Below are positions 1-64,000 of a stretch of DNA of 64,000 nt, in pieces. The first letter of the stretch is position 1. Each line of letters begins with the position of its first letter. The notes beneath the pieces were generated by a model. The model saw nothing but the letters and a program-made list of their open reading frames with translations, was not told the DNA's origin and searched no databases. Both the position numbers and the translations under genes were made by a program. The DNA is from Cryptobacterium curtum DSM 15641 (lineage in GTDB: Bacteria; Actinomycetota; Coriobacteriia; Coriobacteriales; Eggerthellaceae), in the NCBI RefSeq assembly GCF_000023845.1, contig NC_013170.1:806001-870000 (forward strand). Direction: 5' to 3'.

Positions 1-478
1 CAATCCACTTGTGCAGCTACCGTGGTATCTTGCGGCGTCTCCCGATTACGTAACAATTCATTGGGAAGCGCTGGGTGGGCGCACGGAAGCCCTTGAAGCC
101 TCAGCGCTTATTCGCTCTGCCGGTGTGCATGCGGGTATTGCCCTGCGTCCCGATACGCCTACGAGTGTGCTTGAGGGTATCTATGACGCATGGGATATGG
201 TGCTGGTTATGAGTGTTCAACCGGGGTTCTCTGGTCAGGCTTTTATGCCTGCTTCGATTGATCGTGTTGAGCAGGTGGTTCGCGCTGCCCGCCAGGAAGG
301 AGCTTGCCCTCGTATCCAGGTGGATGGTGGTATTTCTGCTGAAACGGCGGCGCTGGTTGGCGCTGTGGGGGCTGATGTACTCGTTGCGGGGAATGCTGTT
401 TTTAAGGCGGCTGATCGGGCACAGGCTATCGATTCAATTCGTGGCGCCGCAAATAACGCCCGTACCAGTGTCTCGTAG
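1..478 (+). CDS. rpe: Ribulose-phosphate 3-epimerase, 5'-truncated by window edge
   Basis: This enzyme interconverts ribulose-5-phosphate and xylulose-5-phosphate in the cytosolic pentose phosphate pathway. The reading frame is open from the first base, so the GTG at 11 is an internal Val and about 60 N-terminal residues lie outside the window. Family motifs visible are VTIHWEA (metal/active-site His region), VMSVQPGFSGQAF (the conserved V-x-PGFxGQ loop), QVDGGIS (metal-binding Asp) and VAGNAVF (phosphate-binding end of the TIM barrel). The stop is followed after 48 bp by the cysteine desulfurase gene, suggesting co-transcription. Family assignment is firm; only the start is missing. Confidence 0.93.
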   Translation, partial: NPLVQLPWYLAASPDYVTIHWEALGGRTEALEASALIRSAGVHAGIALRPDTPTSVLEGIYDAWDMVLVMSVQPGFSGQAFMPASIDRVEQVVRAARQEGACPRIQVDGGISAETAALVGAVGADVLVAGNAVFKAADRAQAIDSIRGAANNARTSVS

Positions 479-526
479 TGCTATCTGTCAGCAGCGAGGC
501 ACTACAAGAAAGGAAGTAAGGCAACG

Positions 527-1714
527 ATGAAGCGTATCTATGCAGATTGGGCGGCAACAGCCCCGCTGAGTCAAGAGGCGGCTTTGGCAATGGAGGCATT
601 TAGCGGACCGGAAAATATTACGGTCAATGCAAACGCCAATTCACTGCATACCGAAGGTCGTCGTGCGTTTGCAGCAATGGAAGATGCACGAAGCGCTATC
701 GCACGCAGTACCGGTGCACGGCCGGACGAGGTTATCTTTACGAGTGGTGCTACCGAAGCGGATAACGCAGCTATTTTTGGCATCGTTGGTGCTGCTGCGC
801 AAACGGTACGTCAGCGTGGTCAAGCAGATTTTGTTCCTCATTTGATTGTCAGTTCAATTGAACATGATGCTGTGCTGCAGCCTGCACATCGCCTCGAGAG
901 CGAAGGTGTCGAAGTAACGTATGTTGAGCCAGATAGGCGCGGTATTGTTTCGCCTGCTTCTATTGAGTCGGCTCTTCAGCCGAATACCGTACTGGTTTCA
1001 ATTATGTTGGCAAATAACGAAGTTGGTTCAATCCAGCCAGTTGCCGAAATCGCAAAAGTAGTTCATGCAGCGGGCGCTCTCATGCATACTGATGCCGTTC
1101 AGGCATTTGGAAAAATGTCGGTTGGGTTGGATGCCTCAGGTGTCGATGCTCTCAGCATTTCAGCTCATAAAATTGGCGGCCCCAAGGGGATAGGTGCTCT
1201 TGTTTTAAAGTCAGGTACCCCGTTTCTCCCGGTGCTTCTGGGCGGTGGACAAGAACACGGCTTACGCAGTGGCACGCAGAATGTTGCAGGTATGGTTGGT
1301 TTTGCAGCAGCAGCCACTGCTGCGACGGGTGAAGGCCTCAATGAAGAGGTAAATCGCCAGCGCAACCTGCGCGATATGCTCTATGAAGGGCTTTGTGCCT
1401 TCGAGGGAGTACAGTGCAGCGTTCCGTGCGAATCAGGATCGAAGGACTTTCTCCCCAATATTGTGAGTGTCAATGTCGCTGGCCTTGAGAGCGAAACGCT
1501 CATCCTGCGCTTTGATCGCGAAGGGGTGGCTCTTGCAGGGGGTTCGGCCTGTAGTTCTCATTCACTTGAACCAAGTCGAGTTCTTAAACAGATCGGTATC
1601 GATCGTGATCGCGCTTTATGTACCCTGCGTATTTCGATTGGTCGTTCAACAACCGAAGAGGATGTTCACGGTATTCTTGCCGCGTTTGAGCGTGTGCTTT
1701 CCTGGCAGAGGTAA
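527..1714 (+). CDS. Cysteine desulfurase (NifS/IscS-like, PLP enzyme)
   Basis: A 395-residue class V aminotransferase-fold enzyme expected to release sulfur from L-cysteine as an enzyme-bound persulfide for Fe-S clusters or tRNA thiolation. Visible features are the N-terminal YADWAATAP, the SGATEADNAAI PLP-phosphate region, the PLP lysine in SISAHKIGGPKGIGAL, and the mobile catalytic-Cys loop AGGSACSSHSLEPSRVL. The long Cys loop and overall length fit the group I (NifS/IscS) type rather than SufS. The ATG follows an AAGGAAG ribosome site. No IscU/NifU scaffold gene is adjacent, so the sulfur acceptor cannot be read from context. Confidence 0.93.
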   Translation: MKRIYADWAATAPLSQEAALAMEAFSGPENITVNANANSLHTEGRRAFAAMEDARSAIARSTGARPDEVIFTSGATEADNAAIFGIVGAAAQTVRQRGQADFVPHLIVSSIEHDAVLQPAHRLESEGVEVTYVEPDRRGIVSPASIESALQPNTVLVSIMLANNEVGSIQPVAEIAKVVHAAGALMHTDAVQAFGKMSVGLDASGVDALSISAHKIGGPKGIGALVLKSGTPFLPVLLGGGQEHGLRSGTQNVAGMVGFAAAATAATGEGLNEEVNRQRNLRDMLYEGLCAFEGVQCSVPCESGSKDFLPNIVSVNVAGLESETLILRFDREGVALAGGSACSSHSLEPSRVLKQIGIDRDRALCTLRISIGRSTTEEDVHGILAAFERVLSWQR

Positions 1715-1725
1715 AGGAAAGAGCT

Positions 1726-2613
1726 ATGAGCAAAACCGATCAGAAAACAGAGATCGCCACTAAGCAAGACGCCCTACGTGTGACATCGCGTACCATTACG
1801 GTAGGTGAACTGGAACAGGCACTTCTTGAACTATTTCCTGCTTCCGATGCTGAATCATGGGACCGAACGGGATTGCTGGTGGGTGATCCGCGTGCTGTGA
1901 TTTCAGGTGTTGCGGTAGCGCTCGATGCAACGCCACGTGCTGTCCGTGCCGCTCAGCACATTGGTGCAAATGTATTAGTTACTCACCATCCTGCGTTTCT
2001 TGATCCGCCGTGTCGCATTATGCCAGCATCGTCGAGCACCTGGGGTCCGGCAGCAACGGTATGGGAATCGCTTGATGCGGGAATTGCGCTTATGAACTTT
2101 CATACGACGCTCGATGTCAGCCCGGCTGCTGCTTCTGTTTTACCGGGTCTTTTGGGACTTACTTTCGACTCAATTGTCGATCGAATACCTGCCTCTGAAC
2201 TCGAAAAGGGATATGGTCAGCTCTGTCACGTTGCAAGCGATAGTCCGTTAACCCTTTCGGATTTAGCGTGTCGTTGTGCTGAAGTATTTGGTCGTCCTCC
2301 TCGCGTTTGGGGTAGGGCAGATAAGGTTCTCTCCACTGTTGTGACGTGCACGGGTACAACAGGCGATCTTCCGGAGCATTGCGCACGCATCGGTGCCGAT
2401 TGCCTGGTTTGCGGTGAAATCCGCTATCATGCCGCGCTCGATATCGTGCAAACTGGTCTTGCCGTGATAGAGTTAGGGCATGATGTGAGCGAGTTGCCCC
2501 TAACGGGCGTACTGGCTGCGGCAATAGAAACAGCGGGGTTTGACGAGAGTCGAATTACTATTCTGGATCAAAGTGATAACTGGACCGTTCCCAACATGAT
2601 GCGGAGGCAATAG
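1726..2613 (+). CDS. Nif3-like dinuclear metal-centre protein (DUF34/YbgI)
   Basis: A 295-residue member of the Nif3/DUF34 family, which forms hexameric toroids with two metal ions per subunit; the biochemical role is unsettled, GTP cyclohydrolase I-like or metal-chaperone functions having been proposed. Metal ligands are recognisable in VTHHPAFL, NFHTTLDV and the C-terminal LGHDVSE. The N-terminus carries the typical SWDRTGLLVGD signature after a 30-residue tail. The gene starts 11 bp after the desulfurase stop with AAAGGAAAGAG upstream, and the zinc-ribbon gene starts 2 bp after its stop. That Nif3/zinc-ribbon pair is common in Gram-positives and suggests linked functions. Confidence 0.92.
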   Translation: MSKTDQKTEIATKQDALRVTSRTITVGELEQALLELFPASDAESWDRTGLLVGDPRAVISGVAVALDATPRAVRAAQHIGANVLVTHHPAFLDPPCRIMPASSSTWGPAATVWESLDAGIALMNFHTTLDVSPAAASVLPGLLGLTFDSIVDRIPASELEKGYGQLCHVASDSPLTLSDLACRCAEVFGRPPRVWGRADKVLSTVVTCTGTTGDLPEHCARIGADCLVCGEIRYHAALDIVQTGLAVIELGHDVSELPLTGVLAAAIETAGFDESRITILDQSDNWTVPNMMRRQ

Positions 2614-2615
2614 CC

Positions 2616-3338
2616 ATGCAGGCAACAAAAGAGCAGATTAGTGCCCTTGAATCGCTGCAAAATCTTGATCGAAAACGTATCAGAGCGCAGTTGGATTTAA
2701 CAAAGCTCCCACAGCCGGCAGCAATTGAAGAAATCAGTCAGCGAAAAGCGACTGTTGCCGATAAGTATAACCAGATCAAAGAACTGCTTGATCAGGCTGA
2801 ATTAAAGCTCCAGCGGTATGCTGAAGAGGACGATGATCTTGCCGGTCGTCAGCGCGAAAAGCAGACTGATATTTCGCAGGCTAGTGGCGACTACCGCAGT
2901 ATTAAGTCGCTTACTCGCGATCTTGAAGGCATTGCAAAGCGCCGTGAAACGCTCGAATTTGAAATGGGTAAGCTCGATAAACGTATCACCGAAATTAAGA
3001 CAGTTTTCACGCAGGCTGCAAATGCCCTTGAAGCATTAAATAGTAAAGAAGAGACGCTTCGGCAAGCATACGAACAGCAGCGAAGCGCCCTTGAGCAGAC
3101 GGCGTTAGCTGCCAACCAACAGCGTCCTCAGTTTACCGCTGCTCTTTCACCTGAGCTTTTTGATGCATACGAAGAAGCACTGGCACGTTGTGGGGGTATT
3201 GGCGTTTCACGCTTGGACGGTGACCGCTGCGGGGCCTGCCGCAGCACCATTGAACCAAACCGCTTTCTGCAGGTAGAACGTGAGGCACCGATTAGCCGGT
3301 GTCCTCACTGTCGGCGCCTGCTTATTGTTGATCGGTAG
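2616..3338 (+). CDS. Coiled-coil protein with C-terminal C4 zinc ribbon (DUF164 family)
   Basis: This 240-residue protein has a long helical N-terminal part (about residues 15-165, rich in Glu, Lys and Gln) predicted to form an antiparallel coiled coil. It ends in a zinc ribbon built from DRCGACRS and SRCPHCRRLL (CxxC...CxxC). The architecture matches the DUF164/CT398-like family, whose members are thought to bind nucleic acids or flagellar/secretion partners; no precise role is known. It sits 2 bp after the Nif3 gene, a pairing conserved in many bacteria. The family call is firm and the function unknown. Confidence 0.88.
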   Translation: MQATKEQISALESLQNLDRKRIRAQLDLTKLPQPAAIEEISQRKATVADKYNQIKELLDQAELKLQRYAEEDDDLAGRQREKQTDISQASGDYRSIKSLTRDLEGIAKRRETLEFEMGKLDKRITEIKTVFTQAANALEALNSKEETLRQAYEQQRSALEQTALAANQQRPQFTAALSPELFDAYEEALARCGGIGVSRLDGDRCGACRSTIEPNRFLQVEREAPISRCPHCRRLLIVDR

Positions 3339-3479
3339 TTTAACCTGGCGGCATATCTTTCTTTCAGATAGGCGTTCTTTCGCAACAAACACCTGTGTGA
3401 GTAAATCGCCCCGATGGTAAGATGCAAACGATTATTGATCAGGATACCGAGCAATGCGAATGCGGAAGGGGAGAGCCGT

Positions 3480-4523
3480 ATGCATATTGTGACACGTGAA
3501 GAGCGCCAGGCGATAGAGCATGAAACGCTCGCCGATGATGCATCATTTTCCGACGAATCCGAAGGTCGCCAAAACAGCAGCTATCCCGATGAACTACGGA
3601 CTGAATATCAACGCGATCGCGACAAGATTATTCACTGCAAAGCATTTCGTCGTCTTTCGCACAAAACGCAGGTATTTTTGGCGCCGATGGGCGACCATTA
3701 TCGAACGCGTCTTACTCATACGTTAGAAGTATCTCAGATAGCGCGCACGGTATCGCGTGCGCTTGGTTTAAATGAGGATCTTACTGAAGCTATTTCGCTC
3801 GGTCACGATTTAGGGCATACACCGTTTGGGCATGCGGGAGAAGATGCTCTGTGTGCCAGCTTAGGCAGTTTGATGGGAATGGATGGCGAAGCATCGCGTA
3901 CAGCGCATCTCTTTCGTCACAACATTCAGAGTTTGCGGGTTGTCGAGGTTATCGAAAACAATGGTGGTGGTCTTAACCTTACCGCCGAAGTGCGTGATGG
4001 CATTGTGTGTCATACCGGATCTCAGCAGGCTGAAACGCTCGAAGGACGCGTGGTCGCTCTTGCAGATCGTATTGCCTATGTGAATCACGACATTGATGAC
4101 GCTATTCGGGCAGGAATTCTTTCTGAAGAAGATCTTCCATCAGCTGCCCGCCGTCGTCTTGGTGAAAGTCATTCAGCACGCATTCAGACCATGGTGCTTG
4201 ACTGCGTGCATACCTCTCAAGACTTAGATGATATACGAATGGGAGATGATACCTGGTCAGCAATGATGGAACTTCGTTCCTTTCTGTTTGATAGGGTATA
4301 TCATGCGCCCGAAGTGCTTGTTGAAGTGCAGCGTGCTCATCATGTGGTCTCTGGGCTATTTGACCATTATCTTGCCTGTATTAATGAGGTGCCTGAAGAA
4401 TATCGTTCACTATCAGATGGTGACGATTCACGTGCGGTAGTTGATTTTGTTGCAGGAATGACCGACCGTTATGCTTTGAGTGTGTATCGAGAAATTTTTA
4501 TGCCACATCAGTTTGTCCGTTGA
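3480..4523 (+). CDS. dgt: Deoxyguanosinetriphosphate triphosphohydrolase-like HD protein
   Basis: A 347-residue HD-domain nucleotide triphosphohydrolase that would convert dNTPs, classically dGTP, to the deoxynucleoside and triphosphate, trimming nucleotide pools. Diagnostic features are RDRDKIIHCKAFRRLSHKTQ, the metal-binding H...HD pair in THTLEVSQIAR and GHDLGHTPFGHAGE, and the later ALADRIAYVNHDIDDA. The ATG at 3480 is chosen over an in-frame ATG at 3414 because GGAAGGGGAG lies just upstream and homologues begin with a similar short N-terminus. The 140-bp gap before it contains nothing else that I recognise. Confidence 0.92.
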   Translation: MHIVTREERQAIEHETLADDASFSDESEGRQNSSYPDELRTEYQRDRDKIIHCKAFRRLSHKTQVFLAPMGDHYRTRLTHTLEVSQIARTVSRALGLNEDLTEAISLGHDLGHTPFGHAGEDALCASLGSLMGMDGEASRTAHLFRHNIQSLRVVEVIENNGGGLNLTAEVRDGIVCHTGSQQAETLEGRVVALADRIAYVNHDIDDAIRAGILSEEDLPSAARRRLGESHSARIQTMVLDCVHTSQDLDDIRMGDDTWSAMMELRSFLFDRVYHAPEVLVEVQRAHHVVSGLFDHYLACINEVPEEYRSLSDGDDSRAVVDFVAGMTDRYALSVYREIFMPHQFVR

Positions 4524-4540
4524 TTTCAGAGGCGCACATG

Positions 4541-4568
4541 TTGTGACTGGCATAGCCGCCGCTATAAT
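4541..4568 (+). promoter_or_regulatory. Sigma-70 promoter of azlC, probably leaderless
   Basis: TTGTGA (4541-4546) and a perfect TATAAT (4563-4568) are separated by 16 bp. The azlC ATG begins only 9 bases after the last -10 base, so the expected transcription start falls at or within two bases of the start codon. No Shine-Dalgarno sequence is present. Confidence 0.65.
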
Positions 4569-4576
4569 GGCGAGTC

Positions 4577-5260
4577 ATGTCGATTAAACACTGTCTACAA
4601 ACCGCTTTTTCTGCTGCGCTTCCCATCATGGCGGGTTATCTCGCTATTGGCGTTCCCTGTGGCATTATGGAAGCGCAGATTGGACTCAGTCCGTGGTTAG
4701 CCTTTGTGGTGAGCATGACGTTCTATTCAGGGGCAGGACAATTCATGGTAGGTGGCATGCAGCTTGCTGGTGCACCCGCGGCATCAATTATTGCAAGCGT
4801 ATCGTTTGTTAATACGCGACAGATGCTGTACGCAGCAGCTTTTTCGCCTTATTTCGCCCAGGTACGAAAGCCGCTTTCATTTTTCTTTTCCGCCACCGTA
4901 ACCGATGAAAGTTTTGGTGTAAATCTTACCCGGTTTCAACAGGGCTCGTGGACTCCTGCACAGGCAACAGCGGTCAACGTACTCTGCATGTTCTCGTGGG
5001 CAGCGGCTAATGCGCTCGGCGCGGTGGCTGGCGATGCTTTGCCGATACCGGCGGCAATTGCTTCGTTTGCGATGACTTCTATCTTTATCTGCCTGCTTGT
5101 GTCGCAACGTCATAACCGCATCACTGCAGTTGTTGTTGCGGTGAGCATGCTTAGTGTTTGCTTGTTTAAGATCGTTGGCCTTGAAGGGCCGGCCATTCTG
5201 TTTGGTGCTTGCTTGGGGGTTGCCTGCGGTTTGGTCGTGCGAAAGAGGGTGAGCGCATGA
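4577..5260 (+). CDS. azlC: AzlC-family branched-chain amino acid exporter, large subunit
   Basis: A 227-residue integral membrane protein with about six to seven hydrophobic segments. It matches the AzlC family, which with AzlD exports branched-chain amino acids or analogues across the cytoplasmic membrane. Signature stretches are AGYLAIGVPCGIM near the N-terminus, YSGAGQFM, NTRQMLYAA and the TDESFGV loop. The start is fixed by the promoter spacing, since the mRNA appears leaderless. The stop overlaps the azlD ATG by four bases (ATGA), so the two subunits are translationally coupled. Substrate specificity cannot be read from sequence. Confidence 0.9.
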   Translation: MSIKHCLQTAFSAALPIMAGYLAIGVPCGIMEAQIGLSPWLAFVVSMTFYSGAGQFMVGGMQLAGAPAASIIASVSFVNTRQMLYAAAFSPYFAQVRKPLSFFFSATVTDESFGVNLTRFQQGSWTPAQATAVNVLCMFSWAAANALGAVAGDALPIPAAIASFAMTSIFICLLVSQRHNRITAVVVAVSMLSVCLFKIVGLEGPAILFGACLGVACGLVVRKRVSA

Positions 5261-5589
5261 CCGCATCGAGCTTCTTGCTTGTTTATGGCATATGTATCGC
5301 AACGATGCTTATCTGCCGTTGCGTACCGCTGTTTGCACTTAAAGGCCGCGAATTGCCAGCTGATGTACGAATGGCATTAGAACTGATTCCGCCAGCTGCT
5401 TTCGCGGCGCTTGTTGCGAATGATTTGTTCAAGCCCAGTATGTTTGATGCTGGTATAGCAGCGAGTATGGTGCCGCTGGTGTCGGCGGCGCTTGTTGTTA
5501 TCGTCGCATGGCGCACGCATTCCCTCATTGGCTGTGCGTGTGCGGGTATTGTAGCTTATGCACTCCTTGCGGCGTTTTTCGGCATGTAA
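5257..5589 (+). CDS. azlD: AzlD-family transporter small subunit
   Basis: A 110-residue hydrophobic protein with three to four membrane segments and the AzlD-like motif RCVPLFALKGRELP followed by ELIPPAAFAALV. It partners AzlC in a two-component exporter. The ATG at 5257 is preferred to an upstream in-frame ATG (5209) because it forms the ATGA overlap with the azlC stop and follows GAAAGAGGG. A 7-bp inverted repeat lies just after its stop (5600-5622). Confidence 0.88.
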   Translation: MTASSFLLVYGICIATMLICRCVPLFALKGRELPADVRMALELIPPAAFAALVANDLFKPSMFDAGIAASMVPLVSAALVVIVAWRTHSLIGCACAGIVAYALLAAFFGM

Positions 5590-5596
5590 GTGGTAT

Positions 5597-5625
5597 CCAA
5601 TATCTTCTGAAACGAAAGATATCGG
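5597..5625 (+). terminator. Possible hairpin terminator after azlCD
   Basis: ATATCTT (5600-5606) and AAGATAT (5616-5622) form a perfect 7-bp stem around a 9-nt loop, extendable by CC/GG with one mismatch. The downstream tract (TTGGTGTTG) is only weakly T-rich, so termination efficiency is doubtful. The remainder up to 5723 shows no coding or further signal. Confidence 0.35.
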
Positions 5626-5723
5626 TTGGTGTTGCTAGTGGTAGGTAAGGGTATGATTTGCGGGTTATATTTGGCCTTGAAGACCTCGCTGGTGAACTTT
5701 CAAAGTAGGGATGTGCTTTTTGC

Positions 5724-5752
5724 TTGCTTCGTATCAGCGACCACGGTATACT
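5724..5752 (+). promoter_or_regulatory. Promoter of rplS
   Basis: TTGCTT (5724-5729) is followed after exactly 17 bp by TATACT (5747-5752), giving a start near 5760 and a leader of about 53 nt. The leader carries a small inverted repeat TCAATT/AATTGA (5779-5793) before the AGAAGGAA ribosome site, which could modulate L19 translation. Confidence 0.6.
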
Positions 5753-5812
5753 TTCCAACCGCGTCTTTACAAGACCATTCAATTGTGAATTGACCATATA
5801 GAAGGAACAGCC

Positions 5813-6157
5813 ATGGATATCATCCGCGCTATCGAGCAGCAGCAAATTAAACAGGATCTCCCTGATTTTCAGGCGGGTGATACGGTAAAGGTGCACTATC
5901 GCATTACCGAAGGTAATCGCGAACGTATTCAGGTTTTCCAAGGCGATGTTATCCGTCGTCAGGGCGCAAGCAACCGTGAGACATTCACCGTCCGCAAGGT
6001 CAGCTTTTCTGTTGGTGTTGAGCGTACCTTCCCTGTGCACTCTCCGAAGATTGATCACATCGAAGTTGTCCGCCGTGGTGCCGTCCGTCGTGCCAAGCTG
6101 TACTATCTGCGCGATAAGGTAGGTAAGGCCGCCAAGATTAAAGAAAAATCCTTCTAG
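5813..6157 (+). CDS. rplS: Ribosomal protein L19
   Basis: A 114-residue 50S ribosomal protein located at the 30S-50S interface. The sequence shows the family pattern throughout: [54 protein letters not shown] (quoted here as two overlapping family blocks) and a basic C-terminus [20 protein letters not shown]. Length matches bacterial L19. It is preceded by AGAAGGAA and followed by a strong intrinsic terminator, so it appears monocistronic. Confidence 0.97.
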
Positions 6158-6172
6158 GACAAGCGTATTAAC

Positions 6173-6198
6173 AGGGCTCCAATAAGGAGCCCTTTTTA
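6173..6198 (+). terminator. Intrinsic terminator of rplS
   Basis: AGGGCTCC (6173-6180), loop AATAA, then GGAGCCCT (6186-6193) form a perfect 8-bp stem followed by TTTTA. It lies 15 bp after the rplS stop. Confidence 0.88.
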
Positions 6199-6300
6199 TA
6201 GATGCTTCACGTGGTTTAAGCTAGCATAAGGTAATTAACTGATAGATAAAGCATCTACTAACTAGTTAACTAATTAATTAACGCGATACCTTATAGGTAT
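6199..6300. repeat. AT-rich intergenic block with two inverted repeats
   Basis: TAGATGCTT (6199-6207) is repeated inverted as AAGCATCTA (6249-6257). A second perfect palindrome, ATACCT-TAT-AGGTAT, lies at 6286-6300. Between them is a run of TTAACT/TTAATTAA-type words. The block separates the rplS terminator from rnhB, where many relatives carry lepB; no coding sequence is visible. Confidence 0.5.
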
Positions 6301-6322
6301 TCTTTCAACACTGGCAGGATAA

Positions 6323-7111
6323 ATGAATCAGCGTCGACAGACAGTTCAAGACATTGTTTCTCGCTTGCAAAAAGCTGATGCGGAATCATTTGCCGTGTTT
6401 GAGCGCTCTTTGGCGTCTGATACGCGTAAGGGAATTCAACAGGCTCTTAAACGCGCGCGACATCGCTTACAGGCACAAGCCGCTGAACAGCAGCGTCTTG
6501 AAGAACTCTATACTTTGCAGGCACAAGCCGCAGATGGTGGAGTGTCTGTCGGTCTTGATGAAGTCGGTCGCGGACCACTTGCCGGCCCTTTGACAGTAGC
6601 GGCAGTGGTGCTGCCTGAAGCGCCGCACATTGCACATCTCAACGATTCAAAGCAACTTTCTGCCAGTCGTCGTGAAGAGGTGGCTGCTGCCGTTAAAGAT
6701 GTTGCAATTGCCTGGTCAGTTCAACATATAGCGCCCGAAGATATTGATGATGCGGGAATGTCTGCCTGCCTGCGACGTGCTTTTGGTCGTGCGGTAGCGG
6801 CGGTTGAGACCGCAGGTGTTGCCATTGATGTCGTGTTGCTTGATGGAAACCCCCTTCATTTTGATGTGCGTGAACGCACGTTTATTAAAGGGGACGCACG
6901 CCTAGCCTGCATTGCTGCTGCGTCAGTGGTGGCTAAAGTTGAACGAGATGAGCTTATGACTCAGGCAGCACAAACATATCCCGTTTATGGTTTTGACCGA
7001 AATAAGGGCTACGGCTCTGCTGAACACATTGCTGCTATTAAAAAGTATGGTCTTTGCCCACTTCATCGACGCAGTTTTTGTCATTCCTTTGTTCAGGAAT
7101 CACTGTTTTAA
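6323..7111 (+). CDS. rnhB: Ribonuclease HII
   Basis: A 262-residue enzyme that nicks RNA in RNA-DNA hybrids and at single misincorporated ribonucleotides. The catalytic start motif GLDEVGRGPLAGPL (Asp79, Glu80) is preceded by about 70 mostly helical residues, an N-terminal extension also seen in many Gram-positive RNases HII. Downstream come LNDSKQLSASRR, a DGN motif (LLDGNPL) and the C-terminal DRNKGYGSAEH block. The ATG follows GGCAGGATAA. It heads the rnhB-yraN-comM-dprA order conserved in many bacteria, although the usual lepB upstream is absent. Confidence 0.95.
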   Translation: MNQRRQTVQDIVSRLQKADAESFAVFERSLASDTRKGIQQALKRARHRLQAQAAEQQRLEELYTLQAQAADGGVSVGLDEVGRGPLAGPLTVAAVVLPEAPHIAHLNDSKQLSASRREEVAAAVKDVAIAWSVQHIAPEDIDDAGMSACLRRAFGRAVAAVETAGVAIDVVLLDGNPLHFDVRERTFIKGDARLACIAAASVVAKVERDELMTQAAQTYPVYGFDRNKGYGSAEHIAAIKKYGLCPLHRRSFCHSFVQESLF

Positions 7112-7225
7112 TTTGTTTGGCTGGCGCTGCATTTCTGCCAGTTTGACATGACATATCGACTGTATTTTCCAGAGTTCTGTGCCATATCGCCTTTCTAGCA
7201 TTACCAGCAAGGAAAGGAGGGCGTT

Positions 7226-7786
7226 ATGGCCGCTCGAAAAACAAAAGACGAACAATCTACTGGTAAAGCCGCTAAACGTAGCAATACGAAGACTCAGTCG
7301 AAACCATCTGTTGATTCTTCTACAACGCATGCTATGCATGAGAAAGAAAATAGCATTGAACAGCGAAAAGAATCCTCTTCAATCAACACAGTAGCACCAA
7401 CGAACAAGTCACAGAACAATCGCGAACTTGGACGACGGGGAGAAGATGCAGCTGCGGCATTTCTTACGCGGCGGGGCTATGAAATAGTTGAGCGCAATTG
7501 GATGTGTCAGGCTGGCGAGGCGGACATCATTGCACAGGGCGAGGGAAGCATTCATTTTATCGAAGTAAAAACGCGTTCGAGTGCTGCCCGTGGGTTTCCT
7601 TCCGAAGCGGTCGATGCAAAAAAGCGCAGTCGTTATGAGCGAATTGCAGAGTGCTACCTCAGGTCGTGCAACAATTTACCCGAGATGCGGGTGACTTTTG
7701 ATGTTATTTCCATCCTTGCTACGGGTGAAAGTCGCGCATTCTTGCGTATGCATCGCGATGTGCTTGCGAGTGATTGCGCGATGTGA
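7226..7786 (+). CDS. yraN: YraN-family (UPF0102) putative nuclease
   Basis: The C-terminal two thirds (from about residue 65) match UPF0102, a predicted Holliday-junction-resolvase-like nuclease fold: NRELGRRGEDAAAAFL, then ERNW...GEADIIA and FIEVKTRSS, the E-x-K style active site. The first 60 residues are a low-complexity Lys/Ser/Thr-rich tail that is not part of the usual 120-residue family and is probably disordered. The start has an unusually strong GGAAAGGAGGGC site. Its stop overlaps the comM ATG by one base. Molecular function of the family is unproven. Confidence 0.88.
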   Translation: MAARKTKDEQSTGKAAKRSNTKTQSKPSVDSSTTHAMHEKENSIEQRKESSSINTVAPTNKSQNNRELGRRGEDAAAAFLTRRGYEIVERNWMCQAGEADIIAQGEGSIHFIEVKTRSSAARGFPSEAVDAKKRSRYERIAECYLRSCNNLPEMRVTFDVISILATGESRAFLRMHRDVLASDCAM

Positions 7787-9309
7787 TGAACGATAGTCGC
7801 TTTAGCGTACGATGTGCAACCATAACGGGAGTCGATGCACAGCCGGTTATGGTGGAAGTGGCTATCACTACTGGCTTGCCAGGGTTTTCTATCGTTGGAA
7901 TGCCTGATGCTGCTATTCAAGAGGCCCGCGAGCGAATCCGTGCTGCCATTAAAGCCTGCGGATTTTCAATGCCGCCCGATAAAGTAGTTGTCAACTTGGC
8001 TCCAGGGTCGTTGAAGAAAACTGGTTCAGGATTTGATCTGCCTATTGCTGCTGCCATCCTAGCCGCTACTCGTCAGATTGATCCACGCCATGTTGCTGAT
8101 GCATTGCTGGTGGGTGAACTTTCGCTTGAGGGGTTCGTTAAACCAGTAGCCGGCATGATAGCGTATCGTTGTTGTGCTGCTCGCCAGGCTCTACGGCTCA
8201 TCTGCGCACCCTGTTGCCTTGAAGGGGAAGGAATTCTTTCCAATCAGGTTGAGTGCGTTGCTTCATTAGGTACGTTTCGCGAAGATACCTTGCTCGCCGC
8301 ACAATATCATTCCAACAGAGAGCCTGAAGAACTCCCCGATTTCGCCGATGTCGGTGGGTGTGTCGTTGCTAAGCGAGCTTGTCAAATAGCGGCGGCAGGT
8401 GGACATGGCCTTATGATGATTGGGCCTCCTGGGTCAGGAAAATCGATGCTCGCTGAGCGCTTAGCGAGTATTTTGCCTCCCCTTGAGGAAGAAGAACGTA
8501 TCGAGGCCGCACGGATTCACTCCATAGCTGGTGCAGATATTTCTTCGATTCTTGCTGGACATCGACCATTTCGAGCGCCGCACCACAGTGCAACAATGGC
8601 TGGACTGGTAGGGGGAGGCAATCCTGTGCGCCCTGGTGAGGTAACGCTTGCGCACGGGGGTGTGCTCTTTCTTGACGAGATGCCAGAGTTTCATCCAAGT
8701 GTATTACAGAGCATTCGCCAGCCAATGGAAACTGGAAAGGTCGTTATTACTCGTGCGTGTGGCACTATTACTATGCCCGCACATTTTATGTTGGTCGGCG
8801 CGAGTAATCCCTGCCCCTGCGGCTACTATGGCGATGCGAAAATTTCCTGCACGTGCACGCCGACACAGGTACAGTCGTACCAAAACCGTATCGGTGGTCC
8901 CATTCTTGATCGGTTTGATCTTTGTATCGATGTGTGGCGCAGTGCCTACGACGAAATTGTTTCAGAGAATAAAGGAATTTCGTCAGCGCAATTGCGCGAA
9001 GGTGTTATGACGGCGCGCACGTTTGCCTTCGAACGATGGCGGCAGCAGGGCGGGCCACCGGCGCGCAATGTGGGGGAACTTATTGGTGCGTGTGCCCTAA
9101 CTGATGAAGCAGCGTGCTTTCTGCGCAGCGCAGCTGATTCGTGTGCGCTCAGTGGGCGCGGCATTATGAAGGTGGTAGCCGTAGCACGGACGATTGCCGA
9201 CATTGCTGAAGATACAACCGTATCTGCTGATCAAGTTGCTGAAGCGCTATCGTTTCGAGTACGTGCTCAAATGGGGAAGGGAGTCAGTGGTGGAGCCGCC
9301 ATCGCTTGA
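7786..9309 (+). CDS. comM: YifB/ComM-family Mg-chelatase-like AAA+ ATPase
   Basis: A 507-residue hexameric AAA+ protein; in Vibrio, ComM is a branch-migration helicase that extends homologous integration during natural transformation. The N-terminal ChlI-type domain (TTGLPGFSIVGMPDAAIQEA) is followed by Walker A GPPGSGKSM, Walker B LFLDEMPEF and the family's Cys-rich insert NPCPCGYYGD...SCTCTP. The ATG at 7786 is chosen because it overlaps the yraN stop (TGATG); a GTG at 7783 is equally possible. Adjacent dprA makes a DNA-uptake or recombination role plausible, though no ComEA/ComEC genes are in the window. Confidence 0.93.
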   Translation: MNDSRFSVRCATITGVDAQPVMVEVAITTGLPGFSIVGMPDAAIQEARERIRAAIKACGFSMPPDKVVVNLAPGSLKKTGSGFDLPIAAAILAATRQIDPRHVADALLVGELSLEGFVKPVAGMIAYRCCAARQALRLICAPCCLEGEGILSNQVECVASLGTFREDTLLAAQYHSNREPEELPDFADVGGCVVAKRACQIAAAGGHGLMMIGPPGSGKSMLAERLASILPPLEEEERIEAARIHSIAGADISSILAGHRPFRAPHHSATMAGLVGGGNPVRPGEVTLAHGGVLFLDEMPEFHPSVLQSIRQPMETGKVVITRACGTITMPAHFMLVGASNPCPCGYYGDAKISCTCTPTQVQSYQNRIGGPILDRFDLCIDVWRSAYDEIVSENKGISSAQLREGVMTARTFAFERWRQQGGPPARNVGELIGACALTDEAACFLRSAADSCALSGRGIMKVVAVARTIADIAEDTTVSADQVAEALSFRVRAQMGKGVSGGAAIA

Positions 9310-10276
9310 AGAAGCTCATGCGCAACGGCGCCGACACGGATGGCAGCGGTGGGAAGGTCACCCGTTGTCGGGCCCGCGCTTTGAGGTGTCTATTGGTTCA
9401 TCAACTTATCCAAAAGCGCTTACTTGTATTAATAAGCCGCCTCATACACTTTATGGCATTGGGTCACTTGAATCACTTGAAGAGGGGCTTGCTATTATTG
9501 GAGCGCGGCGAGCAACCCCGTATGGACTTTCATGCGCTGAGCGATTTGCACGTCACGCTGCACAGCGTGGTATTTGCATCATATCGGGTGGAGCACGCGG
9601 GTGTGACGCGCGTGCGCATCGGGCTGCCCTTGAAGCGGGCGGACGTACCGTAGCCTTTCTTGGGGGTGGCTGTGATCAACCCTATCCGCCGTCTCATGTC
9701 CCCCTGTTCCAAGAAATTATCAATAACGGTGGTGCAATTGTCTCCGAAAACGAATGGGATTTCCCTGCACTGCCGTATACCTTTCGTGCTCGCAATCGTC
9801 TTATAGCTGGTTTAGCCAAAGCGACACTTATTGTCGAAGCTGGCATTCCGTCGGGCACGTTTTCAACAGCCGATGAAGCGCTTGAAGCGAATCGTGAGGT
9901 ATTAGCTGTTCCTGGAGCGATTACATCTCCAACCTCAGCGGGGGCAAATAGGCTTATCTATCAGGGTGCAACGCCTATAGTTGACGATGAAACATTCGAT
10001 ACCGCCTTAAGCAGCTTGTTTTGTCTCTTGAAACAAGAGTGTATTCACATGGATGATGATTCAAAGTCGCTTGAGTTACCGCTGGATGCGGTAACTCAAG
10101 CACTTCTTGCTGCCTTGCGGGCGGAACCGCTTCGAACGGACACGCTCATTGATGTGCTCTGTGCACAAAATAAGCAGGCCACCGCACCAAACGTATTGGC
10201 AGCTCTTGCGCGGGCGGAAGCTCTCCATCTTGTCGCGCGTTATCCTGATGGGCGCTATGGCCCTGCGAGCCTTTAA
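9287..10276 (+). CDS. dprA: DNA-processing protein DprA (Smf)
   Basis: A 329-residue Rossmann-fold protein that loads RecA on incoming single-stranded DNA. Visible motifs are IGARRATPYG, SGGARGCDARAHRAAL (normally SGxAxGID; here Cys replaces Ile) and FLGGGCDQPYP, then the VPGAITSPTSAGANRLI block. A C-terminal winged-helix part (about 265-329) is typical of DprA. The GTG at 9287 is chosen because GGGGAAGGGA precedes it; this gives a 23-base overlap with comM. The SAM domain found in some homologues is missing, consistent with the short N-terminus. Confidence 0.9.
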   Translation: MVEPPSLEEAHAQRRRHGWQRWEGHPLSGPRFEVSIGSSTYPKALTCINKPPHTLYGIGSLESLEEGLAIIGARRATPYGLSCAERFARHAAQRGICIISGGARGCDARAHRAALEAGGRTVAFLGGGCDQPYPPSHVPLFQEIINNGGAIVSENEWDFPALPYTFRARNRLIAGLAKATLIVEAGIPSGTFSTADEALEANREVLAVPGAITSPTSAGANRLIYQGATPIVDDETFDTALSSLFCLLKQECIHMDDDSKSLELPLDAVTQALLAALRAEPLRTDTLIDVLCAQNKQATAPNVLAALARAEALHLVARYPDGRYGPASL

Positions 10277-10424
10277 TGTCAGCGTGGTGGCCATAAGGAT
10301 AAGGTGTGCAGTACGCAAGGATAAAGGACAAAAGTAATTGTGTCATACCTGTTAGCAAGGAACATAAGCGTTGAAAGAAACCTCTTCTTTCAGGTTGCAA
10401 TTGGGTTTCTGCTACTATGGTCGG
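10277..10424. other. dprA-trmFO intergenic stretch where topA is usually found
   Basis: This 148-bp spacer has no coding sequence. It contains an inverted repeat TGAAAGAA-ACCTC-TTCTTTCA (10373-10393) and a TACTAT hexamer (10413-10418) ending 6 bases before the trmFO ATG. In many Gram-positives topA lies between dprA and trmFO; it is not here. Confidence 0.5.
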
Positions 10425-11963
10425 ATGCAAAAATATCATGTAAACATTATCGGTGCCGGTCTGGCGGGCAGTGAAGCAGCGCTCCAACTTGCAGCGCGTG
10501 GCATTAAAGTAACGCTTATTGAATCGCGCCCTCTGTTTACCGATGGCGTTCATGAAACGGGGCTTTGTGCTGAACTCGTTTGCTCCAATTCGCTAAAGAG
10601 TGAAAGTCTGTCAAGTGCAGCAGGTATGCTCAAGCGTGAGCTAGATGTACTGGGCTCTTTTCTGTACCAAACAGCCCGTGAAACACGGGTGCCGGCTGGT
10701 GGAGCCCTTGCAGTTGATCGGTATGCATTCGCCCATGCGGTTACCGATCAGGTTACCGCAGCGCCCAGTATCAATCTGGTGTGTGGCGAAGCGCTTAGTG
10801 TGCATGCGGATGGGTCGATCAGCCTGCGTGTCGACAAAAATGGTCGCGAAGAAAAAACGCCAAAAGCTGATGCGGTGATTGTGGCTACCGGTCCACTGAC
10901 ATCCGATTCTTTTGCTGATTTCATCACTGGTGTTACCGGACAAGACAACCTCTCGTTCTTTGACGCAGCCGCTCCCATTGTTATGGCGGACTCGCTTGAT
11001 ACAAACATCCTCTTTCGACAAAGTCGCTACGAAGAGGGACAGGGCGATTACCTGAATGCGCCCTTTACGAAAGAAGAATACGAGCAATTCATTACGGCGC
11101 TGCTAAGCGCCAAGCGGGTGGTACGGCGTGATTTTGAAACAAAGGAACTATTTCAAGCCTGCCAACCGATAGAGGAGATTGCTCGTGCTGGTGTTGATGC
11201 CCCGCGTTTTGGACCGCTTAAGCCGGTCGGTCTTGTTGATCTGCGTACTCATAAACGTCCATGGGCTGCCTTGCAGCTGCGTGCTGAAAACCGTGAAGGA
11301 ACCTGTTACAACTTGGTTGGTTTTCAGACCAATCTGACATTCCCCGAACAACGGCGCGTTTTTCAGATGATTCCCGGTCTTGAACAGGCTGAATTTGCGC
11401 GCTACGGCGTTATGCATCGCAACACCTTTATGGATGCACCGCAACTGCTCGCAAGTGACTTGTCATTTAAGACAGAACGTTGGCAGGGGGTGCCCTTGTT
11501 TGCGGCGGGACAAATTACGGGAACTGAAGGTTACTGTGAGGCAATTCGTTCAGGTTTACATGCTGCGTTTGGTGTTGTGAGTCGACTGCGAAACCTCACA
11601 CCGCCGCCTCTTTCGCGGCAGATGGCATTTGGATCGCTTTGGCTGTGGGCGAGTGATCCAACAACAGAAGACTATCAACCAATGCATGTGAATTTCGGTA
11701 TCATCGAGCCGCTTGCTGAACGGGTGAAGAATAAGCGTGCTCGCTATGATGCGTATGCGCAGCGTGGCGGCAAGGCACTTGATGACTATTGTCACATGCT
11801 GTCAAAAGTGGGGCTTCTTACCGATGCATATTCCGATACGTGTGTAGCACAGAGTGCTTCAGCGTCTCAGGATGACGTAAATCTCCACACCGAGGCATCC
11901 ACCGATTTAGATTTATACGATCAAGCACCCAAGGCGTCCTCACATCAAGGGGTAGTGCGATGA
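10425..11963 (+). CDS. trmFO: tRNA (uracil-54-C5)-methyltransferase, folate-dependent TrmFO
   Basis: A 512-residue FAD- and methylenetetrahydrofolate-dependent enzyme that makes ribothymidine at tRNA position 54. It opens with the FAD dinucleotide fold NIIGAGLAGSEAALQLAARG and continues with GLCAELVCSNSLKSE, PAGGALAVDR and the GAxQITGxEGY-like AAGQITGTEGYCEAI. Homologues are about 435-450 residues; the extra C-terminal 60 residues are Ser/Asp-rich and likely disordered. The ATG at 10425 starts at the conserved MQKYHVNIIGAG, and its closeness to a -10-like TACTAT suggests a leaderless message; a TTG at 10371 is the alternative. The stop overlaps xerC by four bases. Confidence 0.93.
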   Translation: MQKYHVNIIGAGLAGSEAALQLAARGIKVTLIESRPLFTDGVHETGLCAELVCSNSLKSESLSSAAGMLKRELDVLGSFLYQTARETRVPAGGALAVDRYAFAHAVTDQVTAAPSINLVCGEALSVHADGSISLRVDKNGREEKTPKADAVIVATGPLTSDSFADFITGVTGQDNLSFFDAAAPIVMADSLDTNILFRQSRYEEGQGDYLNAPFTKEEYEQFITALLSAKRVVRRDFETKELFQACQPIEEIARAGVDAPRFGPLKPVGLVDLRTHKRPWAALQLRAENREGTCYNLVGFQTNLTFPEQRRVFQMIPGLEQAEFARYGVMHRNTFMDAPQLLASDLSFKTERWQGVPLFAAGQITGTEGYCEAIRSGLHAAFGVVSRLRNLTPPPLSRQMAFGSLWLWASDPTTEDYQPMHVNFGIIEPLAERVKNKRARYDAYAQRGGKALDDYCHMLSKVGLLTDAYSDTCVAQSASASQDDVNLHTEASTDLDLYDQAPKASSHQGVVR

Positions 11964-12907
11964 CAACCAAACATCAGACAGAATCCCATAGTGCTGAGTT
12001 ACTTGTTGCACGCTATCTCGAAGAATTGACGAGCACTGGCCGTGCTTCAGCGCATACCATACGTAACTACGGCAACGATCTTGCCGACTGGCTTCGTTTT
12101 GCCGAACGCTCAAATATAAACGCGCTTGAACCGTCGCATCGAGACATTCGGCTTTATCTGGTTGATCTTGATGCTGCTCGCTATGCAAAGGCGACAATCA
12201 ATCGCCGCTTAAGTTCGTTACGTGGCTTTTTCAGATGGGGCCAAATTGCAGGATTATTCGAACATAATCCTGCTGAAGCAGTATCGTCACTCAAAGAGGG
12301 AAAGCATTTACCGCATCGGATACCACCTTCCGATATGGTGCGCATTTTACGTGTTAATGGCCCGCGCGATGAGCAAGGAAAAACACGCCTGCAAACACCG
12401 ATACAAATGCGTGATCAGGCAGTGCTTGAATTTCTCTACGCCTGTGGTGCTCGTATATCAGAAGCGGCTGCACTAACCGTGGATGCTGTTGATCTCGACA
12501 GAGGTACTGCCCGACTGTTCGGCAAGGGGAGTAAAGAGCGGGTTGTGTACTTACATGCTCTCGCCATCGAAAGTATGGGTGCCTACCTCCATTTTGCTCG
12601 CAACGATCTGTTGCGCGGGCGCACTGATCCGGGGTATTTCTTCCTTTCGACTCGGGGATTGCCGATGAATACCGACGCGATACGCAAGATGTTTAAGACA
12701 ACACTTATCCAAGCTGGGGTGCGCGCTGCATACACGCCACACGATATGCGTCATACGTTTGCGAGCGACTTGCTTGAAGGTGGTGCAGACCTGCGAAGTG
12801 TTCAGGAATTATTGGGTCATTCAAGCCTTTCGACCACTCAGATATACACACATGTTTCAATTGCGCAGATGCGAAAAGTTCATAAGCAAGCGCATCCGCG
12901 TGCATGA
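11960..12907 (+). CDS. xerC: Tyrosine recombinase XerC/XerD
   Basis: A 315-residue site-specific recombinase expected to resolve chromosome dimers at dif. The N-terminal SAM-like core-binding domain covers about residues 10-110. The catalytic domain shows Arg165 (CGARISEAA), Lys189/192 (GKGSKER), His261 and Arg264 (HDMRHTFASDLL), His287 (LLGHSSL) and nucleophile Tyr296 (TTQIYTHVS). The ATGA overlap with trmFO matches the trmFO-xerC coupling of Firmicutes, which argues for the housekeeping enzyme rather than a mobile-element integrase. XerC versus XerD cannot be settled from this window. Confidence 0.9.
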   Translation: MTTKHQTESHSAELLVARYLEELTSTGRASAHTIRNYGNDLADWLRFAERSNINALEPSHRDIRLYLVDLDAARYAKATINRRLSSLRGFFRWGQIAGLFEHNPAEAVSSLKEGKHLPHRIPPSDMVRILRVNGPRDEQGKTRLQTPIQMRDQAVLEFLYACGARISEAAALTVDAVDLDRGTARLFGKGSKERVVYLHALAIESMGAYLHFARNDLLRGRTDPGYFFLSTRGLPMNTDAIRKMFKTTLIQAGVRAAYTPHDMRHTFASDLLEGGADLRSVQELLGHSSLSTTQIYTHVSIAQMRKVHKQAHPRA

Positions 12908-12988
12908 TTTTCACCCGCAGGGGATACACTGGAGGTTTGAAAGGCATCAAGCCACAAATATAAACCAATTTTGAAAAGGACTGATTTC

Positions 12989-15853
12989 ATGCCTCAAGAT
13001 GCGATCGTCATTAAGGGCGCCCGCGAGCATAATCTTCAGAATGTCGACGTGACTATTCCGCGCGACAAACTTGTTGTTATTACTGGCCTATCAGGTTCAG
13101 GTAAGAGTTCATTAGCTTTTGACACCATCTACGCCGAAGGGCAACGCCGGTATGTTGAGAGCCTGTCGAGCTATGCCCGTATGTTTCTGGGTCAAATGAA
13201 CAAACCGGATGTCGATAGTATTGATGGGTTATCACCGGCTGTATCAATTGACCAGAAGACAACCAGTAAAAATCCGCGTTCCACCGTGGGTACTGTCACT
13301 GAAATATATGATTATCTGCGTCTTCTATTTGCTCGAGTGGGCATTCCTCATTGTCCTGAGTGCGGACGCGAAATCAAACGACAGACCACCGATCAAGTAA
13401 CTGATGAAATTCTTGCCGCAGCATCCGATAAACGGGCGCTTATTCTTGCGCCCGTGGTGGTGGGGCGTAAGGGCGAGTTTACTAAGCTTTTGCAAGATAT
13501 TCGTCATGAAGGGTTTTCCCGTGCGCGCATCGACGGGGAAGTGATGCGTCTCGATGGCGACGATATCAAGCTTGAGAAAAAATTCAAACATACGATCGAA
13601 GTAGTCGTTGACCGTGTGGTACTGAAAGCCGATGCGCTTTCTCGTATAGCCGAAGCGGTTGAGACCGCGACAACACTTGCTGACGGACGGGTAACTGTGC
13701 TGGTGGTTGATGATACCGAAGAGCGCGAGATGACCTATAGTCTTGCGCTGGCATGCCCTATTCACGGCCATTCAATGGATGAACTGCAGCCGCGCGATTT
13801 CAGCTTTAATGCTCCGTATGGAGCCTGTCCTGATTGTTCGGGTATCGGAAGTCGCGAAGAGGTTGATGAGCGTCTGGTAGTCCCTGATCCGTCTCTTTCT
13901 CTTGCGGACGGTGCCGTTGCTCCTTTTACCACAGGCAATTACTATCCGCAGGTTATGCGGGCAGTACTCAAGCACCTTGGTTGTTCACCTGAAACACCGT
14001 GGGGTGACCTGCCGCGACGTGTGCGTGATGCCATGTTTTATGGTTTACCCAAAGATGAAAAGGTGCGAGTCGACTATGTGACAGTCGATGGGCGCGAAAC
14101 ATATTGGTTTATCGAATGGGAAGGTATTCTTTCGGCCGTTGAACACCGCTATCAGGAGGCGCAAAGCGATCGCGCGCGCGAACGACTAGGGCAGTACTTC
14201 TCCATTATTCCGTGCGCAACGTGTCACGGTATGCGTCTTAAGCCTGAAATTCTTGCGGTAACCGTGCATGACAAGAACATTCATGAAGTGTGCGAGATGA
14301 GTGCTGCTGACTCCCTTGAGTTTTTTAAGGGCTTGTCATTTACCGGGGCGGATGAGCGTATTGCCGAACCGATTGTTAAAGAAATCCGTGCGCGCCTGCA
14401 GTTTCTTGTCGACGTGGGGCTTGATTATCTTACCCTTGAGCGCGCGACGGCTACGCTTTCGGGCGGCGAAGCGCAACGTATTCGCTTAGCGACACAGATC
14501 GGCGCCGGCCTGATGGGCGTCTTATACATCCTCGACGAACCATCTATCGGCCTGCATCAGCGTGATAATGCCCGCCTTATTGAAACCCTTATTCACCTGC
14601 GCGATTTAGGGAATACGGTGCTTGTGGTTGAGCATGACGAGGAAACCATCCGTAGTGCCGACTACGTAATTGATATGGGTCCGCGTGCCGGAGAGCATGG
14701 AGGCGAAGTGGTAGCGGCGGGAACACCTGAGGAAATCGCGCAGGCGCCTAATTCGCTTACCGCAGCGTATCTGAATGGCACCCTCAGCATTCCCGTGCCC
14801 ACAAAGCGGCGTCATCCCCGGCGGGGTTCTATTAAGCTTGTTGGTGCAGAAGAAAATAACCTCAAGAGGGTCAACGTTGAAGTGCCACTTGGCACCTTGA
14901 CACTTGTTTGCGGTGTATCAGGGTCGGGTAAGAGTTCGCTTGTTACCGACACCCTTGCTCCTGCTTTGGCGAACCGTGTCAGTCATGCGCGGCGACGGAG
15001 TGGATTATTTAAAAAACTCCAGGGAACTGAACGGCTTGATAAGGTGGTCAACATCGACCAGAGTCCTATTGGCCGTACGCCACGTTCCAATCCGGCGACG
15101 TATGTGGGGCTTTGGGATGATATCCGCAAGCTTATGGCGTCTACGCAGGAAGCCAAGGCACGCGGCTACAACCCTGGGCGCTTCAGCTTCAATGTAGCTG
15201 GTGGGCGCTGTGAAGCGTGCAAAGGCGATGGCCAGGTAAAGATCGAAATGCACTTCTTGCCCGACATCTATGTTCCCTGCGAAGTATGTGCGGGCAAGCG
15301 CTACAACCGTGAGACCCTGCAAGTAACGTATCGCGGTAAAAACGTCTACGATATTCTTGAAATGACTGTTGACGAAGCACTTGAGTTCTTTGGCAGCATT
15401 CCATCGATCAAGCGCAAGTTGCAGACACTTCACGATGTTGGTCTTGGATATATCCGCCTTGGGCAGCCAGCGACGACGCTTTCTGGTGGCGAAGCGCAGC
15501 GCGTGAAGCTTTCAAGTGAATTGCAGCGCCAGCAAACTGGCAAGACATTCTATATTCTCGACGAACCGACAACGGGTCTGCATTTTGAGGATGTGCGACA
15601 GTTGCTTGTTGTTCTACAGCGTCTTGTTGATGCGGGGAACACCGTGTTGGTTATCGAACATAACCTCGATGTTATTAAATGTGCTGATCATATTATCGAT
15701 ATGGGTCCTGAAGGTGGCGCGCGGGGCGGTAGCGTTGTCGTGGCTGGTACACCTGAAAAAGTGGCGGCTTGCCCACAGAGCCATACCGGTCGTTTTCTTG
15801 CCCCGCTGCTTCACATCAATGCAGCCAGTGGTGATACGGGTAATACGCAATAA
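12989..15853 (+). CDS. uvrA: Excinuclease ABC subunit A
   Basis: A 954-residue DNA-damage sensor of nucleotide excision repair, a dimeric ABC-type ATPase working with UvrB and UvrC. Two nucleotide-binding modules are evident: Walker [21 protein letters not shown] (residues about 30-50) and [11 protein letters not shown] (about 647), each with an LSGGEAQR signature. Zinc-binding clusters CPECGREI and CEACKGDG are present. The ATG at 12989 follows GAAAAGGA and begins the conserved [13 protein letters not shown] start; an in-frame ATG at 12971 lacks such a site. No LexA box is visible upstream, unlike recA and lexA in this window. Confidence 0.97.
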
Positions 15854-16006
15854 GGCGAAGTTATTCTTGACAAGAGGAGCGATGCATAAAGATAGCGAGA
15901 GTATCAATGAGCCACTTAATGCTCTGGGCTCACTCATTGGTTTTCGGTTTACATGCTTAGGTTTCAGGTTTTAGCTTGCCCGAGTAGCTTCTCAACATCG
16001 CACAAA
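15854..16006. other. Intergenic DNA after uvrA
   Basis: About 150 bp between uvrA and the convergent terminator. There is a loose inverted repeat around 15908-15925 (GAGCC...GGCTC) but no reading frame with a ribosome site. I see nothing else supportable. Confidence 0.4.
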
Positions 16007-16046
16007 AATCCCCCACTCTTCGTAAGCTGCTGAAGAATGGGGGATT
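16007..16046. terminator. Bidirectional hairpin between convergent uvrA and gdhA
   Basis: AATCCCCCACTCTTC (16007-16021) and GAAGAATGGGGGATT (16032-16046) pair over 15 bp with one C-A mismatch around a 10-nt loop. It is flanked by an A-run on the left and ATATATA on the right, so it could serve both uvrA (+) and, less directly, gdhA (-), whose stop is 170 bp away. Confidence 0.65.
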
Positions 16047-16216
16047 ATATATAGCGGCGTTGGTCTGATATCTTAGCTTCTGTCTGCTGTCACAGTCACT
16101 TCATACAACGAAGACTAACTACCATCGACAACAAACGTCAGTCGTCTGCCAGTGCATGAAGAATCTGAGACCATTAGTTAGACGAGACTCGTACAGCATG
16201 GCGTGATGTATTGTGC

Positions 16217-17569
<1,353 letters not shown>

Positions 17570-17641
17570 TTAATGTGTGGTTAATAGTATCGTTCTGTAT
17601 GCTGCGTGCTCTGTAGCGCTCGTGCTTTTAACCGTTACGAA

Positions 17642-17715
17642 ACGTTATCAACTGAATGGTCAGCCTGCGAAGGCAGGCGAGAGCCATAAACGTAATAACG
17701 TCGGTGCCGTATACT
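17642..17715 (+). promoter_or_regulatory. uvrC upstream region with nested inverted repeats and -10 box
   Basis: A perfect GCCTGC-GAAG-GCAGGC hairpin (17663-17678) is enclosed by ACGTTAT (17642-17648) and ATAACGT (17695-17701). TATACT at 17710-17715 ends 7 bases before the uvrC ATG, implying a leaderless transcript; the -35 is weak. The nested repeats could bind a regulator or lie in the gdhA leader on the other strand. Confidence 0.45.
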
Positions 17716-17722
17716 GAAATAC

Positions 17723-19771
17723 ATGACTGATATCGATCATATCGAGCGCATCAAACGCGAGCTTGCAAGTGTACCGACCTTACCTGGCGTCTATCTGTGG
17801 AAAGACGAAGCAGGCCAGGTTATCTATGTCGGCAAGGCAAAGCAATTACGCGCGCGGATGCGTCAGTACGTTAATTTTCAAGATGACCGCGCGAAAATTC
17901 CGCTGCTCGTCGATCAGATACGTTCATTTGAATACATTGTGGTTGAAAATGAATACGAGAGTCTTGTTCTTGAAAAAAACCTGATCAACCAATACTCGCC
18001 CTTCTTCAATGCAGATTTCAAAGACGATAAGAGTTATCCCTTTATTGCATTAACAAAAGGGGACGTGTTTCCTGCTATCAAGTTTACCCGCGAAAAACAC
18101 CGCGCGGATACGCTGTACTTTGGTCCGTATACCGATAGCCGCGCGGCGCGTAATCTCATCGATATCGTTCGGCGTATTGTCCCGCTATGTTCTGCCTCCT
18201 GTTCGCAATGGCGACAGATGAAGCGCATAATCGATCGTGATGGGTACGAGGCGTTTAAGAAAAACCCCATGAAGCCGTGTTTCGATTGCCATGTTGGATT
18301 GGCGCCGGGCGCCTGTTGCGGACGAATAACGCCCGAAGAATACGAGGAAAATCTTACCCGTGTCGCGCGTTTTTTACGGGGTTCACGCCGTGAATTCACT
18401 CGGGAACTTTCTCACGATATGCAAAAGGCTGCTGCTGATCTCGACTTTGAACGCGCCGGTCGCTTAAAGGCACGTCTTGACATCATACGGGGGCTTGAAG
18501 ATAAACAGCACGCGGTGGTGTCCGATTCACTCAACGCCGATGTAATTGGAATATTTCGCGAAGAAACGATCACCGGTGTTCATGTGCTGATGGTGCGCGA
18601 AGGGCGTGTTATTAACGGCAACGAGTTTGTGCTCAACAAAGGAACAGACGTATCGGATGACGATTTGCTGCGCAATTTTCTCTTGCGGTACTACGACGTG
18701 GCAACATCTATTCCGCGTGAAATTATCTTAGAGAAGCTGCCTGACGACGCGGACACGATGGGTGATTGGCTTACTCGTAAACTTGCAAATAGTCATGGTG
18801 CACGAGTTCGTTTTGCCCAACCCGAACGTGGTGAAAAGCGTGAATTGCTCGATATGGCCACGACCAATGCGCGCCATACGCTTATGCGCTATATGGTGCG
18901 TACCAACTATGAAGATAAGCGCATTAACGAGGCGCTTCTCCAGCTGGAAAGCGCTCTGGCTCTGCCTGAGCCGCCGCTGCGTATTGAATGCTTCGATATA
19001 TCGACGTTCCATGGTACGTATACAGTTGCCTCAATGGTGGTGTTTACCGATGGCCGCCCCGACAAGAGCCAGTATCGTCGTTTCAAAATAAAGGCCGATC
19101 TCGACGAGGCGAACGACTTTCTGTCAATGCAAGAAGTACTCGGGCGCCGGTATGCGCCCGAACGTATGGCTGACGAACGGTTTGGGCGAAAACCCGACCT
19201 GCTTATTCTTGACGGTGGCAAGCCACAACTGAGTGCTGCCATAGAGCAGCTTGGTTCGATGGGCGTGGACATTCCCTTGGCAGGCTTAGCGAAGCGTGAC
19301 GAAGAACTGTTTGTCCCTTGGCAGGAATCTGGTCCTGTCGTGTTGCCGAGTGGTTCAGCATCGCTGTACCTGGTAAAACGAGTGCGTGACGAATCGCATC
19401 GTTTTGCGATTACGTTTCATCGGCAGCTGCGCGGCAAAGGTATGACAGCAAGCATTTTGGACGAAGTCGAGGGTATTGGTCCGGTGCGTAAAAAGGCTTT
19501 ATTGCGCCACTTCAAGAGTTTCAAAAACTTGCGGCAAGCATCCTTAGAAGACCTCGAGGCATCACGTGTCCTACCAGTCGAGGTGGCACGCGAACTCTTT
19601 GCGGTGCTGGCACAGTATAATGATTTGAGAGAAGAAACGGATGCAGCAAACGCGACAACGAACAGGGATGTGCCACAATCATCCACCTCGCAAGCTGATG
19701 CGAGCATGTTGTCTTCCGTGGATGTTTCCGCAAACATGATTGATGATCCTTCCACCGAAAGCGAGGATTGA
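17723..19771 (+). CDS. uvrC: Excinuclease ABC subunit C
   Basis: A 682-residue nuclease making both incisions in nucleotide excision repair. Domain order is GIY-YIG endonuclease (PGVYLWKDEAGQVIYVGKAK, residues 15-35), a Cys-containing middle region (CHVGLAPGACCG), a UVR motif near 230, the RNase H-like endonuclease half with FDISTFHGTYTVASMVVF and LLILDGGKPQLSA, and C-terminal helix-hairpin-helix repeats (VEGIGPVRKKALLRHF). The last 50 residues are a Ser/Thr/Asp-rich tail beyond the usual family end. The stop overlaps rapZ by one base. It heads the actinobacterial uvrC-rapZ-yvcK-whiA cluster. Confidence 0.96.
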   Translation: MTDIDHIERIKRELASVPTLPGVYLWKDEAGQVIYVGKAKQLRARMRQYVNFQDDRAKIPLLVDQIRSFEYIVVENEYESLVLEKNLINQYSPFFNADFKDDKSYPFIALTKGDVFPAIKFTREKHRADTLYFGPYTDSRAARNLIDIVRRIVPLCSASCSQWRQMKRIIDRDGYEAFKKNPMKPCFDCHVGLAPGACCGRITPEEYEENLTRVARFLRGSRREFTRELSHDMQKAAADLDFERAGRLKARLDIIRGLEDKQHAVVSDSLNADVIGIFREETITGVHVLMVREGRVINGNEFVLNKGTDVSDDDLLRNFLLRYYDVATSIPREIILEKLPDDADTMGDWLTRKLANSHGARVRFAQPERGEKRELLDMATTNARHTLMRYMVRTNYEDKRINEALLQLESALALPEPPLRIECFDISTFHGTYTVASMVVFTDGRPDKSQYRRFKIKADLDEANDFLSMQEVLGRRYAPERMADERFGRKPDLLILDGGKPQLSAAIEQLGSMGVDIPLAGLAKRDEELFVPWQESGPVVLPSGSASLYLVKRVRDESHRFAITFHRQLRGKGMTASILDEVEGIGPVRKKALLRHFKSFKNLRQASLEDLEASRVLPVEVARELFAVLAQYNDLREETDAANATTNRDVPQSSTSQADASMLSSVDVSANMIDDPSTESED

Positions 19772-20829
19772 TGAGCGACAGTGAAGACGCCCTGCCATCC
19801 CAGTCAAAGATGGATCACTCAATGAAAGCCAGTGCGGCACAAACCTACGCTGTGTTTGCAGGTGAGGGCACGCGTGTCGAGCAAAGTACTTCAGCAGCCA
19901 ATAAAGCGGACGATCCACATGCAACCAACTGTGATCTTGTGATTATCACCGGTATGAGCGGCGCGGGACGCACTGAAGCCATGCATACCTTCGAGGACAT
20001 GGGCTTTTTCTGCATTGATAATTTGCCACCGTCACTGCTACGTTCTTTGGTTAAGTCAGATAGCATTCCCGGTCAGGAAGGTTTACCGCGCCGCTTAGCC
20101 GTGGTGTGCGATGCACGTAATCGTTCGTTCTTTCACGAGCTTACCAGTGAATTAACGCTCCTGCGAAATGATGGCGTTTCTTACCGTATTATCTTTCTTG
20201 ATTCATCCAATGATGCGCTGATTGCTCGTTATAAGGCGTCTCGCCGCCGACACCCTCTTTGTACGGATGCACGCATGACTATTGCGCAGGGCATTCGTGA
20301 GGAACGATCGCTTTTGCGCGAGCTGCGTACGGCTGCAGATCTTGTTATTGATACGACGAATTTACGTCCTATTGCGCTGCGACAGAAAATTACTGCTGCT
20401 TTTGGGGATGCAACCGATCACAACAAGATGAGCATCGTGGTGTATTCCTTTGGGTTTAAACATGGCTCGCCGCTCGATGCTGATATCGTCATTGACGTGC
20501 GCTTTTTACCGAATCCATATTATGATCCAGCGCTGCGTCCGTTGACGGGGCTTGACGAGGCAGTGCGTGATTTCATTATGCAACGAAGCGAAACAGAAGA
20601 GTTCCTTAAGCGGTGGTACGCTCTGCTCGATTGCGTTGTACCGGGCTATATTAAAGAAGGTAAACAGCAGCTGGCGATCGGCGTGGGATGCACGGGCGGC
20701 CAACATCGCAGTGTTGCGCTTGCGTGTGCAACGGGAGATTTTCTAACCAGCCGCGGCTATCAAGTACATGTATCACATCGCGATCTCGCGCGAGCTGAGG
20801 TCGCAGCAACAGGGAAGGAACGTGGTTAG
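19771..20829 (+). CDS. rapZ: RapZ/YvcJ-family nucleotide-binding protein
   Basis: A 352-residue P-loop protein; E. coli RapZ controls GlcN6P synthesis through GlmZ RNA, but the role in Actinobacteria is open. The Walker A is GMSGAGRT (residues 61-68), with Arg in place of Lys, a change also known in other actinobacterial members. FEDMGFFCIDNLPPSLL follows, and the C-terminal domain keeps FSFGFKHGSP, DVRFLPNPYY and GCTGGQHRSV. The first 55 residues are an extra low-complexity tail. The ATG overlaps the uvrC stop (TGATG). Together with yvcK and whiA it forms a regulatory trio conserved across Gram-positives. Confidence 0.92.
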   Translation: MSDSEDALPSQSKMDHSMKASAAQTYAVFAGEGTRVEQSTSAANKADDPHATNCDLVIITGMSGAGRTEAMHTFEDMGFFCIDNLPPSLLRSLVKSDSIPGQEGLPRRLAVVCDARNRSFFHELTSELTLLRNDGVSYRIIFLDSSNDALIARYKASRRRHPLCTDARMTIAQGIREERSLLRELRTAADLVIDTTNLRPIALRQKITAAFGDATDHNKMSIVVYSFGFKHGSPLDADIVIDVRFLPNPYYDPALRPLTGLDEAVRDFIMQRSETEEFLKRWYALLDCVVPGYIKEGKQQLAIGVGCTGGQHRSVALACATGDFLTSRGYQVHVSHRDLARAEVAATGKERG

Positions 20830-20830
20830 C

Positions 20831-21958
20831 ATGTCTTTCAGTGTGAAGCGTCCCTTCAAGCAAGATCCCTCGGCTACTGCTGCCTTCGCCGCATTGCGGG
20901 GTGCGCTGCCAAACGTCGGCCATGCACGTGCTTTTCGCACGGTGGTGATTGGTGGCGGAACCGGCGCTCCAGTGTCGATTAAGACCCTGCTTTCGTTGGG
21001 CGCCGAGACGTCCGCTGTGGTTGCAATGGCAGACGATGGGGGATCGACGGGTAAATTGCGCGCACAAGCTAACGTGACGCCACCTGGTGATATCAGAAAA
21101 TGCCTAATTGCATTTGCTGAAGACACTGATGATGCGCTTACCCAAGCGTTTAAATACCGGTTTGAATTTGCTGATAATCACACCCTTGGCAACCTCATGC
21201 TTTCAGCCCTTGAACAGGCAAGCGGGTCGTTTCCTCAGGCAGTCCGTATCTGCGAGGGTCTTCTTCATGCAAAGGGCCATGTGTATCCATCCACGCTTGG
21301 CAATGTTGTGTTGGTGGGCGAAACAAAAGATGGCCGAGTTATCGAAGGTCAGGCATTACTTTCTCATTCACGGACCGCACTTGAGCGTGTCTGGTTGAAA
21401 GACCCGTCAACGGCACAGCCCTATCCCGAGGCTATTAAGGCCATTTGCGAAGCCGATCTTATCGTGCTTGGTCCGGGGTCGCTGTTTACGTCGATTATTC
21501 CCAATCTGCTTGTTCCTGGCGTGACCGAAGCTATTCGTGCTTCGCGTGGGAAAACGCTGTTTGTCTGTGGACTTGCCGATATGCAGGGCGAGACCTGGGG
21601 TCTTTCGGCCGAAGAACATGTGTCAGCGCTGCAGGCACATGGCATGGCTGGCCTGCTTGATTATGTTCTTATCAATACACCGCAGCCCTTGCGACCCGGT
21701 GGATACGAAGCAGGTAACTTTGCCTCAGAGGTAGAGGGCCCCACGATTGCTGGTGATCCGCATCGCTACAGCGAAGCGACGGGGCGTATTCGACCAGTTT
21801 CGATTAGTTTTGATTCGGTGCGCCGCATCCAAGAAACGGGACCAATGGTTATCACTCGCAATCTTGCCAACAGTCAAAACCCCACCTGGCATGATCCGCT
21901 GGCATTAAGTCGTGCATTTGCGGAGGTACTTAAACTATGTCGTTCACCGCAGATGTAA
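20831..21958 (+). CDS. yvcK: YvcK/CofD-like protein (gluconeogenesis factor family)
   Basis: A 375-residue CofD-fold protein; B. subtilis YvcK is needed for growth on gluconeogenic carbon and binds UDP-sugars, linking metabolism to cell-wall synthesis. Motifs visible are VIGGGTGAPVSIKTLL, MADDGGSTGKLR, TPPGDIRKCLIA, the NHTLGNLML loop and LGPGSLFTSIIPNLLV. The ATG at 20831 lies 1 bp after the rapZ stop; GTG at 20822 would sit too close to the GGAAGGA site. The first 35 residues precede the conserved core. Its end overlaps whiA by 22 bases. Confidence 0.92.
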   Translation: MSFSVKRPFKQDPSATAAFAALRGALPNVGHARAFRTVVIGGGTGAPVSIKTLLSLGAETSAVVAMADDGGSTGKLRAQANVTPPGDIRKCLIAFAEDTDDALTQAFKYRFEFADNHTLGNLMLSALEQASGSFPQAVRICEGLLHAKGHVYPSTLGNVVLVGETKDGRVIEGQALLSHSRTALERVWLKDPSTAQPYPEAIKAICEADLIVLGPGSLFTSIIPNLLVPGVTEAIRASRGKTLFVCGLADMQGETWGLSAEEHVSALQAHGMAGLLDYVLINTPQPLRPGGYEAGNFASEVEGPTIAGDPHRYSEATGRIRPVSISFDSVRRIQETGPMVITRNLANSQNPTWHDPLALSRAFAEVLKLCRSPQM

Positions 21959-22863
21959 AAGAAGAACTTTCGCGCGTTGCGCCAACCTGTTCTCACTGCG
22001 AACAGGCAACACTTTCTGCACTCGTACGCATTGAAGGGTCCCTGGTGTTGTCGGGTGGGGGAAAGATGGCGCTTGAGGTTGATACCGACTCACCGCCAAC
22101 CGCGCGTCTTATGGTGAAGCTTCTGCACGAATTATTTCACTTAAAAACTGAACTAACTGTCCGACGCAGTGTGTTGCACAAAACGCCAAATTACTTGATC
22201 GAAGTTCCCATGCAGGCGGCACTGCCTGATGCCCTGCGTGAATTGGGCATCATCTCTGAAACGGGGATACGTTCCGGCATTCCGTCTCAGCTTGTCGAGA
22301 AACGGTGCTGTGCTGCGGCATATTTGCGCGGCGCCTTTCTCGGTGGTGGTTTTATTGCCAGTCCGCGCGGAGATTTTCATTTTGAGATTGCTCTTGAAGC
22401 AAGTGATCTTGCCGATGATATCGCACGCCTTATGGAACGATCTGACATACCCGCCAAGATCATGCAGCGCCGGAATAACTTCATTGTCTATTTGAAGTCG
22501 GGTGCAGCCATATCGGCATTTCTCGCTTTAGCAGGTGCGCATCAAAGTGCCTTAGCTATGGAAAATGAACGCGTTATTAAGAGCGTGCGCAACGAAGTAA
22601 ATCGGCGTGTAAATGCTGAACTTGCTAACCAACAAAAGGCAACCGACGCAAGTGCCGAACAGGTGCGCGCTATTCGGATTGTTGTAGGGCGCTATGGCAT
22701 GGATGCACTGCCTCCTGCTTTGCAGGAATTTATTCGTTTGCGGGTGCAGCACCCCGATGCCACGCTCAAAGAGATTGGTCTTCTTGCCGATCCACCGCTC
22801 TCTAAGTCTGCCGTCTACCACCGCGTACGACGCATCGAGCAGCTTGCTGCTCAGATTTCGTAG
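21937..22863 (+). CDS. whiA: DNA-binding regulator WhiA
   Basis: A 308-residue protein with a degenerate LAGLIDADG homing-endonuclease fold (AAYLRGAFLGGGFIASPRG) and a C-terminal helix-turn-helix (HPDATLKEIGLLADPPLSKSAVYHRVRRI). In Streptomyces WhiA controls sporulation septation genes, and in non-sporulating relatives it influences cell division and chromosome segregation. The ATG at 21937 sits inside the end of yvcK with GGAGG upstream (AAACT spacer), so translation is coupled. The order rapZ-yvcK-whiA is conserved. The glycolytic genes begin 75 bp downstream. Confidence 0.95.
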   Translation: MSFTADVKEELSRVAPTCSHCEQATLSALVRIEGSLVLSGGGKMALEVDTDSPPTARLMVKLLHELFHLKTELTVRRSVLHKTPNYLIEVPMQAALPDALRELGIISETGIRSGIPSQLVEKRCCAAAYLRGAFLGGGFIASPRGDFHFEIALEASDLADDIARLMERSDIPAKIMQRRNNFIVYLKSGAAISAFLALAGAHQSALAMENERVIKSVRNEVNRRVNAELANQQKATDASAEQVRAIRIVVGRYGMDALPPALQEFIRLRVQHPDATLKEIGLLADPPLSKSAVYHRVRRIEQLAAQIS

Positions 22864-22938
22864 CGGTAGGTTACACTAAGTGCGTGTGTGCTTTCAGTAG
22901 GGCATACATGCCGAAAACGCCTTATGAAAGGGGAATTC

Positions 22939-23943
22939 ATGGCGACGAAGGTAGCTATCAATGGATTTGGCCGCATTGGACGATTGGTTTTTCGCGCGAT
23001 GGCCAACGACCCAGACTTGGAAGTAGTGGCCGTCAATGACACCGGTGCGATCCCTGCGATTGCTCATCTTTTGAAGTACGATTCCATCCATGGACGCGCC
23101 TTTGATTCAGTTGAGGCAGTTGAGGATGGTTTCATTGTTGATGGCGGTGCTAAGGTGCGCGCTTTCTGCGACCGCAATCCCGCTCATCTACCCTGGCGCG
23201 AACTTGGCGTTGATATTGTTATTGAAGCAACTGGCGCCTTTCGCGATGGAAATACGGCGCGTACGCATATCGATGCGGGTGCAAAGAAAGTTCTTATTAC
23301 CGCTCCCGCAAAGAACGAAGACATCACTATTGTGATGGGTGTAAACGACGAACTCTACGATCCAGCTGTTCATAATATCGTGAGTAATGCCTCGTGTACG
23401 ACTAACTGTCTTGCCCCCATGGCCAAGGTACTTTTGAACAACTTCGGCATCAAACGCGGCTTCATGAATACGATTCATGCGTTTACCAGCGACCAAAAAA
23501 TTCTTGATGCCACCCATAAAGATTTACGCCGAGCTCGTGCGGCGTCTCAGTCAATGATTCCCACCACTACCGGTGCTGCCCGCGCGGTTTCCCTTGTGCT
23601 ACCTGAACTTGCGGGCCGTCTGGATGGTTTTGCCACGCGCGTGCCTGTTCCTGATGGTTCGATGGTTGACCTTACCTTTGAAACCGAACGCCCGGTAACT
23701 ATTGAGTCCATTAACGCAGCAATGCGTGAAGCAGCAGAAGGCCCGCTCGCTGGTATTCTCAAGTACGAAACCGATCCGATTGTTTCGTGCGACATCGTGC
23801 ATGACGATCATTCGTCGATTTTTGACGCGGGGCTGACTATGGTACTTGGTGGCGAGGGCACCTTGGCTAAGTGCATTGCCTGGTACGACAATGAATGGGG
23901 TTATTCTCAGCGCGTCAAGGATCTTGCACGGCTTATGCTTTAG
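22939..23943 (+). CDS. gap: Glyceraldehyde-3-phosphate dehydrogenase, type I
   Basis: A 334-residue NAD(P)-dependent tetrameric enzyme converting GAP and phosphate to 1,3-bisphosphoglycerate. It shows the NAD fold INGFGRIGRLVFRAM, the catalytic Cys153 in SNASCTTNCLAPMAKV and WYDNEWGYSQRV near the C-terminus. The cofactor loop reads AVNDTGA. The ATG at 22939 follows AAAGGGGAATTC; an in-frame ATG at 22888 has no ribosome site. A GCTTTTCC/GGAAAAGC hairpin follows the stop. It begins the gap-pgk-tpiA-gpmI lower-glycolysis run. Confidence 0.97.
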   Translation: MATKVAINGFGRIGRLVFRAMANDPDLEVVAVNDTGAIPAIAHLLKYDSIHGRAFDSVEAVEDGFIVDGGAKVRAFCDRNPAHLPWRELGVDIVIEATGAFRDGNTARTHIDAGAKKVLITAPAKNEDITIVMGVNDELYDPAVHNIVSNASCTTNCLAPMAKVLLNNFGIKRGFMNTIHAFTSDQKILDATHKDLRRARAASQSMIPTTTGAARAVSLVLPELAGRLDGFATRVPVPDGSMVDLTFETERPVTIESINAAMREAAEGPLAGILKYETDPIVSCDIVHDDHSSIFDAGLTMVLGGEGTLAKCIAWYDNEWGYSQRVKDLARLML

Positions 23944-23948
23944 GCTTA

Positions 23949-24045
23949 GCTTTTCCAAACAAGGAAAAGCCGATTGAATATCTTGCGCAGATGGGTCGAA
24001 ACCGAAAAAGTTAAAACGACTATCGCATGACGACTTTTCTGCGCA
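23949..24045 (+). promoter_or_regulatory. gap-pgk spacer with two stem-loops
   Basis: First stem GCTTTTCC-AAACAA-GGAAAAGC (23949-23970) has no T-run after it, so it looks like an mRNA 3'-end or processing hairpin. A second, longer fold pairs TGCGCAG (23984-23990) with CTGCGCA (24039-24045) and, inside, AAAAGT (24006-24011) with ACTTTT (24033-24038). The pgk ribosome site AAAGGAA lies downstream at about 24080. Confidence 0.4.
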
Positions 24046-24090
24046 GGTATTTCTACTATCCATTTTAGGTAAATCAGGTAAAGGAACCTC

Positions 24091-25287
24091 ATGTCTACGA
24101 TACAGTCACTCGAGGATGCGCCCCTAGCGGATAAGCGCATATTAGTACGTGTTGATTTCAACGTGCCACTTGAAGATGGCGTGGTGACCGACGACACGCG
24201 TATTCGTGCCGCACTTCCGACGATTGAATTCCTTGTTCGCGGTGGTGCACGAGTTATTTTGGCAAGCCACCTTGGTCGTCCAGCAGGGAAGGGCTACGAA
24301 GAAAAGTTTTCTCTGGCTCCTGTTGCTGGTGCGCTTCAAAAACTTATTGATGCACCCGTGCGTTTTGCTGAAGACATTACTGGTTCCCATGCTCGTGCAT
24401 GTGCGACGGAGCTTGCACCTGGTGAAATTCTTCTGCTTGAAAACCTGCGTTTTGACGCGCGGGAAAAGGCCTGCGCGGATTCGTTCTGTAAAGAGCTTGC
24501 TGCCTTGGCTGATATCTATGTTAATGATGCGTTTGGAACAGCGCATCGTGCTCATGCATCAACTGCCGGGGTAGCCACCTTGCTTCCTTCCTATGCGGGT
24601 TTTCTTCTTCAGCGCGAGGTTGCTACGTTAACAAGTATGCTCGAAAACCCAGCGCGACCATTTACTGCGATTCTTGGTGGCTCGAAGGTATCCGACAAAG
24701 TTGGCGTTATCGATGCGCTCATTGGCAAAGCTGACACGATTATTATCGGCGGCGGTATGTGCTTTACCTTCTTGGCAGCCCAAGGATATTCAGTTGGCGC
24801 CAGTCTGAAAGAGGACGATTGGATCGCACGGGCAGCGCAGATGATAGAGGCTGCCCACAAAGCAGGAGTACAGTTGCTGCTTCCCTGCGATATTGTTGTG
24901 GCTGATCGTTTTGCTGCTGATGCCCAGACCGCTCTTGTTTCAGCTGATGCTATTCCCAACGGCATGATGGGGCTTGATATTGGTCCGCAAACAGCACAAA
25001 ACTATGCGGCCGCGATTGCCGCTTCACGCACCGTATTTTGGAATGGCCCCATGGGTGTCTTTGAGATGGAGGCATTTGAGGCAGGTACAAAGGCGGTGGC
25101 TCTTGCACTTGCCGACGCCACTGATGCTGTCACTGTTATTGGTGGGGGCGATAGTGTCGCAGCCGTCAACAAGTTTAATCTCGCCGATAAAATGACCTTT
25201 ATTTCCACTGGTGGCGGTGCCTCAATGGAATTGGTGCAAGGGTGCGCTCTTCCAGGTGTTGAAGCGCTCAAGAAGGAGATCTCATGA
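24091..25287 (+). CDS. pgk: Phosphoglycerate kinase
   Basis: A 398-residue monomeric kinase transferring phosphate from 1,3-bisphosphoglycerate to ADP. Key segments are VRVDFNVPLEDG, ILASHLGRPAGKG (His/Arg substrate contacts), LLENLRFD, NDAFGTAHRAHAST, LGGSKVSDKVGVI, FWNGPMGVFE and the ATP-binding IGGGDSVAAV. AAAGGAACCTC precedes the ATG. The stop overlaps the tpiA start (ATGA), so both are translationally coupled. Confidence 0.97.
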   Translation: MSTIQSLEDAPLADKRILVRVDFNVPLEDGVVTDDTRIRAALPTIEFLVRGGARVILASHLGRPAGKGYEEKFSLAPVAGALQKLIDAPVRFAEDITGSHARACATELAPGEILLLENLRFDAREKACADSFCKELAALADIYVNDAFGTAHRAHASTAGVATLLPSYAGFLLQREVATLTSMLENPARPFTAILGGSKVSDKVGVIDALIGKADTIIIGGGMCFTFLAAQGYSVGASLKEDDWIARAAQMIEAAHKAGVQLLLPCDIVVADRFAADAQTALVSADAIPNGMMGLDIGPQTAQNYAAAIAASRTVFWNGPMGVFEMEAFEAGTKAVALALADATDAVTVIGGGDSVAAVNKFNLADKMTFISTGGGASMELVQGCALPGVEALKKEIS

Positions 25288-26054
25288 CACGTAAGGTTAT
25301 GCTGGCAGGCAATTGGAAAATGAATAAAAACTGGGCGGAAGCCGTTGTTCTTTCTCAAGCCATCAGCAATCAAAGCCGTGGATCGTGGGAGTCAATCGAT
25401 ATTGTACTCTGTTCGCCCGCCTGTGATCTTAAAGCGGTTTACTCCGTGCTTGAATTCGATCGATCTTCCATCAAGTTAGGTGCCCAAAATGTTCATTGGG
25501 AGCCATCCGGGGCTTTCACGGGTGAAATAAGCGTTGGCATGCTTTCGGAGATTGGCGTGGAGTACTGCATCGTTGGTCATTCCGAGCGGCGCACGCTCTT
25601 TGCTGAAACTGACGAAATGGTTAATCGAAAAGTACATGCCGTACTTAATGGCGGTCTTATTCCCATTGTTTGTGTTGGTGAATCGCTTGGTCTGCGCGAT
25701 GCTGGTACCTATTTGGACTACATTCGCGCTCAGGTGTCCGCTGCATTGGCGGGTCTCGATGCCGAGCAGGTTGCACGCTTGGCTATTGCCTATGAACCCA
25801 TTTGGGCTATTGGAACCGGACGTACCGCTACACCTGAAGCAGCTCAAGAAGTTTGTGCTGCCATACGAGCGCAAGTTGCACTTGATTTCACGGCCGAAAC
25901 AGCCGATGCCATGCGTGTACTGTATGGCGGTTCAATGAAACCTGAAAATGCGCGCGGACTCCTTGCTGAAGCAGATATTGATGGGGGACTCGTAGGTGGT
26001 GCAAGCTTGAAGGCGGAATCGTTTGTGCAACTCATCGAAGAATGCCTAAGCTAA
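25284..26054 (+). CDS. tpiA: Triosephosphate isomerase
   Basis: A 256-residue TIM-barrel enzyme interconverting DHAP and GAP. Active-site elements are the Lys in AGNWKMNKNW, the His in IVGHSERR, the catalytic Glu in AYEPIWAIGTG and the phosphate-binding YGGSMKPENA and GGLVGGASLK. AAGGAGATCTC before the ATG gives a strong ribosome site inside the end of pgk. Confidence 0.97.
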   Translation: MTRKVMLAGNWKMNKNWAEAVVLSQAISNQSRGSWESIDIVLCSPACDLKAVYSVLEFDRSSIKLGAQNVHWEPSGAFTGEISVGMLSEIGVEYCIVGHSERRTLFAETDEMVNRKVHAVLNGGLIPIVCVGESLGLRDAGTYLDYIRAQVSAALAGLDAEQVARLAIAYEPIWAIGTGRTATPEAAQEVCAAIRAQVALDFTAETADAMRVLYGGSMKPENARGLLAEADIDGGLVGGASLKAESFVQLIEECLS

Positions 26055-26060
26055 CTTCTG

Positions 26061-26103
26061 TATACTCTTTCTCAAACAAAACGATGACGCAACGGATGTC
26101 ATC
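26061..26103 (+). promoter_or_regulatory. Possible gpmI promoter -10 and inverted repeat
   Basis: TATACT (26061-26066) could be a -10 with a poor -35. Downstream, GATGAC (26083-26088) and GTCATC (26098-26103) form a small inverted repeat in what would be the leader. Evidence is modest, and gpmI may simply be co-transcribed with tpiA. Confidence 0.3.
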
Positions 26104-26130
26104 AGTATGAAAGTGAATCGAGGAATTGCC

Positions 26131-27687
26131 ATGCCCCAATCGTCACTGCATCTTCCTGCTGCTTTGATTATTTTGGATGGATTCGGTTTAGCGTCATCAG
26201 GTACGGGTAATGCCATTTCCCAGGCACATATCCCCGTACTCGACCATTTGCTTGCCGATTCGCCGTCTGTTCAACTTGAAGCATCAGGTGAAGCAGTTGG
26301 CCTACCAGCTGGTCAAATGGGCAACTCTGAGGTGGGACACCTCAACATAGGGGCAGGACGTGTCGTTCATCAGGAACTATCCCGCATTAATGAAGCGTGC
26401 CGAAGTGGCTCAATAGAAAGCAACGAAGTATTGCTTCGGGCTATGGAGACCTCCCGCACACGAGGATCAGTTCTCCATCTGATGGGACTTGTTTCTGATG
26501 GTGGTGTTCATTCCAGCATCGACCATCTGCTTGCCTTGATGAATATGGCAGCGCGCAATGGTGTGCAGCAGGTGTTTATTCATGCATTCCTCGATGGCCG
26601 CGATGTGCCGCCAAAAAGTGCTGAAGGATATCTTCGCCAGGTGTTGGATGCGTGTGAACAGCATACTGCCGCCGGCTTGCAGTATCAGATTGCAAGTATT
26701 TCAGGTCGCTATTATGCGATGGACCGCGACAACCGCTGGGATCGGGTGCAAGCGGCGTGGCAAGCAATTGCTCAAGCGCAACCAATTACAACAGCGACAC
26801 CACTTGAATATCTTCATTCCTCGTATAACGACAAGGTAACTGACGAATTTGTAATACCTGTTTCCTTTACTGAGCGTCCTATGACCGACGATGATGCGGT
26901 TATCTTCTTTAACTTCCGGCCCGATCGCGCACGGCAGCTTACGCGCGCGTTTTGCGATCCAACTTTCGATGGGTTTACGGGCGCCAATTGCCACCCGACG
27001 TTTGTCTGCCTCACTGAATATGACCCACGTATTCCTGCTGACGTGGCTTTTCCGAAGGAACTTCCGCAGATGGTGCTTGCTGATGCCATTGCTGCTGCGG
27101 GACTGACGCAGTATCACATTGCTGAGACTGAAAAATATGCGCATGTCACTTTTTTCTTGAATGGTGGGCGTGAAGAGCCAAAAGAAGGGGAACAGCGCGT
27201 ACTTATTCCTTCGCCGAAAGTGGCCACCTACGACCTTCAACCCGAAATGAGTGAAGAAGAAGTTTCAAGCACCTTAGCGCAGGCTATTGATAACGATGAG
27301 GCTGACTTCTATCTGGTCAATTTTGCTAACTGCGACATGGTTGGACATACTGGTTCGATTCCGGCGACCGTGCAAGCGGTTGAAGCAGTTGATCGTGGTG
27401 TCGGTCGTGTACTTGCGGCGCTCAAGCGTAAGCAGGGAGTTGCCCTTTTAACTGCCGATCATGGCAATGCCGACAAAATGCTTGCCGCCGATGGATCCCC
27501 GCATACTGCCCACACCACTGCGCCCGTGCCGCTGGTGCTGATTGATTATGCCGAAACTGGTTTTTCTTTTTCGCCGGATGCACAAGCGGGGAAGGGTGCG
27601 CTCTGCAATATTGCGCCGACTCTGCTTGATATGGCAGGTGTTTCAATTCCCTCAGAAATGACTGCTTCATCACTTGTTCGCAACTAG
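26131..27687 (+). CDS. gpmI: 2,3-bisphosphoglycerate-independent phosphoglycerate mutase
   Basis: A 518-residue Mn-dependent alkaline-phosphatase-fold enzyme converting 3- to 2-phosphoglycerate via a phosphoserine. The nucleophile is Ser66 in QMGNSEVGHLNIGAGRVV; other metal-site segments are LIILDGFG, HAFLDGRDVPP, FFNFRPDRARQLT, NFANCDMVGHTG and LLTADHGNADKM. The ATG at 26131 is preferred to 26107 because GAGGAA sits 6 bases upstream and the family core begins near PAALIILDGFG. It follows tpiA after 76 bp. Confidence 0.97.
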   Translation: MPQSSLHLPAALIILDGFGLASSGTGNAISQAHIPVLDHLLADSPSVQLEASGEAVGLPAGQMGNSEVGHLNIGAGRVVHQELSRINEACRSGSIESNEVLLRAMETSRTRGSVLHLMGLVSDGGVHSSIDHLLALMNMAARNGVQQVFIHAFLDGRDVPPKSAEGYLRQVLDACEQHTAAGLQYQIASISGRYYAMDRDNRWDRVQAAWQAIAQAQPITTATPLEYLHSSYNDKVTDEFVIPVSFTERPMTDDDAVIFFNFRPDRARQLTRAFCDPTFDGFTGANCHPTFVCLTEYDPRIPADVAFPKELPQMVLADAIAAAGLTQYHIAETEKYAHVTFFLNGGREEPKEGEQRVLIPSPKVATYDLQPEMSEEEVSSTLAQAIDNDEADFYLVNFANCDMVGHTGSIPATVQAVEAVDRGVGRVLAALKRKQGVALLTADHGNADKMLAADGSPHTAHTTAPVPLVLIDYAETGFSFSPDAQAGKGALCNIAPTLLDMAGVSIPSEMTASSLVRN

Positions 27688-27715
27688 TTGCGTCATGTGT
27701 CTATTACGGTATAAT
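27688..27715 (+). promoter_or_regulatory. Promoter of secG
   Basis: TTGCGT (27688-27693), a 16-bp spacer and TATAAT (27710-27715). The same hexamer pair and spacing precede tRNA-Gly in this window, so this looks like a typical strong housekeeping promoter of the organism. Confidence 0.65.
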
Positions 27716-27772
27716 TTCTGTTTTGCAGGCTTATTGCGGCCTGTCCGTTGAACCCGATTGGAAGAGTTTGCA

Positions 27773-28027
27773 TTGAATCCGCTGCTTATCCTGGTTATTA
27801 TTGCTCTCGTTGTTTCCGGCGCTGGCTTAATTGTCTTTATTATGCTTCATTCCGGAAAGGGAACTGGCATATCTGACGCCATTGCAAGTTCGTTGTATTC
27901 AACGAATACTGGCACGGGTATTATCGAGCGTAACCTCGATCGTATTACCATCGTATTTGCCGTGGTCTTTTTGCTGTCGCTTATCCTTCTGATGGTTCTC
28001 TATCCGCAGGGTACTATCAACAGTTAA
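27773..28027 (+). CDS. secG: Preprotein translocase subunit SecG
   Basis: An 84-residue membrane protein with two hydrophobic helices (about residues 3-24 and 56-76) flanking a polar loop with the SecG-like HSGKGTGISDAI. It is the accessory subunit of SecYEG. I choose the TTG at 27773 (LNPLLILVIIAL) because GGAAGAG lies 6 bases upstream; the TTG at 27758 would add five residues without a ribosome site. The position after the glycolytic genes is typical for Actinobacteria and Firmicutes. Confidence 0.9.
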   Translation: MNPLLILVIIALVVSGAGLIVFIMLHSGKGTGISDAIASSLYSTNTGTGIIERNLDRITIVFAVVFLLSLILLMVLYPQGTINS

Positions 28028-28035
28028 AAACTTCT

Positions 28036-28063
28036 TTGCAATCCTACGGGCTTTTGGTAGACT
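28036..28063 (+). promoter_or_regulatory. Promoter of tRNA-Leu
   Basis: TTGCAA (28036-28041), a 16-bp spacer and TAGACT (28058-28063), placing the start about 16 bases before the mature tRNA. Confidence 0.5.
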
Positions 28064-28086
28064 ACCAGCTGCTCGTTTGAGCTTAT

Positions 28087-28175
28087 GTCGGAGTGGTGGA
28101 ACGGCAGACACGCTAGCTTGAGGTGCTAGTGCCCATTTACCGGGTGTGCGGGTTCAAATCCCGCCTCCGACACCA
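28087..28175 (+). tRNA. tRNA-Leu (anticodon GAG)
   Basis: Acceptor GTCGGAG (28087-28093) pairs with CTCCGAC (28165-28171), followed by discriminator A and an encoded CCA. The anticodon loop is TTGAGGT (GAG). The gene has a long variable arm (GTGCCC...GGGTGTG region) as expected for a class II leucine tRNA. The T-arm GCGGGTTCAAATCCCGC is perfect. Confidence 0.95.
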
Positions 28176-28183
28176 GGTAACCA

Positions 28184-28214
28184 AAACCCAGGCTCTTTTG
28201 AGCTTGGGTTTTTG
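28184..28214 (+). terminator. Terminator after tRNA-Leu
   Basis: AAACCCAGGCTC (28184-28195), loop TTTT, and GAGCTTGGGTTT (28200-28211) form a 12-bp stem with one G-T pair, followed by a continued T-run. Confidence 0.85.
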
Positions 28215-28299
28215 CTGTCTTGGACGATCCGGGGATATAGGCAGAAAAGTGTGTCTGTGGCTACTCACCACCATAGGGACACGGATCGCTTGCGTGTAG

Positions 28300-28388
28300 T
28301 TAGCTCCAGACCGCCGCAGTTCGACGGTAATGCGTTCTTGTACATCGACGTGTATCTGACCATATCGTTTCGATACAAGTGGAGCTAA
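28300..28388 (+). ncRNA. Candidate structured RNA: three-way junction, 89 nt
   Basis: TTAGCTCCA (28300-28308) pairs perfectly with TGGAGCTAA (28380-28388). Inside are two hairpins. Hairpin 1 is ACCG-c-CG-cagtt-CG-a-CGGT (28310-28328). Hairpin 2 is CTTGTA...TACAAG (28337-28379), extended by TCG/CGA, ACG/CGT and GTAT/ATAT and closing on a CTGACC loop. Hairpin 2 abuts the closing helix. No reading frame with a ribosome site covers it. The strand is unproven because helices read on both strands; plus is assumed from neighbouring tRNAs. Function unknown. Confidence 0.4.
28349..28371 (+). repeat. 23-nt direct repeat, copy 1
   Basis: Begins CGTGTATCTGACC and matches copy 2 at 28441-28463 in 20 of 23 positions, 92 bp apart. 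Copy 1 forms the apical part of hairpin 2 in the preceding structured element. Confidence 0.6.
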
Positions 28389-28409
28389 ATAAAAATAGTG
28401 GGTAGAGGG

Positions 28410-28437
28410 TTACAGTCAAAAATGTGCATCCTATAAT
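28410..28437 (+). promoter_or_regulatory. Promoter-like sequence before repeat copy 2
   Basis: TTACAG, a 16-bp spacer and TATAAT (28432-28437). A transcript would begin near 28444, inside repeat copy 2, and run into the hairpin at 28478-28511 and towards tRNA-Gly. Confidence 0.45.
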
Positions 28438-28440
28438 CCC

Positions 28441-28463
28441 CGTGTATCTGACTATCTCGCTTC
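28441..28463 (+). repeat. 23-nt direct repeat, copy 2
   Basis: Second copy (CGTGTATCTGACT...). It is followed by a long hairpin in which TAAGG (28478-28482) pairs with CCTTA (28507-28511) and GCGAT (28490-28494) with ATCGC (28498-28502). Confidence 0.6.
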
Positions 28464-28563
28464 AATAAAAGCGCAGGTAAGGTGTGGAAGCGATGCTATC
28501 GCACTGCCTTATGAAGGAATTATGCCGCCAGGCAAGAGGGAAGACAGACAGCAAAATACCCCC

Positions 28564-28591
28564 TTGCGTCACTCGGTGAGTTACGTATAAT
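28564..28591 (+). promoter_or_regulatory. Promoter of tRNA-Gly
   Basis: TTGCGT (28564-28569), 16 bp, TATAAT (28586-28591). It is identical in both hexamers and spacing to the secG promoter. Confidence 0.7.
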
Positions 28592-28605
28592 TGTCTCTTG
28601 CGCAC

Positions 28606-28681
<76 letters not shown>

Positions 28682-28691
28682 GTGTTTAACC

Positions 28692-28724
28692 AGAGCCGAC
28701 TGAATACAATTCGGTCGGCTCTTC
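28692..28724 (+). terminator. Terminator after tRNA-Gly
   Basis: AGAGCCGACTGAAT (28692-28705) and ATTCGGTCGGCTCT (28709-28722) form a 14-bp stem with one G-T pair and a 3-nt loop. The T-tract is weak (TCTGTT). Confidence 0.7.
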
Positions 28725-28745
28725 TGTTGAAACAGGGTGTCACAC

Positions 28746-28819
28746 GGCGACGTGGCCAAGTGGTAAGGCAGAGGCCTGCAAAGCCTTTATCCCCGGTTCG
28801 AATCCGGGCGTCGCCTCCA
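28746..28819 (+). tRNA. tRNA-Cys (anticodon GCA)
   Basis: Acceptor GGCGACG (28746-28752) pairs with CGTCGCC (28809-28815), discriminator T, encoded CCA. The anticodon loop CTGCAAA gives GCA. T-arm CCCGGTTCGAATCCGGG is perfect. Confidence 0.95.
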
Positions 28820-28911
28820 GCTTTTCGGTGCACCTGCGCAGCATTCTGAAAAGTCTCTTCCATTTCAAGAGGTCTTTGATAGAATGTCTTTCGCTGCATG
28901 GCAGCACATAC

Positions 28912-28986
28912 GGGCGTTTAGCTCAGGGGGAGAGCGCTTCCCTGACACGGAAGAGGCCACAAGTTCAAATCTTGTAACGCCCACCA
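28912..28986 (+). tRNA. tRNA-Val (anticodon GAC)
   Basis: Acceptor GGGCGTT (28912-28918) pairs with AACGCCC (28976-28982), discriminator A, encoded CCA. The anticodon stem CTTCC/GGAAG encloses CTGACAC (anticodon GAC). A TAGAAT -10-like box lies about 27 bp upstream. Confidence 0.95.
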
Positions 28987-28994
28987 TCGAAAAC

Positions 28995-29028
28995 GCAGGC
29001 CAGGGGCTTAAAGCTTCTGGCCTGCTTT
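28995..29028 (+). terminator. Terminator after tRNA-Val
   Basis: GCAGGCCAG (28995-29003) and CTGGCCTGC (29017-29025) form a perfect 9-bp stem, followed by TTTCG. The rest of the gap up to 29156 shows nothing beyond a short GTGCAT/ATGTGCAC repeat. Confidence 0.75.
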
Positions 29029-29156
29029 CGTACATGTGCATAAAATGTGCACTGAATACGGACAGAATTTGTTCGCTTAGGCTGCTTTAGCCAGTAAAAA
29101 TCCGTCTACCGATTGTGGCAACCTCCGTTAAAACCCCTATACCTGGCGCAACGCTC

Positions 29157-29184
29157 TTGCCGTATGCTCATATACAGCTATAGC
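29157..29184 (+). promoter_or_regulatory. Promoter of the ech hydrogenase operon
   Basis: TTGCCG (29157-29162), a 16-bp spacer and TATAGC (29179-29184), giving a start near 29191, just upstream of echA. It is the only promoter-like pair I see before the six-gene run. Confidence 0.5.
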
Positions 29185-29206
29185 AGATAGCTCCACGTAT
29201 CAGAGA

Positions 29207-31159
29207 ATGTTTGAAGGGGTGACGCCCGTGGGTACGCCCGTATTTTTAATCGTGTTTCCGCTCATTGCGGCAGCTTTATTGCTTGTCGCACGTACCGAAA
29301 TGCTTCGAGGGGCCATTGTGTATGGTGCCTCTGCGTTTATTGCAGCGGCATCACTGTGGTTGATTGCAACCAATATCGGTACGCCTGGCGTTTATTTCGA
29401 GGCCGAAGCACCTCTGGTTGATCTATTGCTTCCTCTCGTAAGCGTAGCGGTCTGTGCATGCATTATGGTCTATGCCGTTCGGTATAAGAATCGCTGGGCA
29501 GGTGTCTTGGCCATTATTCAGTTGGTTCTTTCACTCCTTTTTGAAGTGCCGCTGACAATTGCTTCAGACTCACACGTGCACTACAACCTGTACTTTGACT
29601 CACTGTCGCTGCTCATGGTGTTCATTATTGGCATCGTTGGATGCGGTATCTGCGTATACGCCCTTGGTTACATGAAGGACTTCCAAAAGCATCATGCCAA
29701 TGACCCTGACCGTCGGCCAGTATTCTTTGCTCTCATGTTCCTTTTTCTTTCGGCCATGTATGCAATCGTATTTAGCAATAATCTTTCCTGGCTGTTTGCT
29801 GGTTGGGAAGTGACAACGGTTTGCTCGTTTTTGCTTATCGGTTACACAAAGACCGGAGAAGCACTACGGAGTGCGTTTCGCCAGATTATTATGAATCTTG
29901 CCGGCGGTATCGCATTTGTCTTGGCTCTTATGTGTAGTGTCCTGTTCTTTAATACCTTGTCACTTGCTGATTTCGTACAAGCTGCAGCGCTCTATCCAAC
30001 CCTTGCTATCGTGCCAGTGACTTGCCTGGCATTCGCTGGTATCACAAAGGCAGCTCAAATGCCGTTTCACACCTGGCTTTTGGGCGCAATGGTGGCACCT
30101 ACTCCCACCAGTGCCTTGCTGCACAGTTCAACGATGGTAAAAGCAGGCGTATTTATGCTTATTAAACTGGCGCCAGCATTTACCGTGTCAGTTATACCAG
30201 CAGCTATGACGATACTGGTTGGCGGTATTACATTCTGCCTTGCTTCGTTTATTGCTATCAGCCAGTCCAATGCCAAGCGGGTGCTTGCCTATTCGACAAT
30301 TGCCAACCTCGGCCTTATTGTCGCCTGTGCTGGCGTTGGCACGCCCGAAGCAGTTTGGGCAGCCATCTTCCTCGTGCTGTTCCATGCTATTGCTAAATCG
30401 CTCTTGTTCCTTTGCGTGGGTACCGCTGAGCATCATATTGGCAGTCGTGATATTGAAGACGAAGATCTGCTATTTGAACGGTTGCCCCGTCTCAGTCGTC
30501 TTATGATGCTCGGTATCATGTGCATGTTTATTGCTCCCTTTGGCATGTTGGTATCAAAGTGGGCAGCACTCGTTTCGTTTATCGATTCAGGCCAAGTGGT
30601 TCTTCTTATCCTGCTTGCCTTTGGATCGGGTGCAACCTTTATGTTCTGGGCAAAATGGATGGGTAAGCTGGCTGGTATTGCTGCGCCCCAAGATTCGCTC
30701 GAAGGTTCCATCCATCGCAGTGAATGGATTGCTCTTGCCACGATGGCAGTGGTTCTGGTGCTCTGCTGCGCGCTCTTGCCCGTTATAAGTGACTATTTGG
30801 TTATGCCGTATCTTTGGACTATTTGGGGTCCAGCGGTCTTCACGAATGGTGGAAACGACATCCTCTGGATTACCGGCATTCTCTCGCTTGCGGTTGCCTG
30901 GATTATATTCGGGGGTCTTTCGCATCGAAATCCTAAGACGCGCCAAGCAAGTGTCTATCTGTCGGGTGTTGGTCTCAATAATACCCAACGCACCTTTACT
31001 AATTCGCTTTCACACGAAACAGCTTCGACGGCTCGCAACTGGTATCTCGAGGGTATTTTCGGTGAAACGCATATTGCTCCGATAGGGGAAATAGCTTGTA
31101 CCATCATCATTATTGCCGCCTTTGCGATTGCTCTGGCTACACCCGCGTCACTGTTATAG
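29207..31159 (+). CDS. echA: Ech-type hydrogenase membrane subunit A (NuoL/MrpA-like antiporter)
   Basis: A 650-residue polytopic protein with about 14-16 hydrophobic helices, homologous to the NuoL/HyfB/EchA proton-pumping subunits. The conserved antiporter core is visible in FLLIGYTKTGEALRSAFRQ, the AGITKAAQMPFHTWLLGAM proton-channel segment, TPTSALLHSSTMVKAGVF and the KSLLFLCVG helix. It would couple ferredoxin-driven H2 production to ion translocation. The ATG at 29207 is used; GTG at 29228 is a real alternative with GAAGGGG 8 bases upstream. It is the first of six tightly packed genes. Confidence 0.88.
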   Translation: MFEGVTPVGTPVFLIVFPLIAAALLLVARTEMLRGAIVYGASAFIAAASLWLIATNIGTPGVYFEAEAPLVDLLLPLVSVAVCACIMVYAVRYKNRWAGVLAIIQLVLSLLFEVPLTIASDSHVHYNLYFDSLSLLMVFIIGIVGCGICVYALGYMKDFQKHHANDPDRRPVFFALMFLFLSAMYAIVFSNNLSWLFAGWEVTTVCSFLLIGYTKTGEALRSAFRQIIMNLAGGIAFVLALMCSVLFFNTLSLADFVQAAALYPTLAIVPVTCLAFAGITKAAQMPFHTWLLGAMVAPTPTSALLHSSTMVKAGVFMLIKLAPAFTVSVIPAAMTILVGGITFCLASFIAISQSNAKRVLAYSTIANLGLIVACAGVGTPEAVWAAIFLVLFHAIAKSLLFLCVGTAEHHIGSRDIEDEDLLFERLPRLSRLMMLGIMCMFIAPFGMLVSKWAALVSFIDSGQVVLLILLAFGSGATFMFWAKWMGKLAGIAAPQDSLEGSIHRSEWIALATMAVVLVLCCALLPVISDYLVMPYLWTIWGPAVFTNGGNDILWITGILSLAVAWIIFGGLSHRNPKTRQASVYLSGVGLNNTQRTFTNSLSHETASTARNWYLEGIFGETHIAPIGEIACTIIIIAAFAIALATPASLL

Positions 31160-31169
31160 GAGGATGACC

Positions 31170-32042
31170 ATGAATACGTTTATCACAACGATACTGGGAA
31201 CCCTTCTGTTTGCGTTGCTGGCACCGATTGTCGGTTGCCTTATTGCCGGAGTGGATCGTATTATCAGCGCTCGCATGCAGGGTCGTGTTGGCCCGCCGCT
31301 TTTGCAGCCCTACTGGGATGTGCGTAAGCTGCTTGAAAAAGAGCGTTTCAGCGTTAACAGCGTCGAGGGAACCTATGTAATAGCGTCGCTTGTTTTTGCG
31401 GTGCTTGCAGGTGGTATCTTCTTTTCGGGTGGTAACTTCCTGCTCTGTGTGTTTGTTATTACCCTATCGAGCCTCTTCTTTATTCTTGCGGCCTATTCAA
31501 CCCGTTCGCCCTTTGCAGAAGCGGGCGCAGCGCGCGAAACCATGCAGGTTATGAGCTACGAGCCAATGGTGCTGCTTTGCGCGATGGCACTGTACTTAAC
31601 CGCAGGGTCGTTTGATGTGGCTGATCTTCTGAGCTTGCGTCATCCCATCCTCTGCTTTACGTGGCCGGTATTTTTGGGTTTGCTGTTTGTGCTCACGATC
31701 AAGCTCCGTAAAAGCCCCTTTGATATTTCCAATAGCCACCATGCGCATCAAGAACTTGTTTCGGGTATTACCACCGAAATGAGTGGCCCGACCCTCGCGA
31801 AGGTCGAGGTTATGCACTGGTACGAAACGGTGCTGTTCATGGGCTGGGTTGGTATGTTTTTCCTCTATGCGAGCCCTGTTGGATGGATAGCCGCCATCGT
31901 CGCCGTTGTCGTCGTCTATCTTCTTGAAATCTGGATCGACAACAACTTTGCCCGCGTGAAGTGGCAATCGATGCTCAAATGGGCCTGGATTGTTGCTCTT
32001 ATTGCGGGTGGTATTAACATCACCGTTTTGGCGTTTATGTAA
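31170..32042 (+). CDS. echB: Ech-type hydrogenase membrane subunit B (NuoH/HycD-like)
   Basis: A 290-residue membrane protein with about eight helices, homologous to NuoH/HycD, the subunit that anchors the peripheral hydrogenase module and forms part of the ion path. Family marks are ARMQGRVGPPLLQPYWDVRKLLEKE, YSTRSPFAEAGAARETMQVMSYEP (two conserved loops, read together) and FDISNSHHAHQELVSGITTEMSG. The ATG at 31170 follows TAGGAGG with 6-base spacing; the ATG at 31164 would abut the ribosome site. Ten bases separate it from echA. Confidence 0.9.
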   Translation: MNTFITTILGTLLFALLAPIVGCLIAGVDRIISARMQGRVGPPLLQPYWDVRKLLEKERFSVNSVEGTYVIASLVFAVLAGGIFFSGGNFLLCVFVITLSSLFFILAAYSTRSPFAEAGAARETMQVMSYEPMVLLCAMALYLTAGSFDVADLLSLRHPILCFTWPVFLGLLFVLTIKLRKSPFDISNSHHAHQELVSGITTEMSGPTLAKVEVMHWYETVLFMGWVGMFFLYASPVGWIAAIVAVVVVYLLEIWIDNNFARVKWQSMLKWAWIVALIAGGINITVLAFM

Positions 32043-32054
32043 GGAGGTGCAGCG

Positions 32055-32600
32055 ATGTCGTTTGCGAGTAAATCGCCCTGGGTCATCCATTATGACGCGT
32101 CAAGCTGCAATGGATGCGATATAGAAGTATTGGCCGCGCTCTGCCCTGGCTTTGATGCTGAACGCTTCGGGGTTATTAATACTGGCAACCCAAAACACGC
32201 CGACATCCTGTTGGTAACGGGAAGTGTTAATGAGCGGAATATTAAGGTTGTTCAAGAGCTGTACAACCAGATGATAGAGCCAAAAGCCGTTGTTGCGTGC
32301 GGATGTTGTGCCTGCACCGGTGGGGTGTTCCACGATTGTTACAACGTTATTGGTGGAGTGGAAAACGCTGTTCCAGTTGACGTCTATGCACCGGGATGTG
32401 CCATTCGACCTGAAGCAATTATCGATGCGGTTGTTGAAGCGGTTGGCATACTTGAAGAAAAAGCTGCACTACTGAAAGCAGGGAAAGATCCAACAACACC
32501 TATGAAGTCGCATGACGCACAGAATGCGGTTGCCGTGCCTGTTGAAGAGGCCATTATGGCAGCAGCTGCGCACGATACAGAAGTTGGAGACGCCCAATGA
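32055..32600 (+). CDS. echC: Ech-type hydrogenase small subunit (NuoB-like)
   Basis: A 181-residue small subunit carrying the proximal [4Fe-4S] cluster next to the NiFe site. The cysteines are Cys18 and Cys21 (SSCNGCDIEV), the ACGCCACTGGVF segment (around 81-92) and Cys115 (APGCAIRP, where most relatives have GCPPRP). There is no twin-arginine signal, so it faces the cytoplasm. AAGGAGG before the ATG is the strongest ribosome site of the operon. The last 50 residues are an Ala/Glu-rich extension. It overlaps echD by four bases. Confidence 0.9.
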   Translation: MSFASKSPWVIHYDASSCNGCDIEVLAALCPGFDAERFGVINTGNPKHADILLVTGSVNERNIKVVQELYNQMIEPKAVVACGCCACTGGVFHDCYNVIGGVENAVPVDVYAPGCAIRPEAIIDAVVEAVGILEEKAALLKAGKDPTTPMKSHDAQNAVAVPVEEAIMAAAAHDTEVGDAQ

Positions 32601-33043
32601 AGCAGACGTTTGAAGATATAACTATCGACCAGATTGTTGATCTGGCCGCCCAGAAAAAGGAAGCCGGTGCTCGTGCAGTGCAGATACATTGCACGAATAC
32701 TGAAGAAGGCGTATTGGTTACGTACACCTTTTGCCACGATGGGGTAGACGATGTCTACGAAAACTACCAGGTTCATGGCGTAACGCCTGATACGCCACTT
32801 CCGTCGCTTCAAGGTATGTATCTGGGGCTGTTCCCATTTGAAAACGAAGCGGTCGATCTATTCGGCCTTCGTGTTGAGGGTATGGTTCTCGATTTTGCGG
32901 GACGTTTCTATGATCTGGTAGAAAAGGCACCCATGACAGTCATTACCCCCGCTCAAAAAGCAGCTCGTGAAAAAGCGGCACGCTTAGCAAAGGCGAAAGA
33001 GGCACGTGCTGCTCGAGAAACTGCTTCGAAGGAAGGTGAATAG
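32597..33043 (+). CDS. echD: Ech-type hydrogenase subunit D (NuoC-like)
   Basis: A 148-residue peripheral subunit related to the NuoC/HycE N-terminal domain. It shows SLQGMYLGLFPFENEAVDLFGLRVEG, the compact form of the ERExxDLFG-type NuoC motif (described here rather than aligned). The last 35 residues are almost entirely Lys, Ala, Arg and Glu, a charged tail not expected in NuoC and echoed in echF. The ATG overlaps the echC stop; echE starts 2 bp after its own stop. Confidence 0.85.
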   Translation: MKQTFEDITIDQIVDLAAQKKEAGARAVQIHCTNTEEGVLVTYTFCHDGVDDVYENYQVHGVTPDTPLPSLQGMYLGLFPFENEAVDLFGLRVEGMVLDFAGRFYDLVEKAPMTVITPAQKAAREKAARLAKAKEARAARETASKEGE

Positions 33044-33045
33044 TT

Positions 33046-34134
33046 ATGGGTAAGTCAACCGTTATACCTTTTGGTCCCCAACATCCCGTTTTACCCGAAC
33101 CACTTCACCTCGATCTGGTAGTGGAAGATGAGACGGTTGTTGAAGCCATTCCTCAGATTGGGTTTATCCATCGTGGTCTTGAGCGTCTGACTGAAACCAA
33201 GGACTACAACCAGTTTATCTACGTCGCAGAACGTATCTGCGGTATCTGTGCCTTTGGTCATAGCATGGGATACGCCGAAACTATCGAGCATCTCATGGGC
33301 ATCGAAGTGCCGCCACGTGCTCAGTATCTGCGCGTTATCATGCACGAGATGTCACGTATTCATTCTCATGTACTGTGGCTAGGTCTTGCCGCTGATGCAT
33401 TCGGCTTTGAAAGTCTCTTCATGCATTGCTGGCGCCTGCGTGAGCGTGTGCTCGACCTGTTTGAAGCAATGACTGGTGGTCGTGTCATCTTTTCTGCAAA
33501 CCTCGTCGGTGGCATGGTGCGCGATCAAGATGCTCAAATACTCGCTACAGTGAAAGAGAGACTTGAAGGTATCAAAGCTGACTATCAGCAGATCAGCGAT
33601 ACGTTCTTAAAAGATTCAAGCGTCAAAGGTCGCCTTGTGGGAGTTGGCTACATTTCTCCCGAAGATGCAGCCGCTTGGAGTATGACGGGTCCGTTTGCGC
33701 GCGCATCGGCTGTCAACAACGATGCCCGTTGTAAGGGGAGTGCTGCCTATGCGGCTCTTCCCAATTTCGAGCCGATCTTATCTCATGATGGCGACTGCTA
33801 TGCACGGGTTGAAGTACGTATACGCGAAGTGTTGCAGAGTATCGATATCATTTGCCAGCTGATTGATACGATCCCTGCGGGTGAAGTGCTTACTAAGGTA
33901 AAGGGTTCACCCGCCGCAGGATCCCAGGCGTGTCATGCGCTTGAGCAGCCGCGCGGCGAATGCTACTACTATGCATCGGGTAACGGAACAAAGTTTCTCT
34001 CGCGCATGCGCATGCGCACACCAACGAGCGCTAACCTCGCTGGTATGGCCATGGCGCTTAAGGGTTGCGATTTGGCTGATGTAAATATGATTGTTCTTAC
34101 CATCGATCCTTGCATCAGCTGTTCGGAAAGGTAG
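33046..34134 (+). CDS. echE: Ech-type [NiFe] hydrogenase large (catalytic) subunit
   Basis: A 362-residue NuoD/HycE-family protein. Unlike complex I NuoD it retains both Ni-binding pairs: Cys65/Cys68 in RICGICAFGHS and Cys356/Cys359 in DPCISCSER. This supports an active H2-evolving or -consuming hydrogenase. The protein ends three residues after the last ligand, so there is no C-terminal extension for a maturation endopeptidase to remove. No hyp maturation genes lie in the window. The start has GAAGGTGAATAGTT upstream. Confidence 0.92.
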   Translation: MGKSTVIPFGPQHPVLPEPLHLDLVVEDETVVEAIPQIGFIHRGLERLTETKDYNQFIYVAERICGICAFGHSMGYAETIEHLMGIEVPPRAQYLRVIMHEMSRIHSHVLWLGLAADAFGFESLFMHCWRLRERVLDLFEAMTGGRVIFSANLVGGMVRDQDAQILATVKERLEGIKADYQQISDTFLKDSSVKGRLVGVGYISPEDAAAWSMTGPFARASAVNNDARCKGSAAYAALPNFEPILSHDGDCYARVEVRIREVLQSIDIICQLIDTIPAGEVLTKVKGSPAAGSQACHALEQPRGECYYYASGNGTKFLSRMRMRTPTSANLAGMAMALKGCDLADVNMIVLTIDPCISCSER

Positions 34135-34141
34135 GCATGGT

Positions 34142-34576
34142 ATGGGAAGCTTCAAATTGGGAAAAATGACGCTCCGTTCGTTGTTTACCAAACCTGAAAC
34201 ATTACTCTATCCAACAGAGGTCAAGCCGGCATATCTCAACCTCAAGGGTCATATTGCGAATCGTATCGACGAATGTATTCTCTGCGGTATGTGCCAGCGA
34301 GTATGCCCTTCGGACGCAATTGTGGTTGAAAAAAAGAATGGTACCTGGTCGATCGATCATTTTCGTTGCGTGCAATGCAGTGCCTGCGTTCGTGCGTGCC
34401 CGACATCTTCGCTTTCGATGGAGCCAGAGTATCAAAAACCTCTGCGCATGATGCATATTGAGCTGATGGAAAAACCAGAGGAATCCGCCGAAGAAAAAGC
34501 GGCAAAGGCTGCTGCAAAGAAGGCGAAAGTTGAAGCCGCTATGAAAGCGAAGCAACGCAATACAAGCACCGATTAA
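34142..34576 (+). CDS. echF: Ech-type hydrogenase ferredoxin subunit (NuoI-like)
   Basis: A 144-residue protein with two [4Fe-4S] motifs, CILCGMCQRVCP and CVQCSACVRACP, passing electrons between soluble ferredoxin and the small subunit. The ATG at 34142 keeps GGAAAGG within range upstream; an out-of-frame ATG lies at 34137. The final 40 residues are a Lys/Ala/Glu-rich tail similar in character to that of echD. It closes the operon, and no terminator is obvious in the 75 bp that follow. Confidence 0.9.
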   Translation: MGSFKLGKMTLRSLFTKPETLLYPTEVKPAYLNLKGHIANRIDECILCGMCQRVCPSDAIVVEKKNGTWSIDHFRCVQCSACVRACPTSSLSMEPEYQKPLRMMHIELMEKPEESAEEKAAKAAAKKAKVEAAMKAKQRNTSTD

Positions 34577-34651
34577 TTTCGCTGTGCTTGCGCTAGAATG
34601 GCAGCTTAGGCGTGCAGTGGTACGCTGGAGTCGCTCTTCGAAGGAAACTAC

Positions 34652-35323
34652 GTGCACCGGACGGATCAGCAGATACACGACACGCAAAAGGATGAATACG
34701 GTACCCCCGCGCAACCAACGGACCGTATTCTGACGCTTCCTAATCTTATTAGCTTCATACGGCTCTGTTTGATCCCGCTGTTCTTTGTTGTTCTTATTGG
34801 GGGACATGATGTCTCCGCTATGATTTTGTTTGCGCTTGCAGCCGGCACGGACTGGATTGATGGGCAGGTTGCACGTCGCACTCACAGCGTGAGTAAACTG
34901 GGTCGCATGCTTGATCCGGCTGTTGATAGACTGCTCATGATATTTGGTGTCTTGGGTGTTTTTCTGATTGGGCGCGTGCCACTTTGGATTATTGCGGTCA
35001 TCGTCTGTCGTGACGCCGTAATGATGGCCGGGTATGCCTTGCTGCGTCGTCAATGGAACGTACACGTGGATGTTATCTATCCAGGAAAAGTAGCTACGAC
35101 GTGCCTCTTTGTTGGATTTGCTGCCCTCATACTCAACTGGCCACAAATAGCTGGATTAGGTATGGTTGATGTTGCGTGGCTTCCTGGTTTTAACCATGAA
35201 CTGGTGGGGTGGGGCATCTGGTTTGTGTATGCTGGCATGCTACTCGGCGTGTTTACCACCTCGTACTACGTTTACGCTGCCATCTCCAAAGTTCGTCAGG
35301 TACAGCAGAAAGCGAGTGTCTGA
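34652..35323 (+). CDS. CDP-alcohol phosphatidyltransferase (PgsA-like)
   Basis: A 223-residue membrane enzyme with four to six helices and the complete CDP-alcohol motif DWIDGQVAR...G...D...D (about residues 69-94), which binds the CDP-lipid and metal ions. It most likely makes phosphatidylglycerophosphate or a related phospholipid. A second such domain occurs in the pgsA-cinA fusion at 57447, so one of the two may make another head-group lipid. The GTG start follows AAGGAAACTAC. Its stop overlaps the carboxypeptidase ATG by one base. Confidence 0.88.
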   Translation: MHRTDQQIHDTQKDEYGTPAQPTDRILTLPNLISFIRLCLIPLFFVVLIGGHDVSAMILFALAAGTDWIDGQVARRTHSVSKLGRMLDPAVDRLLMIFGVLGVFLIGRVPLWIIAVIVCRDAVMMAGYALLRRQWNVHVDVIYPGKVATTCLFVGFAALILNWPQIAGLGMVDVAWLPGFNHELVGWGIWFVYAGMLLGVFTTSYYVYAAISKVRQVQQKASV

Positions 35324-36750
35324 TGCGGTTGCAAACATATCCATCGTCATTGCGTAACAAGCGCGGAACGCGTTTTATTCAGTGCGCGGGGGCTTTTCTG
35401 ATAGCGGGGATACTTTCCTGCACGCTTGTATTTCCCACGGGAGCACTCGCTGATGTTCGCAAGAGCGATATCGTCATTGGTCAAACTGTTAGTGCCCGTA
35501 GCCTTGCTCTTTCCCGCTGTCCTAATATTGATGCTGAACACGCGATTGTTGTTGGCTCAGATGGAACCACCTATTTTGAGCGCGATGCTGATACCCGCGT
35601 TCATATTGCCAGTATTACAAAGGTTATGACAGCCGTAACCGCCATTGATTCCGTGCCACTTGACACAACCATTACGGTAAGCTCCCAAGCCGCTCGTATT
35701 GGCGAATCAACAGCCGCCCTGCAGGAAGGGGATACCATGCCTCTTTCTGAAGCGCTCAAAGCATTGCTGTGGCCTTCGGGAAACGATGCTGCGTGGGCTA
35801 TTGCTGAATCAATTGGCGGCATGATGCTGACATCGTCAAATAAAGATGCTTCGGATAGCAGCGCTTGCGTACAGGCTTTCGTTGATGCCATGAACGCGAA
35901 GTCCGCCGATTTGGGCATGAACGATTCAATTTGGTCAAACCCACACGGTCTCGATGATGGTTCGTGGTCAGGTGACTTTGGCAGTACCGCGCGCGATATA
36001 TCAAAGCTTATCGAATATGCCATGAGCAAAGATGCTATCCGTTCGATTACAAGCACCGATGGGGGAACCTGCAAGGTATTGCGTAATGGGGAACAGGTTT
36101 CCCTTTCGCTTGACAGCACCGATGAACTTTTAGGCAGTTATGAGGGTACGATTGGGGTTAAGACAGGTTTTACCGATTCGGCTGGCGAATGCTTTGCTGG
36201 AGCGGTAGAAACTTCTGATATCACGCTCTATTCGGTGGTACTTGATTCGACAAGCGAAAAGCAGCGTTTTACTGATACGCGCACGCTCTGGGATTGGGTT
36301 TTTAACCATCGAATTAATTATTCATTAGCTCATACCGAAAACACGACTGTTGATGCTTCGGGCACTACCGTACCGCTTGCTGCTTCAGTAGCCCTGGGTG
36401 CCTGGACTGATAAAACTGTTGATGCAACATTTAGCGATGCGTCGGCTGAGGTAATGGTCTGCGATCTTGAAGGCAATGTCAGTCAGCAAGCAACCTGGTT
36501 TGTGCCCAACGGAGCCGTAAAAGCTGGCGATATCGTTGGGCGTATTGACTACTATCAGCACAACACGCTTATTGCAACTGAAAACCTGGTGGCTACGCAG
36601 AGTGTTGATGCTCCTGACTTTTTTACGGGCATCGGCATCTGGTGGCAGCGCTTCATCTCTGGTTTCTCGGGAGAATCCGCTGTAGCGCAAAGCATTCTGT
36701 ACAATGAAACTCCAAAGATAGATGACCGTGTACTGCAAAAGGCAGCTTAG
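35323..36750 (+). CDS. D-alanyl-D-alanine carboxypeptidase (PBP5/DacF-like)
   Basis: A 475-residue secreted penicillin-binding protein that trims the terminal D-Ala of peptidoglycan stem peptides. It has a signal peptide (basic start, hydrophobic 20-37, likely cleavage after ALA at 43) and the serine-peptidase triad: Ser97/Lys100 in SITK, SGN at 152-154 and KTG at 280-282. A C-terminal beta-rich region and a hydrophobic patch near 430-450 may hold it to the membrane. The ATG at 35323 overlaps the preceding stop (TGATG); the signal peptide begins directly after it. Confidence 0.93.
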   Translation: MRLQTYPSSLRNKRGTRFIQCAGAFLIAGILSCTLVFPTGALADVRKSDIVIGQTVSARSLALSRCPNIDAEHAIVVGSDGTTYFERDADTRVHIASITKVMTAVTAIDSVPLDTTITVSSQAARIGESTAALQEGDTMPLSEALKALLWPSGNDAAWAIAESIGGMMLTSSNKDASDSSACVQAFVDAMNAKSADLGMNDSIWSNPHGLDDGSWSGDFGSTARDISKLIEYAMSKDAIRSITSTDGGTCKVLRNGEQVSLSLDSTDELLGSYEGTIGVKTGFTDSAGECFAGAVETSDITLYSVVLDSTSEKQRFTDTRTLWDWVFNHRINYSLAHTENTTVDASGTTVPLAASVALGAWTDKTVDATFSDASAEVMVCDLEGNVSQQATWFVPNGAVKAGDIVGRIDYYQHNTLIATENLVATQSVDAPDFFTGIGIWWQRFISGFSGESAVAQSILYNETPKIDDRVLQKAA

Positions 36751-36777
36751 GTCTACCAACAACGAGAAAGAGCCACT

Positions 36778-37212
36778 ATGGAAACCTGCCCGGTATGTAA
36801 TAGCCCCCTGGAACCTGGCGCCGCAGCGTGCCCCTCTTGTGGTTTTAAGCTTTCGGGAGCTACTCAGCGCTTTAAGCCCATCGCGTTAAACGAGACAATC
36901 AGCGCTCCTCTTTCTCCTGCGCGCCCTTCAACATTAACGGTTTTACGTGGTCCCCAAAACCAGGGAACAGCCTATCGGCTTGGTACCAACAAGATGAACG
37001 TGGGTCGATCGCCTCAGTGTGATATTTTTCTTAACGATATGACGGTATCTCGTGCACATGCACTTATTGAAGCTACGCCTGATGGTTATCGCATCACCGA
37101 TGATGGAAGTTTTAACGGCGTGTGGATCAATAATGAAAGTATTTCTGAAGCGATACTGCATGATGGTGATGTCGTACAGATTGGTGCCTTCTGCCTGCGC
37201 TTTAGCGAATAA
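36778..37212 (+). CDS. Zinc-ribbon plus FHA-domain protein
   Basis: A 144-residue protein that starts with a zinc ribbon (CPVCNSPL...CPSCGFKL, residues 4-23), then a short linker and a forkhead-associated domain (about 60-140: NKMNVGRSPQCDIFLNDMTVSRAHALI with the GR and SRxH phosphothreonine-binding residues). FHA domains read Thr-phosphorylated partners, usually products of PknB-type kinases involved in wall growth and division. No kinase is in the window. The ATG follows GAGAAAGAGCC. It lies between a wall enzyme and gluQ. Confidence 0.85.
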   Translation: METCPVCNSPLEPGAAACPSCGFKLSGATQRFKPIALNETISAPLSPARPSTLTVLRGPQNQGTAYRLGTNKMNVGRSPQCDIFLNDMTVSRAHALIEATPDGYRITDDGSFNGVWINNESISEAILHDGDVVQIGAFCLRFSE

Positions 37213-37224
37213 GATTGTGCTGGC

Positions 37225-38181
37225 ATGACATTTGATGCCGCTAAATCTGCTTCGCCGACAGTACCCGTTGTTGGTCGTTTTGCTCCTTCACCATCAGGGC
37301 AGTTGCATGCTGGCAATATCTTTTCTGCGCTCATTGCGTGGCTTGTTGCACGTCAAGCAAACGGGTGCATTGTTTTACGTATTGAAGATCTTGATCCGGC
37401 TCGCTGTCGAGCTGAATATGCGCGCGACATTATGCGTGATTTCAAGAAGTTGGGTTTTGATTGGGATGAAGGACCACTCTTTCAGAGCACCCGCACTCAG
37501 GCTTATCAAGAAGCTTTTGACCAGCTTCGACAAAGGGGGCTGCTCTATCCTTGTTTTTGCAGCCGGGCCGATATACATGCGGCATCAGCCCCTCATGGTG
37601 GAAGCGTTGTCTATGCCGGCACCTGTCGCAATCTTGCACCCGACGTTGTTGCCAGGCGCGTACACGAGCTTGCAGAAATTGGCCGGCAGCCAGCTTGGCG
37701 CGTGATGGTACCTGACACGGTTGTTTCTTTTACCGATCGTATGCAGGGTGTGAGTACTCAAAATCTCAAAGATACCTGTGGTGATTTTATTGTCCGACGT
37801 GCCGACGGGGTATTTGCCTATCAGCTTGCGGTGGTAATAGACGATGCGGCACAAGGAGTTACCTCGGTTGTCCGTGGTGTTGACCTGCTCGAAAGCGCTG
37901 CGCGACAACAGTATCTGCAGGACCTTCTGGGTCTTCCACACCCGGCCTATGCGCACGTGCCACTTTTGGTGAATGCCACTGGACGACGTCTGTCAAAACG
38001 CGATCAGGATGCTTCACTCAAACGTATGTTAGAAACCTACCGTTTTCCAGAGGCGCTAATCGGGCATCTATCCTATTTAGCGGGAATTATCGATACTGAT
38101 GAGGCAGTTACTCCACAAGAACTTATTGCTGTCGCAAATCTTGATCGACTGCGGGGTGTTTCGCATATCACGTTTTCTTAA
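37225..38181 (+). CDS. gluQ: Glutamyl-Q tRNA(Asp) synthetase
   Basis: A 318-residue truncated GluRS paralogue that attaches glutamate to queuosine at position 34 of tRNA-Asp. It has the catalytic core only: GRFAPSPSGQLHAGN (HIGH-like), RIEDLDPARCR, the zinc site CFCSR...YAGTCR, and RRLSKRDQD (KMSKS-like). There is no anticodon-binding domain, which separates it from a full GltX. The ATG follows the FHA gene by 12 bp without a strong ribosome site, so translational coupling is likely. Confidence 0.9.
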   Translation: MTFDAAKSASPTVPVVGRFAPSPSGQLHAGNIFSALIAWLVARQANGCIVLRIEDLDPARCRAEYARDIMRDFKKLGFDWDEGPLFQSTRTQAYQEAFDQLRQRGLLYPCFCSRADIHAASAPHGGSVVYAGTCRNLAPDVVARRVHELAEIGRQPAWRVMVPDTVVSFTDRMQGVSTQNLKDTCGDFIVRRADGVFAYQLAVVIDDAAQGVTSVVRGVDLLESAARQQYLQDLLGLPHPAYAHVPLLVNATGRRLSKRDQDASLKRMLETYRFPEALIGHLSYLAGIIDTDEAVTPQELIAVANLDRLRGVSHITFS

Positions 38182-38420
38182 GGTTGCTGAGTTACTGTCG
38201 TTAGCTCGCACGGCATTCAATGAGACGGGCTGATGCATAGTACTCAATGAGGTGCTCTGTTTACTGGCTGGATGAAGGCTGGTGATGCGCCCATGGCACT
38301 CATCGACCTCGATGAACCCTGCGTCAGGTAAAATAAATTCCTAAGATGCGAAATCACACTATGAATCTATCGCATGGCCGATACTATACACATAGGCAGA
38401 TCAAAAGGAGTATCGTTTCT
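38182..38420. other. Intergenic DNA before the peptidase E-like gene
   Basis: About 240 bp with no convincing reading frame. GATACTATACACA near 38380 contains a TACTAT -10-like hexamer, but I find no good -35. No terminator for gluQ is recognisable. Confidence 0.35.
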
Positions 38421-39035
38421 ATGAAGCTGTTCTTGACATCCTACCTAGCAGGCACGAAGGGCCTTGCCGAAAAGTTTCTCTCGGAGGAGCAGCCTGTGGA
38501 AATCGTGTTCATCCCCACCGCTGCCAACGTGGAGGAATACCGAGGTTATGTCGACGAAGGGGCAGCAGTACTTCGGGAAATGGGTTACGCCCTACGAACC
38601 CTCGACGTGGCTGCAGTCACACGCGATGAGGCTGCCCATACTATTGCAAGCTGCGAATGCCTGTGCATATCCGGTGGTAATACGTTCTTCCTCCTACAAG
38701 AACTGAAAAGAAACGGGCTTATTGACCTTATTGCGAAAAAGGTTCGCAAGGGCATGCTCTATATCGGGGAATCCGCCGGCGCGATAATCGCTTGCCCAGA
38801 CATTGAGTACAACCAAATTATGGACGATAGGGCGGTAGCCCCCGAACTCAACGACTGCATCGGTATGGGGCTCGTCGATTGGTACGTGCTGCCCCATAAC
38901 GGCGAGTTTCCTTTCGTCGAGACGACCGCTGAGACGATCAGAATCTACGGCGACAAGCTTGATCTGGTTCCACTAAACAACTCTCAGGCGGCCGTTGTCA
39001 GCGATAACAACTTCTGCGTGATGACAGAGAACTAG
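38421..39035 (+). CDS. Peptidase S51 family protein (PepE-like)
   Basis: A 204-residue class I glutamine-amidotransferase-fold serine peptidase. The nucleophile is Ser118 in YIGESAGAII, with an upstream ISGGNTFFLLQEL typical of S51; characterised relatives are aspartyl dipeptidase PepE and cyanophycinase. AAAAGGAG lies 10 bases before the ATG at 38421, which is preferred to ATGs further upstream. Codon choice (many C-ending Ile, Phe, Asn and Asp codons, GAG and AAG frequent) differs visibly from its neighbours, suggesting acquisition. Substrate not assignable. Confidence 0.85.
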   Translation: MKLFLTSYLAGTKGLAEKFLSEEQPVEIVFIPTAANVEEYRGYVDEGAAVLREMGYALRTLDVAAVTRDEAAHTIASCECLCISGGNTFFLLQELKRNGLIDLIAKKVRKGMLYIGESAGAIIACPDIEYNQIMDDRAVAPELNDCIGMGLVDWYVLPHNGEFPFVETTAETIRIYGDKLDLVPLNNSQAAVVSDNNFCVMTEN

Positions 39036-39071
39036 CGCAACGCGTGTTACGTGCGTGAAAAAGTACAGCCT

Positions 39072-40043
39072 CTAAACAAGAGGGAAGAACGACACGGGAA
39101 GTGTATAGGCCAAAAGTCCTGCCGCATAGAAGGCAGCAAGAGCAATATTAAGGCTTGTACACTGGGCAAATGCACCTGCGCGACTTGATGGAATAAGCGG
39201 ATTTGCAATAAGGGCACGTCCAATTGGATGCACAGCAACAAGCATGAAAGGGAGCACAATCCAGCCACCGCCACCATGCATAATAACAAGTAAACAGACA
39301 AGTACGATCCACGTATAAATGATGCCGTGGTACAGCGAGCGGGCATTCTTGCGACCAAGTAGAACCGGCAGCGTCTGCCGGTGTGCTGTTATATCTTTTT
39401 CGATATCGCAGGTATTGTTTGTCAGCATGATCAAAGCAATGCCAAGCATAACCGGCAGCGACCATATCAGAACCGTGCCATCAAAAACACCCGTCAGTGC
39501 CTGATAGGAAGCGAGAGTAATCAGTCCACCCATCGTAAAACCACTCACAACTTCACCAAGCGGTAAGTAGGATATCGGTGTTTTACTCCCTGAATAGAGG
39601 AATATGATTACCACTCCAATAAGGGCGATGATCAGGGGAATAATTCCTGCGTACCAGATAACGTACAGACCAAGCAGAAAGGCACACACAATCAAAGCAA
39701 TGGCATAGGTACGCGCCTGTGTCGGATTAACGTTGTTGTATACCAACACCGCATCGGTGGGGTCATCTTGATTTTCTCGCGTATCGGTGCCTTTTACATA
39801 ATCGAAATAGTCGTTGATAGTATTGACTGCCGATTGCAGCAGTATGCTAATCACGAGCAACACACAAGCCATAAAGCCCGAAAGCGCGTGGCCATCAAGT
39901 GTTTGGAATGAAAGAGCACAAGCAATAAGTACCGGTGCGATAGAAGCCGGCCAGGTATGAGGTGCTGCCAATTGCAACATAAGACGCGGTGTGAGCGCAG
40001 AAAAATGCTCACGATTTGCGGAGGAGTTACTGCTGGGGTTCAT
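39072..40043 (-). CDS. menA: 1,4-dihydroxy-2-naphthoate prenyltransferase (UbiA family)
   Basis: A 323-residue membrane prenyltransferase with about nine helices, which joins the polyprenyl tail to DHNA in menaquinone synthesis. The two Asp-rich motifs are NTINDYFDYVKGTD and NNTCDIEKDITAHRQTLPVLLGR, the second being the DxxxD...R-TLP form typical of MenA. The ATG at 40043 is chosen because the longer frame would run into the preceding gene; no clear ribosome site marks it. A CCTCT/AGAGG hairpin overlaps the stop (39069-39083) and is followed on this strand by a T-run. Confidence 0.88.
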   Translation of the reverse strand: MNPSSNSSANREHFSALTPRLMLQLAAPHTWPASIAPVLIACALSFQTLDGHALSGFMACVLLVISILLQSAVNTINDYFDYVKGTDTRENQDDPTDAVLVYNNVNPTQARTYAIALIVCAFLLGLYVIWYAGIIPLIIALIGVVIIFLYSGSKTPISYLPLGEVVSGFTMGGLITLASYQALTGVFDGTVLIWSLPVMLGIALIMLTNNTCDIEKDITAHRQTLPVLLGRKNARSLYHGIIYTWIVLVCLLVIMHGGGGWIVLPFMLVAVHPIGRALIANPLIPSSRAGAFAQCTSLNIALAAFYAAGLLAYTLPVSFFPLV

Positions 40044-40075
40044 AAAAGCGCTTCGGTATGTCTGCTTGCTGGTGG

Positions 40076-41248
40076 CTAAAGAATGCGGTAGCTGACGGTG
40101 CGCAGGCCCCAAGCCTGGCAGGTGCTTGCACCAAAAGACTTAAACACACCTGGCTGCAAATCAAGCGCACGGCTACCGTTACCCATACCACCACAGTCAT
40201 TGATAGTTGCTAGAACGGTTTTGCCACCATATTTAATTTCGACAGTATGCCCGAATAGCGAACGGTAACCCGGAAGCGACATCGGAACTGCAACACCCAT
40301 TGAATTATCGTCGCAGCGGGCTCCCGTGGCGGTTGTGCCAGGGTTAGGGGTAGACGGGTCTGATGATCCACCGTACGCCGAAGCAATGCCCGTTTTCCAT
40401 CCCGCAGTCGAATCATCACTCGTGTTGTTGTTCGGTGTTGGTGTCGGAGTAGGGGTAGGAGAGGGAGAGGGTGACGAATTTGAATTCGAGTTTGAATTAT
40501 TCGTACTGTCGTTGCTGAACGTATTCCATGAAGGGTCAAACGAAGTCGTTGTCTCTTCTTGAGTTGTGGTATTACCAAGCGATTCTGATGCGGCAGCTAA
40601 AGCTGCAAGGCGAGAAGCCTGTTCACCTTGTGCATTTGTCAACTGAGACTGAGCATTTTCAACAAGGGTTTGAGCTTCAGTACGACGTTCTTCAAGTTCA
40701 GCAAGCTTTGCGTCTTGAGCATCCTTCTGAGCATTCAGTTCACTGATGAGCTGGTTATATTGCTCAACGCGTTCTTTCTGTTCCGCAATAAGATCAGCCT
40801 TTTGCTGCATAACTGCATCAAAGTACGTGACTTGCCGCAGTAAGTCGTCGAATGAAGTCGCATTTAAAAGCAACGAAAGCATAAGCGATGAATCGGATGC
40901 GCGATACTGCGAGAGTGCCACTAATCCCAGTTCATCACGACCTTCATTTACCGCCTGCTGAGCTTGCGAGGCGGCAGCGGCTGTTTCATCAATACGCGTC
41001 TGCATTGATTCTGCTTCAGCTTCAGTGGCGTGATAATCAGCAACAATTGCTTCCATCTGTGCCTCGGCCGCAGAAAGTTGAGACTGTGCTTGATCAACCG
41101 CATCCTGCATATCGTCAGCAACAGCGCTCGAAGGAAAAACGAGCAATGCGATAAAAAGGCCGATAACAGATAGAACACCTAAGGTGCGGATACTCGTACC
41201 AAAAAACGGCAGATGAGAGCGCTTCGAGGCGCGATGCAAAATATCCAT
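40076..41248 (-). CDS. Secreted coiled-coil protein with C-terminal 3D/RlpA-like domain
   Basis: A 390-residue exported wall protein. A signal peptide (hydrophobic 21-40, cleavage likely after AVA at 44) leads into a long coiled coil (about 45-220), as in CwlO/PcsB-type hydrolases. A low-complexity linker of Asn/Ser then Ser-Pro and Thr-Pro repeats (about 240-275) follows. The C-terminal double-psi beta-barrel has TASAYG-like GIASAYGG, the catalytic-type Asp in INDCGGM and ALDLQPGVFKSFG. The domain suggests a lytic transglycosylase or Rpf/3D-like activity; the exact bond cut is unknown. Confidence 0.82.
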   Translation of the reverse strand: MDILHRASKRSHLPFFGTSIRTLGVLSVIGLFIALLVFPSSAVADDMQDAVDQAQSQLSAAEAQMEAIVADYHATEAEAESMQTRIDETAAAASQAQQAVNEGRDELGLVALSQYRASDSSLMLSLLLNATSFDDLLRQVTYFDAVMQQKADLIAEQKERVEQYNQLISELNAQKDAQDAKLAELEERRTEAQTLVENAQSQLTNAQGEQASRLAALAAASESLGNTTTQEETTTSFDPSWNTFSNDSTNNSNSNSNSSPSPSPTPTPTPTPNNNTSDDSTAGWKTGIASAYGGSSDPSTPNPGTTATGARCDDNSMGVAVPMSLPGYRSLFGHTVEIKYGGKTVLATINDCGGMGNGSRALDLQPGVFKSFGASTCQAWGLRTVSYRIL

Positions 41249-41407
41249 GCGGACTAGTTTACCCCAAGAAAGGGCTCCACTACTGCTTTTTCACAAGCGA
41301 CCCATCTGGAAGTTTAAGGAAACACACCGGTACAGCTTATAATTTGCTACTCTGGTGAGGGCCTCTTTGCGGTGCGCAGTATGCACATAAACGCGAGAAG
41401 AAAAGGT

Positions 41408-41482
41408 ATGCCGCACGATGATGGTATATCTCCGCTTTATGATGTACACCATGTTGAAAGAAGCTACTACCTGCCGCCATGA
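41408..41482 (+). CDS. Possible 24-codon upstream ORF of galE
   Basis: ATG at 41408 follows GAGAAGAAAAGG and opens a 24-codon frame ending with TGA 33 bases before the galE ATG. A TATAAT (about 41339-41344) upstream would put it in the galE leader. The peptide (MPHDDGISPL...) matches nothing I know and may be chance; the ribosome site is its only support. Confidence 0.2.
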   Translation: MPHDDGISPLYDVHHVERSYYLPP

Positions 41483-41515
41483 AAGGCAACGTCAAAAGAA
41501 GAGCAAGGAGCTCAC

Positions 41516-42535
41516 ATGGAAACTATTCTAGTCACTGGCGGAACAGGCTTTATTGGAAGTCATACCTGCGTCGAGCTAATTGAAGCTGGTTACGATGTCG
41601 TCGTTTTTGATAATCTCGTAAATTCAAAAGCTGAGTCACTTAATCGTATTGAGCAGATTACTGGTGTGCGCCCGCGGTTTTACCAGATAGATATGCGTGA
41701 TCGAGCTGGTCTTGAAAACCTTTTTGAGCAAGAAAACATTTCGGCAGTTATTCATTTTGCTGGACTAAAAGCAGTCGGTGAAAGCGTTTCGCTGCCCTGG
41801 GAGTATTACGAAAACAATATTACCGGTTCCTTAATACTGTTGGATGTCATGCGGTCGCATGGGGTAAAGAATCTCATTTTCAGTTCGTCGGCAACTGTGT
41901 ATGGGGACCCAGCATTTGTGCCGATTACTGAAGACTGCCCGCTTGGTGAGGTCACGAATCCGTACGGCCAGACAAAAAAGATGCTTGAGCAGATTTTGCG
42001 GGATCTACAGCGTGCTGATGACGAGTGGAATATTACGCTTTTGCGGTACTTTAACCCTATTGGTGCGCATGAGAGTGGATTGATGGGCGAAGACCCTAAT
42101 GGCATACCGAACAACCTTATGCCATATATCACCCAGGTGGCTTCTGGCAAGCTCGAACGGCTTGGCGTGTTTGGCGACGATTATGACACGCCTGATGGAA
42201 CTGGTGTCCGCGACTACATTCATGTGGTCGATCTGGCACGCGGTCATGTCAGTACACTGGCGGCCACAAAAGGGAAACCTGGTATCCATGTTTGGAATCT
42301 TGGCACGGGACGTGGCTACAGTGTTCTTGAAGTGGTTCATGCCTTCGAACAGGCGACGGGTAAAAAGGTTCCCTATGCCATCTTACCTCGTCGTGCTGGC
42401 GATGTGGCAGAATGCTACTCAAGCGCTGATGCGGCAAAACGTGATTTGGGCTGGGAAGCGAAGTTTGACATCGAAGACATGTGTCGCGACGCCTGGCGCT
42501 GGCAGATGATGAATCCCAACGGATACGAAGAATAA
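41516..42535 (+). CDS. galE: UDP-glucose 4-epimerase
   Basis: A 339-residue extended short-chain dehydrogenase interconverting UDP-glucose and UDP-galactose. It shows the NAD fold VTGGTGFIGSHTCVELIEAG, the catalytic SSSATVYG and Tyr-x3-Lys in YGQTKKMLEQ, then RYFNPIGAHESGLMGEDP and the GTRDYIHVVDLA-type GVRDYIHVVDLARGH. AGCAAGGAGCTCAC gives a strong start. The next gene, a phosphosugar mutase, follows after 36 bp, so the pair likely supplies UDP-sugars for envelope glycans. Confidence 0.95.
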   Translation: METILVTGGTGFIGSHTCVELIEAGYDVVVFDNLVNSKAESLNRIEQITGVRPRFYQIDMRDRAGLENLFEQENISAVIHFAGLKAVGESVSLPWEYYENNITGSLILLDVMRSHGVKNLIFSSSATVYGDPAFVPITEDCPLGEVTNPYGQTKKMLEQILRDLQRADDEWNITLLRYFNPIGAHESGLMGEDPNGIPNNLMPYITQVASGKLERLGVFGDDYDTPDGTGVRDYIHVVDLARGHVSTLAATKGKPGIHVWNLGTGRGYSVLEVVHAFEQATGKKVPYAILPRRAGDVAECYSSADAAKRDLGWEAKFDIEDMCRDAWRWQMMNPNGYEE

Positions 42536-42571
42536 CATTCGTTGCCTATACGCATGCTGAAAGAGGCCAAC

Positions 42572-44272
42572 ATGAATGAAATCAAGTGTGAAGCGCTCCG
42601 ATGGCGCGAGTGTGCTAAGGATAGCGACATTATCCGTGAACTTGATGAACTGCTTGATGGTACTCATGATCAAGCACTTGCTGACGCGTTTTTCCAAAAT
42701 CTTTCGTTTGGTACGGCAGGCTTACGCGGCATTATTGGCGCTGGAACCAATCGCATGAATATCTATACGGTGGGTAAAGCGACCCAAGGGCTGGCGAATT
42801 ACCTCAATGCAACGGTTAAAGATGCGACACCCTGTGTCGTTATCGCTCGTGACAGCCGTCTAAAAGGGGAGCTTTTCGCGCGCCGTGCCGCTTGCGTACT
42901 GGCAGCAAATGGCATTGCCGTGCGTATGTTTCCACGTATTGAACCAGTACCTGCTTTAAGCTATGCCGTGCGCTTTTTAGAGGCAACAGCAGGTATTGTG
43001 CTGACGGCAAGCCATAATCCTGCTCCCTACAATGGATATAAGGTCTATGGCGCTGATGGCTGTCAGATGACAAGCGATACGTCTGCAGAAATTTCTGCCG
43101 CTATCGATCACATTGATGCATTTGACGACGTACAAGACGGCAACTTAGACGATTTCGTTTCGCAAGGCCTGATAACGTTTGTTCCTGATGCAGTACTTGA
43201 TAACTTTCTTGATGCAACACTCGCAGCACGTATGTCTGATCCAATTTCGCCTGAAAATCCTTCAACCTTACGTGTAACCTATACACCGCTCTGCGGTTCT
43301 GGTTTGGAATTGGTGAGTAAGGTATTCGATCGTCTTGACATTGACGACGTACACATTGTGCCCGAACAGCGCAATCCCGATGGCACTTTTCCAACCTGTC
43401 CATATCCAAATCCCGAAGTGCGCCAAGCCCTCGAAATGGGCATTGCGCTTGCCCGTCAAACTGGTTCGGATCTCCTTTTAGCGACCGATCCAGATGCCGA
43501 TAGAGTTGGAGTTGCCTGTCGAGGTAAAAACAACGATTATGACCTCATTTCAGGGAATGAAATGGGTGTTCTTCTGTTTGACTATCTCTGTCGAGCGCGT
43601 AAAGAAGCGGGTATCCTTCCCGAAAAGCCAGTTGTTGTCAGTACTATCGTATCAACTGCGCTACTCGATGCTATTGCTGCCGATTATGGTGCAACAGTCA
43701 TTCGGACACTGACCGGATTCAAATATATTGGCACCGTGATGAATCGCCTTGAGGCTGTGGACGAATTAGATCGCTTCATACTTGGTTTTGAAGAGAGTTA
43801 TGGCTACCTTGGCACGCAGTTAGTGCGTGATAAAGATGCGGTTTCTACCTGCATGTTTATCTGTCAGATGGCACAATTCTGGAAGGGGAGAGGGAAGAGC
43901 CTTTCAGAAGCGCTGGAATCGTTGTATCAACGTTATGGGTTCTACGAAAATCGCACCATCAGCATTGCGTTTGAAGGTGCTGCCGGTGCTCAGGAAATGG
44001 CACAACTGATTGAACGTTTGCGATCACATCCCTTCAAAAATATTGCCACGTGGCCAGTGAGGGAATACATCGATTATCAGCAGGGGGTTGCCGATCTTCC
44101 ACAGGCTGATGTGCTTGAATTTCGTATTGATGAAGGGTGTAAGGTCATTATCCGACCTAGTGGTACCGAACCAAAAATAAAGGCGTATCTGTTTGGTAAG
44201 GCTTCGTCACAATCTGAAGCGCTTACTCTACTCGATACACTTGAAGGTGCGATTCGTCAGGTCCTTCAGTGA
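42572..44272 (+). CDS. Alpha-D-phosphohexomutase (phosphoglucomutase PgcA type)
   Basis: A 566-residue four-domain enzyme moving phosphate between C1 and C6 of hexoses through a phosphoserine. Signatures are SFGTAGLRG near the start, the active-site LTASHNPAPYNGYKVYG, metal-binding ATDPDADRVGV, sugar-binding GFEESYGYLG and the C-terminal phosphate site RPSGTEPKIKAY. Length and the FGTAGLRG start match the Gram-positive PgcA branch that acts on glucose-1-phosphate. The ATG at 42572 is preferred since AGAGG lies 6 bases upstream. Its stop overlaps birA by four bases. Confidence 0.92.
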   Translation: MNEIKCEALRWRECAKDSDIIRELDELLDGTHDQALADAFFQNLSFGTAGLRGIIGAGTNRMNIYTVGKATQGLANYLNATVKDATPCVVIARDSRLKGELFARRAACVLAANGIAVRMFPRIEPVPALSYAVRFLEATAGIVLTASHNPAPYNGYKVYGADGCQMTSDTSAEISAAIDHIDAFDDVQDGNLDDFVSQGLITFVPDAVLDNFLDATLAARMSDPISPENPSTLRVTYTPLCGSGLELVSKVFDRLDIDDVHIVPEQRNPDGTFPTCPYPNPEVRQALEMGIALARQTGSDLLLATDPDADRVGVACRGKNNDYDLISGNEMGVLLFDYLCRARKEAGILPEKPVVVSTIVSTALLDAIAADYGATVIRTLTGFKYIGTVMNRLEAVDELDRFILGFEESYGYLGTQLVRDKDAVSTCMFICQMAQFWKGRGKSLSEALESLYQRYGFYENRTISIAFEGAAGAQEMAQLIERLRSHPFKNIATWPVREYIDYQQGVADLPQADVLEFRIDEGCKVIIRPSGTEPKIKAYLFGKASSQSEALTLLDTLEGAIRQVLQ

Positions 44273-45315
44273 GCACAGCACCGAACACAACGCACACATC
44301 CGCTCTTAAGGAACAAGTGCGTGTCATTCTCGCTCAAAGTTCCTGCACACGCGTACACGATGGGTGGGTATCAGGCGAAGAACTTGCTGCATCATGCCAG
44401 GTTACTCGAGCGGCTGTTTGGAAGGCCATTAAACTGCTTGAAGCAGAAGGTCTTACAATTGAAGCAGTTCGCAATAGAGGTTATCGACTTGCTAACCCCT
44501 GTGACCTTATGACAAAAGACGGTATTGTCGGGTTACTTGATCCACACAGCACGACGCAGACACAGCTACACGTACTCCAGCAGACAACAAGCACCAATGA
44601 TGATGCCCGAAAACTTGCAGAGGCAGGAGCGGCACCTTTTACCTGTGTTATAGCTGCCAAACAAACAGCTGGTCGTGGCAGGAGAGGGCGCCCGTTCTTT
44701 TCCCTGGGAGATGCGGGTGTCTATCTGAGTCTCGTATTGCGTCCAAACTGTCCGCTTGATCAAGCGGGCTTTATCACGGCTGCGGCAGCTGTTGCCGTTT
44801 GTAGAGCTATTGATTCAGTGAATGGATTGCCTGATCAGCCCCAAATAAAATGGGTAAATGACATTTATCTTGGACAGAAAAAGGTTTGCGGTATTCTTAC
44901 CGAGGCGGTTTCTGACCTTGAAAGTGGCAGTCTTACGTTTGCGATTGTCGGCATTGGCATCAATGCGTACGAACCTCTTGGTGGGTTTCCATTAGCCTAT
45001 AGCAATCGTGCTGGTGCGCTATGGCAACAAGTTCGCTGGCAAGGACGTAATACGCTAGCTGCAACGCTTATCAAAGAGCTTGTTGCTCTTTATCAGATGG
45101 ACGATTTATCTGCGATTGTTGATGAGTACCGACAACGTTCATTTCTTGTAGGGCATGAGGTTACCGTTGTTAGTGGAGTACATGATGGGAAAGTCGCACA
45201 CGTCATTGATATTGATGCCGACCTTCGGTTATGTTTGCGTTTTAGCGACGGATCAATTGATCGACTTGCTTCTGGTGAAGTAAGTATCAGACCGCATTTT
45301 CCAGAGTCTGTATAA
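44269..45315 (+). CDS. birA: Biotin-protein ligase / biotin operon repressor
   Basis: A 348-residue bifunctional BirA. The N-terminal winged helix (SGEELAASCQVTRAAVWKAI, about 35-65) is the DNA-binding part, followed by the ligase domain with QTAGRGRRGRPFFS (biotinyl-AMP binding), IKWVNDIYLGQKKVCGILTE (quoted as two adjacent blocks in the family) and GIGINAYE, then a C-terminal SH3-like region. Biotinylated acceptors such as carboxylases are not in the window. The GTG start overlaps the mutase stop (GTGA). Confidence 0.94.
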   Translation: MSTAPNTTHTSALKEQVRVILAQSSCTRVHDGWVSGEELAASCQVTRAAVWKAIKLLEAEGLTIEAVRNRGYRLANPCDLMTKDGIVGLLDPHSTTQTQLHVLQQTTSTNDDARKLAEAGAAPFTCVIAAKQTAGRGRRGRPFFSLGDAGVYLSLVLRPNCPLDQAGFITAAAAVAVCRAIDSVNGLPDQPQIKWVNDIYLGQKKVCGILTEAVSDLESGSLTFAIVGIGINAYEPLGGFPLAYSNRAGALWQQVRWQGRNTLAATLIKELVALYQMDDLSAIVDEYRQRSFLVGHEVTVVSGVHDGKVAHVIDIDADLRLCLRFSDGSIDRLASGEVSIRPHFPESV

Positions 45316-46011
45316 GTTGATCAATACACTTCATACGCAACAACAGAACCAGCAGCGCATGCTGTCAAAGCGATGTCTACCTAATCTATTGCGGAATGTC
45401 TGCCAACTGGCTTAGTTTAAACGGCCATATCCAACGTCTACGAACTAAAGAATATGCGAGCTATATAACAACAGAGAAGGATGTCTCGCAGCGGTATAGG
45501 GTATTACTACCATACGCTATATCTCACTAGTAGGTGCTCTGTCCAAATTCAATATCTCATTCTTTAGTTTACATAACATATATTATCAATTATTTAAGTA
45601 ACGTCATGCTAACGCTATTACTCATACGGATGCTAAGTCTTTTACGTAAGAATTTTATTGTCTATCCGTGCTTGCGTTAAACGTTTAAATTGCTTGTACG
45701 TTTTATTGCTCGTTAGCTATCAGTTCAACGTGCAAAATTATTTCTACGCTATCTCGCTGTCTGGTGTTGTTTAAGCCATGACCACTGCTTATTGGAACGC
45801 CTTCGGATTTCAAAGGCTACTGTTTTCATCTATACACTCAGAGAACCGGTTTTGTTCTACAAAGACACGTATAAGCCAATATCGGTTCATAAAACAGCGG
45901 ATATGGCGCAGATTAACGTAATTAATGGATTAAAAATAGCTTTTGAACTGGTTATACGCATTCTAAGCCGTTTTAAGGCCTACTTTTACACTTTTATGAT
46001 ACTCAGTTAGT
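45316..46011. other. AT-rich 700-bp non-coding stretch
   Basis: No convincing gene. It holds a CAGCA-GCGCA-TGCTG hairpin (45350-45364), the 127-nt nested fold listed separately, and a run of A/T-rich sequence with many possible promoter words. A 72-codon frame at 45792-46010 has no ribosome site and no recognisable product. The composition stands out from the coding flanks. Confidence 0.5.
45443..45569. ncRNA. Candidate structured RNA or element, 127 nt
   Basis: AACTAAAGAAT (45443-45453) pairs perfectly with ATTCTTTAGTT (45559-45569). Inside, ACAGAG (45471-45476) pairs with CTCTGT (45537-45542). Inside that, AGCG-g-TAT...TACC-ATA-CGCT (45490-45518) forms a bulged hairpin around TTAC. The result is one long rod with internal loops, superficially like 6S RNA but shorter. 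Strand cannot be decided, and no unique promoter stands out in the AT-rich flanks. Confidence 0.35.
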
Positions 46012-46461
46012 CTAATTGAGGCCACTACTACCAAATCCACCCGTCCCGCGTTCAGTTTCATCGAGTTCGTCTGTCTCGATAATTGTTGGAGACTCAACTT
46101 TCATGATAACCAACTGAGCGATGCGATCTCCAACCTGTATGTTAATTGGTGTATGAGGATCAAGATTGATAGCGATACACTTCAGTTCACCACGATAGCC
46201 GCTATCAATAAGTCCGGGCGTATTAACTAGTGACAAACCATGTTTAATGGCGGATCCACTTCGTGGAAGAACAAAACCGGCATACCCATGAGGTATTGCA
46301 ACAGCAAGTCCTGTTGGGATAAGAGCTCGTTCGAATGGTTGAAGTGTAAGCGGAGCTGAAGCGCGCAAATCGATACCAGCATCACCGGCATACGCAGCAT
46401 GCGGTATAACAGCTTCGGCCGTTAACTTTTTAATCGGCAAAGGGATTTGAGTGGTATCCAT
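46012..46461 (-). CDS. dut: dUTP diphosphatase
   Basis: A 149-residue trimeric dUTPase that removes dUTP and supplies dUMP. All five family motifs can be found: AGDAGIDLRA, PRSGSAIKHGL, NTPGLIDSGYRGE, RIAQLVIMKVE and the C-terminal RGTGGFGSSG. It begins 3 bp after the nrdR stop and so ends a likely nucleotide-pool operon that starts at the LexA-box region. Confidence 0.96.
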   Translation of the reverse strand: MDTTQIPLPIKKLTAEAVIPHAAYAGDAGIDLRASAPLTLQPFERALIPTGLAVAIPHGYAGFVLPRSGSAIKHGLSLVNTPGLIDSGYRGELKCIAINLDPHTPINIQVGDRIAQLVIMKVESPTIIETDELDETERGTGGFGSSGLN

Positions 46462-46464
46462 AAA

Positions 46465-46908
46465 CTAGAGACCTTTCAAGGCTTTAGCAAACTCATCGAC
46501 CGTTTTGAAATCTTTATACACGCTTGCAAATCTGATGTAAGCAACCTCATCAAGATCAGCAAGACGCGCAAGAACCATATCGCCAAGTTCTTTTGACTGG
46601 ATTTCAGTGCGATTGCTGTTACGCAATTCTGCTTCGAGGTCATCAACAAGATCATTTACCTGTTCAGGGGCAATATGACGCTTCGCGCAAGCAATATACA
46701 CACCATGAAGAATTTTATCGCGATGATATACCTCAGATGAGCCATCGGACTTCAAAACGATAAGGGGATTTTCACCGAGCCGTTCGTAGGTAGTAAAACG
46801 ACGACCACATGAAAGGCATTCGCGACGACGGCGTATAGAAGCCCCATCCTCTGAAGGTCGAGAATCAACTACTTTTGAATCAGTGTTTCCACATGAAGGG
46901 CAACGCAT
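46465..46908 (-). CDS. nrdR: Transcriptional repressor NrdR
   Basis: A 147-residue repressor of ribonucleotide reductase genes that senses (d)ATP. It has the N-terminal zinc ribbon MRCPSCGNTDSKVVDSR...CLSCGRRFTTYER and an ATP-cone domain (from about residue 46). The ATG at 46908 matches the universal MRCPxC start and has GAGAGGA 5 bases upstream; the longer frame is discarded. It sits between the LexA-boxed small membrane protein and dut. Confidence 0.96.
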   Translation of the reverse strand: MRCPSCGNTDSKVVDSRPSEDGASIRRRRECLSCGRRFTTYERLGENPLIVLKSDGSSEVYHRDKILHGVYIACAKRHIAPEQVNDLVDDLEAELRNSNRTEIQSKELGDMVLARLADLDEVAYIRFASVYKDFKTVDEFAKALKGL

Positions 46909-46996
46909 GTCAGTCCTCTCGGTTTGTGAGACGGCATGCATTATAACATCACGTTTATGCGAGCTGATACAACTGGTTAGATATGATTTGCTGTAC

Positions 46997-47362
46997 TTAG
47001 AGAATAGCAATCAGTGCACCAGCGGCAATAAGAACATAGACCGCAGCGGCACCAACATTTGTGAACAATGACGGTTTTTCACGATAGCCATAGCCACTTA
47101 AATCATGCTTCTTAATATCGGCGGCGATATCGCTTGTCCGAACGAAGTCAACAGCCTGATAAAAAAGACGCTGGGTGGTATCGATAAAGCGCATAACTTT
47201 GCTGTATAAAATGTCAGATATGGCTGGTTCATACAACTGTTCTGCTTGCGCAAATGTGCGCTGTGCCTGGGCGAAATCGATAACGGATACCGTCGGTGCT
47301 TTATGAGCAGCAACCAGTGCTGAGGAACCCATCACTCGGTAGTCACGCTGTGATCCGTTCAT
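46997..47362 (-). CDS. Small tail-anchored protein, divergent from lexA (candidate SOS division inhibitor)
   Basis: A 121-residue protein that I cannot assign by sequence. Residues 1-100 are hydrophilic and partly helical; a single hydrophobic segment at 103-121 ends the protein, so it is probably tail-anchored with its bulk in the cytoplasm. There is no LysM motif. The ATG at 47362 has AAGGAG 5 bases upstream. Its promoter (TTGACA-17-TAGAGT on minus) contains a LexA box. By position it corresponds to Rv2719c in mycobacteria and DivS in corynebacteria, SOS-induced division suppressors next to lexA and nrdR; that equivalence is inference from context. Confidence 0.75.
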   Translation of the reverse strand: MNGSQRDYRVMGSSALVAAHKAPTVSVIDFAQAQRTFAQAEQLYEPAISDILYSKVMRFIDTTQRLFYQAVDFVRTSDIAADIKKHDLSGYGYREKPSLFTNVGAAAVYVLIAAGALIAIL

Positions 47363-47378
47363 TTTCGCTCCTTCTGAC

Positions 47379-47406
47379 TTGATAAGAACTTCTGTTCGTG
47401 TATACT
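47379..47406 (+). promoter_or_regulatory. Promoter of lexA
   Basis: TTGATA (47379-47384), 16 bp and TATACT (47401-47406) on plus. LexA box 1 lies entirely inside the spacer, so LexA binding would block RNA polymerase. The start would be near 47413. Confidence 0.65.
47385..47398. promoter_or_regulatory. LexA box 1
   Basis: AGAACTTCTGTTCG contains a perfect GAAC-N4-GTTC palindrome, the core of the Gram-positive LexA (Cheo) box. Confidence 0.85.
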
Positions 47407-47432
47407 CTAAATCGAACAAAAGTTCTTGTCAA
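47404..47432 (-). promoter_or_regulatory. Divergent promoter for the tail-anchored protein
   Basis: On minus, TTGACA (47432-47427), 17 bp and TAGAGT (47409-47404). LexA box 2 occupies the spacer. The -10 elements of the two divergent promoters overlap, so the two directions may compete. Confidence 0.55.
47413..47426. promoter_or_regulatory. LexA box 2
   Basis: CGAACAAAAGTTCT, again a perfect GAAC-N4-GTTC, exactly 28 bp from box 1. It covers the expected lexA transcription start and the spacer of the divergent promoter. Confidence 0.85.
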
Positions 47433-47440
47433 TGAAAAAT

Positions 47441-47454
47441 CAAACATTTGTTCG
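47441..47454. promoter_or_regulatory. LexA box 3
   Basis: CAAACATTTGTTCG, one mismatch from the GAAC-N4-GTTC core, exactly 28 bp from box 2. It lies in the lexA leader, ahead of the AAAAAGG ribosome site. Confidence 0.7.
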
Positions 47455-47470
47455 TAAAAAGGAAATGAAC

Positions 47471-48109
47471 ATGAACGATCTGACAAAACGCCAGCAACAG
47501 GTACTTTCTTGCATTGAAGAATTTATTGAAGAAAAGGGATACGGTCCAACCGTGCGCGAGGTCTGCAATAAATTAGGCCTGCGCTCCCCTTCTACCGTTC
47601 ATGTGCATCTTCGTGCTCTCGAAGAAAAGGGGCTTATTAATCGTGATCCGCTGAAATCGCGCTCTATTACCCTCACAGGTGCTGCTGCGGAATCTATGGG
47701 ACAACCTTCTGCGCTGGTCGACACCCCCTACAACGTTGTTACGTTGCCCTTAGTGGGCGATGTAGCTGCAGGAGAACCGATACTAGCTGAAGAAAACATT
47801 ACCGATCATATTTCACTTCCAACGGAAATTGTCGGCGATGCTGCTTCATTTCTTCTTTCCGTTCACGGCGAATCAATGATTGAAGCCGGTATCAATGACG
47901 GCGATTATCTTGTAGTAAAGGAACAACCCACCGCAGTAAATGGCGAAATTGTTGTTGCACTTATCGATGACGGCGCCACCGTTAAACGCTTCTATCGCGA
48001 GGCAGACCATATACGGCTTCAGCCTGAAAATTCATCGATGGAACCGATTATTGTTCGGGATTGCACGATTGTCGGCAAGGTTGTGGCACTCTTCAGACCG
48101 ATACGCTAA
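47471..48109 (+). CDS. lexA: SOS repressor LexA
   Basis: A 212-residue repressor with a winged-helix DNA-binding domain (residues 1-65, recognition region VREVCNKLGLRSPSTVHVHL) and a C-terminal S24 self-cleavage domain. Cleavage site Ala100-Gly101 (GDVAAGEP), catalytic Ser135 (HGESMIEAG) and Lys172 (GATVKRF) are all intact. The ATG at 47471 is chosen because AAAAAGG is 8 bases upstream; the ATG at 47465 is too close. Its leader and promoter carry three LexA boxes, so it is autoregulated. recA at 55960 carries a fourth box. Confidence 0.96.
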   Translation: MNDLTKRQQQVLSCIEEFIEEKGYGPTVREVCNKLGLRSPSTVHVHLRALEEKGLINRDPLKSRSITLTGAAAESMGQPSALVDTPYNVVTLPLVGDVAAGEPILAEENITDHISLPTEIVGDAASFLLSVHGESMIEAGINDGDYLVVKEQPTAVNGEIVVALIDDGATVKRFYREADHIRLQPENSSMEPIIVRDCTIVGKVVALFRPIR

Positions 48110-48212
48110 GCGAGCCCCTACCCTACAAGTTTTCAAGAAAATAGATACAAGACGCGTATCCAACTAGTGCCCCATCAAAAGGGTGTATTTACGTGCAATA
48201 CAAAGTTAAATT

Positions 48213-48253
48213 GATACCCGTATTCCTCAGGGAAAGAATGGGTATCTCCTTTT
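48213..48253 (+). terminator. Terminator after lexA
   Basis: GATACCC-G-TATTC and GAAT-GGGTATC form a bulged hairpin (48213-48246) followed by TCCTTTT, about 100 bp after the lexA stop. The remaining DNA up to miaA shows nothing else. Confidence 0.6.
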
Positions 48254-48354
48254 GCTGCATCGATTATTTATTTGGTAGACAAACCACAGCATAGAACAAC
48301 TTTTCAGATGCCTACATAGCATATGAAACGTTCCTTTATCGAAAGTGAACATCT

Positions 48355-49302
48355 CTATACCGTACAGATAGCAAGTGCCTGGGCAAGTATGTCTGACACA
48401 GCTCTATTAGTACCATCAATCCAATGAATGCGCGTGTCTTTGCGAAACCAGGTGCGTTGCCGTTTGGCATATTGCTTTGTCGCTGTTTTAATCTTTTCAA
48501 TAGCCTCATCAAGCGTACAGAGTCCATCAAGAAAGGCCACTATTTCTTTATAGCCAATTGCCTGAGGAGCAGTAATACCACTGCGAAAACCGGCATCAAG
48601 CAGCCCAGACACCTCATCAACAAGACCTGCTTCTATCATCGTATCGACCCGCTGATCAATGCGCTGTCGCAGAACATCAGGATCAATAGCAATACCAATA
48701 TGGGTTGCTGTATAAAATTCATCAATGGTTGCAAGTTTTTGCCGCTGATACGCATACGACGTACCCTGATCAAGCAATTCAAATGCGCGGATAACGCGCT
48801 TTGTATCATGTGGATGAATGACCCGCGCCGAATCGGGATCGCGCACAAAAAGACGTTGCCACAATGCTTGACTGCCTTCTGCCTGCCATAGCGCCAGATA
48901 CGTATCACGTATTGGATTATTAACTTGCTCACCCGCGGGAAAGGTATAGTTATCAATAACGGCACGAATATAAAAACCAGTCCCACCACACAGTACACAG
49001 GGGCGATTTTCTTGCGCAAGTTCATCGATAATGGACCGGCCATAGGTCTGAAATATAGCAGCTGAAAACGGCTCACCAGGATCAACAAGGTCAAATCCAT
49101 AATGATCAACAACACGTTCGGCTGGCGGTAACTTTCCTGTTCCAATATCCATACCGCGATACACCTGCATGCTATCGGCGCTTAAGACCGCTCCTGAAAT
49201 AGCTTGTGCCACCGCCTGTGCAAGATCAGTTTTACCTGAAGCAGTTGGACCGCAGATGACCAGAGGATGCGGTCTGTGCGATGCAAGCGTGTTTTGAGTC
49301 AC
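48355..49302 (-). CDS. miaA: tRNA dimethylallyltransferase
   Basis: A 315-residue enzyme adding a dimethylallyl group to A37 of tRNAs that read codons starting with U. It has the P-loop GPTASGKTDLAQAVA, the conserved SADSMQVYRGMDIGTGK and the GGTGFYIRAVID segment. The GTG at 49302 overlaps the miaB stop by four bases (GTGA) and has GGGGAAG upstream; the longer GTG start at 49329 is less likely. MiaB, encoded just upstream, uses its product i6A37. Confidence 0.95.
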   Translation of the reverse strand: MTQNTLASHRPHPLVICGPTASGKTDLAQAVAQAISGAVLSADSMQVYRGMDIGTGKLPPAERVVDHYGFDLVDPGEPFSAAIFQTYGRSIIDELAQENRPCVLCGGTGFYIRAVIDNYTFPAGEQVNNPIRDTYLALWQAEGSQALWQRLFVRDPDSARVIHPHDTKRVIRAFELLDQGTSYAYQRQKLATIDEFYTATHIGIAIDPDVLRQRIDQRVDTMIEAGLVDEVSGLLDAGFRSGITAPQAIGYKEIVAFLDGLCTLDEAIEKIKTATKQYAKRQRTWFRKDTRIHWIDGTNRAVSDILAQALAICTV

Positions 49303-50645
49303 GACTGCATACTTCCCCGTAGATACCACGTGCGTGCTTCTTCAATATGCGCAGTAACAATGGTGCCTTCCCACTGCTGCAAGGAAGTACCCGCCGGAAG
49401 GGGAAGATGCACCGTTTGGTTATAAGGGCTTTTTCCTGCCATCATCGACGCATTGCGTTTGCTTATTCCTTCAATTAAAACAGGCATCGTGCGATCAAGC
49501 GACAAACGATTGCGTGCAAGCGCCCCCTCTCGAACAATACTAACCAACCGATCAAAGCGCTCTTGAATAACCGAACGCGGCGTATCATCAGGCAAGCGTG
49601 CTGCAGGAGTTCCGTCACGACGGCTGTATATAAAGGTGAATACCTGGTTATATCCAACCCGTTTGACTAATTCACAGGTCTGTTCAAAATCGTCCTCGGT
49701 CTCGCCAGGAAAGCCAACGATAATATCGGTTGACAAGGCAATATAGGGTCGTACCACACGTAACTTTTCGATAAGTCCCTCGTAGTGCTCTATGGTATAG
49801 CGACGATTCATGGCGGCAAGAATGCGATTAGAGCCACTTTGCGCCGGAAGATGAAGAGCTGGCATAAGGTTGGGCAGCGTGGCAAAGCGCTCGATAACGC
49901 CATCGGTTAAATCTTTTGGATGGCTCGTTGCAAACCGAATGCGCTCAATACCCGAAGCGGCAACAGCATCAAGAACTGCATCGAACCGCGGCGACCCATA
50001 GAGATCGCGGCCATAGGAGTTAACATTCTGCCCAAGCAACGTAATTTCTTTGACGCCTTGCTGCACATAGGCACGTGCCTGATCAGCAATTTCGTCAAGC
50101 GGTCGACTTATTTCACGACCGCGCACGTAGGGCACAATGCAAAACGTACAGAAGTTATTACAGCCAACCGTTATCGGAAGCCATGCCGCCCAGGGATGCT
50201 CGCGATCTTCAGGCAGCTCATCGTGAAATTCCGCTCGCCCATCAATAATCTCAGCGCGCCGCGAGCCTTTCTCAATCGCTGACTCAAGAAGTTGCGGAAG
50301 CGTTTCCATGTTATGTGTGCCGAAAACAACATCAACATTGTCTAACTGAGTGAGGAGTTTTTCGCCGTCACGCTGACCGATGCAACCGCCAATTGCAACA
50401 AAGCGCCGACCAAAAGGACTTCCTTTGCGCGGCGCATCATTTTTCATGGTTGCCACTTGACCCATCAGGCGTTCATCTGCCTTTTCACGTACGCAACAGG
50501 TCATGAAAATGGAAAAATCAGCTTCGGCCGGCGAAGACACCGCAATAGAGCCAAGCGATTCTAGCAGGCCAGCGATCCGCTCCGAATCGTGTTTATTCAT
50601 CTGACAGCCAAAGGTGGTAATGGAAAACGTAGTATTTTCGAACAT
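49299..50645 (-). CDS. miaB: tRNA-2-methylthio-N6-dimethylallyladenosine synthase
   Basis: A 448-residue radical-SAM methylthiotransferase converting i6A37 to ms2i6A37. The N-terminal UPF0004 domain binds an auxiliary [4Fe-4S] (FGCQMNKHDSE, CCVREKADE), the radical-SAM cluster is CNNFCTFCIVPYVRG, and a C-terminal TRAM domain follows. The ATG at 50645 is preferred since AAGGATT lies upstream and ITTFGCQMN follows near the N-terminus. It starts 13 bp after spoVS and couples to miaA, so substrate and product enzymes are co-made. Confidence 0.95.
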   Translation of the reverse strand: MFENTTFSITTFGCQMNKHDSERIAGLLESLGSIAVSSPAEADFSIFMTCCVREKADERLMGQVATMKNDAPRKGSPFGRRFVAIGGCIGQRDGEKLLTQLDNVDVVFGTHNMETLPQLLESAIEKGSRRAEIIDGRAEFHDELPEDREHPWAAWLPITVGCNNFCTFCIVPYVRGREISRPLDEIADQARAYVQQGVKEITLLGQNVNSYGRDLYGSPRFDAVLDAVAASGIERIRFATSHPKDLTDGVIERFATLPNLMPALHLPAQSGSNRILAAMNRRYTIEHYEGLIEKLRVVRPYIALSTDIIVGFPGETEDDFEQTCELVKRVGYNQVFTFIYSRRDGTPAARLPDDTPRSVIQERFDRLVSIVREGALARNRLSLDRTMPVLIEGISKRNASMMAGKSPYNQTVHLPLPAGTSLQQWEGTIVTAHIEEARTWYLRGSMQS

Positions 50646-50658
50646 GAATAGAGAATCC

Positions 50659-50988
50659 TTATTGAGTAAGATCAAGAGATAGTTGTACTGCCTGATTATC
50701 TAATGGTAGAACCGTGAATTTAATGGCAGTGCGATATTCACCGTCGATAACGATATCAGCAAAGCTTGGTATACAGGCAATTTCAATGCCAATAGGCGAT
50801 AAAAAGCCCCGCGAAATAGCAATTGCTTTAACCGCCTGATTAACCGCTCCAGCGCCAACCGACTGTATTTCAACCGACACATCATCTTTGACCATGCCAG
50901 CAATTGCTCCTGCCACTGACGCGGGAGAAGATTTAGACGAGACTTTGAGAAAGCCCGTCTGACGAGAGTCTTCCAAGGGCTGCGGCAC
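50659..50988 (-). CDS. spoVS: Stage V sporulation protein S homologue (SpoVS/Alba-like)
   Basis: A 109-residue protein whose last 88 residues match SpoVS nearly throughout: LKVSSKSSPASVAGAIAGM, SVGAGAVNQAVKAIAISRGF, IACIPSFADIVIDGEYRTAIKF. SpoVS is a small Alba-like dimer found in spore formers and many non-spore formers; its molecular target is unknown. The GTG at 50988 follows GAAGGAG and adds a 20-residue N-terminal tail. It has its own promoter and sits in the rny-spoVS-miaB order known from Bacillus. Confidence 0.92.
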   Translation of the reverse strand: MPQPLEDSRQTGFLKVSSKSSPASVAGAIAGMVKDDVSVEIQSVGAGAVNQAVKAIAISRGFLSPIGIEIACIPSFADIVIDGEYRTAIKFTVLPLDNQAVQLSLDLTQ

Positions 50989-51055
50989 GCGTACTCCTTC
51001 AGAAATGATATAGGCGCATAGAAACGCATAGGATATGATTTTGCTCTTCGTTGAT

Positions 51056-51084
51056 ATTCTATCGAGGTGACAACACGAGCGCAA
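51056..51084 (-). promoter_or_regulatory. Promoter of spoVS
   Basis: On minus, TTGCGC (51084-51079), 17 bp and TAGAAT (51061-51056). Transcription would begin near 51049, leaving a leader of about 60 nt, so spoVS-miaB-miaA can be expressed independently of rny. Confidence 0.5.
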
Positions 51085-51251
51085 TTAAGTGGCTCAACTA
51101 TGTGCAACCCTCACCGCATCACCATTCATGTAGTTTCGCGTGACTTTAGATGCTGACATGTTTGGTGATTCAAGTCGGTGCAAACCCTCCTGTAGTACGA
51201 CGGGAGAAGAAGCTTTTACTCGTGACCGCGGTTTTGAACTAACTGTTCTGA
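51085..51251. other. Intergenic stretch with unexplained structure
   Basis: A 167-bp gap between the GHKL gene and the spoVS promoter. It contains CTCC...GGAG around 51187-51206, usable on minus as a weak terminator hairpin followed by TTTG. On plus the run GGTG...GGTGCAAACC (51163-51186) recalls riboswitch-like phrasing but matches no class I know and has no gene downstream on that strand. Confidence 0.3.
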
Positions 51252-52373
51252 CTACTGGAGTATCACAGGAAAAGAAGCTTCGATGCGATCGCCTTTTACC
51301 TTAATATCAATGCCAATATTCGGATCGAGATAATACGCGCGCGCGAGCGGCGCCCAAGCGCGAAGTAAGGCTTCTTTGAAACGACTCTTATCATCAGCAG
51401 AAAGCCGCAGGTGGCGTTCATCGCCCGCAGCGAGCACCGTAGCGGGAGTGATTTTGGGTTTCCTCTGATGAGAACTACCCGTTTTCTTTTGAGGAGCCAC
51501 ACCATCACTGCGTTCAATGCTAATGGTATCCAGCACAGGAAGAAGCGGCTGTACTTCGCCATCCATAATGCGCCGTGCGCTGCGAGAAGACAGCTCCAGA
51601 CCGATAGTACGTGCAATTTCAGCAAACTCTTCCGGCTCTGCCGCGCACGCAAGACGTTGAGCAGGTGCAATAGTCTGTGCATCAGAGCAAAAGGCAATCG
51701 TATTTTGCGAGAGCACGGCACGACCATACTGCCAGAGCGTCGCAGCGATCTCGATGGGTGAGCCAGCATAGACTGAACAGGCGGCACGGTCGAGATATGC
51801 AAATTCAGCGATGACTCGATTGATGTTCTTGGGACCGCGCACCGTTAGTGTTCCAGATTCCGTAAAAGAAAACTGCGGATGGGCACTTTGATCGCGTTTT
51901 TCAGGAAGGTTTCCAAGATCAGTTTCAACAACAAATGAAGAACCGCCGGCAAGCGTTGATGCTGCAACAAATGCCTGTGCCGCATTCATTTTGATGGCAT
52001 AGAGCGCCATACCGCGTCCGTGAATGCCCCAAGTATCCATGTGAACGCTATCAAGCTTACTTGTGACGCGTGCTTCAAAGATTGTTTCTTGGAGTTCGTC
52101 AGGCACCCCATCGCCGTCGTCAATCATCGTAATGCGACGCGTTGATTCAGTGCGTGAGATGGCAACAAAGATCAGCTTGGCGTGCGCATCACGCGCATTG
52201 CGCAGCATTTCGATGACAATATCTTCCGTACCACGGATGTCATGCTTGGCTTGACGACGCTCAGCTTCAGCAGAACGGAGACGGACGAAACCACATCCAA
52301 GATCATCTTCGACCCGCAAGTGGGTATCGCCCGTTACCGCTTCAATAAAATCTGAGAGATCAGATTCAGACAT
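51252..52373 (-). CDS. Uncharacterised GHKL-type ATPase
   Basis: A 373-residue protein with a GHKL ATP-binding fold in its first 150 residues: N-box IEMLRNARDAHA, G1 IDDGDGVPDE and G2 WGIHGRGMALYAIKMNAA. That resembles MutL/Hsp90/MORC-type ATPases more than histidine kinases, because no H-box or receiver is present. The remainder (150-373) is unfamiliar, with a basic linker near 280-300 and a helical/beta end. It starts 5 bp after rny, in the slot held by ymdB in Bacillus rny-ymdB-spoVS. Function unknown; a link to RNA decay or DNA repair is inference from context only. Confidence 0.8.
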   Translation of the reverse strand: MSESDLSDFIEAVTGDTHLRVEDDLGCGFVRLRSAEAERRQAKHDIRGTEDIVIEMLRNARDAHAKLIFVAISRTESTRRITMIDDGDGVPDELQETIFEARVTSKLDSVHMDTWGIHGRGMALYAIKMNAAQAFVAASTLAGGSSFVVETDLGNLPEKRDQSAHPQFSFTESGTLTVRGPKNINRVIAEFAYLDRAACSVYAGSPIEIAATLWQYGRAVLSQNTIAFCSDAQTIAPAQRLACAAEPEEFAEIARTIGLELSSRSARRIMDGEVQPLLPVLDTISIERSDGVAPQKKTGSSHQRKPKITPATVLAAGDERHLRLSADDKSRFKEALLRAWAPLARAYYLDPNIGIDIKVKGDRIEASFPVILQ

Positions 52374-52378
52374 AGTGG

Positions 52379-53956
52379 CTACTTTGCGATGTCGACTGCA
52401 CGACTCTCGCGAATAACCACGACCTTCACCTGGCCGGGATACTGCATTTCATTTTCGATCTGCTGCGCGATATCGTGAGCAAGTACGGTGGTAGCGGCTT
52501 CGTCAACTTCTTCAGGTTTAACCATAACACGCACTTCACGACCAGCCTGAATAGCATAGGTGCGCTCAACACCTTTGTGCGCATTGGCGATTTCCTCAAG
52601 CTTTTCGAGACGCTTAACGTACGCGTCGAGCGTTTCTTTACGAGCACCAGGACGGGCTGCTGAAACAGCGTCAGCCGCTTGAATAATGACATCCAGCACG
52701 CTATTCGGTTCGACGTCGTTATGATGAGCTTCAATAGCATGTACGATCTCGGGACGTTCACCGAAGCGTCGAGCTAAATCAGCACCAATAACCGCATGAC
52801 CGCCCTCAACTTCATGGTCGACCGCTTTGCCGATGTCATGCAAAAGTCCTGCGCGCTTCGCCGTAATGGGATCAATACCAAGTTCAGAAGCGATCACGCC
52901 AGCAATATAGGCAACCTCAAGACTATGGTTGAGGACATTCTGTCCGTAGCTTGTACGATAGCGTAAACGTCCGAGCGTATGGACGAGTTCAGGATGAAGA
53001 TCGTGCATACCTGTGTCGAATGCCGCTTGCTCTCCCGCTTCTTGGACACGCTGGTCAACAAGCTTTTCAGCCTTCTTAAACATTTCTTCGATACGAGCTG
53101 GATGAATACGACCATCGGCGACAAGGTTTTCCATCGTTACGCGGCCAATTTCACGCCGTACCGGGTCGAAACAGCTGATAGTCACACATTCTGGGGTGTC
53201 ATCAATAATGAGATTAGTGCCTGTGAGTTGCTCGAATGAACGAATATTGCGTCCTTCACGCCCAATAATGCGACCCTTGAGTTCATCAGAGGGGATGTGA
53301 ATTGTCGACACTGTTACCTCGGCAGCATGGTCAGCAGCAACGCGTTGAATAGCAAGTGAAAGGATTTCACGAGCTGTCTTATCAGCTTCTGCTTTTGTGC
53401 GCGCCTCCGATTCACGGATGATGGCAGCAGACTCATGAGCGAGTCCGTCCTTAAGATTATTGAGCAATTCATCTTTCGCTTCGTCAGCAGTCATACCCGC
53501 AACAGATTCGAGCTTACGATTAACTTGCTCATATTCTTCATCGAGGTTATCGCGACGTTGTTGAAGTTCGCGTTCGCTTTCCTGTAAATCGCGATTACGC
53601 TTTTCCACCTGACCTTGCATGCTTGAAAGCTGATGTTCTCGTGCATCAAGCGAATCGCTTCGGTGGTCAAGTGATTTTTCACGTTGGTTTAGGCGGTCTT
53701 CTGCTGCACGCACTTCCTTAAGGCGATCGGCCTTTTCTAATTCGACCGACTGTCGGAGTTTTAACGCCTCGTCCTTTGCTTCGATTTCAGCTTCACGTCG
53801 AAGCGCGTCTGCTTGTCGTCGTGCATCTTCTAAGAGCGTACGTGCTTCTTCTTCAGAACGATGCTGTGACTTTTGGGTGCTTTGGCGCATGACGATGACG
53901 GCCACAATTGCCGCAATCGCAATAACAATTGCAACAATGAGGATGATTTCAGACAT
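52379..53956 (-). CDS. rny: Ribonuclease Y
   Basis: A 525-residue membrane-anchored endoribonuclease that initiates mRNA decay. Order of parts: N-terminal membrane helix (residues 3-22), long coiled coil (about 30-210), KH domain ([21 protein letters not shown], around 217-237) and HD domain ([17 protein letters not shown] near 370). The ATG follows AAGGGGAG. The adjacent GHKL gene begins 5 bp after its stop. A 230-bp spacer separates it from recX with no recognisable gene. Confidence 0.95.
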
Positions 53957-54190
53957 CCGCTCTCCCCTTCCATACTCGTAAGTTCACAAGCCAACAAGGG
54001 TATAGCCTCGCTGGCGACCATGAGAACAGATGCCGTTGCAATAATGATGCGACCCTATGCAGTTTTGCCTATATGGGATGCCTCGAGGGCATAATTTCTC
54101 ACGTGTTTACATAATACGAGTTGAACGGCTGGTATTCAAAGCAAACACTGAAAAGCTGCAATATCACTAGAAAGCACTCTTTTCGTTGCG

Positions 54191-54892
54191 TTAGTTTGAA
54201 CTTGTCACAGAGTTAGAGCTTTCTGAATACAATGCTTCATTCGCCCACTGGCGAACCGCTCGAGCAGCCGCATCCGGTGGAAATCCGCGTGAAATGAGTT
54301 TGCGCCAAGCGGCTTGACGCATATCTCGTGCATGTGGTGGACGCGTACAGAGAAGCTGATACGCCCGTTTCATTTGATCTTCTGACGACAATCCAAACGC
54401 ATCAGGCCATCCCTTAAGACTCTCGACGGCTATATCCTGCATGGCAAGAAACTGTGCGATCGTGCGTGAGCCTTTTCCTTGGGCCACATGGGCACGTATA
54501 TAGGATTCCGCAAACCGTATGTCATTAACCAATCCACAGGCACAACAACGTGCCAGTGCAGCTTCTATATCTTCGGTATCGTAGCCGTCACGTTTCAAGC
54601 GCTCGCGCAATTCAAAACAGGATCGATCGCGCAAAGTACAGAGCTGCACAATACGATCGAAAGCTGGTTTAGTCGGCTGTGTGGGTGACGTATCATTCGA
54701 ATCAAGATTGTCCTGATCACTCGAAGAGAATCTGGTAGCACGAATACTCCCGTTTGCAGTATGCGCATACCGTGCCCGACGAGAGCCAGACCGTCGGCGA
54801 TTACTCCGACGACTACTATTTTTTCGCTGTCGAGTACAGTGCTCGTCAGGGTCGAAGCAGGCAAACGCCGAGTTGAACTGATTAACGTCCAT
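54191..54892 (-). CDS. recX: Regulatory protein RecX
   Basis: A 233-residue modulator of RecA filaments. The C-terminal 150 residues carry the three-helix RecX repeats (LCTLRDRSCFELRERLKRDGYDTEDIEAAL, described as the first repeat; then LVNDIRFAESYIRAH). The N-terminal 70 residues are a Ser/Arg-rich basic tail absent from most family members. It starts 9 bp after the recA stop, the usual recA-recX order, and so should share the recA LexA-controlled promoter. Confidence 0.92.
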   Translation of the reverse strand: MDVNQFNSAFACFDPDEHCTRQRKNSSRRSNRRRSGSRRARYAHTANGSIRATRFSSSDQDNLDSNDTSPTQPTKPAFDRIVQLCTLRDRSCFELRERLKRDGYDTEDIEAALARCCACGLVNDIRFAESYIRAHVAQGKGSRTIAQFLAMQDIAVESLKGWPDAFGLSSEDQMKRAYQLLCTRPPHARDMRQAAWRKLISRGFPPDAAARAVRQWANEALYSESSNSVTSSN

Positions 54893-54901
54893 TTGAGGAA
54901 T

Positions 54902-55960
54902 TTACCGCTTTTTCGTCGGCTTTGGCACGGGGGTTACCTCGGCTGAAGCAACCTGGTCGGGAAGCGCAATCTCATACTCTTCGCGCACCTTCGCTTCAAT
55001 TTCCTCGCGTAAATCAGGATGTTCTTCAAGCGTGTGTTTTGCGGCTTCACGACCTTGGCCAAGACGCTCTTCACCATACGTGTACCAGGCACCACTTTTC
55101 TTAGCGATACCACACTCAACAGCCATATCTAAGATGCAGCCAGTTTTTGAGATGCCTTCACCGTATATCAGATCAAATTCGGCCTGACGAAATGGTGGTG
55201 CAACTTTATTCTTTACCACCTTTGCCCGCACGCGGTTACCGATCGTTTCGCCATTAAGTTTGACGTAGTCACACCGACGAACATCAATGCGTACACTACT
55301 GAAGAACTTAAGCGCACGACCGCCGGTTGTAGTTTCGGGATTGCCAAACATAATGCCAATTTTTTCACGTAATTGATTGATGAAAATACAGGTTGTATTG
55401 GATCGTGAAAGTGATCCAGCAAGCTTACGCAGTGCTTGACTCATAAGACGCGCCTGAAGACCGACGGTTGTTTCCCCAATCTCGCCTTCGATTTCGGCGC
55501 GGGGAACCAACGCTGCTACCGAGTCGATAATCACACAATCGATCGCACCGCTGCGCACGAGCATGTCGCATATTTCAAGCGCTTGCTCACCGGTATCAGG
55601 CTGACTGATCAATAGATCGTCAACATCAACGCCAAGACGAGCTGCATAGACCGGGTCAAGTGCATGTTCGGCATCAATAAATGCGGCAATACCGCCAAGT
55701 GCCTGGGCTTCTGCAAGAATATGAAGCGCTAAGGTTGTCTTACCACTTGATTCTGGGCCGTAGATTTCAATGATGCGTCCACGTGGTACACCCCCAATGC
55801 CAAGCGCTGCATCGAGCGGTAATGCACCAGTAGGAATAACGCCCACTTCAAGGCTATGATCATTTTCACCGAGTTTCATGATGGTGCCGCGACCGAATCG
55901 CTGCTCTATTTGATCGGTAGTGATCTTGAGCATCTTTTCTTTTTCGTTGGACTGAGCCAT
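54902..55960 (-). CDS. recA: Recombinase RecA
   Basis: A 352-residue DNA-dependent ATPase for homologous recombination and LexA co-cleavage. Walker A is [13 protein letters not shown], with [36 protein letters not shown] and [22 protein letters not shown] downstream (loop L2). No intein is present. The ATG follows GAAGGGGAAG. A near-consensus promoter containing a LexA box lies 36-63 bp upstream. Confidence 0.98.
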
Positions 55961-55995
55961 TTCTTCCCCTTCACGTCCGGTTGAGGCCGTTCTTA

Positions 55996-56023
55996 ATTAT
56001 ACGAACATCCGTTTGTGTGTCAA
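55996..56023 (-). promoter_or_regulatory. Promoter of recA
   Basis: On minus, TTGACA (56023-56018), 16 bp and TATAAT (56001-55996): both hexamers are perfect consensus. The spacer contains the LexA box, a classical SOS arrangement. Confidence 0.85.
56002..56015. promoter_or_regulatory. LexA box of recA
   Basis: CGAACATCCGTTTG fits the Gram-positive SOS consensus CGAAC-N4-GTTYG and occupies the recA promoter spacer. Confidence 0.85.
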
Positions 56024-56136
56024 GAAATCTTATCGGAACTCATAGTACCTGTTAACGTTGGCAGTTATGTGTCAAAAGTCTGGCGCCCATGATGCGTTAA
56101 CCGAGCCAACTGAGTCACAAACTCATAAACCTGAAA

Positions 56137-57447
56137 CTACTGACTGAGTGCTGCTTCTATTAATTGGAGTGCCCGAATAACGGTTTGTGCCCGTACCTCG
56201 GCGCGAGTGCCCTTGAAATGTTCCTCGTACGCTTGAACCCCGTCTGCCTGCGCAAGCGCAAGCCAAACGGTTCCCACTGGCTTGCCTTTTACCGCACCAC
56301 CTGGCCCAGCGATGCCAGTAACTGAAACAGCAATATCGGCACCCATTTGCGTGCGCGCACCAGATGCCATTTGACAGGCTACTTCGCGGCTGACTGCCCC
56401 ATATTCGACAAGAGTGGCAGCTTTGACGCCAAGCAGTTGTTGTTTCATTTCGTTTGAATAGGTGATTGCCCCACCAACAACCGACGCGGAAGAGCCTGGA
56501 ATAGATGTAAGAGCAGCACCAATAAGCCCACCCGTACAACTTTCAGCCGTTGCAAGCTGCACGTGATTCCCCGCAAGTCTAATAACCTGCGTAGCAAGGT
56601 GGGTGATCTGTTCTTCAAAACAAGCGGGAACGAGAATGTCGTTTTCATCTATACTGCCTGCAGTATCGGTTGTCTTGTTCCGATTATCCGTACTATCAGC
56701 GGTTTTGTTTGCCTGATCACTTTCACCTATACTGCCTGCAGTATAGGTTATTTTGCTGGTATCGCACGCCGCATCAAAAGAAACAGATTCAGTACCAGAC
56801 CCTAATGACGTGACTTCTTCTGTTGTAGTAGCCGCTGTAAAGCCCATGACTTCCACTGCTTTCATCAGGTAATCGAGCATTGATACAATCGTCAAAATCA
56901 ATGCCGCCACCATCACCGTCCACGACAGCACATAGAAAGCGGTGCTGCTGGCAATAGGCTGACTGCTTTTAATAATGAAAAGAAGAATAGCCACAATTTG
57001 CAGGACAGTTTTTGCCTTCCCATACCAGCTTGCTGCAATAACTACGCCCCTGCTGGCAGCCACCATACGAATACCGGATACAATAAATTCCCGCGCCAAA
57101 ATGATAAGCGCTGGCCACGACGGCAGTGATCCCAGCTCTATCAGAGCAAGCAAGGCTGCAGCGACAAGTATCTTATCTGCGAGCGGATCCATAAATTTAC
57201 CGAGTGCCGTAACCTCATTGCGACTGCGTGCGAGGTATCCGTCGATTGAATCGGTCACAGATATAAGAGCGAACACACCAGCTGCAACCCATGGTTTCCA
57301 AGTCGCTGCATCAGGCCACGCATTAAGCCAATCGGGCCAAGGACTCACAATAGCAACAACAAATACCGGTATCAGCAAGATTCTCAGCAGTGTTACCTTA
57401 TTGGCTGGTGTCCAGAGTGTATCTACTTCGTCGCTGCGCTTAGACAT
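56137..57447 (-). CDS. Fused PgsA phosphatidyltransferase - CinA/PncC amidase
   Basis: A single 436-residue frame joins two normally separate proteins. Residues 15-200 are a CDP-diacylglycerol glycerol-3-phosphate phosphatidyltransferase with the complete motif DSIDG...AR...G...D...D (66-91) and about five helices. Residues 205-270 are a Thr/Ser/Asp-rich linker. Residues 272-436 are the CinA C-terminal (PncC) nicotinamide-nucleotide amidase, with Ser303 in AESCTGG and the TGIAGPGG loop. pgsA and cinA are neighbours before recA in Bacillus, so fusion of adjacent genes is the likely origin. The ATG at 57447 overlaps the rimO stop. Confidence 0.88.
   Translation of the reverse strand: MSKRSDEVDTLWTPANKVTLLRILLIPVFVVAIVSPWPDWLNAWPDAATWKPWVAAGVFALISVTDSIDGYLARSRNEVTALGKFMDPLADKILVAAALLALIELGSLPSWPALIILAREFIVSGIRMVAASRGVVIAASWYGKAKTVLQIVAILLFIIKSSQPIASSTAFYVLSWTVMVAALILTIVSMLDYLMKAVEVMGFTAATTTEEVTSLGSGTESVSFDAACDTSKITYTAGSIGESDQANKTADSTDNRNKTTDTAGSIDENDILVPACFEEQITHLATQVIRLAGNHVQLATAESCTGGLIGAALTSIPGSSASVVGGAITYSNEMKQQLLGVKAATLVEYGAVSREVACQMASGARTQMGADIAVSVTGIAGPGGAVKGKPVGTVWLALAQADGVQAYEEHFKGTRAEVRAQTVIRALQLIEAALSQ
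56649..56671. repeat. Palindromic direct repeat in the fusion linker, copy 1
   Basis: Contains ATACTGC-CT-GCAGTAT, a 7-bp-arm palindrome, and matches copy 2 at 56727-56749 at all but one of 23 positions. On minus it encodes TAGSI (residues 262-266). Confidence 0.7.
56727..56749. repeat. Palindromic direct repeat in the fusion linker, copy 2
   Basis: Here the palindrome extends to 10-bp arms (CCTATACTGC-CT-GCAGTATAGG). It encodes TYTAGSIG (about residues 234-241), 78 bp (26 codons) from copy 1. Confidence 0.7.
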
Positions 57448-58873
57448 GACATTCGCCCTCCATTTCATAGAGGAACGTATCGGTAATATCCACCTGAACG
57501 ATCTCACCCACCTGCCCGTGATCAAGGTAGACGACACCATCAACATCTGGCGCTTGACACTGCGCTCGACCAATAAGTCGTCCGTCTTCTTCACAGCCAA
57601 GCACTAAGACATCCATCGTGCTTCCAATGCGCTTGGCAACTCGCATCTGCGAATGAGCATCAGCCACATCACGCAGGCGCTGTGCGCGCTCTTGTTTGAT
57701 GGCTTCGTCAACCTGGTCAGAAAGCCGCGCGGCTCGCGTTCCCTCTTCCTGCGAGTACGCAAACACACCAACATAGTCGAGATCTGCTTCGTCGATGAAT
57801 TCAAGCATTTCTTCAAAGTCTTCGTCGCGTTCACCCGGGTAACCAGCGATCATGGTGGTGCGCAGGGTAATACCCGGCACACAAGAACGTACGTGCTCGA
57901 TAAGCGTTTGATACCCAGCGCGACTCCCCCGCCGATTCATCGAGGTCAAAAGACGCTCGTCGGCATGCTGAAAAGGAATATCCAGGTAAGAGCAAATATT
58001 ATCGTGCGATGCCATAGCAGCAAGAAGTTCGTCAGTTACCCCTTCAGGTTGCAGATACATCACGCGAAACCACGTGTCAGGATGTAGCTCGGCAAGACGA
58101 GCCATCAAGCAAGCTAGTGTTGAAGGCTGGTCAAAATCCTGTCCCCATCGTCCGGTATCTTGAGCAATAAGAACAATTTCACGTGCACCCGAATCGATAC
58201 AACGCGTTACTTCTGCCTCGATTACCTCAAAGGTAAAACTATGATAGCGACCACGAATAAAAGGAATAGTGCAGTAGCTGCAAAAGCGGTCACATCCATC
58301 CGATATCTTGACATAGGCGCTGTACAGCGGATCGGAAGAAGCGACAACGGGAATGGATGAAGCACCCGGCGCATACGACGATTTCGGTCGATCTATCAGC
58401 TCGTCGACAACCGAAAGAATATCATCTTCTTTACTGCAGGGAACAAACCGACTTGCTTCAGTAAGAGAATCGGAAAGATCATCCCCATAGCGTGCTGGCA
58501 TGCAGCCAGCAACGACAATCTTCGCTTGCCCTGAACGGACACGTTTCAGATCAGCAACCTCGAAAATAGTTTCAAGACTTTCTTCAGTGGCTGCTTGTAT
58601 GAATGAGCAGGTATTGACGATAATCACATCAGCTGCGGTAGGGTCGTTAATAACAGACCAACCACCTTCTTGGAGTTGGCCGCGCATCTTGGCTGAATCA
58701 ACTTCGTTTTTTGCGCATCCCATCGTGATGATGCAGGCATTGGGTATGCGAGAAGTTCCCCAAACATCTTTGTGTATCGACTTGTTTGGAGCAGTTGCAG
58801 CGTTCAAATTACCCTGAACACCTTTATCAGCCTGACTGCTACGGGTATCTGTACCTGCTGTTATTTCTTGCAT
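57440..58873 (-). CDS. rimO: Ribosomal protein S12 methylthiotransferase RimO
   Basis: A 477-residue radical-SAM enzyme that methylthiolates Asp89 of ribosomal protein S12. The N-terminal cluster domain (TMGCAKNEVDSAKM, NTCSFIQAATEES), radical-SAM motif CDRFCSYCTIPFIRGRYHS and C-terminal TRAM domain are all present; CTIPxxRGxxxS is the RimO rather than MiaB form. The first 45 residues form a non-conserved tail. The ATG at 58873 has GGAGA upstream. The stop lies within the start of the pgsA-cinA fusion (8-base overlap). Confidence 0.94.
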   Translation of the reverse strand: MQEITAGTDTRSSQADKGVQGNLNAATAPNKSIHKDVWGTSRIPNACIITMGCAKNEVDSAKMRGQLQEGGWSVINDPTAADVIIVNTCSFIQAATEESLETIFEVADLKRVRSGQAKIVVAGCMPARYGDDLSDSLTEASRFVPCSKEDDILSVVDELIDRPKSSYAPGASSIPVVASSDPLYSAYVKISDGCDRFCSYCTIPFIRGRYHSFTFEVIEAEVTRCIDSGAREIVLIAQDTGRWGQDFDQPSTLACLMARLAELHPDTWFRVMYLQPEGVTDELLAAMASHDNICSYLDIPFQHADERLLTSMNRRGSRAGYQTLIEHVRSCVPGITLRTTMIAGYPGERDEDFEEMLEFIDEADLDYVGVFAYSQEEGTRAARLSDQVDEAIKQERAQRLRDVADAHSQMRVAKRIGSTMDVLVLGCEEDGRLIGRAQCQAPDVDGVVYLDHGQVGEIVQVDITDTFLYEMEGECHV

Positions 58874-58894
58874 GGATGGTATCTCCTGCAAGTC

Positions 58895-59392
58895 TTAGCG
58901 ATAGTTCGAAAACTGCAGGGGTTGTCCGTAATCGTTTGATTTCACAAAAGCAATAACTTCCTGCAAGGTATCGCGTGAAGCGCTGCTTATCCGCAGTTTG
59001 TCACCTTCGATTTGCACTTTTGCCTTAAATTTTTGCGCTTTGATATCTTTATTAATCGCTTGCGCACACTCACGATCAATGCCTTCGATGAGCTTACCGC
59101 TGCGACGCACCGACCCACCTGACGCTGATTCTGATGATCCCCATTTCACCGCAGCAAGATCAATGCCGCGTCGAGACAGCTTGCTGGTAATGATGTCCTG
59201 AACCTGTCCAGCTACGAAATCACTGGGCGCCGTAATAGTGAGTGTCGCTGTCTGCTTATCGAACGCGATAGTTGACCCCGAATCCTTGAGGTCGTAGCGC
59301 TGTGTTATTTCTTTCTTTGCTTGGCCATAAGCATTATCAACTTCTTGTAAGTCAATGATCGACACGATATCAAAGCTTGATTCCTTTGCCAT
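58895..59392 (-). CDS. YajQ-family nucleotide-binding protein (UPF0234)
   Basis: A 165-residue protein of the YajQ family; in Xanthomonas a member binds cyclic di-GMP and regulates virulence genes, while others bind nucleic acids. It shows SSFDIVSIIDLQEVDNA at the start, QRYDLKDSGSTI, the GID...KWGSSESASGGSVRR region and the KVQIEGDKLRISS end. GGGGGCGTT precedes the ATG. The 257 bp between it and rodZ contain no gene that I can support. Confidence 0.92.
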   Translation of the reverse strand: MAKESSFDIVSIIDLQEVDNAYGQAKKEITQRYDLKDSGSTIAFDKQTATLTITAPSDFVAGQVQDIITSKLSRRGIDLAAVKWGSSESASGGSVRRSGKLIEGIDRECAQAINKDIKAQKFKAKVQIEGDKLRISSASRDTLQEVIAFVKSNDYGQPLQFSNYR

Positions 59393-59649
59393 AACGCCCC
59401 CTTTATTCGAACCGACAAGGCACTCATCAGTCTCAACTACTATTATGCTATTGGTCTATCGTAGCAGATGGCTATCGCAGCGCATGAATCGCTTATGTCA
59501 TTGCGATAATTCGACAGATGAAGCACGCGCATTCGGGCATAGTGCGCACGTAAACAAAGCTATCAACCCTTACCTCAGAAAATAGTGGCGTTGTAGATAA
59601 CCTCACTGAGATGCATTAACGAGACGATAGTTTGTCCGTTATAGCAGCG

Positions 59650-60798
59650 TCACGACGATGCTGAGGTTGCTGTTGAAGTCGCCCGTCCAGAAGAGTGCGT
59701 CTTCTCCCACTCAGCCAAGATATCGCTAAAGCGATAGGTGGTATTTACAATACCTTTTGCATTTTCTTCAAGCGTCACCGCTTCACCATTGATTTTAACG
59801 GATATCGCCTTCCGCTCTGAGCAAACCAATTTGAGCGAATCCGTAAAATCATACGATCCAGAAGCCGGGCCGTTTACATCACCAGCGGTCTGCCGAGTAC
59901 CATCGACATATATCTCAAGGTAGGTTGAAGAGCCCTGAGCAATCGTGTATTCAAATGTTCCATGGTCAGGAGCGCTTTCAGACGACGTTGTACCTGTTTG
60001 ATTGCTTTCTGCCTCGGAATCTGAAGACGTATCGCTCGATTGCGACTGAGAAACGGTGGTAACCGGCATGGTTTCCACAGCAGTATTGGAAGATTGCCCG
60101 CGGCCATGGAAGAAAAATAACCAGATCAGTACCACGATCAGCAGGAGTACCGCCGCGCCGATAATAAAGGGAGCAATGCTGCGTGCTGACGTATTAGACG
60201 ATATCGATGAGGCACCCGTATACTGGCTCGCCACAAAAGGAATACGACTCAAGAAGCCGCCTTCTCCTCGTTCTGACGACTCGTCACTGAACCGTCGAGT
60301 GCTCCGTGAATTCTGGGTTATGTAGGTATCTGCCCCCGTCAGACCACCGACATAGGATCCGTTTTGCCGCGTGCGGTGAGTTTGACTCGCAGCACCTTCA
60401 GAACGGCTACGACCAGTTCGTGACGATGTATGATCGGTGCGCCCTTGCGTCCGTGAAAGACGAGAAGAAGAACGACGCGAGAGACGTGAAGACTCGACAT
60501 CGTCAGGCATATCGATGCCTGAACTCCGTCGATGTTGCTGCGAAAGGCTCGCTTGATAGGCGTAAAGTTCTTCGATAAACATCCCGGTTATCTCAGTTGG
60601 ATTTAAACCAAGATAGCGTGCATATCCGTTTACCATATTGCGAGTATATCCACGTGGCGGCATCGCAGCAAAATTACCATCCTCGATAGCACGCAAGATA
60701 TCAGGGCGGATGCGCAAGCGGCGCGCCGTGGCGTTGAGGCCGAGGCCCTTGCGTTCACGTGTCTGGCGTAGTATCTCGCCAAAGCCGATCTCGTCCAT
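59650..60798 (-). CDS. RodZ-like protein with N-terminal helix-turn-helix
   Basis: A 382-residue cytoskeletal-type membrane protein. Residues 4-70 are a HTH_25 domain (FGEILRQTRERKGLGLNATARRL...RAIEDGNF), which binds MreB in rods rather than DNA. A Ser/Arg-rich linker follows, one transmembrane helix lies at about 205-225 (PFIIGAAVLLLIVVLIWLFF), and an external DUF4115-type beta domain ends the protein. It begins 7 bp after ftsK. mreB itself is not in the window. Confidence 0.85.
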   Translation of the reverse strand: MDEIGFGEILRQTRERKGLGLNATARRLRIRPDILRAIEDGNFAAMPPRGYTRNMVNGYARYLGLNPTEITGMFIEELYAYQASLSQQHRRSSGIDMPDDVESSRLSRRSSSRLSRTQGRTDHTSSRTGRSRSEGAASQTHRTRQNGSYVGGLTGADTYITQNSRSTRRFSDESSERGEGGFLSRIPFVASQYTGASSISSNTSARSIAPFIIGAAVLLLIVVLIWLFFFHGRGQSSNTAVETMPVTTVSQSQSSDTSSDSEAESNQTGTTSSESAPDHGTFEYTIAQGSSTYLEIYVDGTRQTAGDVNGPASGSYDFTDSLKLVCSERKAISVKINGEAVTLEENAKGIVNTTYRFSDILAEWEKTHSSGRATSTATSASS

Positions 60799-60805
60799 CT
60801 ACTGT

Positions 60806-63292
60806 CTACTCTCCGGAATCCTCATCGTTCATTTCAAATGCCTTGAGGGTTTCCAATTCCATTGTGTCAACGAGTACCTCACGGGGTTTGCTGCCATTGG
60901 GCGGCCCCACAATACCCTTTTCTTCCAACATATCCATTATACGCCCTGCTCGCGAATAACCAACTTTCAGTCGACGCTGTATATTAGAGGTCGAACCAAA
61001 ACCAGAATTAACCACGATTTCAGCAGCATCCCAAATAAGCGGATCGTCGGAACTGCTCCGACCACCTGACCCATCGGGCATCGTATCACCAATAGACATG
61101 ACATTAGTTTGCAGGATCTCTTGATGGTATTCAGGTTCACCCTGCGCCTTCAGATGATCGACCACCGATTCGATTTCTTTGTTCGACGTAAAGCAGCCCT
61201 GCAAGCGCTGCGGTTTGGGATATTCGGGCTTGCCGTAGAGCATATCGCCATTGCCGATAAGGTTTTCAGCACCTGTTGCATCAAGAATAACGCGCGAATC
61301 GATACCAGAAGCCACCGTTAACGCCATGCGGTTTGTGATATTCGCCTTAATAAGGCCCGTCACGACATTGGTAGAAGGCCGCTGCGTGGCGATAATCATA
61401 TGGATACCCGCAGCACGCGCCAACTGAGCCAACCGACTAATGCTGAATTCAACTTCTTTGCCTACGTTCATCATGAGGTCAGCCAACTCGTCGATCACAA
61501 TGACAATATAGGGTATTTCTTCAGCAGCCTCATCGCCGATCATCATGCCATTCTGCGCTTTTGAGTTGTACTGAGCGATATTGCGCGCACCCACCTTTGA
61601 GAAAAGCTTAAGACGCCGCTCCATTTCTGCAACTGCCCAAGAAAGGGCGCTGGCGGCCTCTTTGCATTCGGTTACAACGGGTACATAGAGATGGGGAATG
61701 CCGTTATACGGGGTAAATTCAACGCGTTTCGGGTCGATCATAATGAAGCGCACCTCAGCTGGTGTCGCACGCATCAGGATCGACATGATCATGCCGTTGA
61801 TGGCAACCGATTTACCTGACCCGGTGGTGCCAGCTACCAGCAAGTGCGGCATCTTTGCAAGGTCGTTGACGATGGGGTGCCCTTCGACATCTTCTCCGAT
61901 AGCTACCTGCAGTGGACCAGCACCAGCCACATCAAGCACATCACCCAAAAAGACGGTACGTCGATTGACATTGGGCACTTCAATGCCAACGTAATTTGTG
62001 CCGGGAACAGGTGAAAAGATGCGCACACCCTGCGATGCCATAGCGAGTGCAATGTCATCGGTAAGGCCCGTAACACGACTGACGCGCACACCAGAAGGAA
62101 GCGCCACCTTAAAGAGGGTGACCGTTGGGCCAGCAGCCCACCCTTCAACCGAAACGTCCACGCCAAAATCAGCAAGCGTATCTTGCAATAACTGCGCTGT
62201 CTGGCGCAGGGTTTCTTCCCCTTCACCATCTGACGTTCGGGGGTCTTTTCGCATGAGCAAACTTGCCGCGGGAAGCTCGAAACCCTCTGACGGATGTGGA
62301 ACAGCACCAGCACTGCGAGCAGGTGTCGATTGACCTCCCGCCGATTTGCTGGCGCTTTTCTTTTTGCCTAATGTTCGGGTAAGCGCCTGGGTGTCAGAAC
62401 GCCCGACAGCGGCAGCAGCGCGCGAAAGCGGAGAGAGCGGTTCGGTTGGCGAAGCAGCAGAAGCGCGACCGCGCACAATACGTGCCGTTGGCATGGCATC
62501 TTCACCTTTTTGCTGCCCGGTTGCCCCTGCGCTGTTGGCAGCACGGCGTACCTTGCGCGTACGCGTCTGATACGGTTCCATGCCATTGGCTGATGCATTT
62601 TTATTTTCCGCCTGCTCTTCAGCAACTTTCTGTTGACGCATCGATCGTACTTTTTCAACCAAGCCATTAACGGAAAACCCAATAACGATAAGCGCGATGA
62701 GTATGGCCCCAATAGCCACCACGGCGGCTGCTTGCTGCCCGAAGAGCGTTAAAAGAACCCACGCGATCAGCGCGCCGGCATAGCCGCCTTGGGCGATAAG
62801 ATGCCTCTCCTGAAAGAGCACATCAGAAGACGACGATGCAACATTCGGCGTAAAGACAGCAAACAACGTCAGCAACGAGAAAAAGAGGATAATAAGGCCA
62901 AGCGCAACGCGTACGCTCATTTTTTCGCCCACGCGTCCGATAAAAAGCACCGCTGCGATAAGCAGAAGAACAATTGGCAGTAGAAAAGCGCCGATACCTA
63001 ATCCAATATGGAGCATATTGGAAAGCCATTCAGTCACCAGGCCGTTCGATGGTAAACAGGCTGCCAAAAACAGGACAATACCCGCAACCGCACAAATAAC
63101 GCCCGCTATATCACGGCGCGACTTTTCATCAAGAAGATGATCGACATCGCCAACGCGTGCGGCCCGACTAGCTGATTGAGCCTTACGCGGTTGACGAGAA
63201 GCTGTCCGTGTATTCTTGCGCGCGGCTGCTTTTCCCTTGGCTGAACGAGCCAAACCCTGCTCCTTTATCCACGGTGCCGCCATGTGCAGCAC
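60806..63292 (-). CDS. ftsK: DNA translocase FtsK/SpoIIIE
   Basis: An 828-residue septal DNA pump. An N-terminal Lys/Arg-rich tail precedes four to five membrane helices (about 65-220). A flexible linker leads to the motor with Walker A AGTTGSGKSVAINGMI and Walker B YIVIVIDELADLMM, and a C-terminal gamma winged helix (TSNIQRRLKVGYSRAGRIMDMLEEKGIVGPP, described in part) reads KOPS-like sites. The GTG at 63292 has GGGGAG 5 bases upstream; the ATG at 63283 is the alternative. It follows rnj by 34 bp. Confidence 0.94.
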   Translation of the reverse strand: MLHMAAPWIKEQGLARSAKGKAAARKNTRTASRQPRKAQSASRAARVGDVDHLLDEKSRRDIAGVICAVAGIVLFLAACLPSNGLVTEWLSNMLHIGLGIGAFLLPIVLLLIAAVLFIGRVGEKMSVRVALGLIILFFSLLTLFAVFTPNVASSSSDVLFQERHLIAQGGYAGALIAWVLLTLFGQQAAAVVAIGAILIALIVIGFSVNGLVEKVRSMRQQKVAEEQAENKNASANGMEPYQTRTRKVRRAANSAGATGQQKGEDAMPTARIVRGRASAASPTEPLSPLSRAAAAVGRSDTQALTRTLGKKKSASKSAGGQSTPARSAGAVPHPSEGFELPAASLLMRKDPRTSDGEGEETLRQTAQLLQDTLADFGVDVSVEGWAAGPTVTLFKVALPSGVRVSRVTGLTDDIALAMASQGVRIFSPVPGTNYVGIEVPNVNRRTVFLGDVLDVAGAGPLQVAIGEDVEGHPIVNDLAKMPHLLVAGTTGSGKSVAINGMIMSILMRATPAEVRFIMIDPKRVEFTPYNGIPHLYVPVVTECKEAASALSWAVAEMERRLKLFSKVGARNIAQYNSKAQNGMMIGDEAAEEIPYIVIVIDELADLMMNVGKEVEFSISRLAQLARAAGIHMIIATQRPSTNVVTGLIKANITNRMALTVASGIDSRVILDATGAENLIGNGDMLYGKPEYPKPQRLQGCFTSNKEIESVVDHLKAQGEPEYHQEILQTNVMSIGDTMPDGSGGRSSSDDPLIWDAAEIVVNSGFGSTSNIQRRLKVGYSRAGRIMDMLEEKGIVGPPNGSKPREVLVDTMELETLKAFEMNDEDSGE

Positions 63293-63326
63293 CCGTTCTC
63301 CCCTACGTATTGTTTAATGCTCTTAT

Positions 63327-64000
63327 TTACAGTTCAATCAGGTTAACGATAACCATTGGACGCTGTTTAATACTTTCCCACATAAAGGACTGAAGTGCCT
63401 GACGACAGGCCTTTTCATAATCGCGCCGCTTACGTGACCCGTCGGTAATAACCTTCTCAAGCGCCCGCTTGACAGTAGTGGCTGCATCCTCCGCCAAATA
63501 GGCATCGTCGCCACCAGTAATGCCACGCATCTGCACCTGTACACTACCACGAACCGAACCAGAAGACCGATCGATAGCGCAGGCAATTGTAGCAATTCCC
63601 TGTTCAACCAGAGCGCTACGTTCGTCGAGGACATCCTGACTCGTATCACCAACTGACAGACCATCAACGAAAACAATACCGCTTTGTACAGGGTCGCCTT
63701 CGCGTACATTGCCCCCTGATAGCACAAGTGATTCACCATTTTCGAGAATGAATATCTTGTCAGGATCAATGCCTACCGCACGTCCCAATTGAGCATGAGC
63801 CCGCAGATGTGCCGCTTCACCATGAACCGGCATGAAGGCACGTGGCTTCACGATAGAAAGCATGATTTTTAATTCTTCAGCGCCCGCATGCCCTGAAACA
63901 TGAACGCGCGCACGGTTTTTGTCGTAGACATCGGCTCCAACCTTGGCAAGCAGGTTAACAACGCGCGTTACCGCCTTTTCGTTGCCCGGTACCGGAGTTG
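63327..64000 (-). CDS. rnj: Ribonuclease J, C-terminal part (cut by window edge)
   Basis: The frame is open to the last base, and about 330 N-terminal residues including the main metallo-beta-lactamase motifs are outside the window. Visible are TPVPGNEKAVTRVVNLL, the beta-CASP signature VHVSGHAGAEELKIML and PRAFMPVHGEAAHLRAHA, and a C-terminal domain ending in FMWESIKQRPMVIVNLIEL. RNase J is a 5'-exonuclease and endonuclease acting with RNase Y in mRNA decay; both are encoded in this window. The ATG at 63863 is internal. Confidence 0.92.
   Translation of the reverse strand, partial: TPVPGNEKAVTRVVNLLAKVGADVYDKNRARVHVSGHAGAEELKIMLSIVKPRAFMPVHGEAAHLRAHAQLGRAVGIDPDKIFILENGESLVLSGGNVREGDPVQSGIVFVDGLSVGDTSQDVLDERSALVEQGIATIACAIDRSSGSVRGSVQVQMRGITGGDDAYLAEDAATTVKRALEKVITDGSRKRRDYEKACRQALQSFMWESIKQRPMVIVNLIEL

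Follow-up and report, generated by a model that had tools for sequence, protein, structure and literature searches.

Here, we found that the gene read divergently from lexA in Cryptobacterium curtum DSM 15641 probably encodes the SOS-induced division suppressor of this organism, a 121-aa protein which, by its position and its N-terminal motif, would be orthologous to YneA-like LysM proteins and which has no LysM domain. The gene was analysed within a stretch of 64,000 nucleotides (the window) and in the source genome, a single contig of 1,617,804 bases. The type strain of the species, 12-3T, is of human mouth origin (PMC3035227).

Results

A predicted membrane protein outside the named families

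The open reading frame was confirmed on the reverse strand, from an ATG at 47362 to a stop at 46999-46997 (Table 1). By hydropathy, the protein has one hydrophobic segment, residues 103-121 at the C-terminus, with zero residues beyond it, and an AlphaFold2 model (pLDDT 75.7, pTM 0.39) places helices at 30-76, 78-89 and 102-120. The initial annotation was thus right about the single C-terminal membrane segment, and also about the missing LysM motif: neither LysM nor any other family was found for the window protein in Pfam, NCBIfam or PHROGs, and NF010723 of NCBIfam, with its outer LysM, matched neither the protein, nor the alignment of its family, nor anything in the whole genome. A sequence search of the PDB with the protein and/or the family gave no match, as did Foldseek against the PDB with the model, a result that says little for a protein of elongated, helical shape. 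Direct homology searches with the window protein returned zero matches in plasmids, zero in genome contigs and only chance-level matches in the genomes of its own family. A SulA-like reading was rejected, since there is no Pfam match to this soluble FtsZ-inhibitor family and the window protein is predicted to be membrane-anchored.

Table 1. Positions of the features of the lexA-divergent gene and its surroundings within the window
Feature	Position	Strand	Basis
CDS, 121-aa LysM-less SOS inhibitor candidate	46997..47362	-	ORF and leave-one-out profile membership in lexA-linked family
Shine-Dalgarno AAGGAG	47368..47373	-	sequence reading
N-terminal motif GSSAL, residues 12-16 (family G-T/S-S/A-A-L)	47315..47329	-	78-member alignment; also in sister LysM forms
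Second N-terminal motif VIDF, residues 27-30 (family I-I-x-F)	47273..47284	-	F 91%, I 71-78%
C-terminal membrane helix, residues 103-121, final element of protein	47000..47056	-	hydropathy; AlphaFold2 helix 102-120
LexA box 1 (AGAACTTCTGTTCG)	47385..47398		one mismatch to CGAACNNNNGTTCG; alignment of relatives
LexA box 2 (CGAACAAAAGTTCT)	47413..47426		one mismatch to CGAACNNNNGTTCG; alignment of relatives
Third LexA-like site, weaker, closest to lexA (CAAACATTTGTTCG)	47441..47454		sequence scan and alignment
Putative promoter of the gene, TTGACA-17-TAGAGT	47404..47432	-	promoter scan; TGTCAA and common -10 region conserved in 22-sequence alignment
Putative lexA promoter, TTGATA-16-TATACT, overlapping that of the gene	47379..47406	+	promoter scan; 22-sequence alignment
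lexA, divergent partner	47471..48109	+	ORF; lexA found in 128/137 family genomes
nrdR (MRCPSCG...), downstream neighbour	46465..46908	-	ORF; tblastn with NrdR

A lineage found through lexA

Is the window protein an orphan, as its description as unassigned implied? Because direct searches failed, we used lexA as bait in 137 genomes of the family and read the upstream DNA on the divergent strand. The own family, Eggerthellaceae, is labelled f1, its sisters f2 and f3 (presumably Atopobiaceae/Coriobacteriaceae), and smaller families of the same order f4, f6, f9 and f10. Of 116 assessable family loci, 103 have an ORF divergent from lexA that ends in a membrane helix and in most cases carries GTSAL...IIxF at the N-terminus; 95 of these loci passed the filter and eight were recognised on later reading (L108, L110 and L177-L182). 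Of the remaining loci, 12 are without the gene, and in one (G038) a stop interrupts it. In 94 of 98 tallied candidates, 20-28 nt separate the start codon and the GAAC of LexA box 1.

The members share a layout in which a G-T/S-S/A-A-L motif near residue 12 is followed about 15-20 residues on by I-I-x-F, then by a variable linker, a juxtamembrane LRxG...G and the terminal helix. In the 78-member alignment, the first motif is conserved to 100% at A, 96% at G and 91% at L. Lengths run from 23 to 188 aa, and in alignment A1 the window protein shares only 13-28% identity with its relatives. When the window protein was left out of the profile, it still scored 27.5 bits over its whole length, against 9.9 bits for the best of 2000 shuffles of the same protein. 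As part of a family-wide lexA-divergent lineage, it is no orphan; the gene looks like one to direct searches and was found only by anchoring on lexA, which is a lesson of method. Beyond the own family, the family profile found no good match among 396 genomes of the phylum. Its weak matches in the rest of the class and phylum fall in frames that are long or interrupted, and we attribute them to chance, except for G402 and G339, which are at lexA.

About 10% of the family genomes are without the gene (absent at L063, L075, L077, L088, L094, L097, L098, L100, L105 and L113). At L088, L097, L098 and L113 the LexA boxes are missing along with it, hinting at a rewired SOS control of lexA.

Among 95 members, 0-5 residues follow the membrane segment; the 20 residues before it carry a mean net charge of +1.7 and are net positive in 78 of the 95. 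The proteins are accordingly predicted to span the membrane once, with the N-terminus inside and the C-terminus outside. ChiZ (PMC7355643) and YneA (PMC13396833) are oriented in the same way, so that nothing is inverted and what is missing is the outer domain; the earlier proposal of a topologically inverted new class is not supported.

One promoter region for two genes

The putative promoters of lexA and the window gene overlap within 47355-47480 and have a common -10 region, and this segment is near-invariant over the family. LexA box 2 lies in the promoter spacer of the window gene and box 1 in that of lexA, which would place both genes under one switch. The boxes are spaced 28 bp, and the start of the window gene lies 22 bp past box 1. 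GAACNNNNGTTC is rare in the 1.6-Mb genome, with 8 copies compared to 63 of a reversed control pattern; this pair at lexA and the window gene accounts for two of its copies. Since promoter-like sites in the intergenic region are no more numerous than in shuffles, the promoter assignment rests on conservation: an alignment of 22 relatives shows little or no variation in either box, in the TGTCAA/TTGACA element or in the common -10 region. As judged from these sites, the window gene appears to have the LexA-box-controlled promoter of YneA/ChiZ-type suppressors, and LexA probably controls it in vivo.

The initial annotation had already placed the gene in a slot divergent from lexA and next to nrdR, which starts 88 bp downstream, and had proposed an SOS-type promoter, for which the two boxes speak; its view that the gene has a LexA box of its own needs correction, as both boxes are common to the two genes and none is private. 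In the gap between the window gene and nrdR, a terminator-like site was looked for and none was found. According to tblastn with NrdR, nrdR accompanies the lexA-divergent slot in most relatives. The ORF after nrdR (46012-46461, reverse strand) reads by eye like a dUTPase, so that we take the downstream run to be nrdR-dut.

Two further observations concern other parts of the genome. A LexA-type box (CGAACATCCGTTTG) lies at 56002-56015 of the window, just upstream of recA (54980-55945, reverse strand). The source genome also encodes three SEDS-family (FtsW/RodA-type) proteins (L265-L267; G000:C1:1091740-1092795, 715225-716298 and 386256-387233), one of them in a 930-codon open frame.

LysM proteins in the orthologous slot

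At all 18 f2 and f3 loci examined, the protein divergent from lexA has a C-terminal LysM domain. Four of these slot proteins were tested; all exceeded the Pfam LysM cut-off, and with the NCBIfam YneA model (curated cut-off 60) the best reached 60.6 bits, the others 44.7-53.6. The f2/f3 LysM forms L151-L176 carry a conserved N-terminal GT[SA]AL...EGG module, and their LysM part alone matches a named family. A profile-profile comparison of the N-terminal module of our family with the f2/f3 LysM forms gave a probability of 86 (E 4.9e-6, score 36.4), compared with a score of at most 15.2 for 60 column-shuffled decoys, over a homology that spans only ~34 N-terminal columns and leaves the TM segments outside the alignment. 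The slot and this N-terminal match together point to common descent with the LysM forms. The link to SOS division inhibitors that had been suggested from the position of the gene is thereby strengthened, in that the slots are orthologous to those of YneA-like LysM proteins in sister families; the profile search that had been proposed along with it yielded no match of the window protein to the YneA profile and, for the N-terminal module, the match just described.

The outgroup-order loci listed hold a LysM protein at the lexA slot as well, without the GTSAL module. The family profile did not match the one outgroup-order LysM protein with which it was compared, so that the module seems specific to the own order. 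Across 398 genomes of the class, the YneA profile matched 227 at E <= 1e-5 and 0 in f1; weak matches occurred in one f6 and one f5 genome. The YneA profile found no match anywhere in the own genome, which speaks against a LysM copy having moved to another place. In a tree of NrdR, the LysM-less families f1, f6 and f10 group in a single clade (97/82) that excludes f2/f3 and the outgroup; three f23 rows labelled TA in this tree carry LysM. Since LysM stands in the slot in sister families and in outgroup orders, it is most simply ancestral, and by parsimony it would have been lost on the stem of the f1+f6+f10 clade.

Shortened forms and purifying selection

The shortest members, of 23 aa and essentially a bare helix, come from a single genus (g2), in which eight genomes carry them with a Shine-Dalgarno sequence and a start at the usual distance. 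Gene callers can easily overlook these microprotein loci (L016, L017, L025, L036, L046, L053, L054 and L059). Adlercreutzia muris DSM 29508 belongs to this genus, and its L053 (G004 contig 26) and L197 carry an identical ORF. Further short forms measure 33-34 aa in another genus and about 43-50 aa at several f6 loci.

Has the loss of LysM left only the remnant of a YneA-like suppressor whose function went with it? The family-wide absence of LysM, the wide range of lengths and the genomes that lack the gene would fit such decay. Yet pN/pS was 0.12-0.56 in 16 pairs of full-length forms and, pooled, 0.27 for the 23-aa form in frame, whereas the other frames gave 1.26 and 3.03, and the LexA boxes, promoter, Shine-Dalgarno sequence and start spacing are retained around an ORF that most of the assessable loci keep. 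Judging from these ratios, the 23-aa form is under purifying selection. The selection tests largely refute decay, which we regard as highly improbable.

By part of the protein, pN/pS was 0.29 in the last 45 residues, 0.32 in the N-terminal motif and 0.52 in the linker. This pattern and the short forms suggest that the helix is the part kept everywhere, the N-terminal module being dispensable in some lineages. The same observation bears on a reading in which the protein is a membrane anchor that reaches another SOS or envelope target, or LexA/RecA, through its cytoplasmic GTSAL module and does not act on division. The module is short, conserved, of no known family and kept in the LysM forms too, as such an anchor would require; several lineages, however, dropped it and retained the helix, so that the essential part would seem to be the helix rather than the module, and we consider this reading improbable.

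A bare hydrophobic helix also recalls membrane peptides of the TisB/DinQ kind, which would lower the membrane potential or slow metabolism and thus pause growth without blocking the septum. LexA control agrees with this, as does the shrinkage in one genus to a hydrophobic peptide of 23 aa, and DinQ is itself an SOS-regulated, toxic peptide with a single TM (PMC3567139). Against it, the slot is orthologous to that of YneA-like LysM proteins, and most members keep a conserved cytoplasmic module that would be superfluous for a pore-like peptide. We rate this reading as unlikely, if slightly less so than an anchor for another target.

Discussion

On a division-suppressor reading, we propose that LexA shuts both overlapping promoters through the two boxes, to which it would bind, and that after DNA damage the RecA-triggered cleavage of LexA, as established for the SOS response, would lead to the joint production of the window protein and LexA. 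The protein would then insert by its C-terminal helix, with its N-terminus in the cytoplasm and, as predicted, nothing outside. The helix could dock on the septal wall-synthesis complex, most likely on FtsW/FtsI, where helix, juxtamembrane region and cytoplasmic part may stall septum synthesis as ChiZ does with its N-terminal region and TM, and as SidA does. By analogy with these systems the window protein would inhibit division, and it would do so without gripping peptidoglycan, unlike YneA of Bacillus subtilis. The conserved short N-terminal motif might tune activity or turnover, a role we suggest because several lineages lost the motif and kept the helix.

We consider it an evenly balanced proposition that the whole family arrests division under SOS without an outer domain, and that one genus does so by a lone 23-residue helix, independently of SidA. 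If so, inhibition would lie wholly in the membrane helix and the cytoplasmic side, a lone TM peptide could stop FtsW/FtsI, and the 23-aa ORF would be a candidate minimal FtsW/FtsI inhibitor. Such a system would help to fill a gap in the coupling of division to DNA damage in Eggerthellaceae, which are common gut and oral bacteria. No description of this coupling in the lineage was found in the open-access literature, and our claim of novelty extends as far as the open-access papers that the search covered.

The closest systems by descent are the f2/f3 LysM suppressors (NF010723), with which the window protein has in common the lexA-divergent slot, the LexA boxes, the N-terminal GT[SA]AL module and a single TM; they end in an outer LysM, whereas the window protein stops at the membrane. 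DivS of Corynebacterium glutamicum, an SOS suppressor encoded next to lexA that has no significant homology to YneA (PMC3989709), resembles it by description. YneA of B. subtilis is likewise lexA-linked and SOS-induced, with a single TM that targets FtsW; it starts with this TM, which binds TM7 of FtsW and still localises when LysM is removed, and its C-terminal LysM is required for inhibition (PMC13396833), whereas in the window protein the TM is C-terminal and there is no LysM. SosA of Staphylococcus aureus (77 aa) is lexA-adjacent, SOS-controlled, single-spanning and without LysM, but it acts through its outer C-terminus, which it needs (PMC6851548), whereas the window protein has no residues in that place. 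Since the YneA TM without LysM does not block division and SosA needs its outer C-terminus, loss of the outer part could also mean that function was lost or changed.

For ChiZ (Rv2719c) of Mycobacterium tuberculosis, by contrast, the N-terminal region and TM are enough for filamentation (PMC7355643), and the LysM is apparently unnecessary according to a review (PMC3989709). ChiZ and the window protein are alike in layout, with a cytoplasmic N-terminal region followed by the TM, although ChiZ retains an outer linker and LysM that the window protein lacks. Because the window protein has the layout of ChiZ cut after the TM, we favour a ChiZ/SidA-like inhibition of the FtsW/FtsI complex, exerted within the membrane and from the cytoplasm. 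The series of losses, from N-terminal module, TM and LysM over N-terminal module and TM to the TM alone, would amount to a natural dissection of what YneA/ChiZ-type suppressors need, and it bears on the conflict in the literature between a LysM essential in YneA and one reportedly dispensable in ChiZ.

The end point of this series has its close analogue in SidA of Caulobacter crescentus, a tiny SOS-induced inner-membrane protein of 29 aa that interacts with FtsW (PMC4211646). The 121-aa window protein is too large for the SidA type (at most 30 aa and essentially one TM), whereas the 23-aa form of the Adlercreutzia muris genus would fall within it; SidA belongs to another phylum and has no known relation to this form, so that the likeness is probably convergent.
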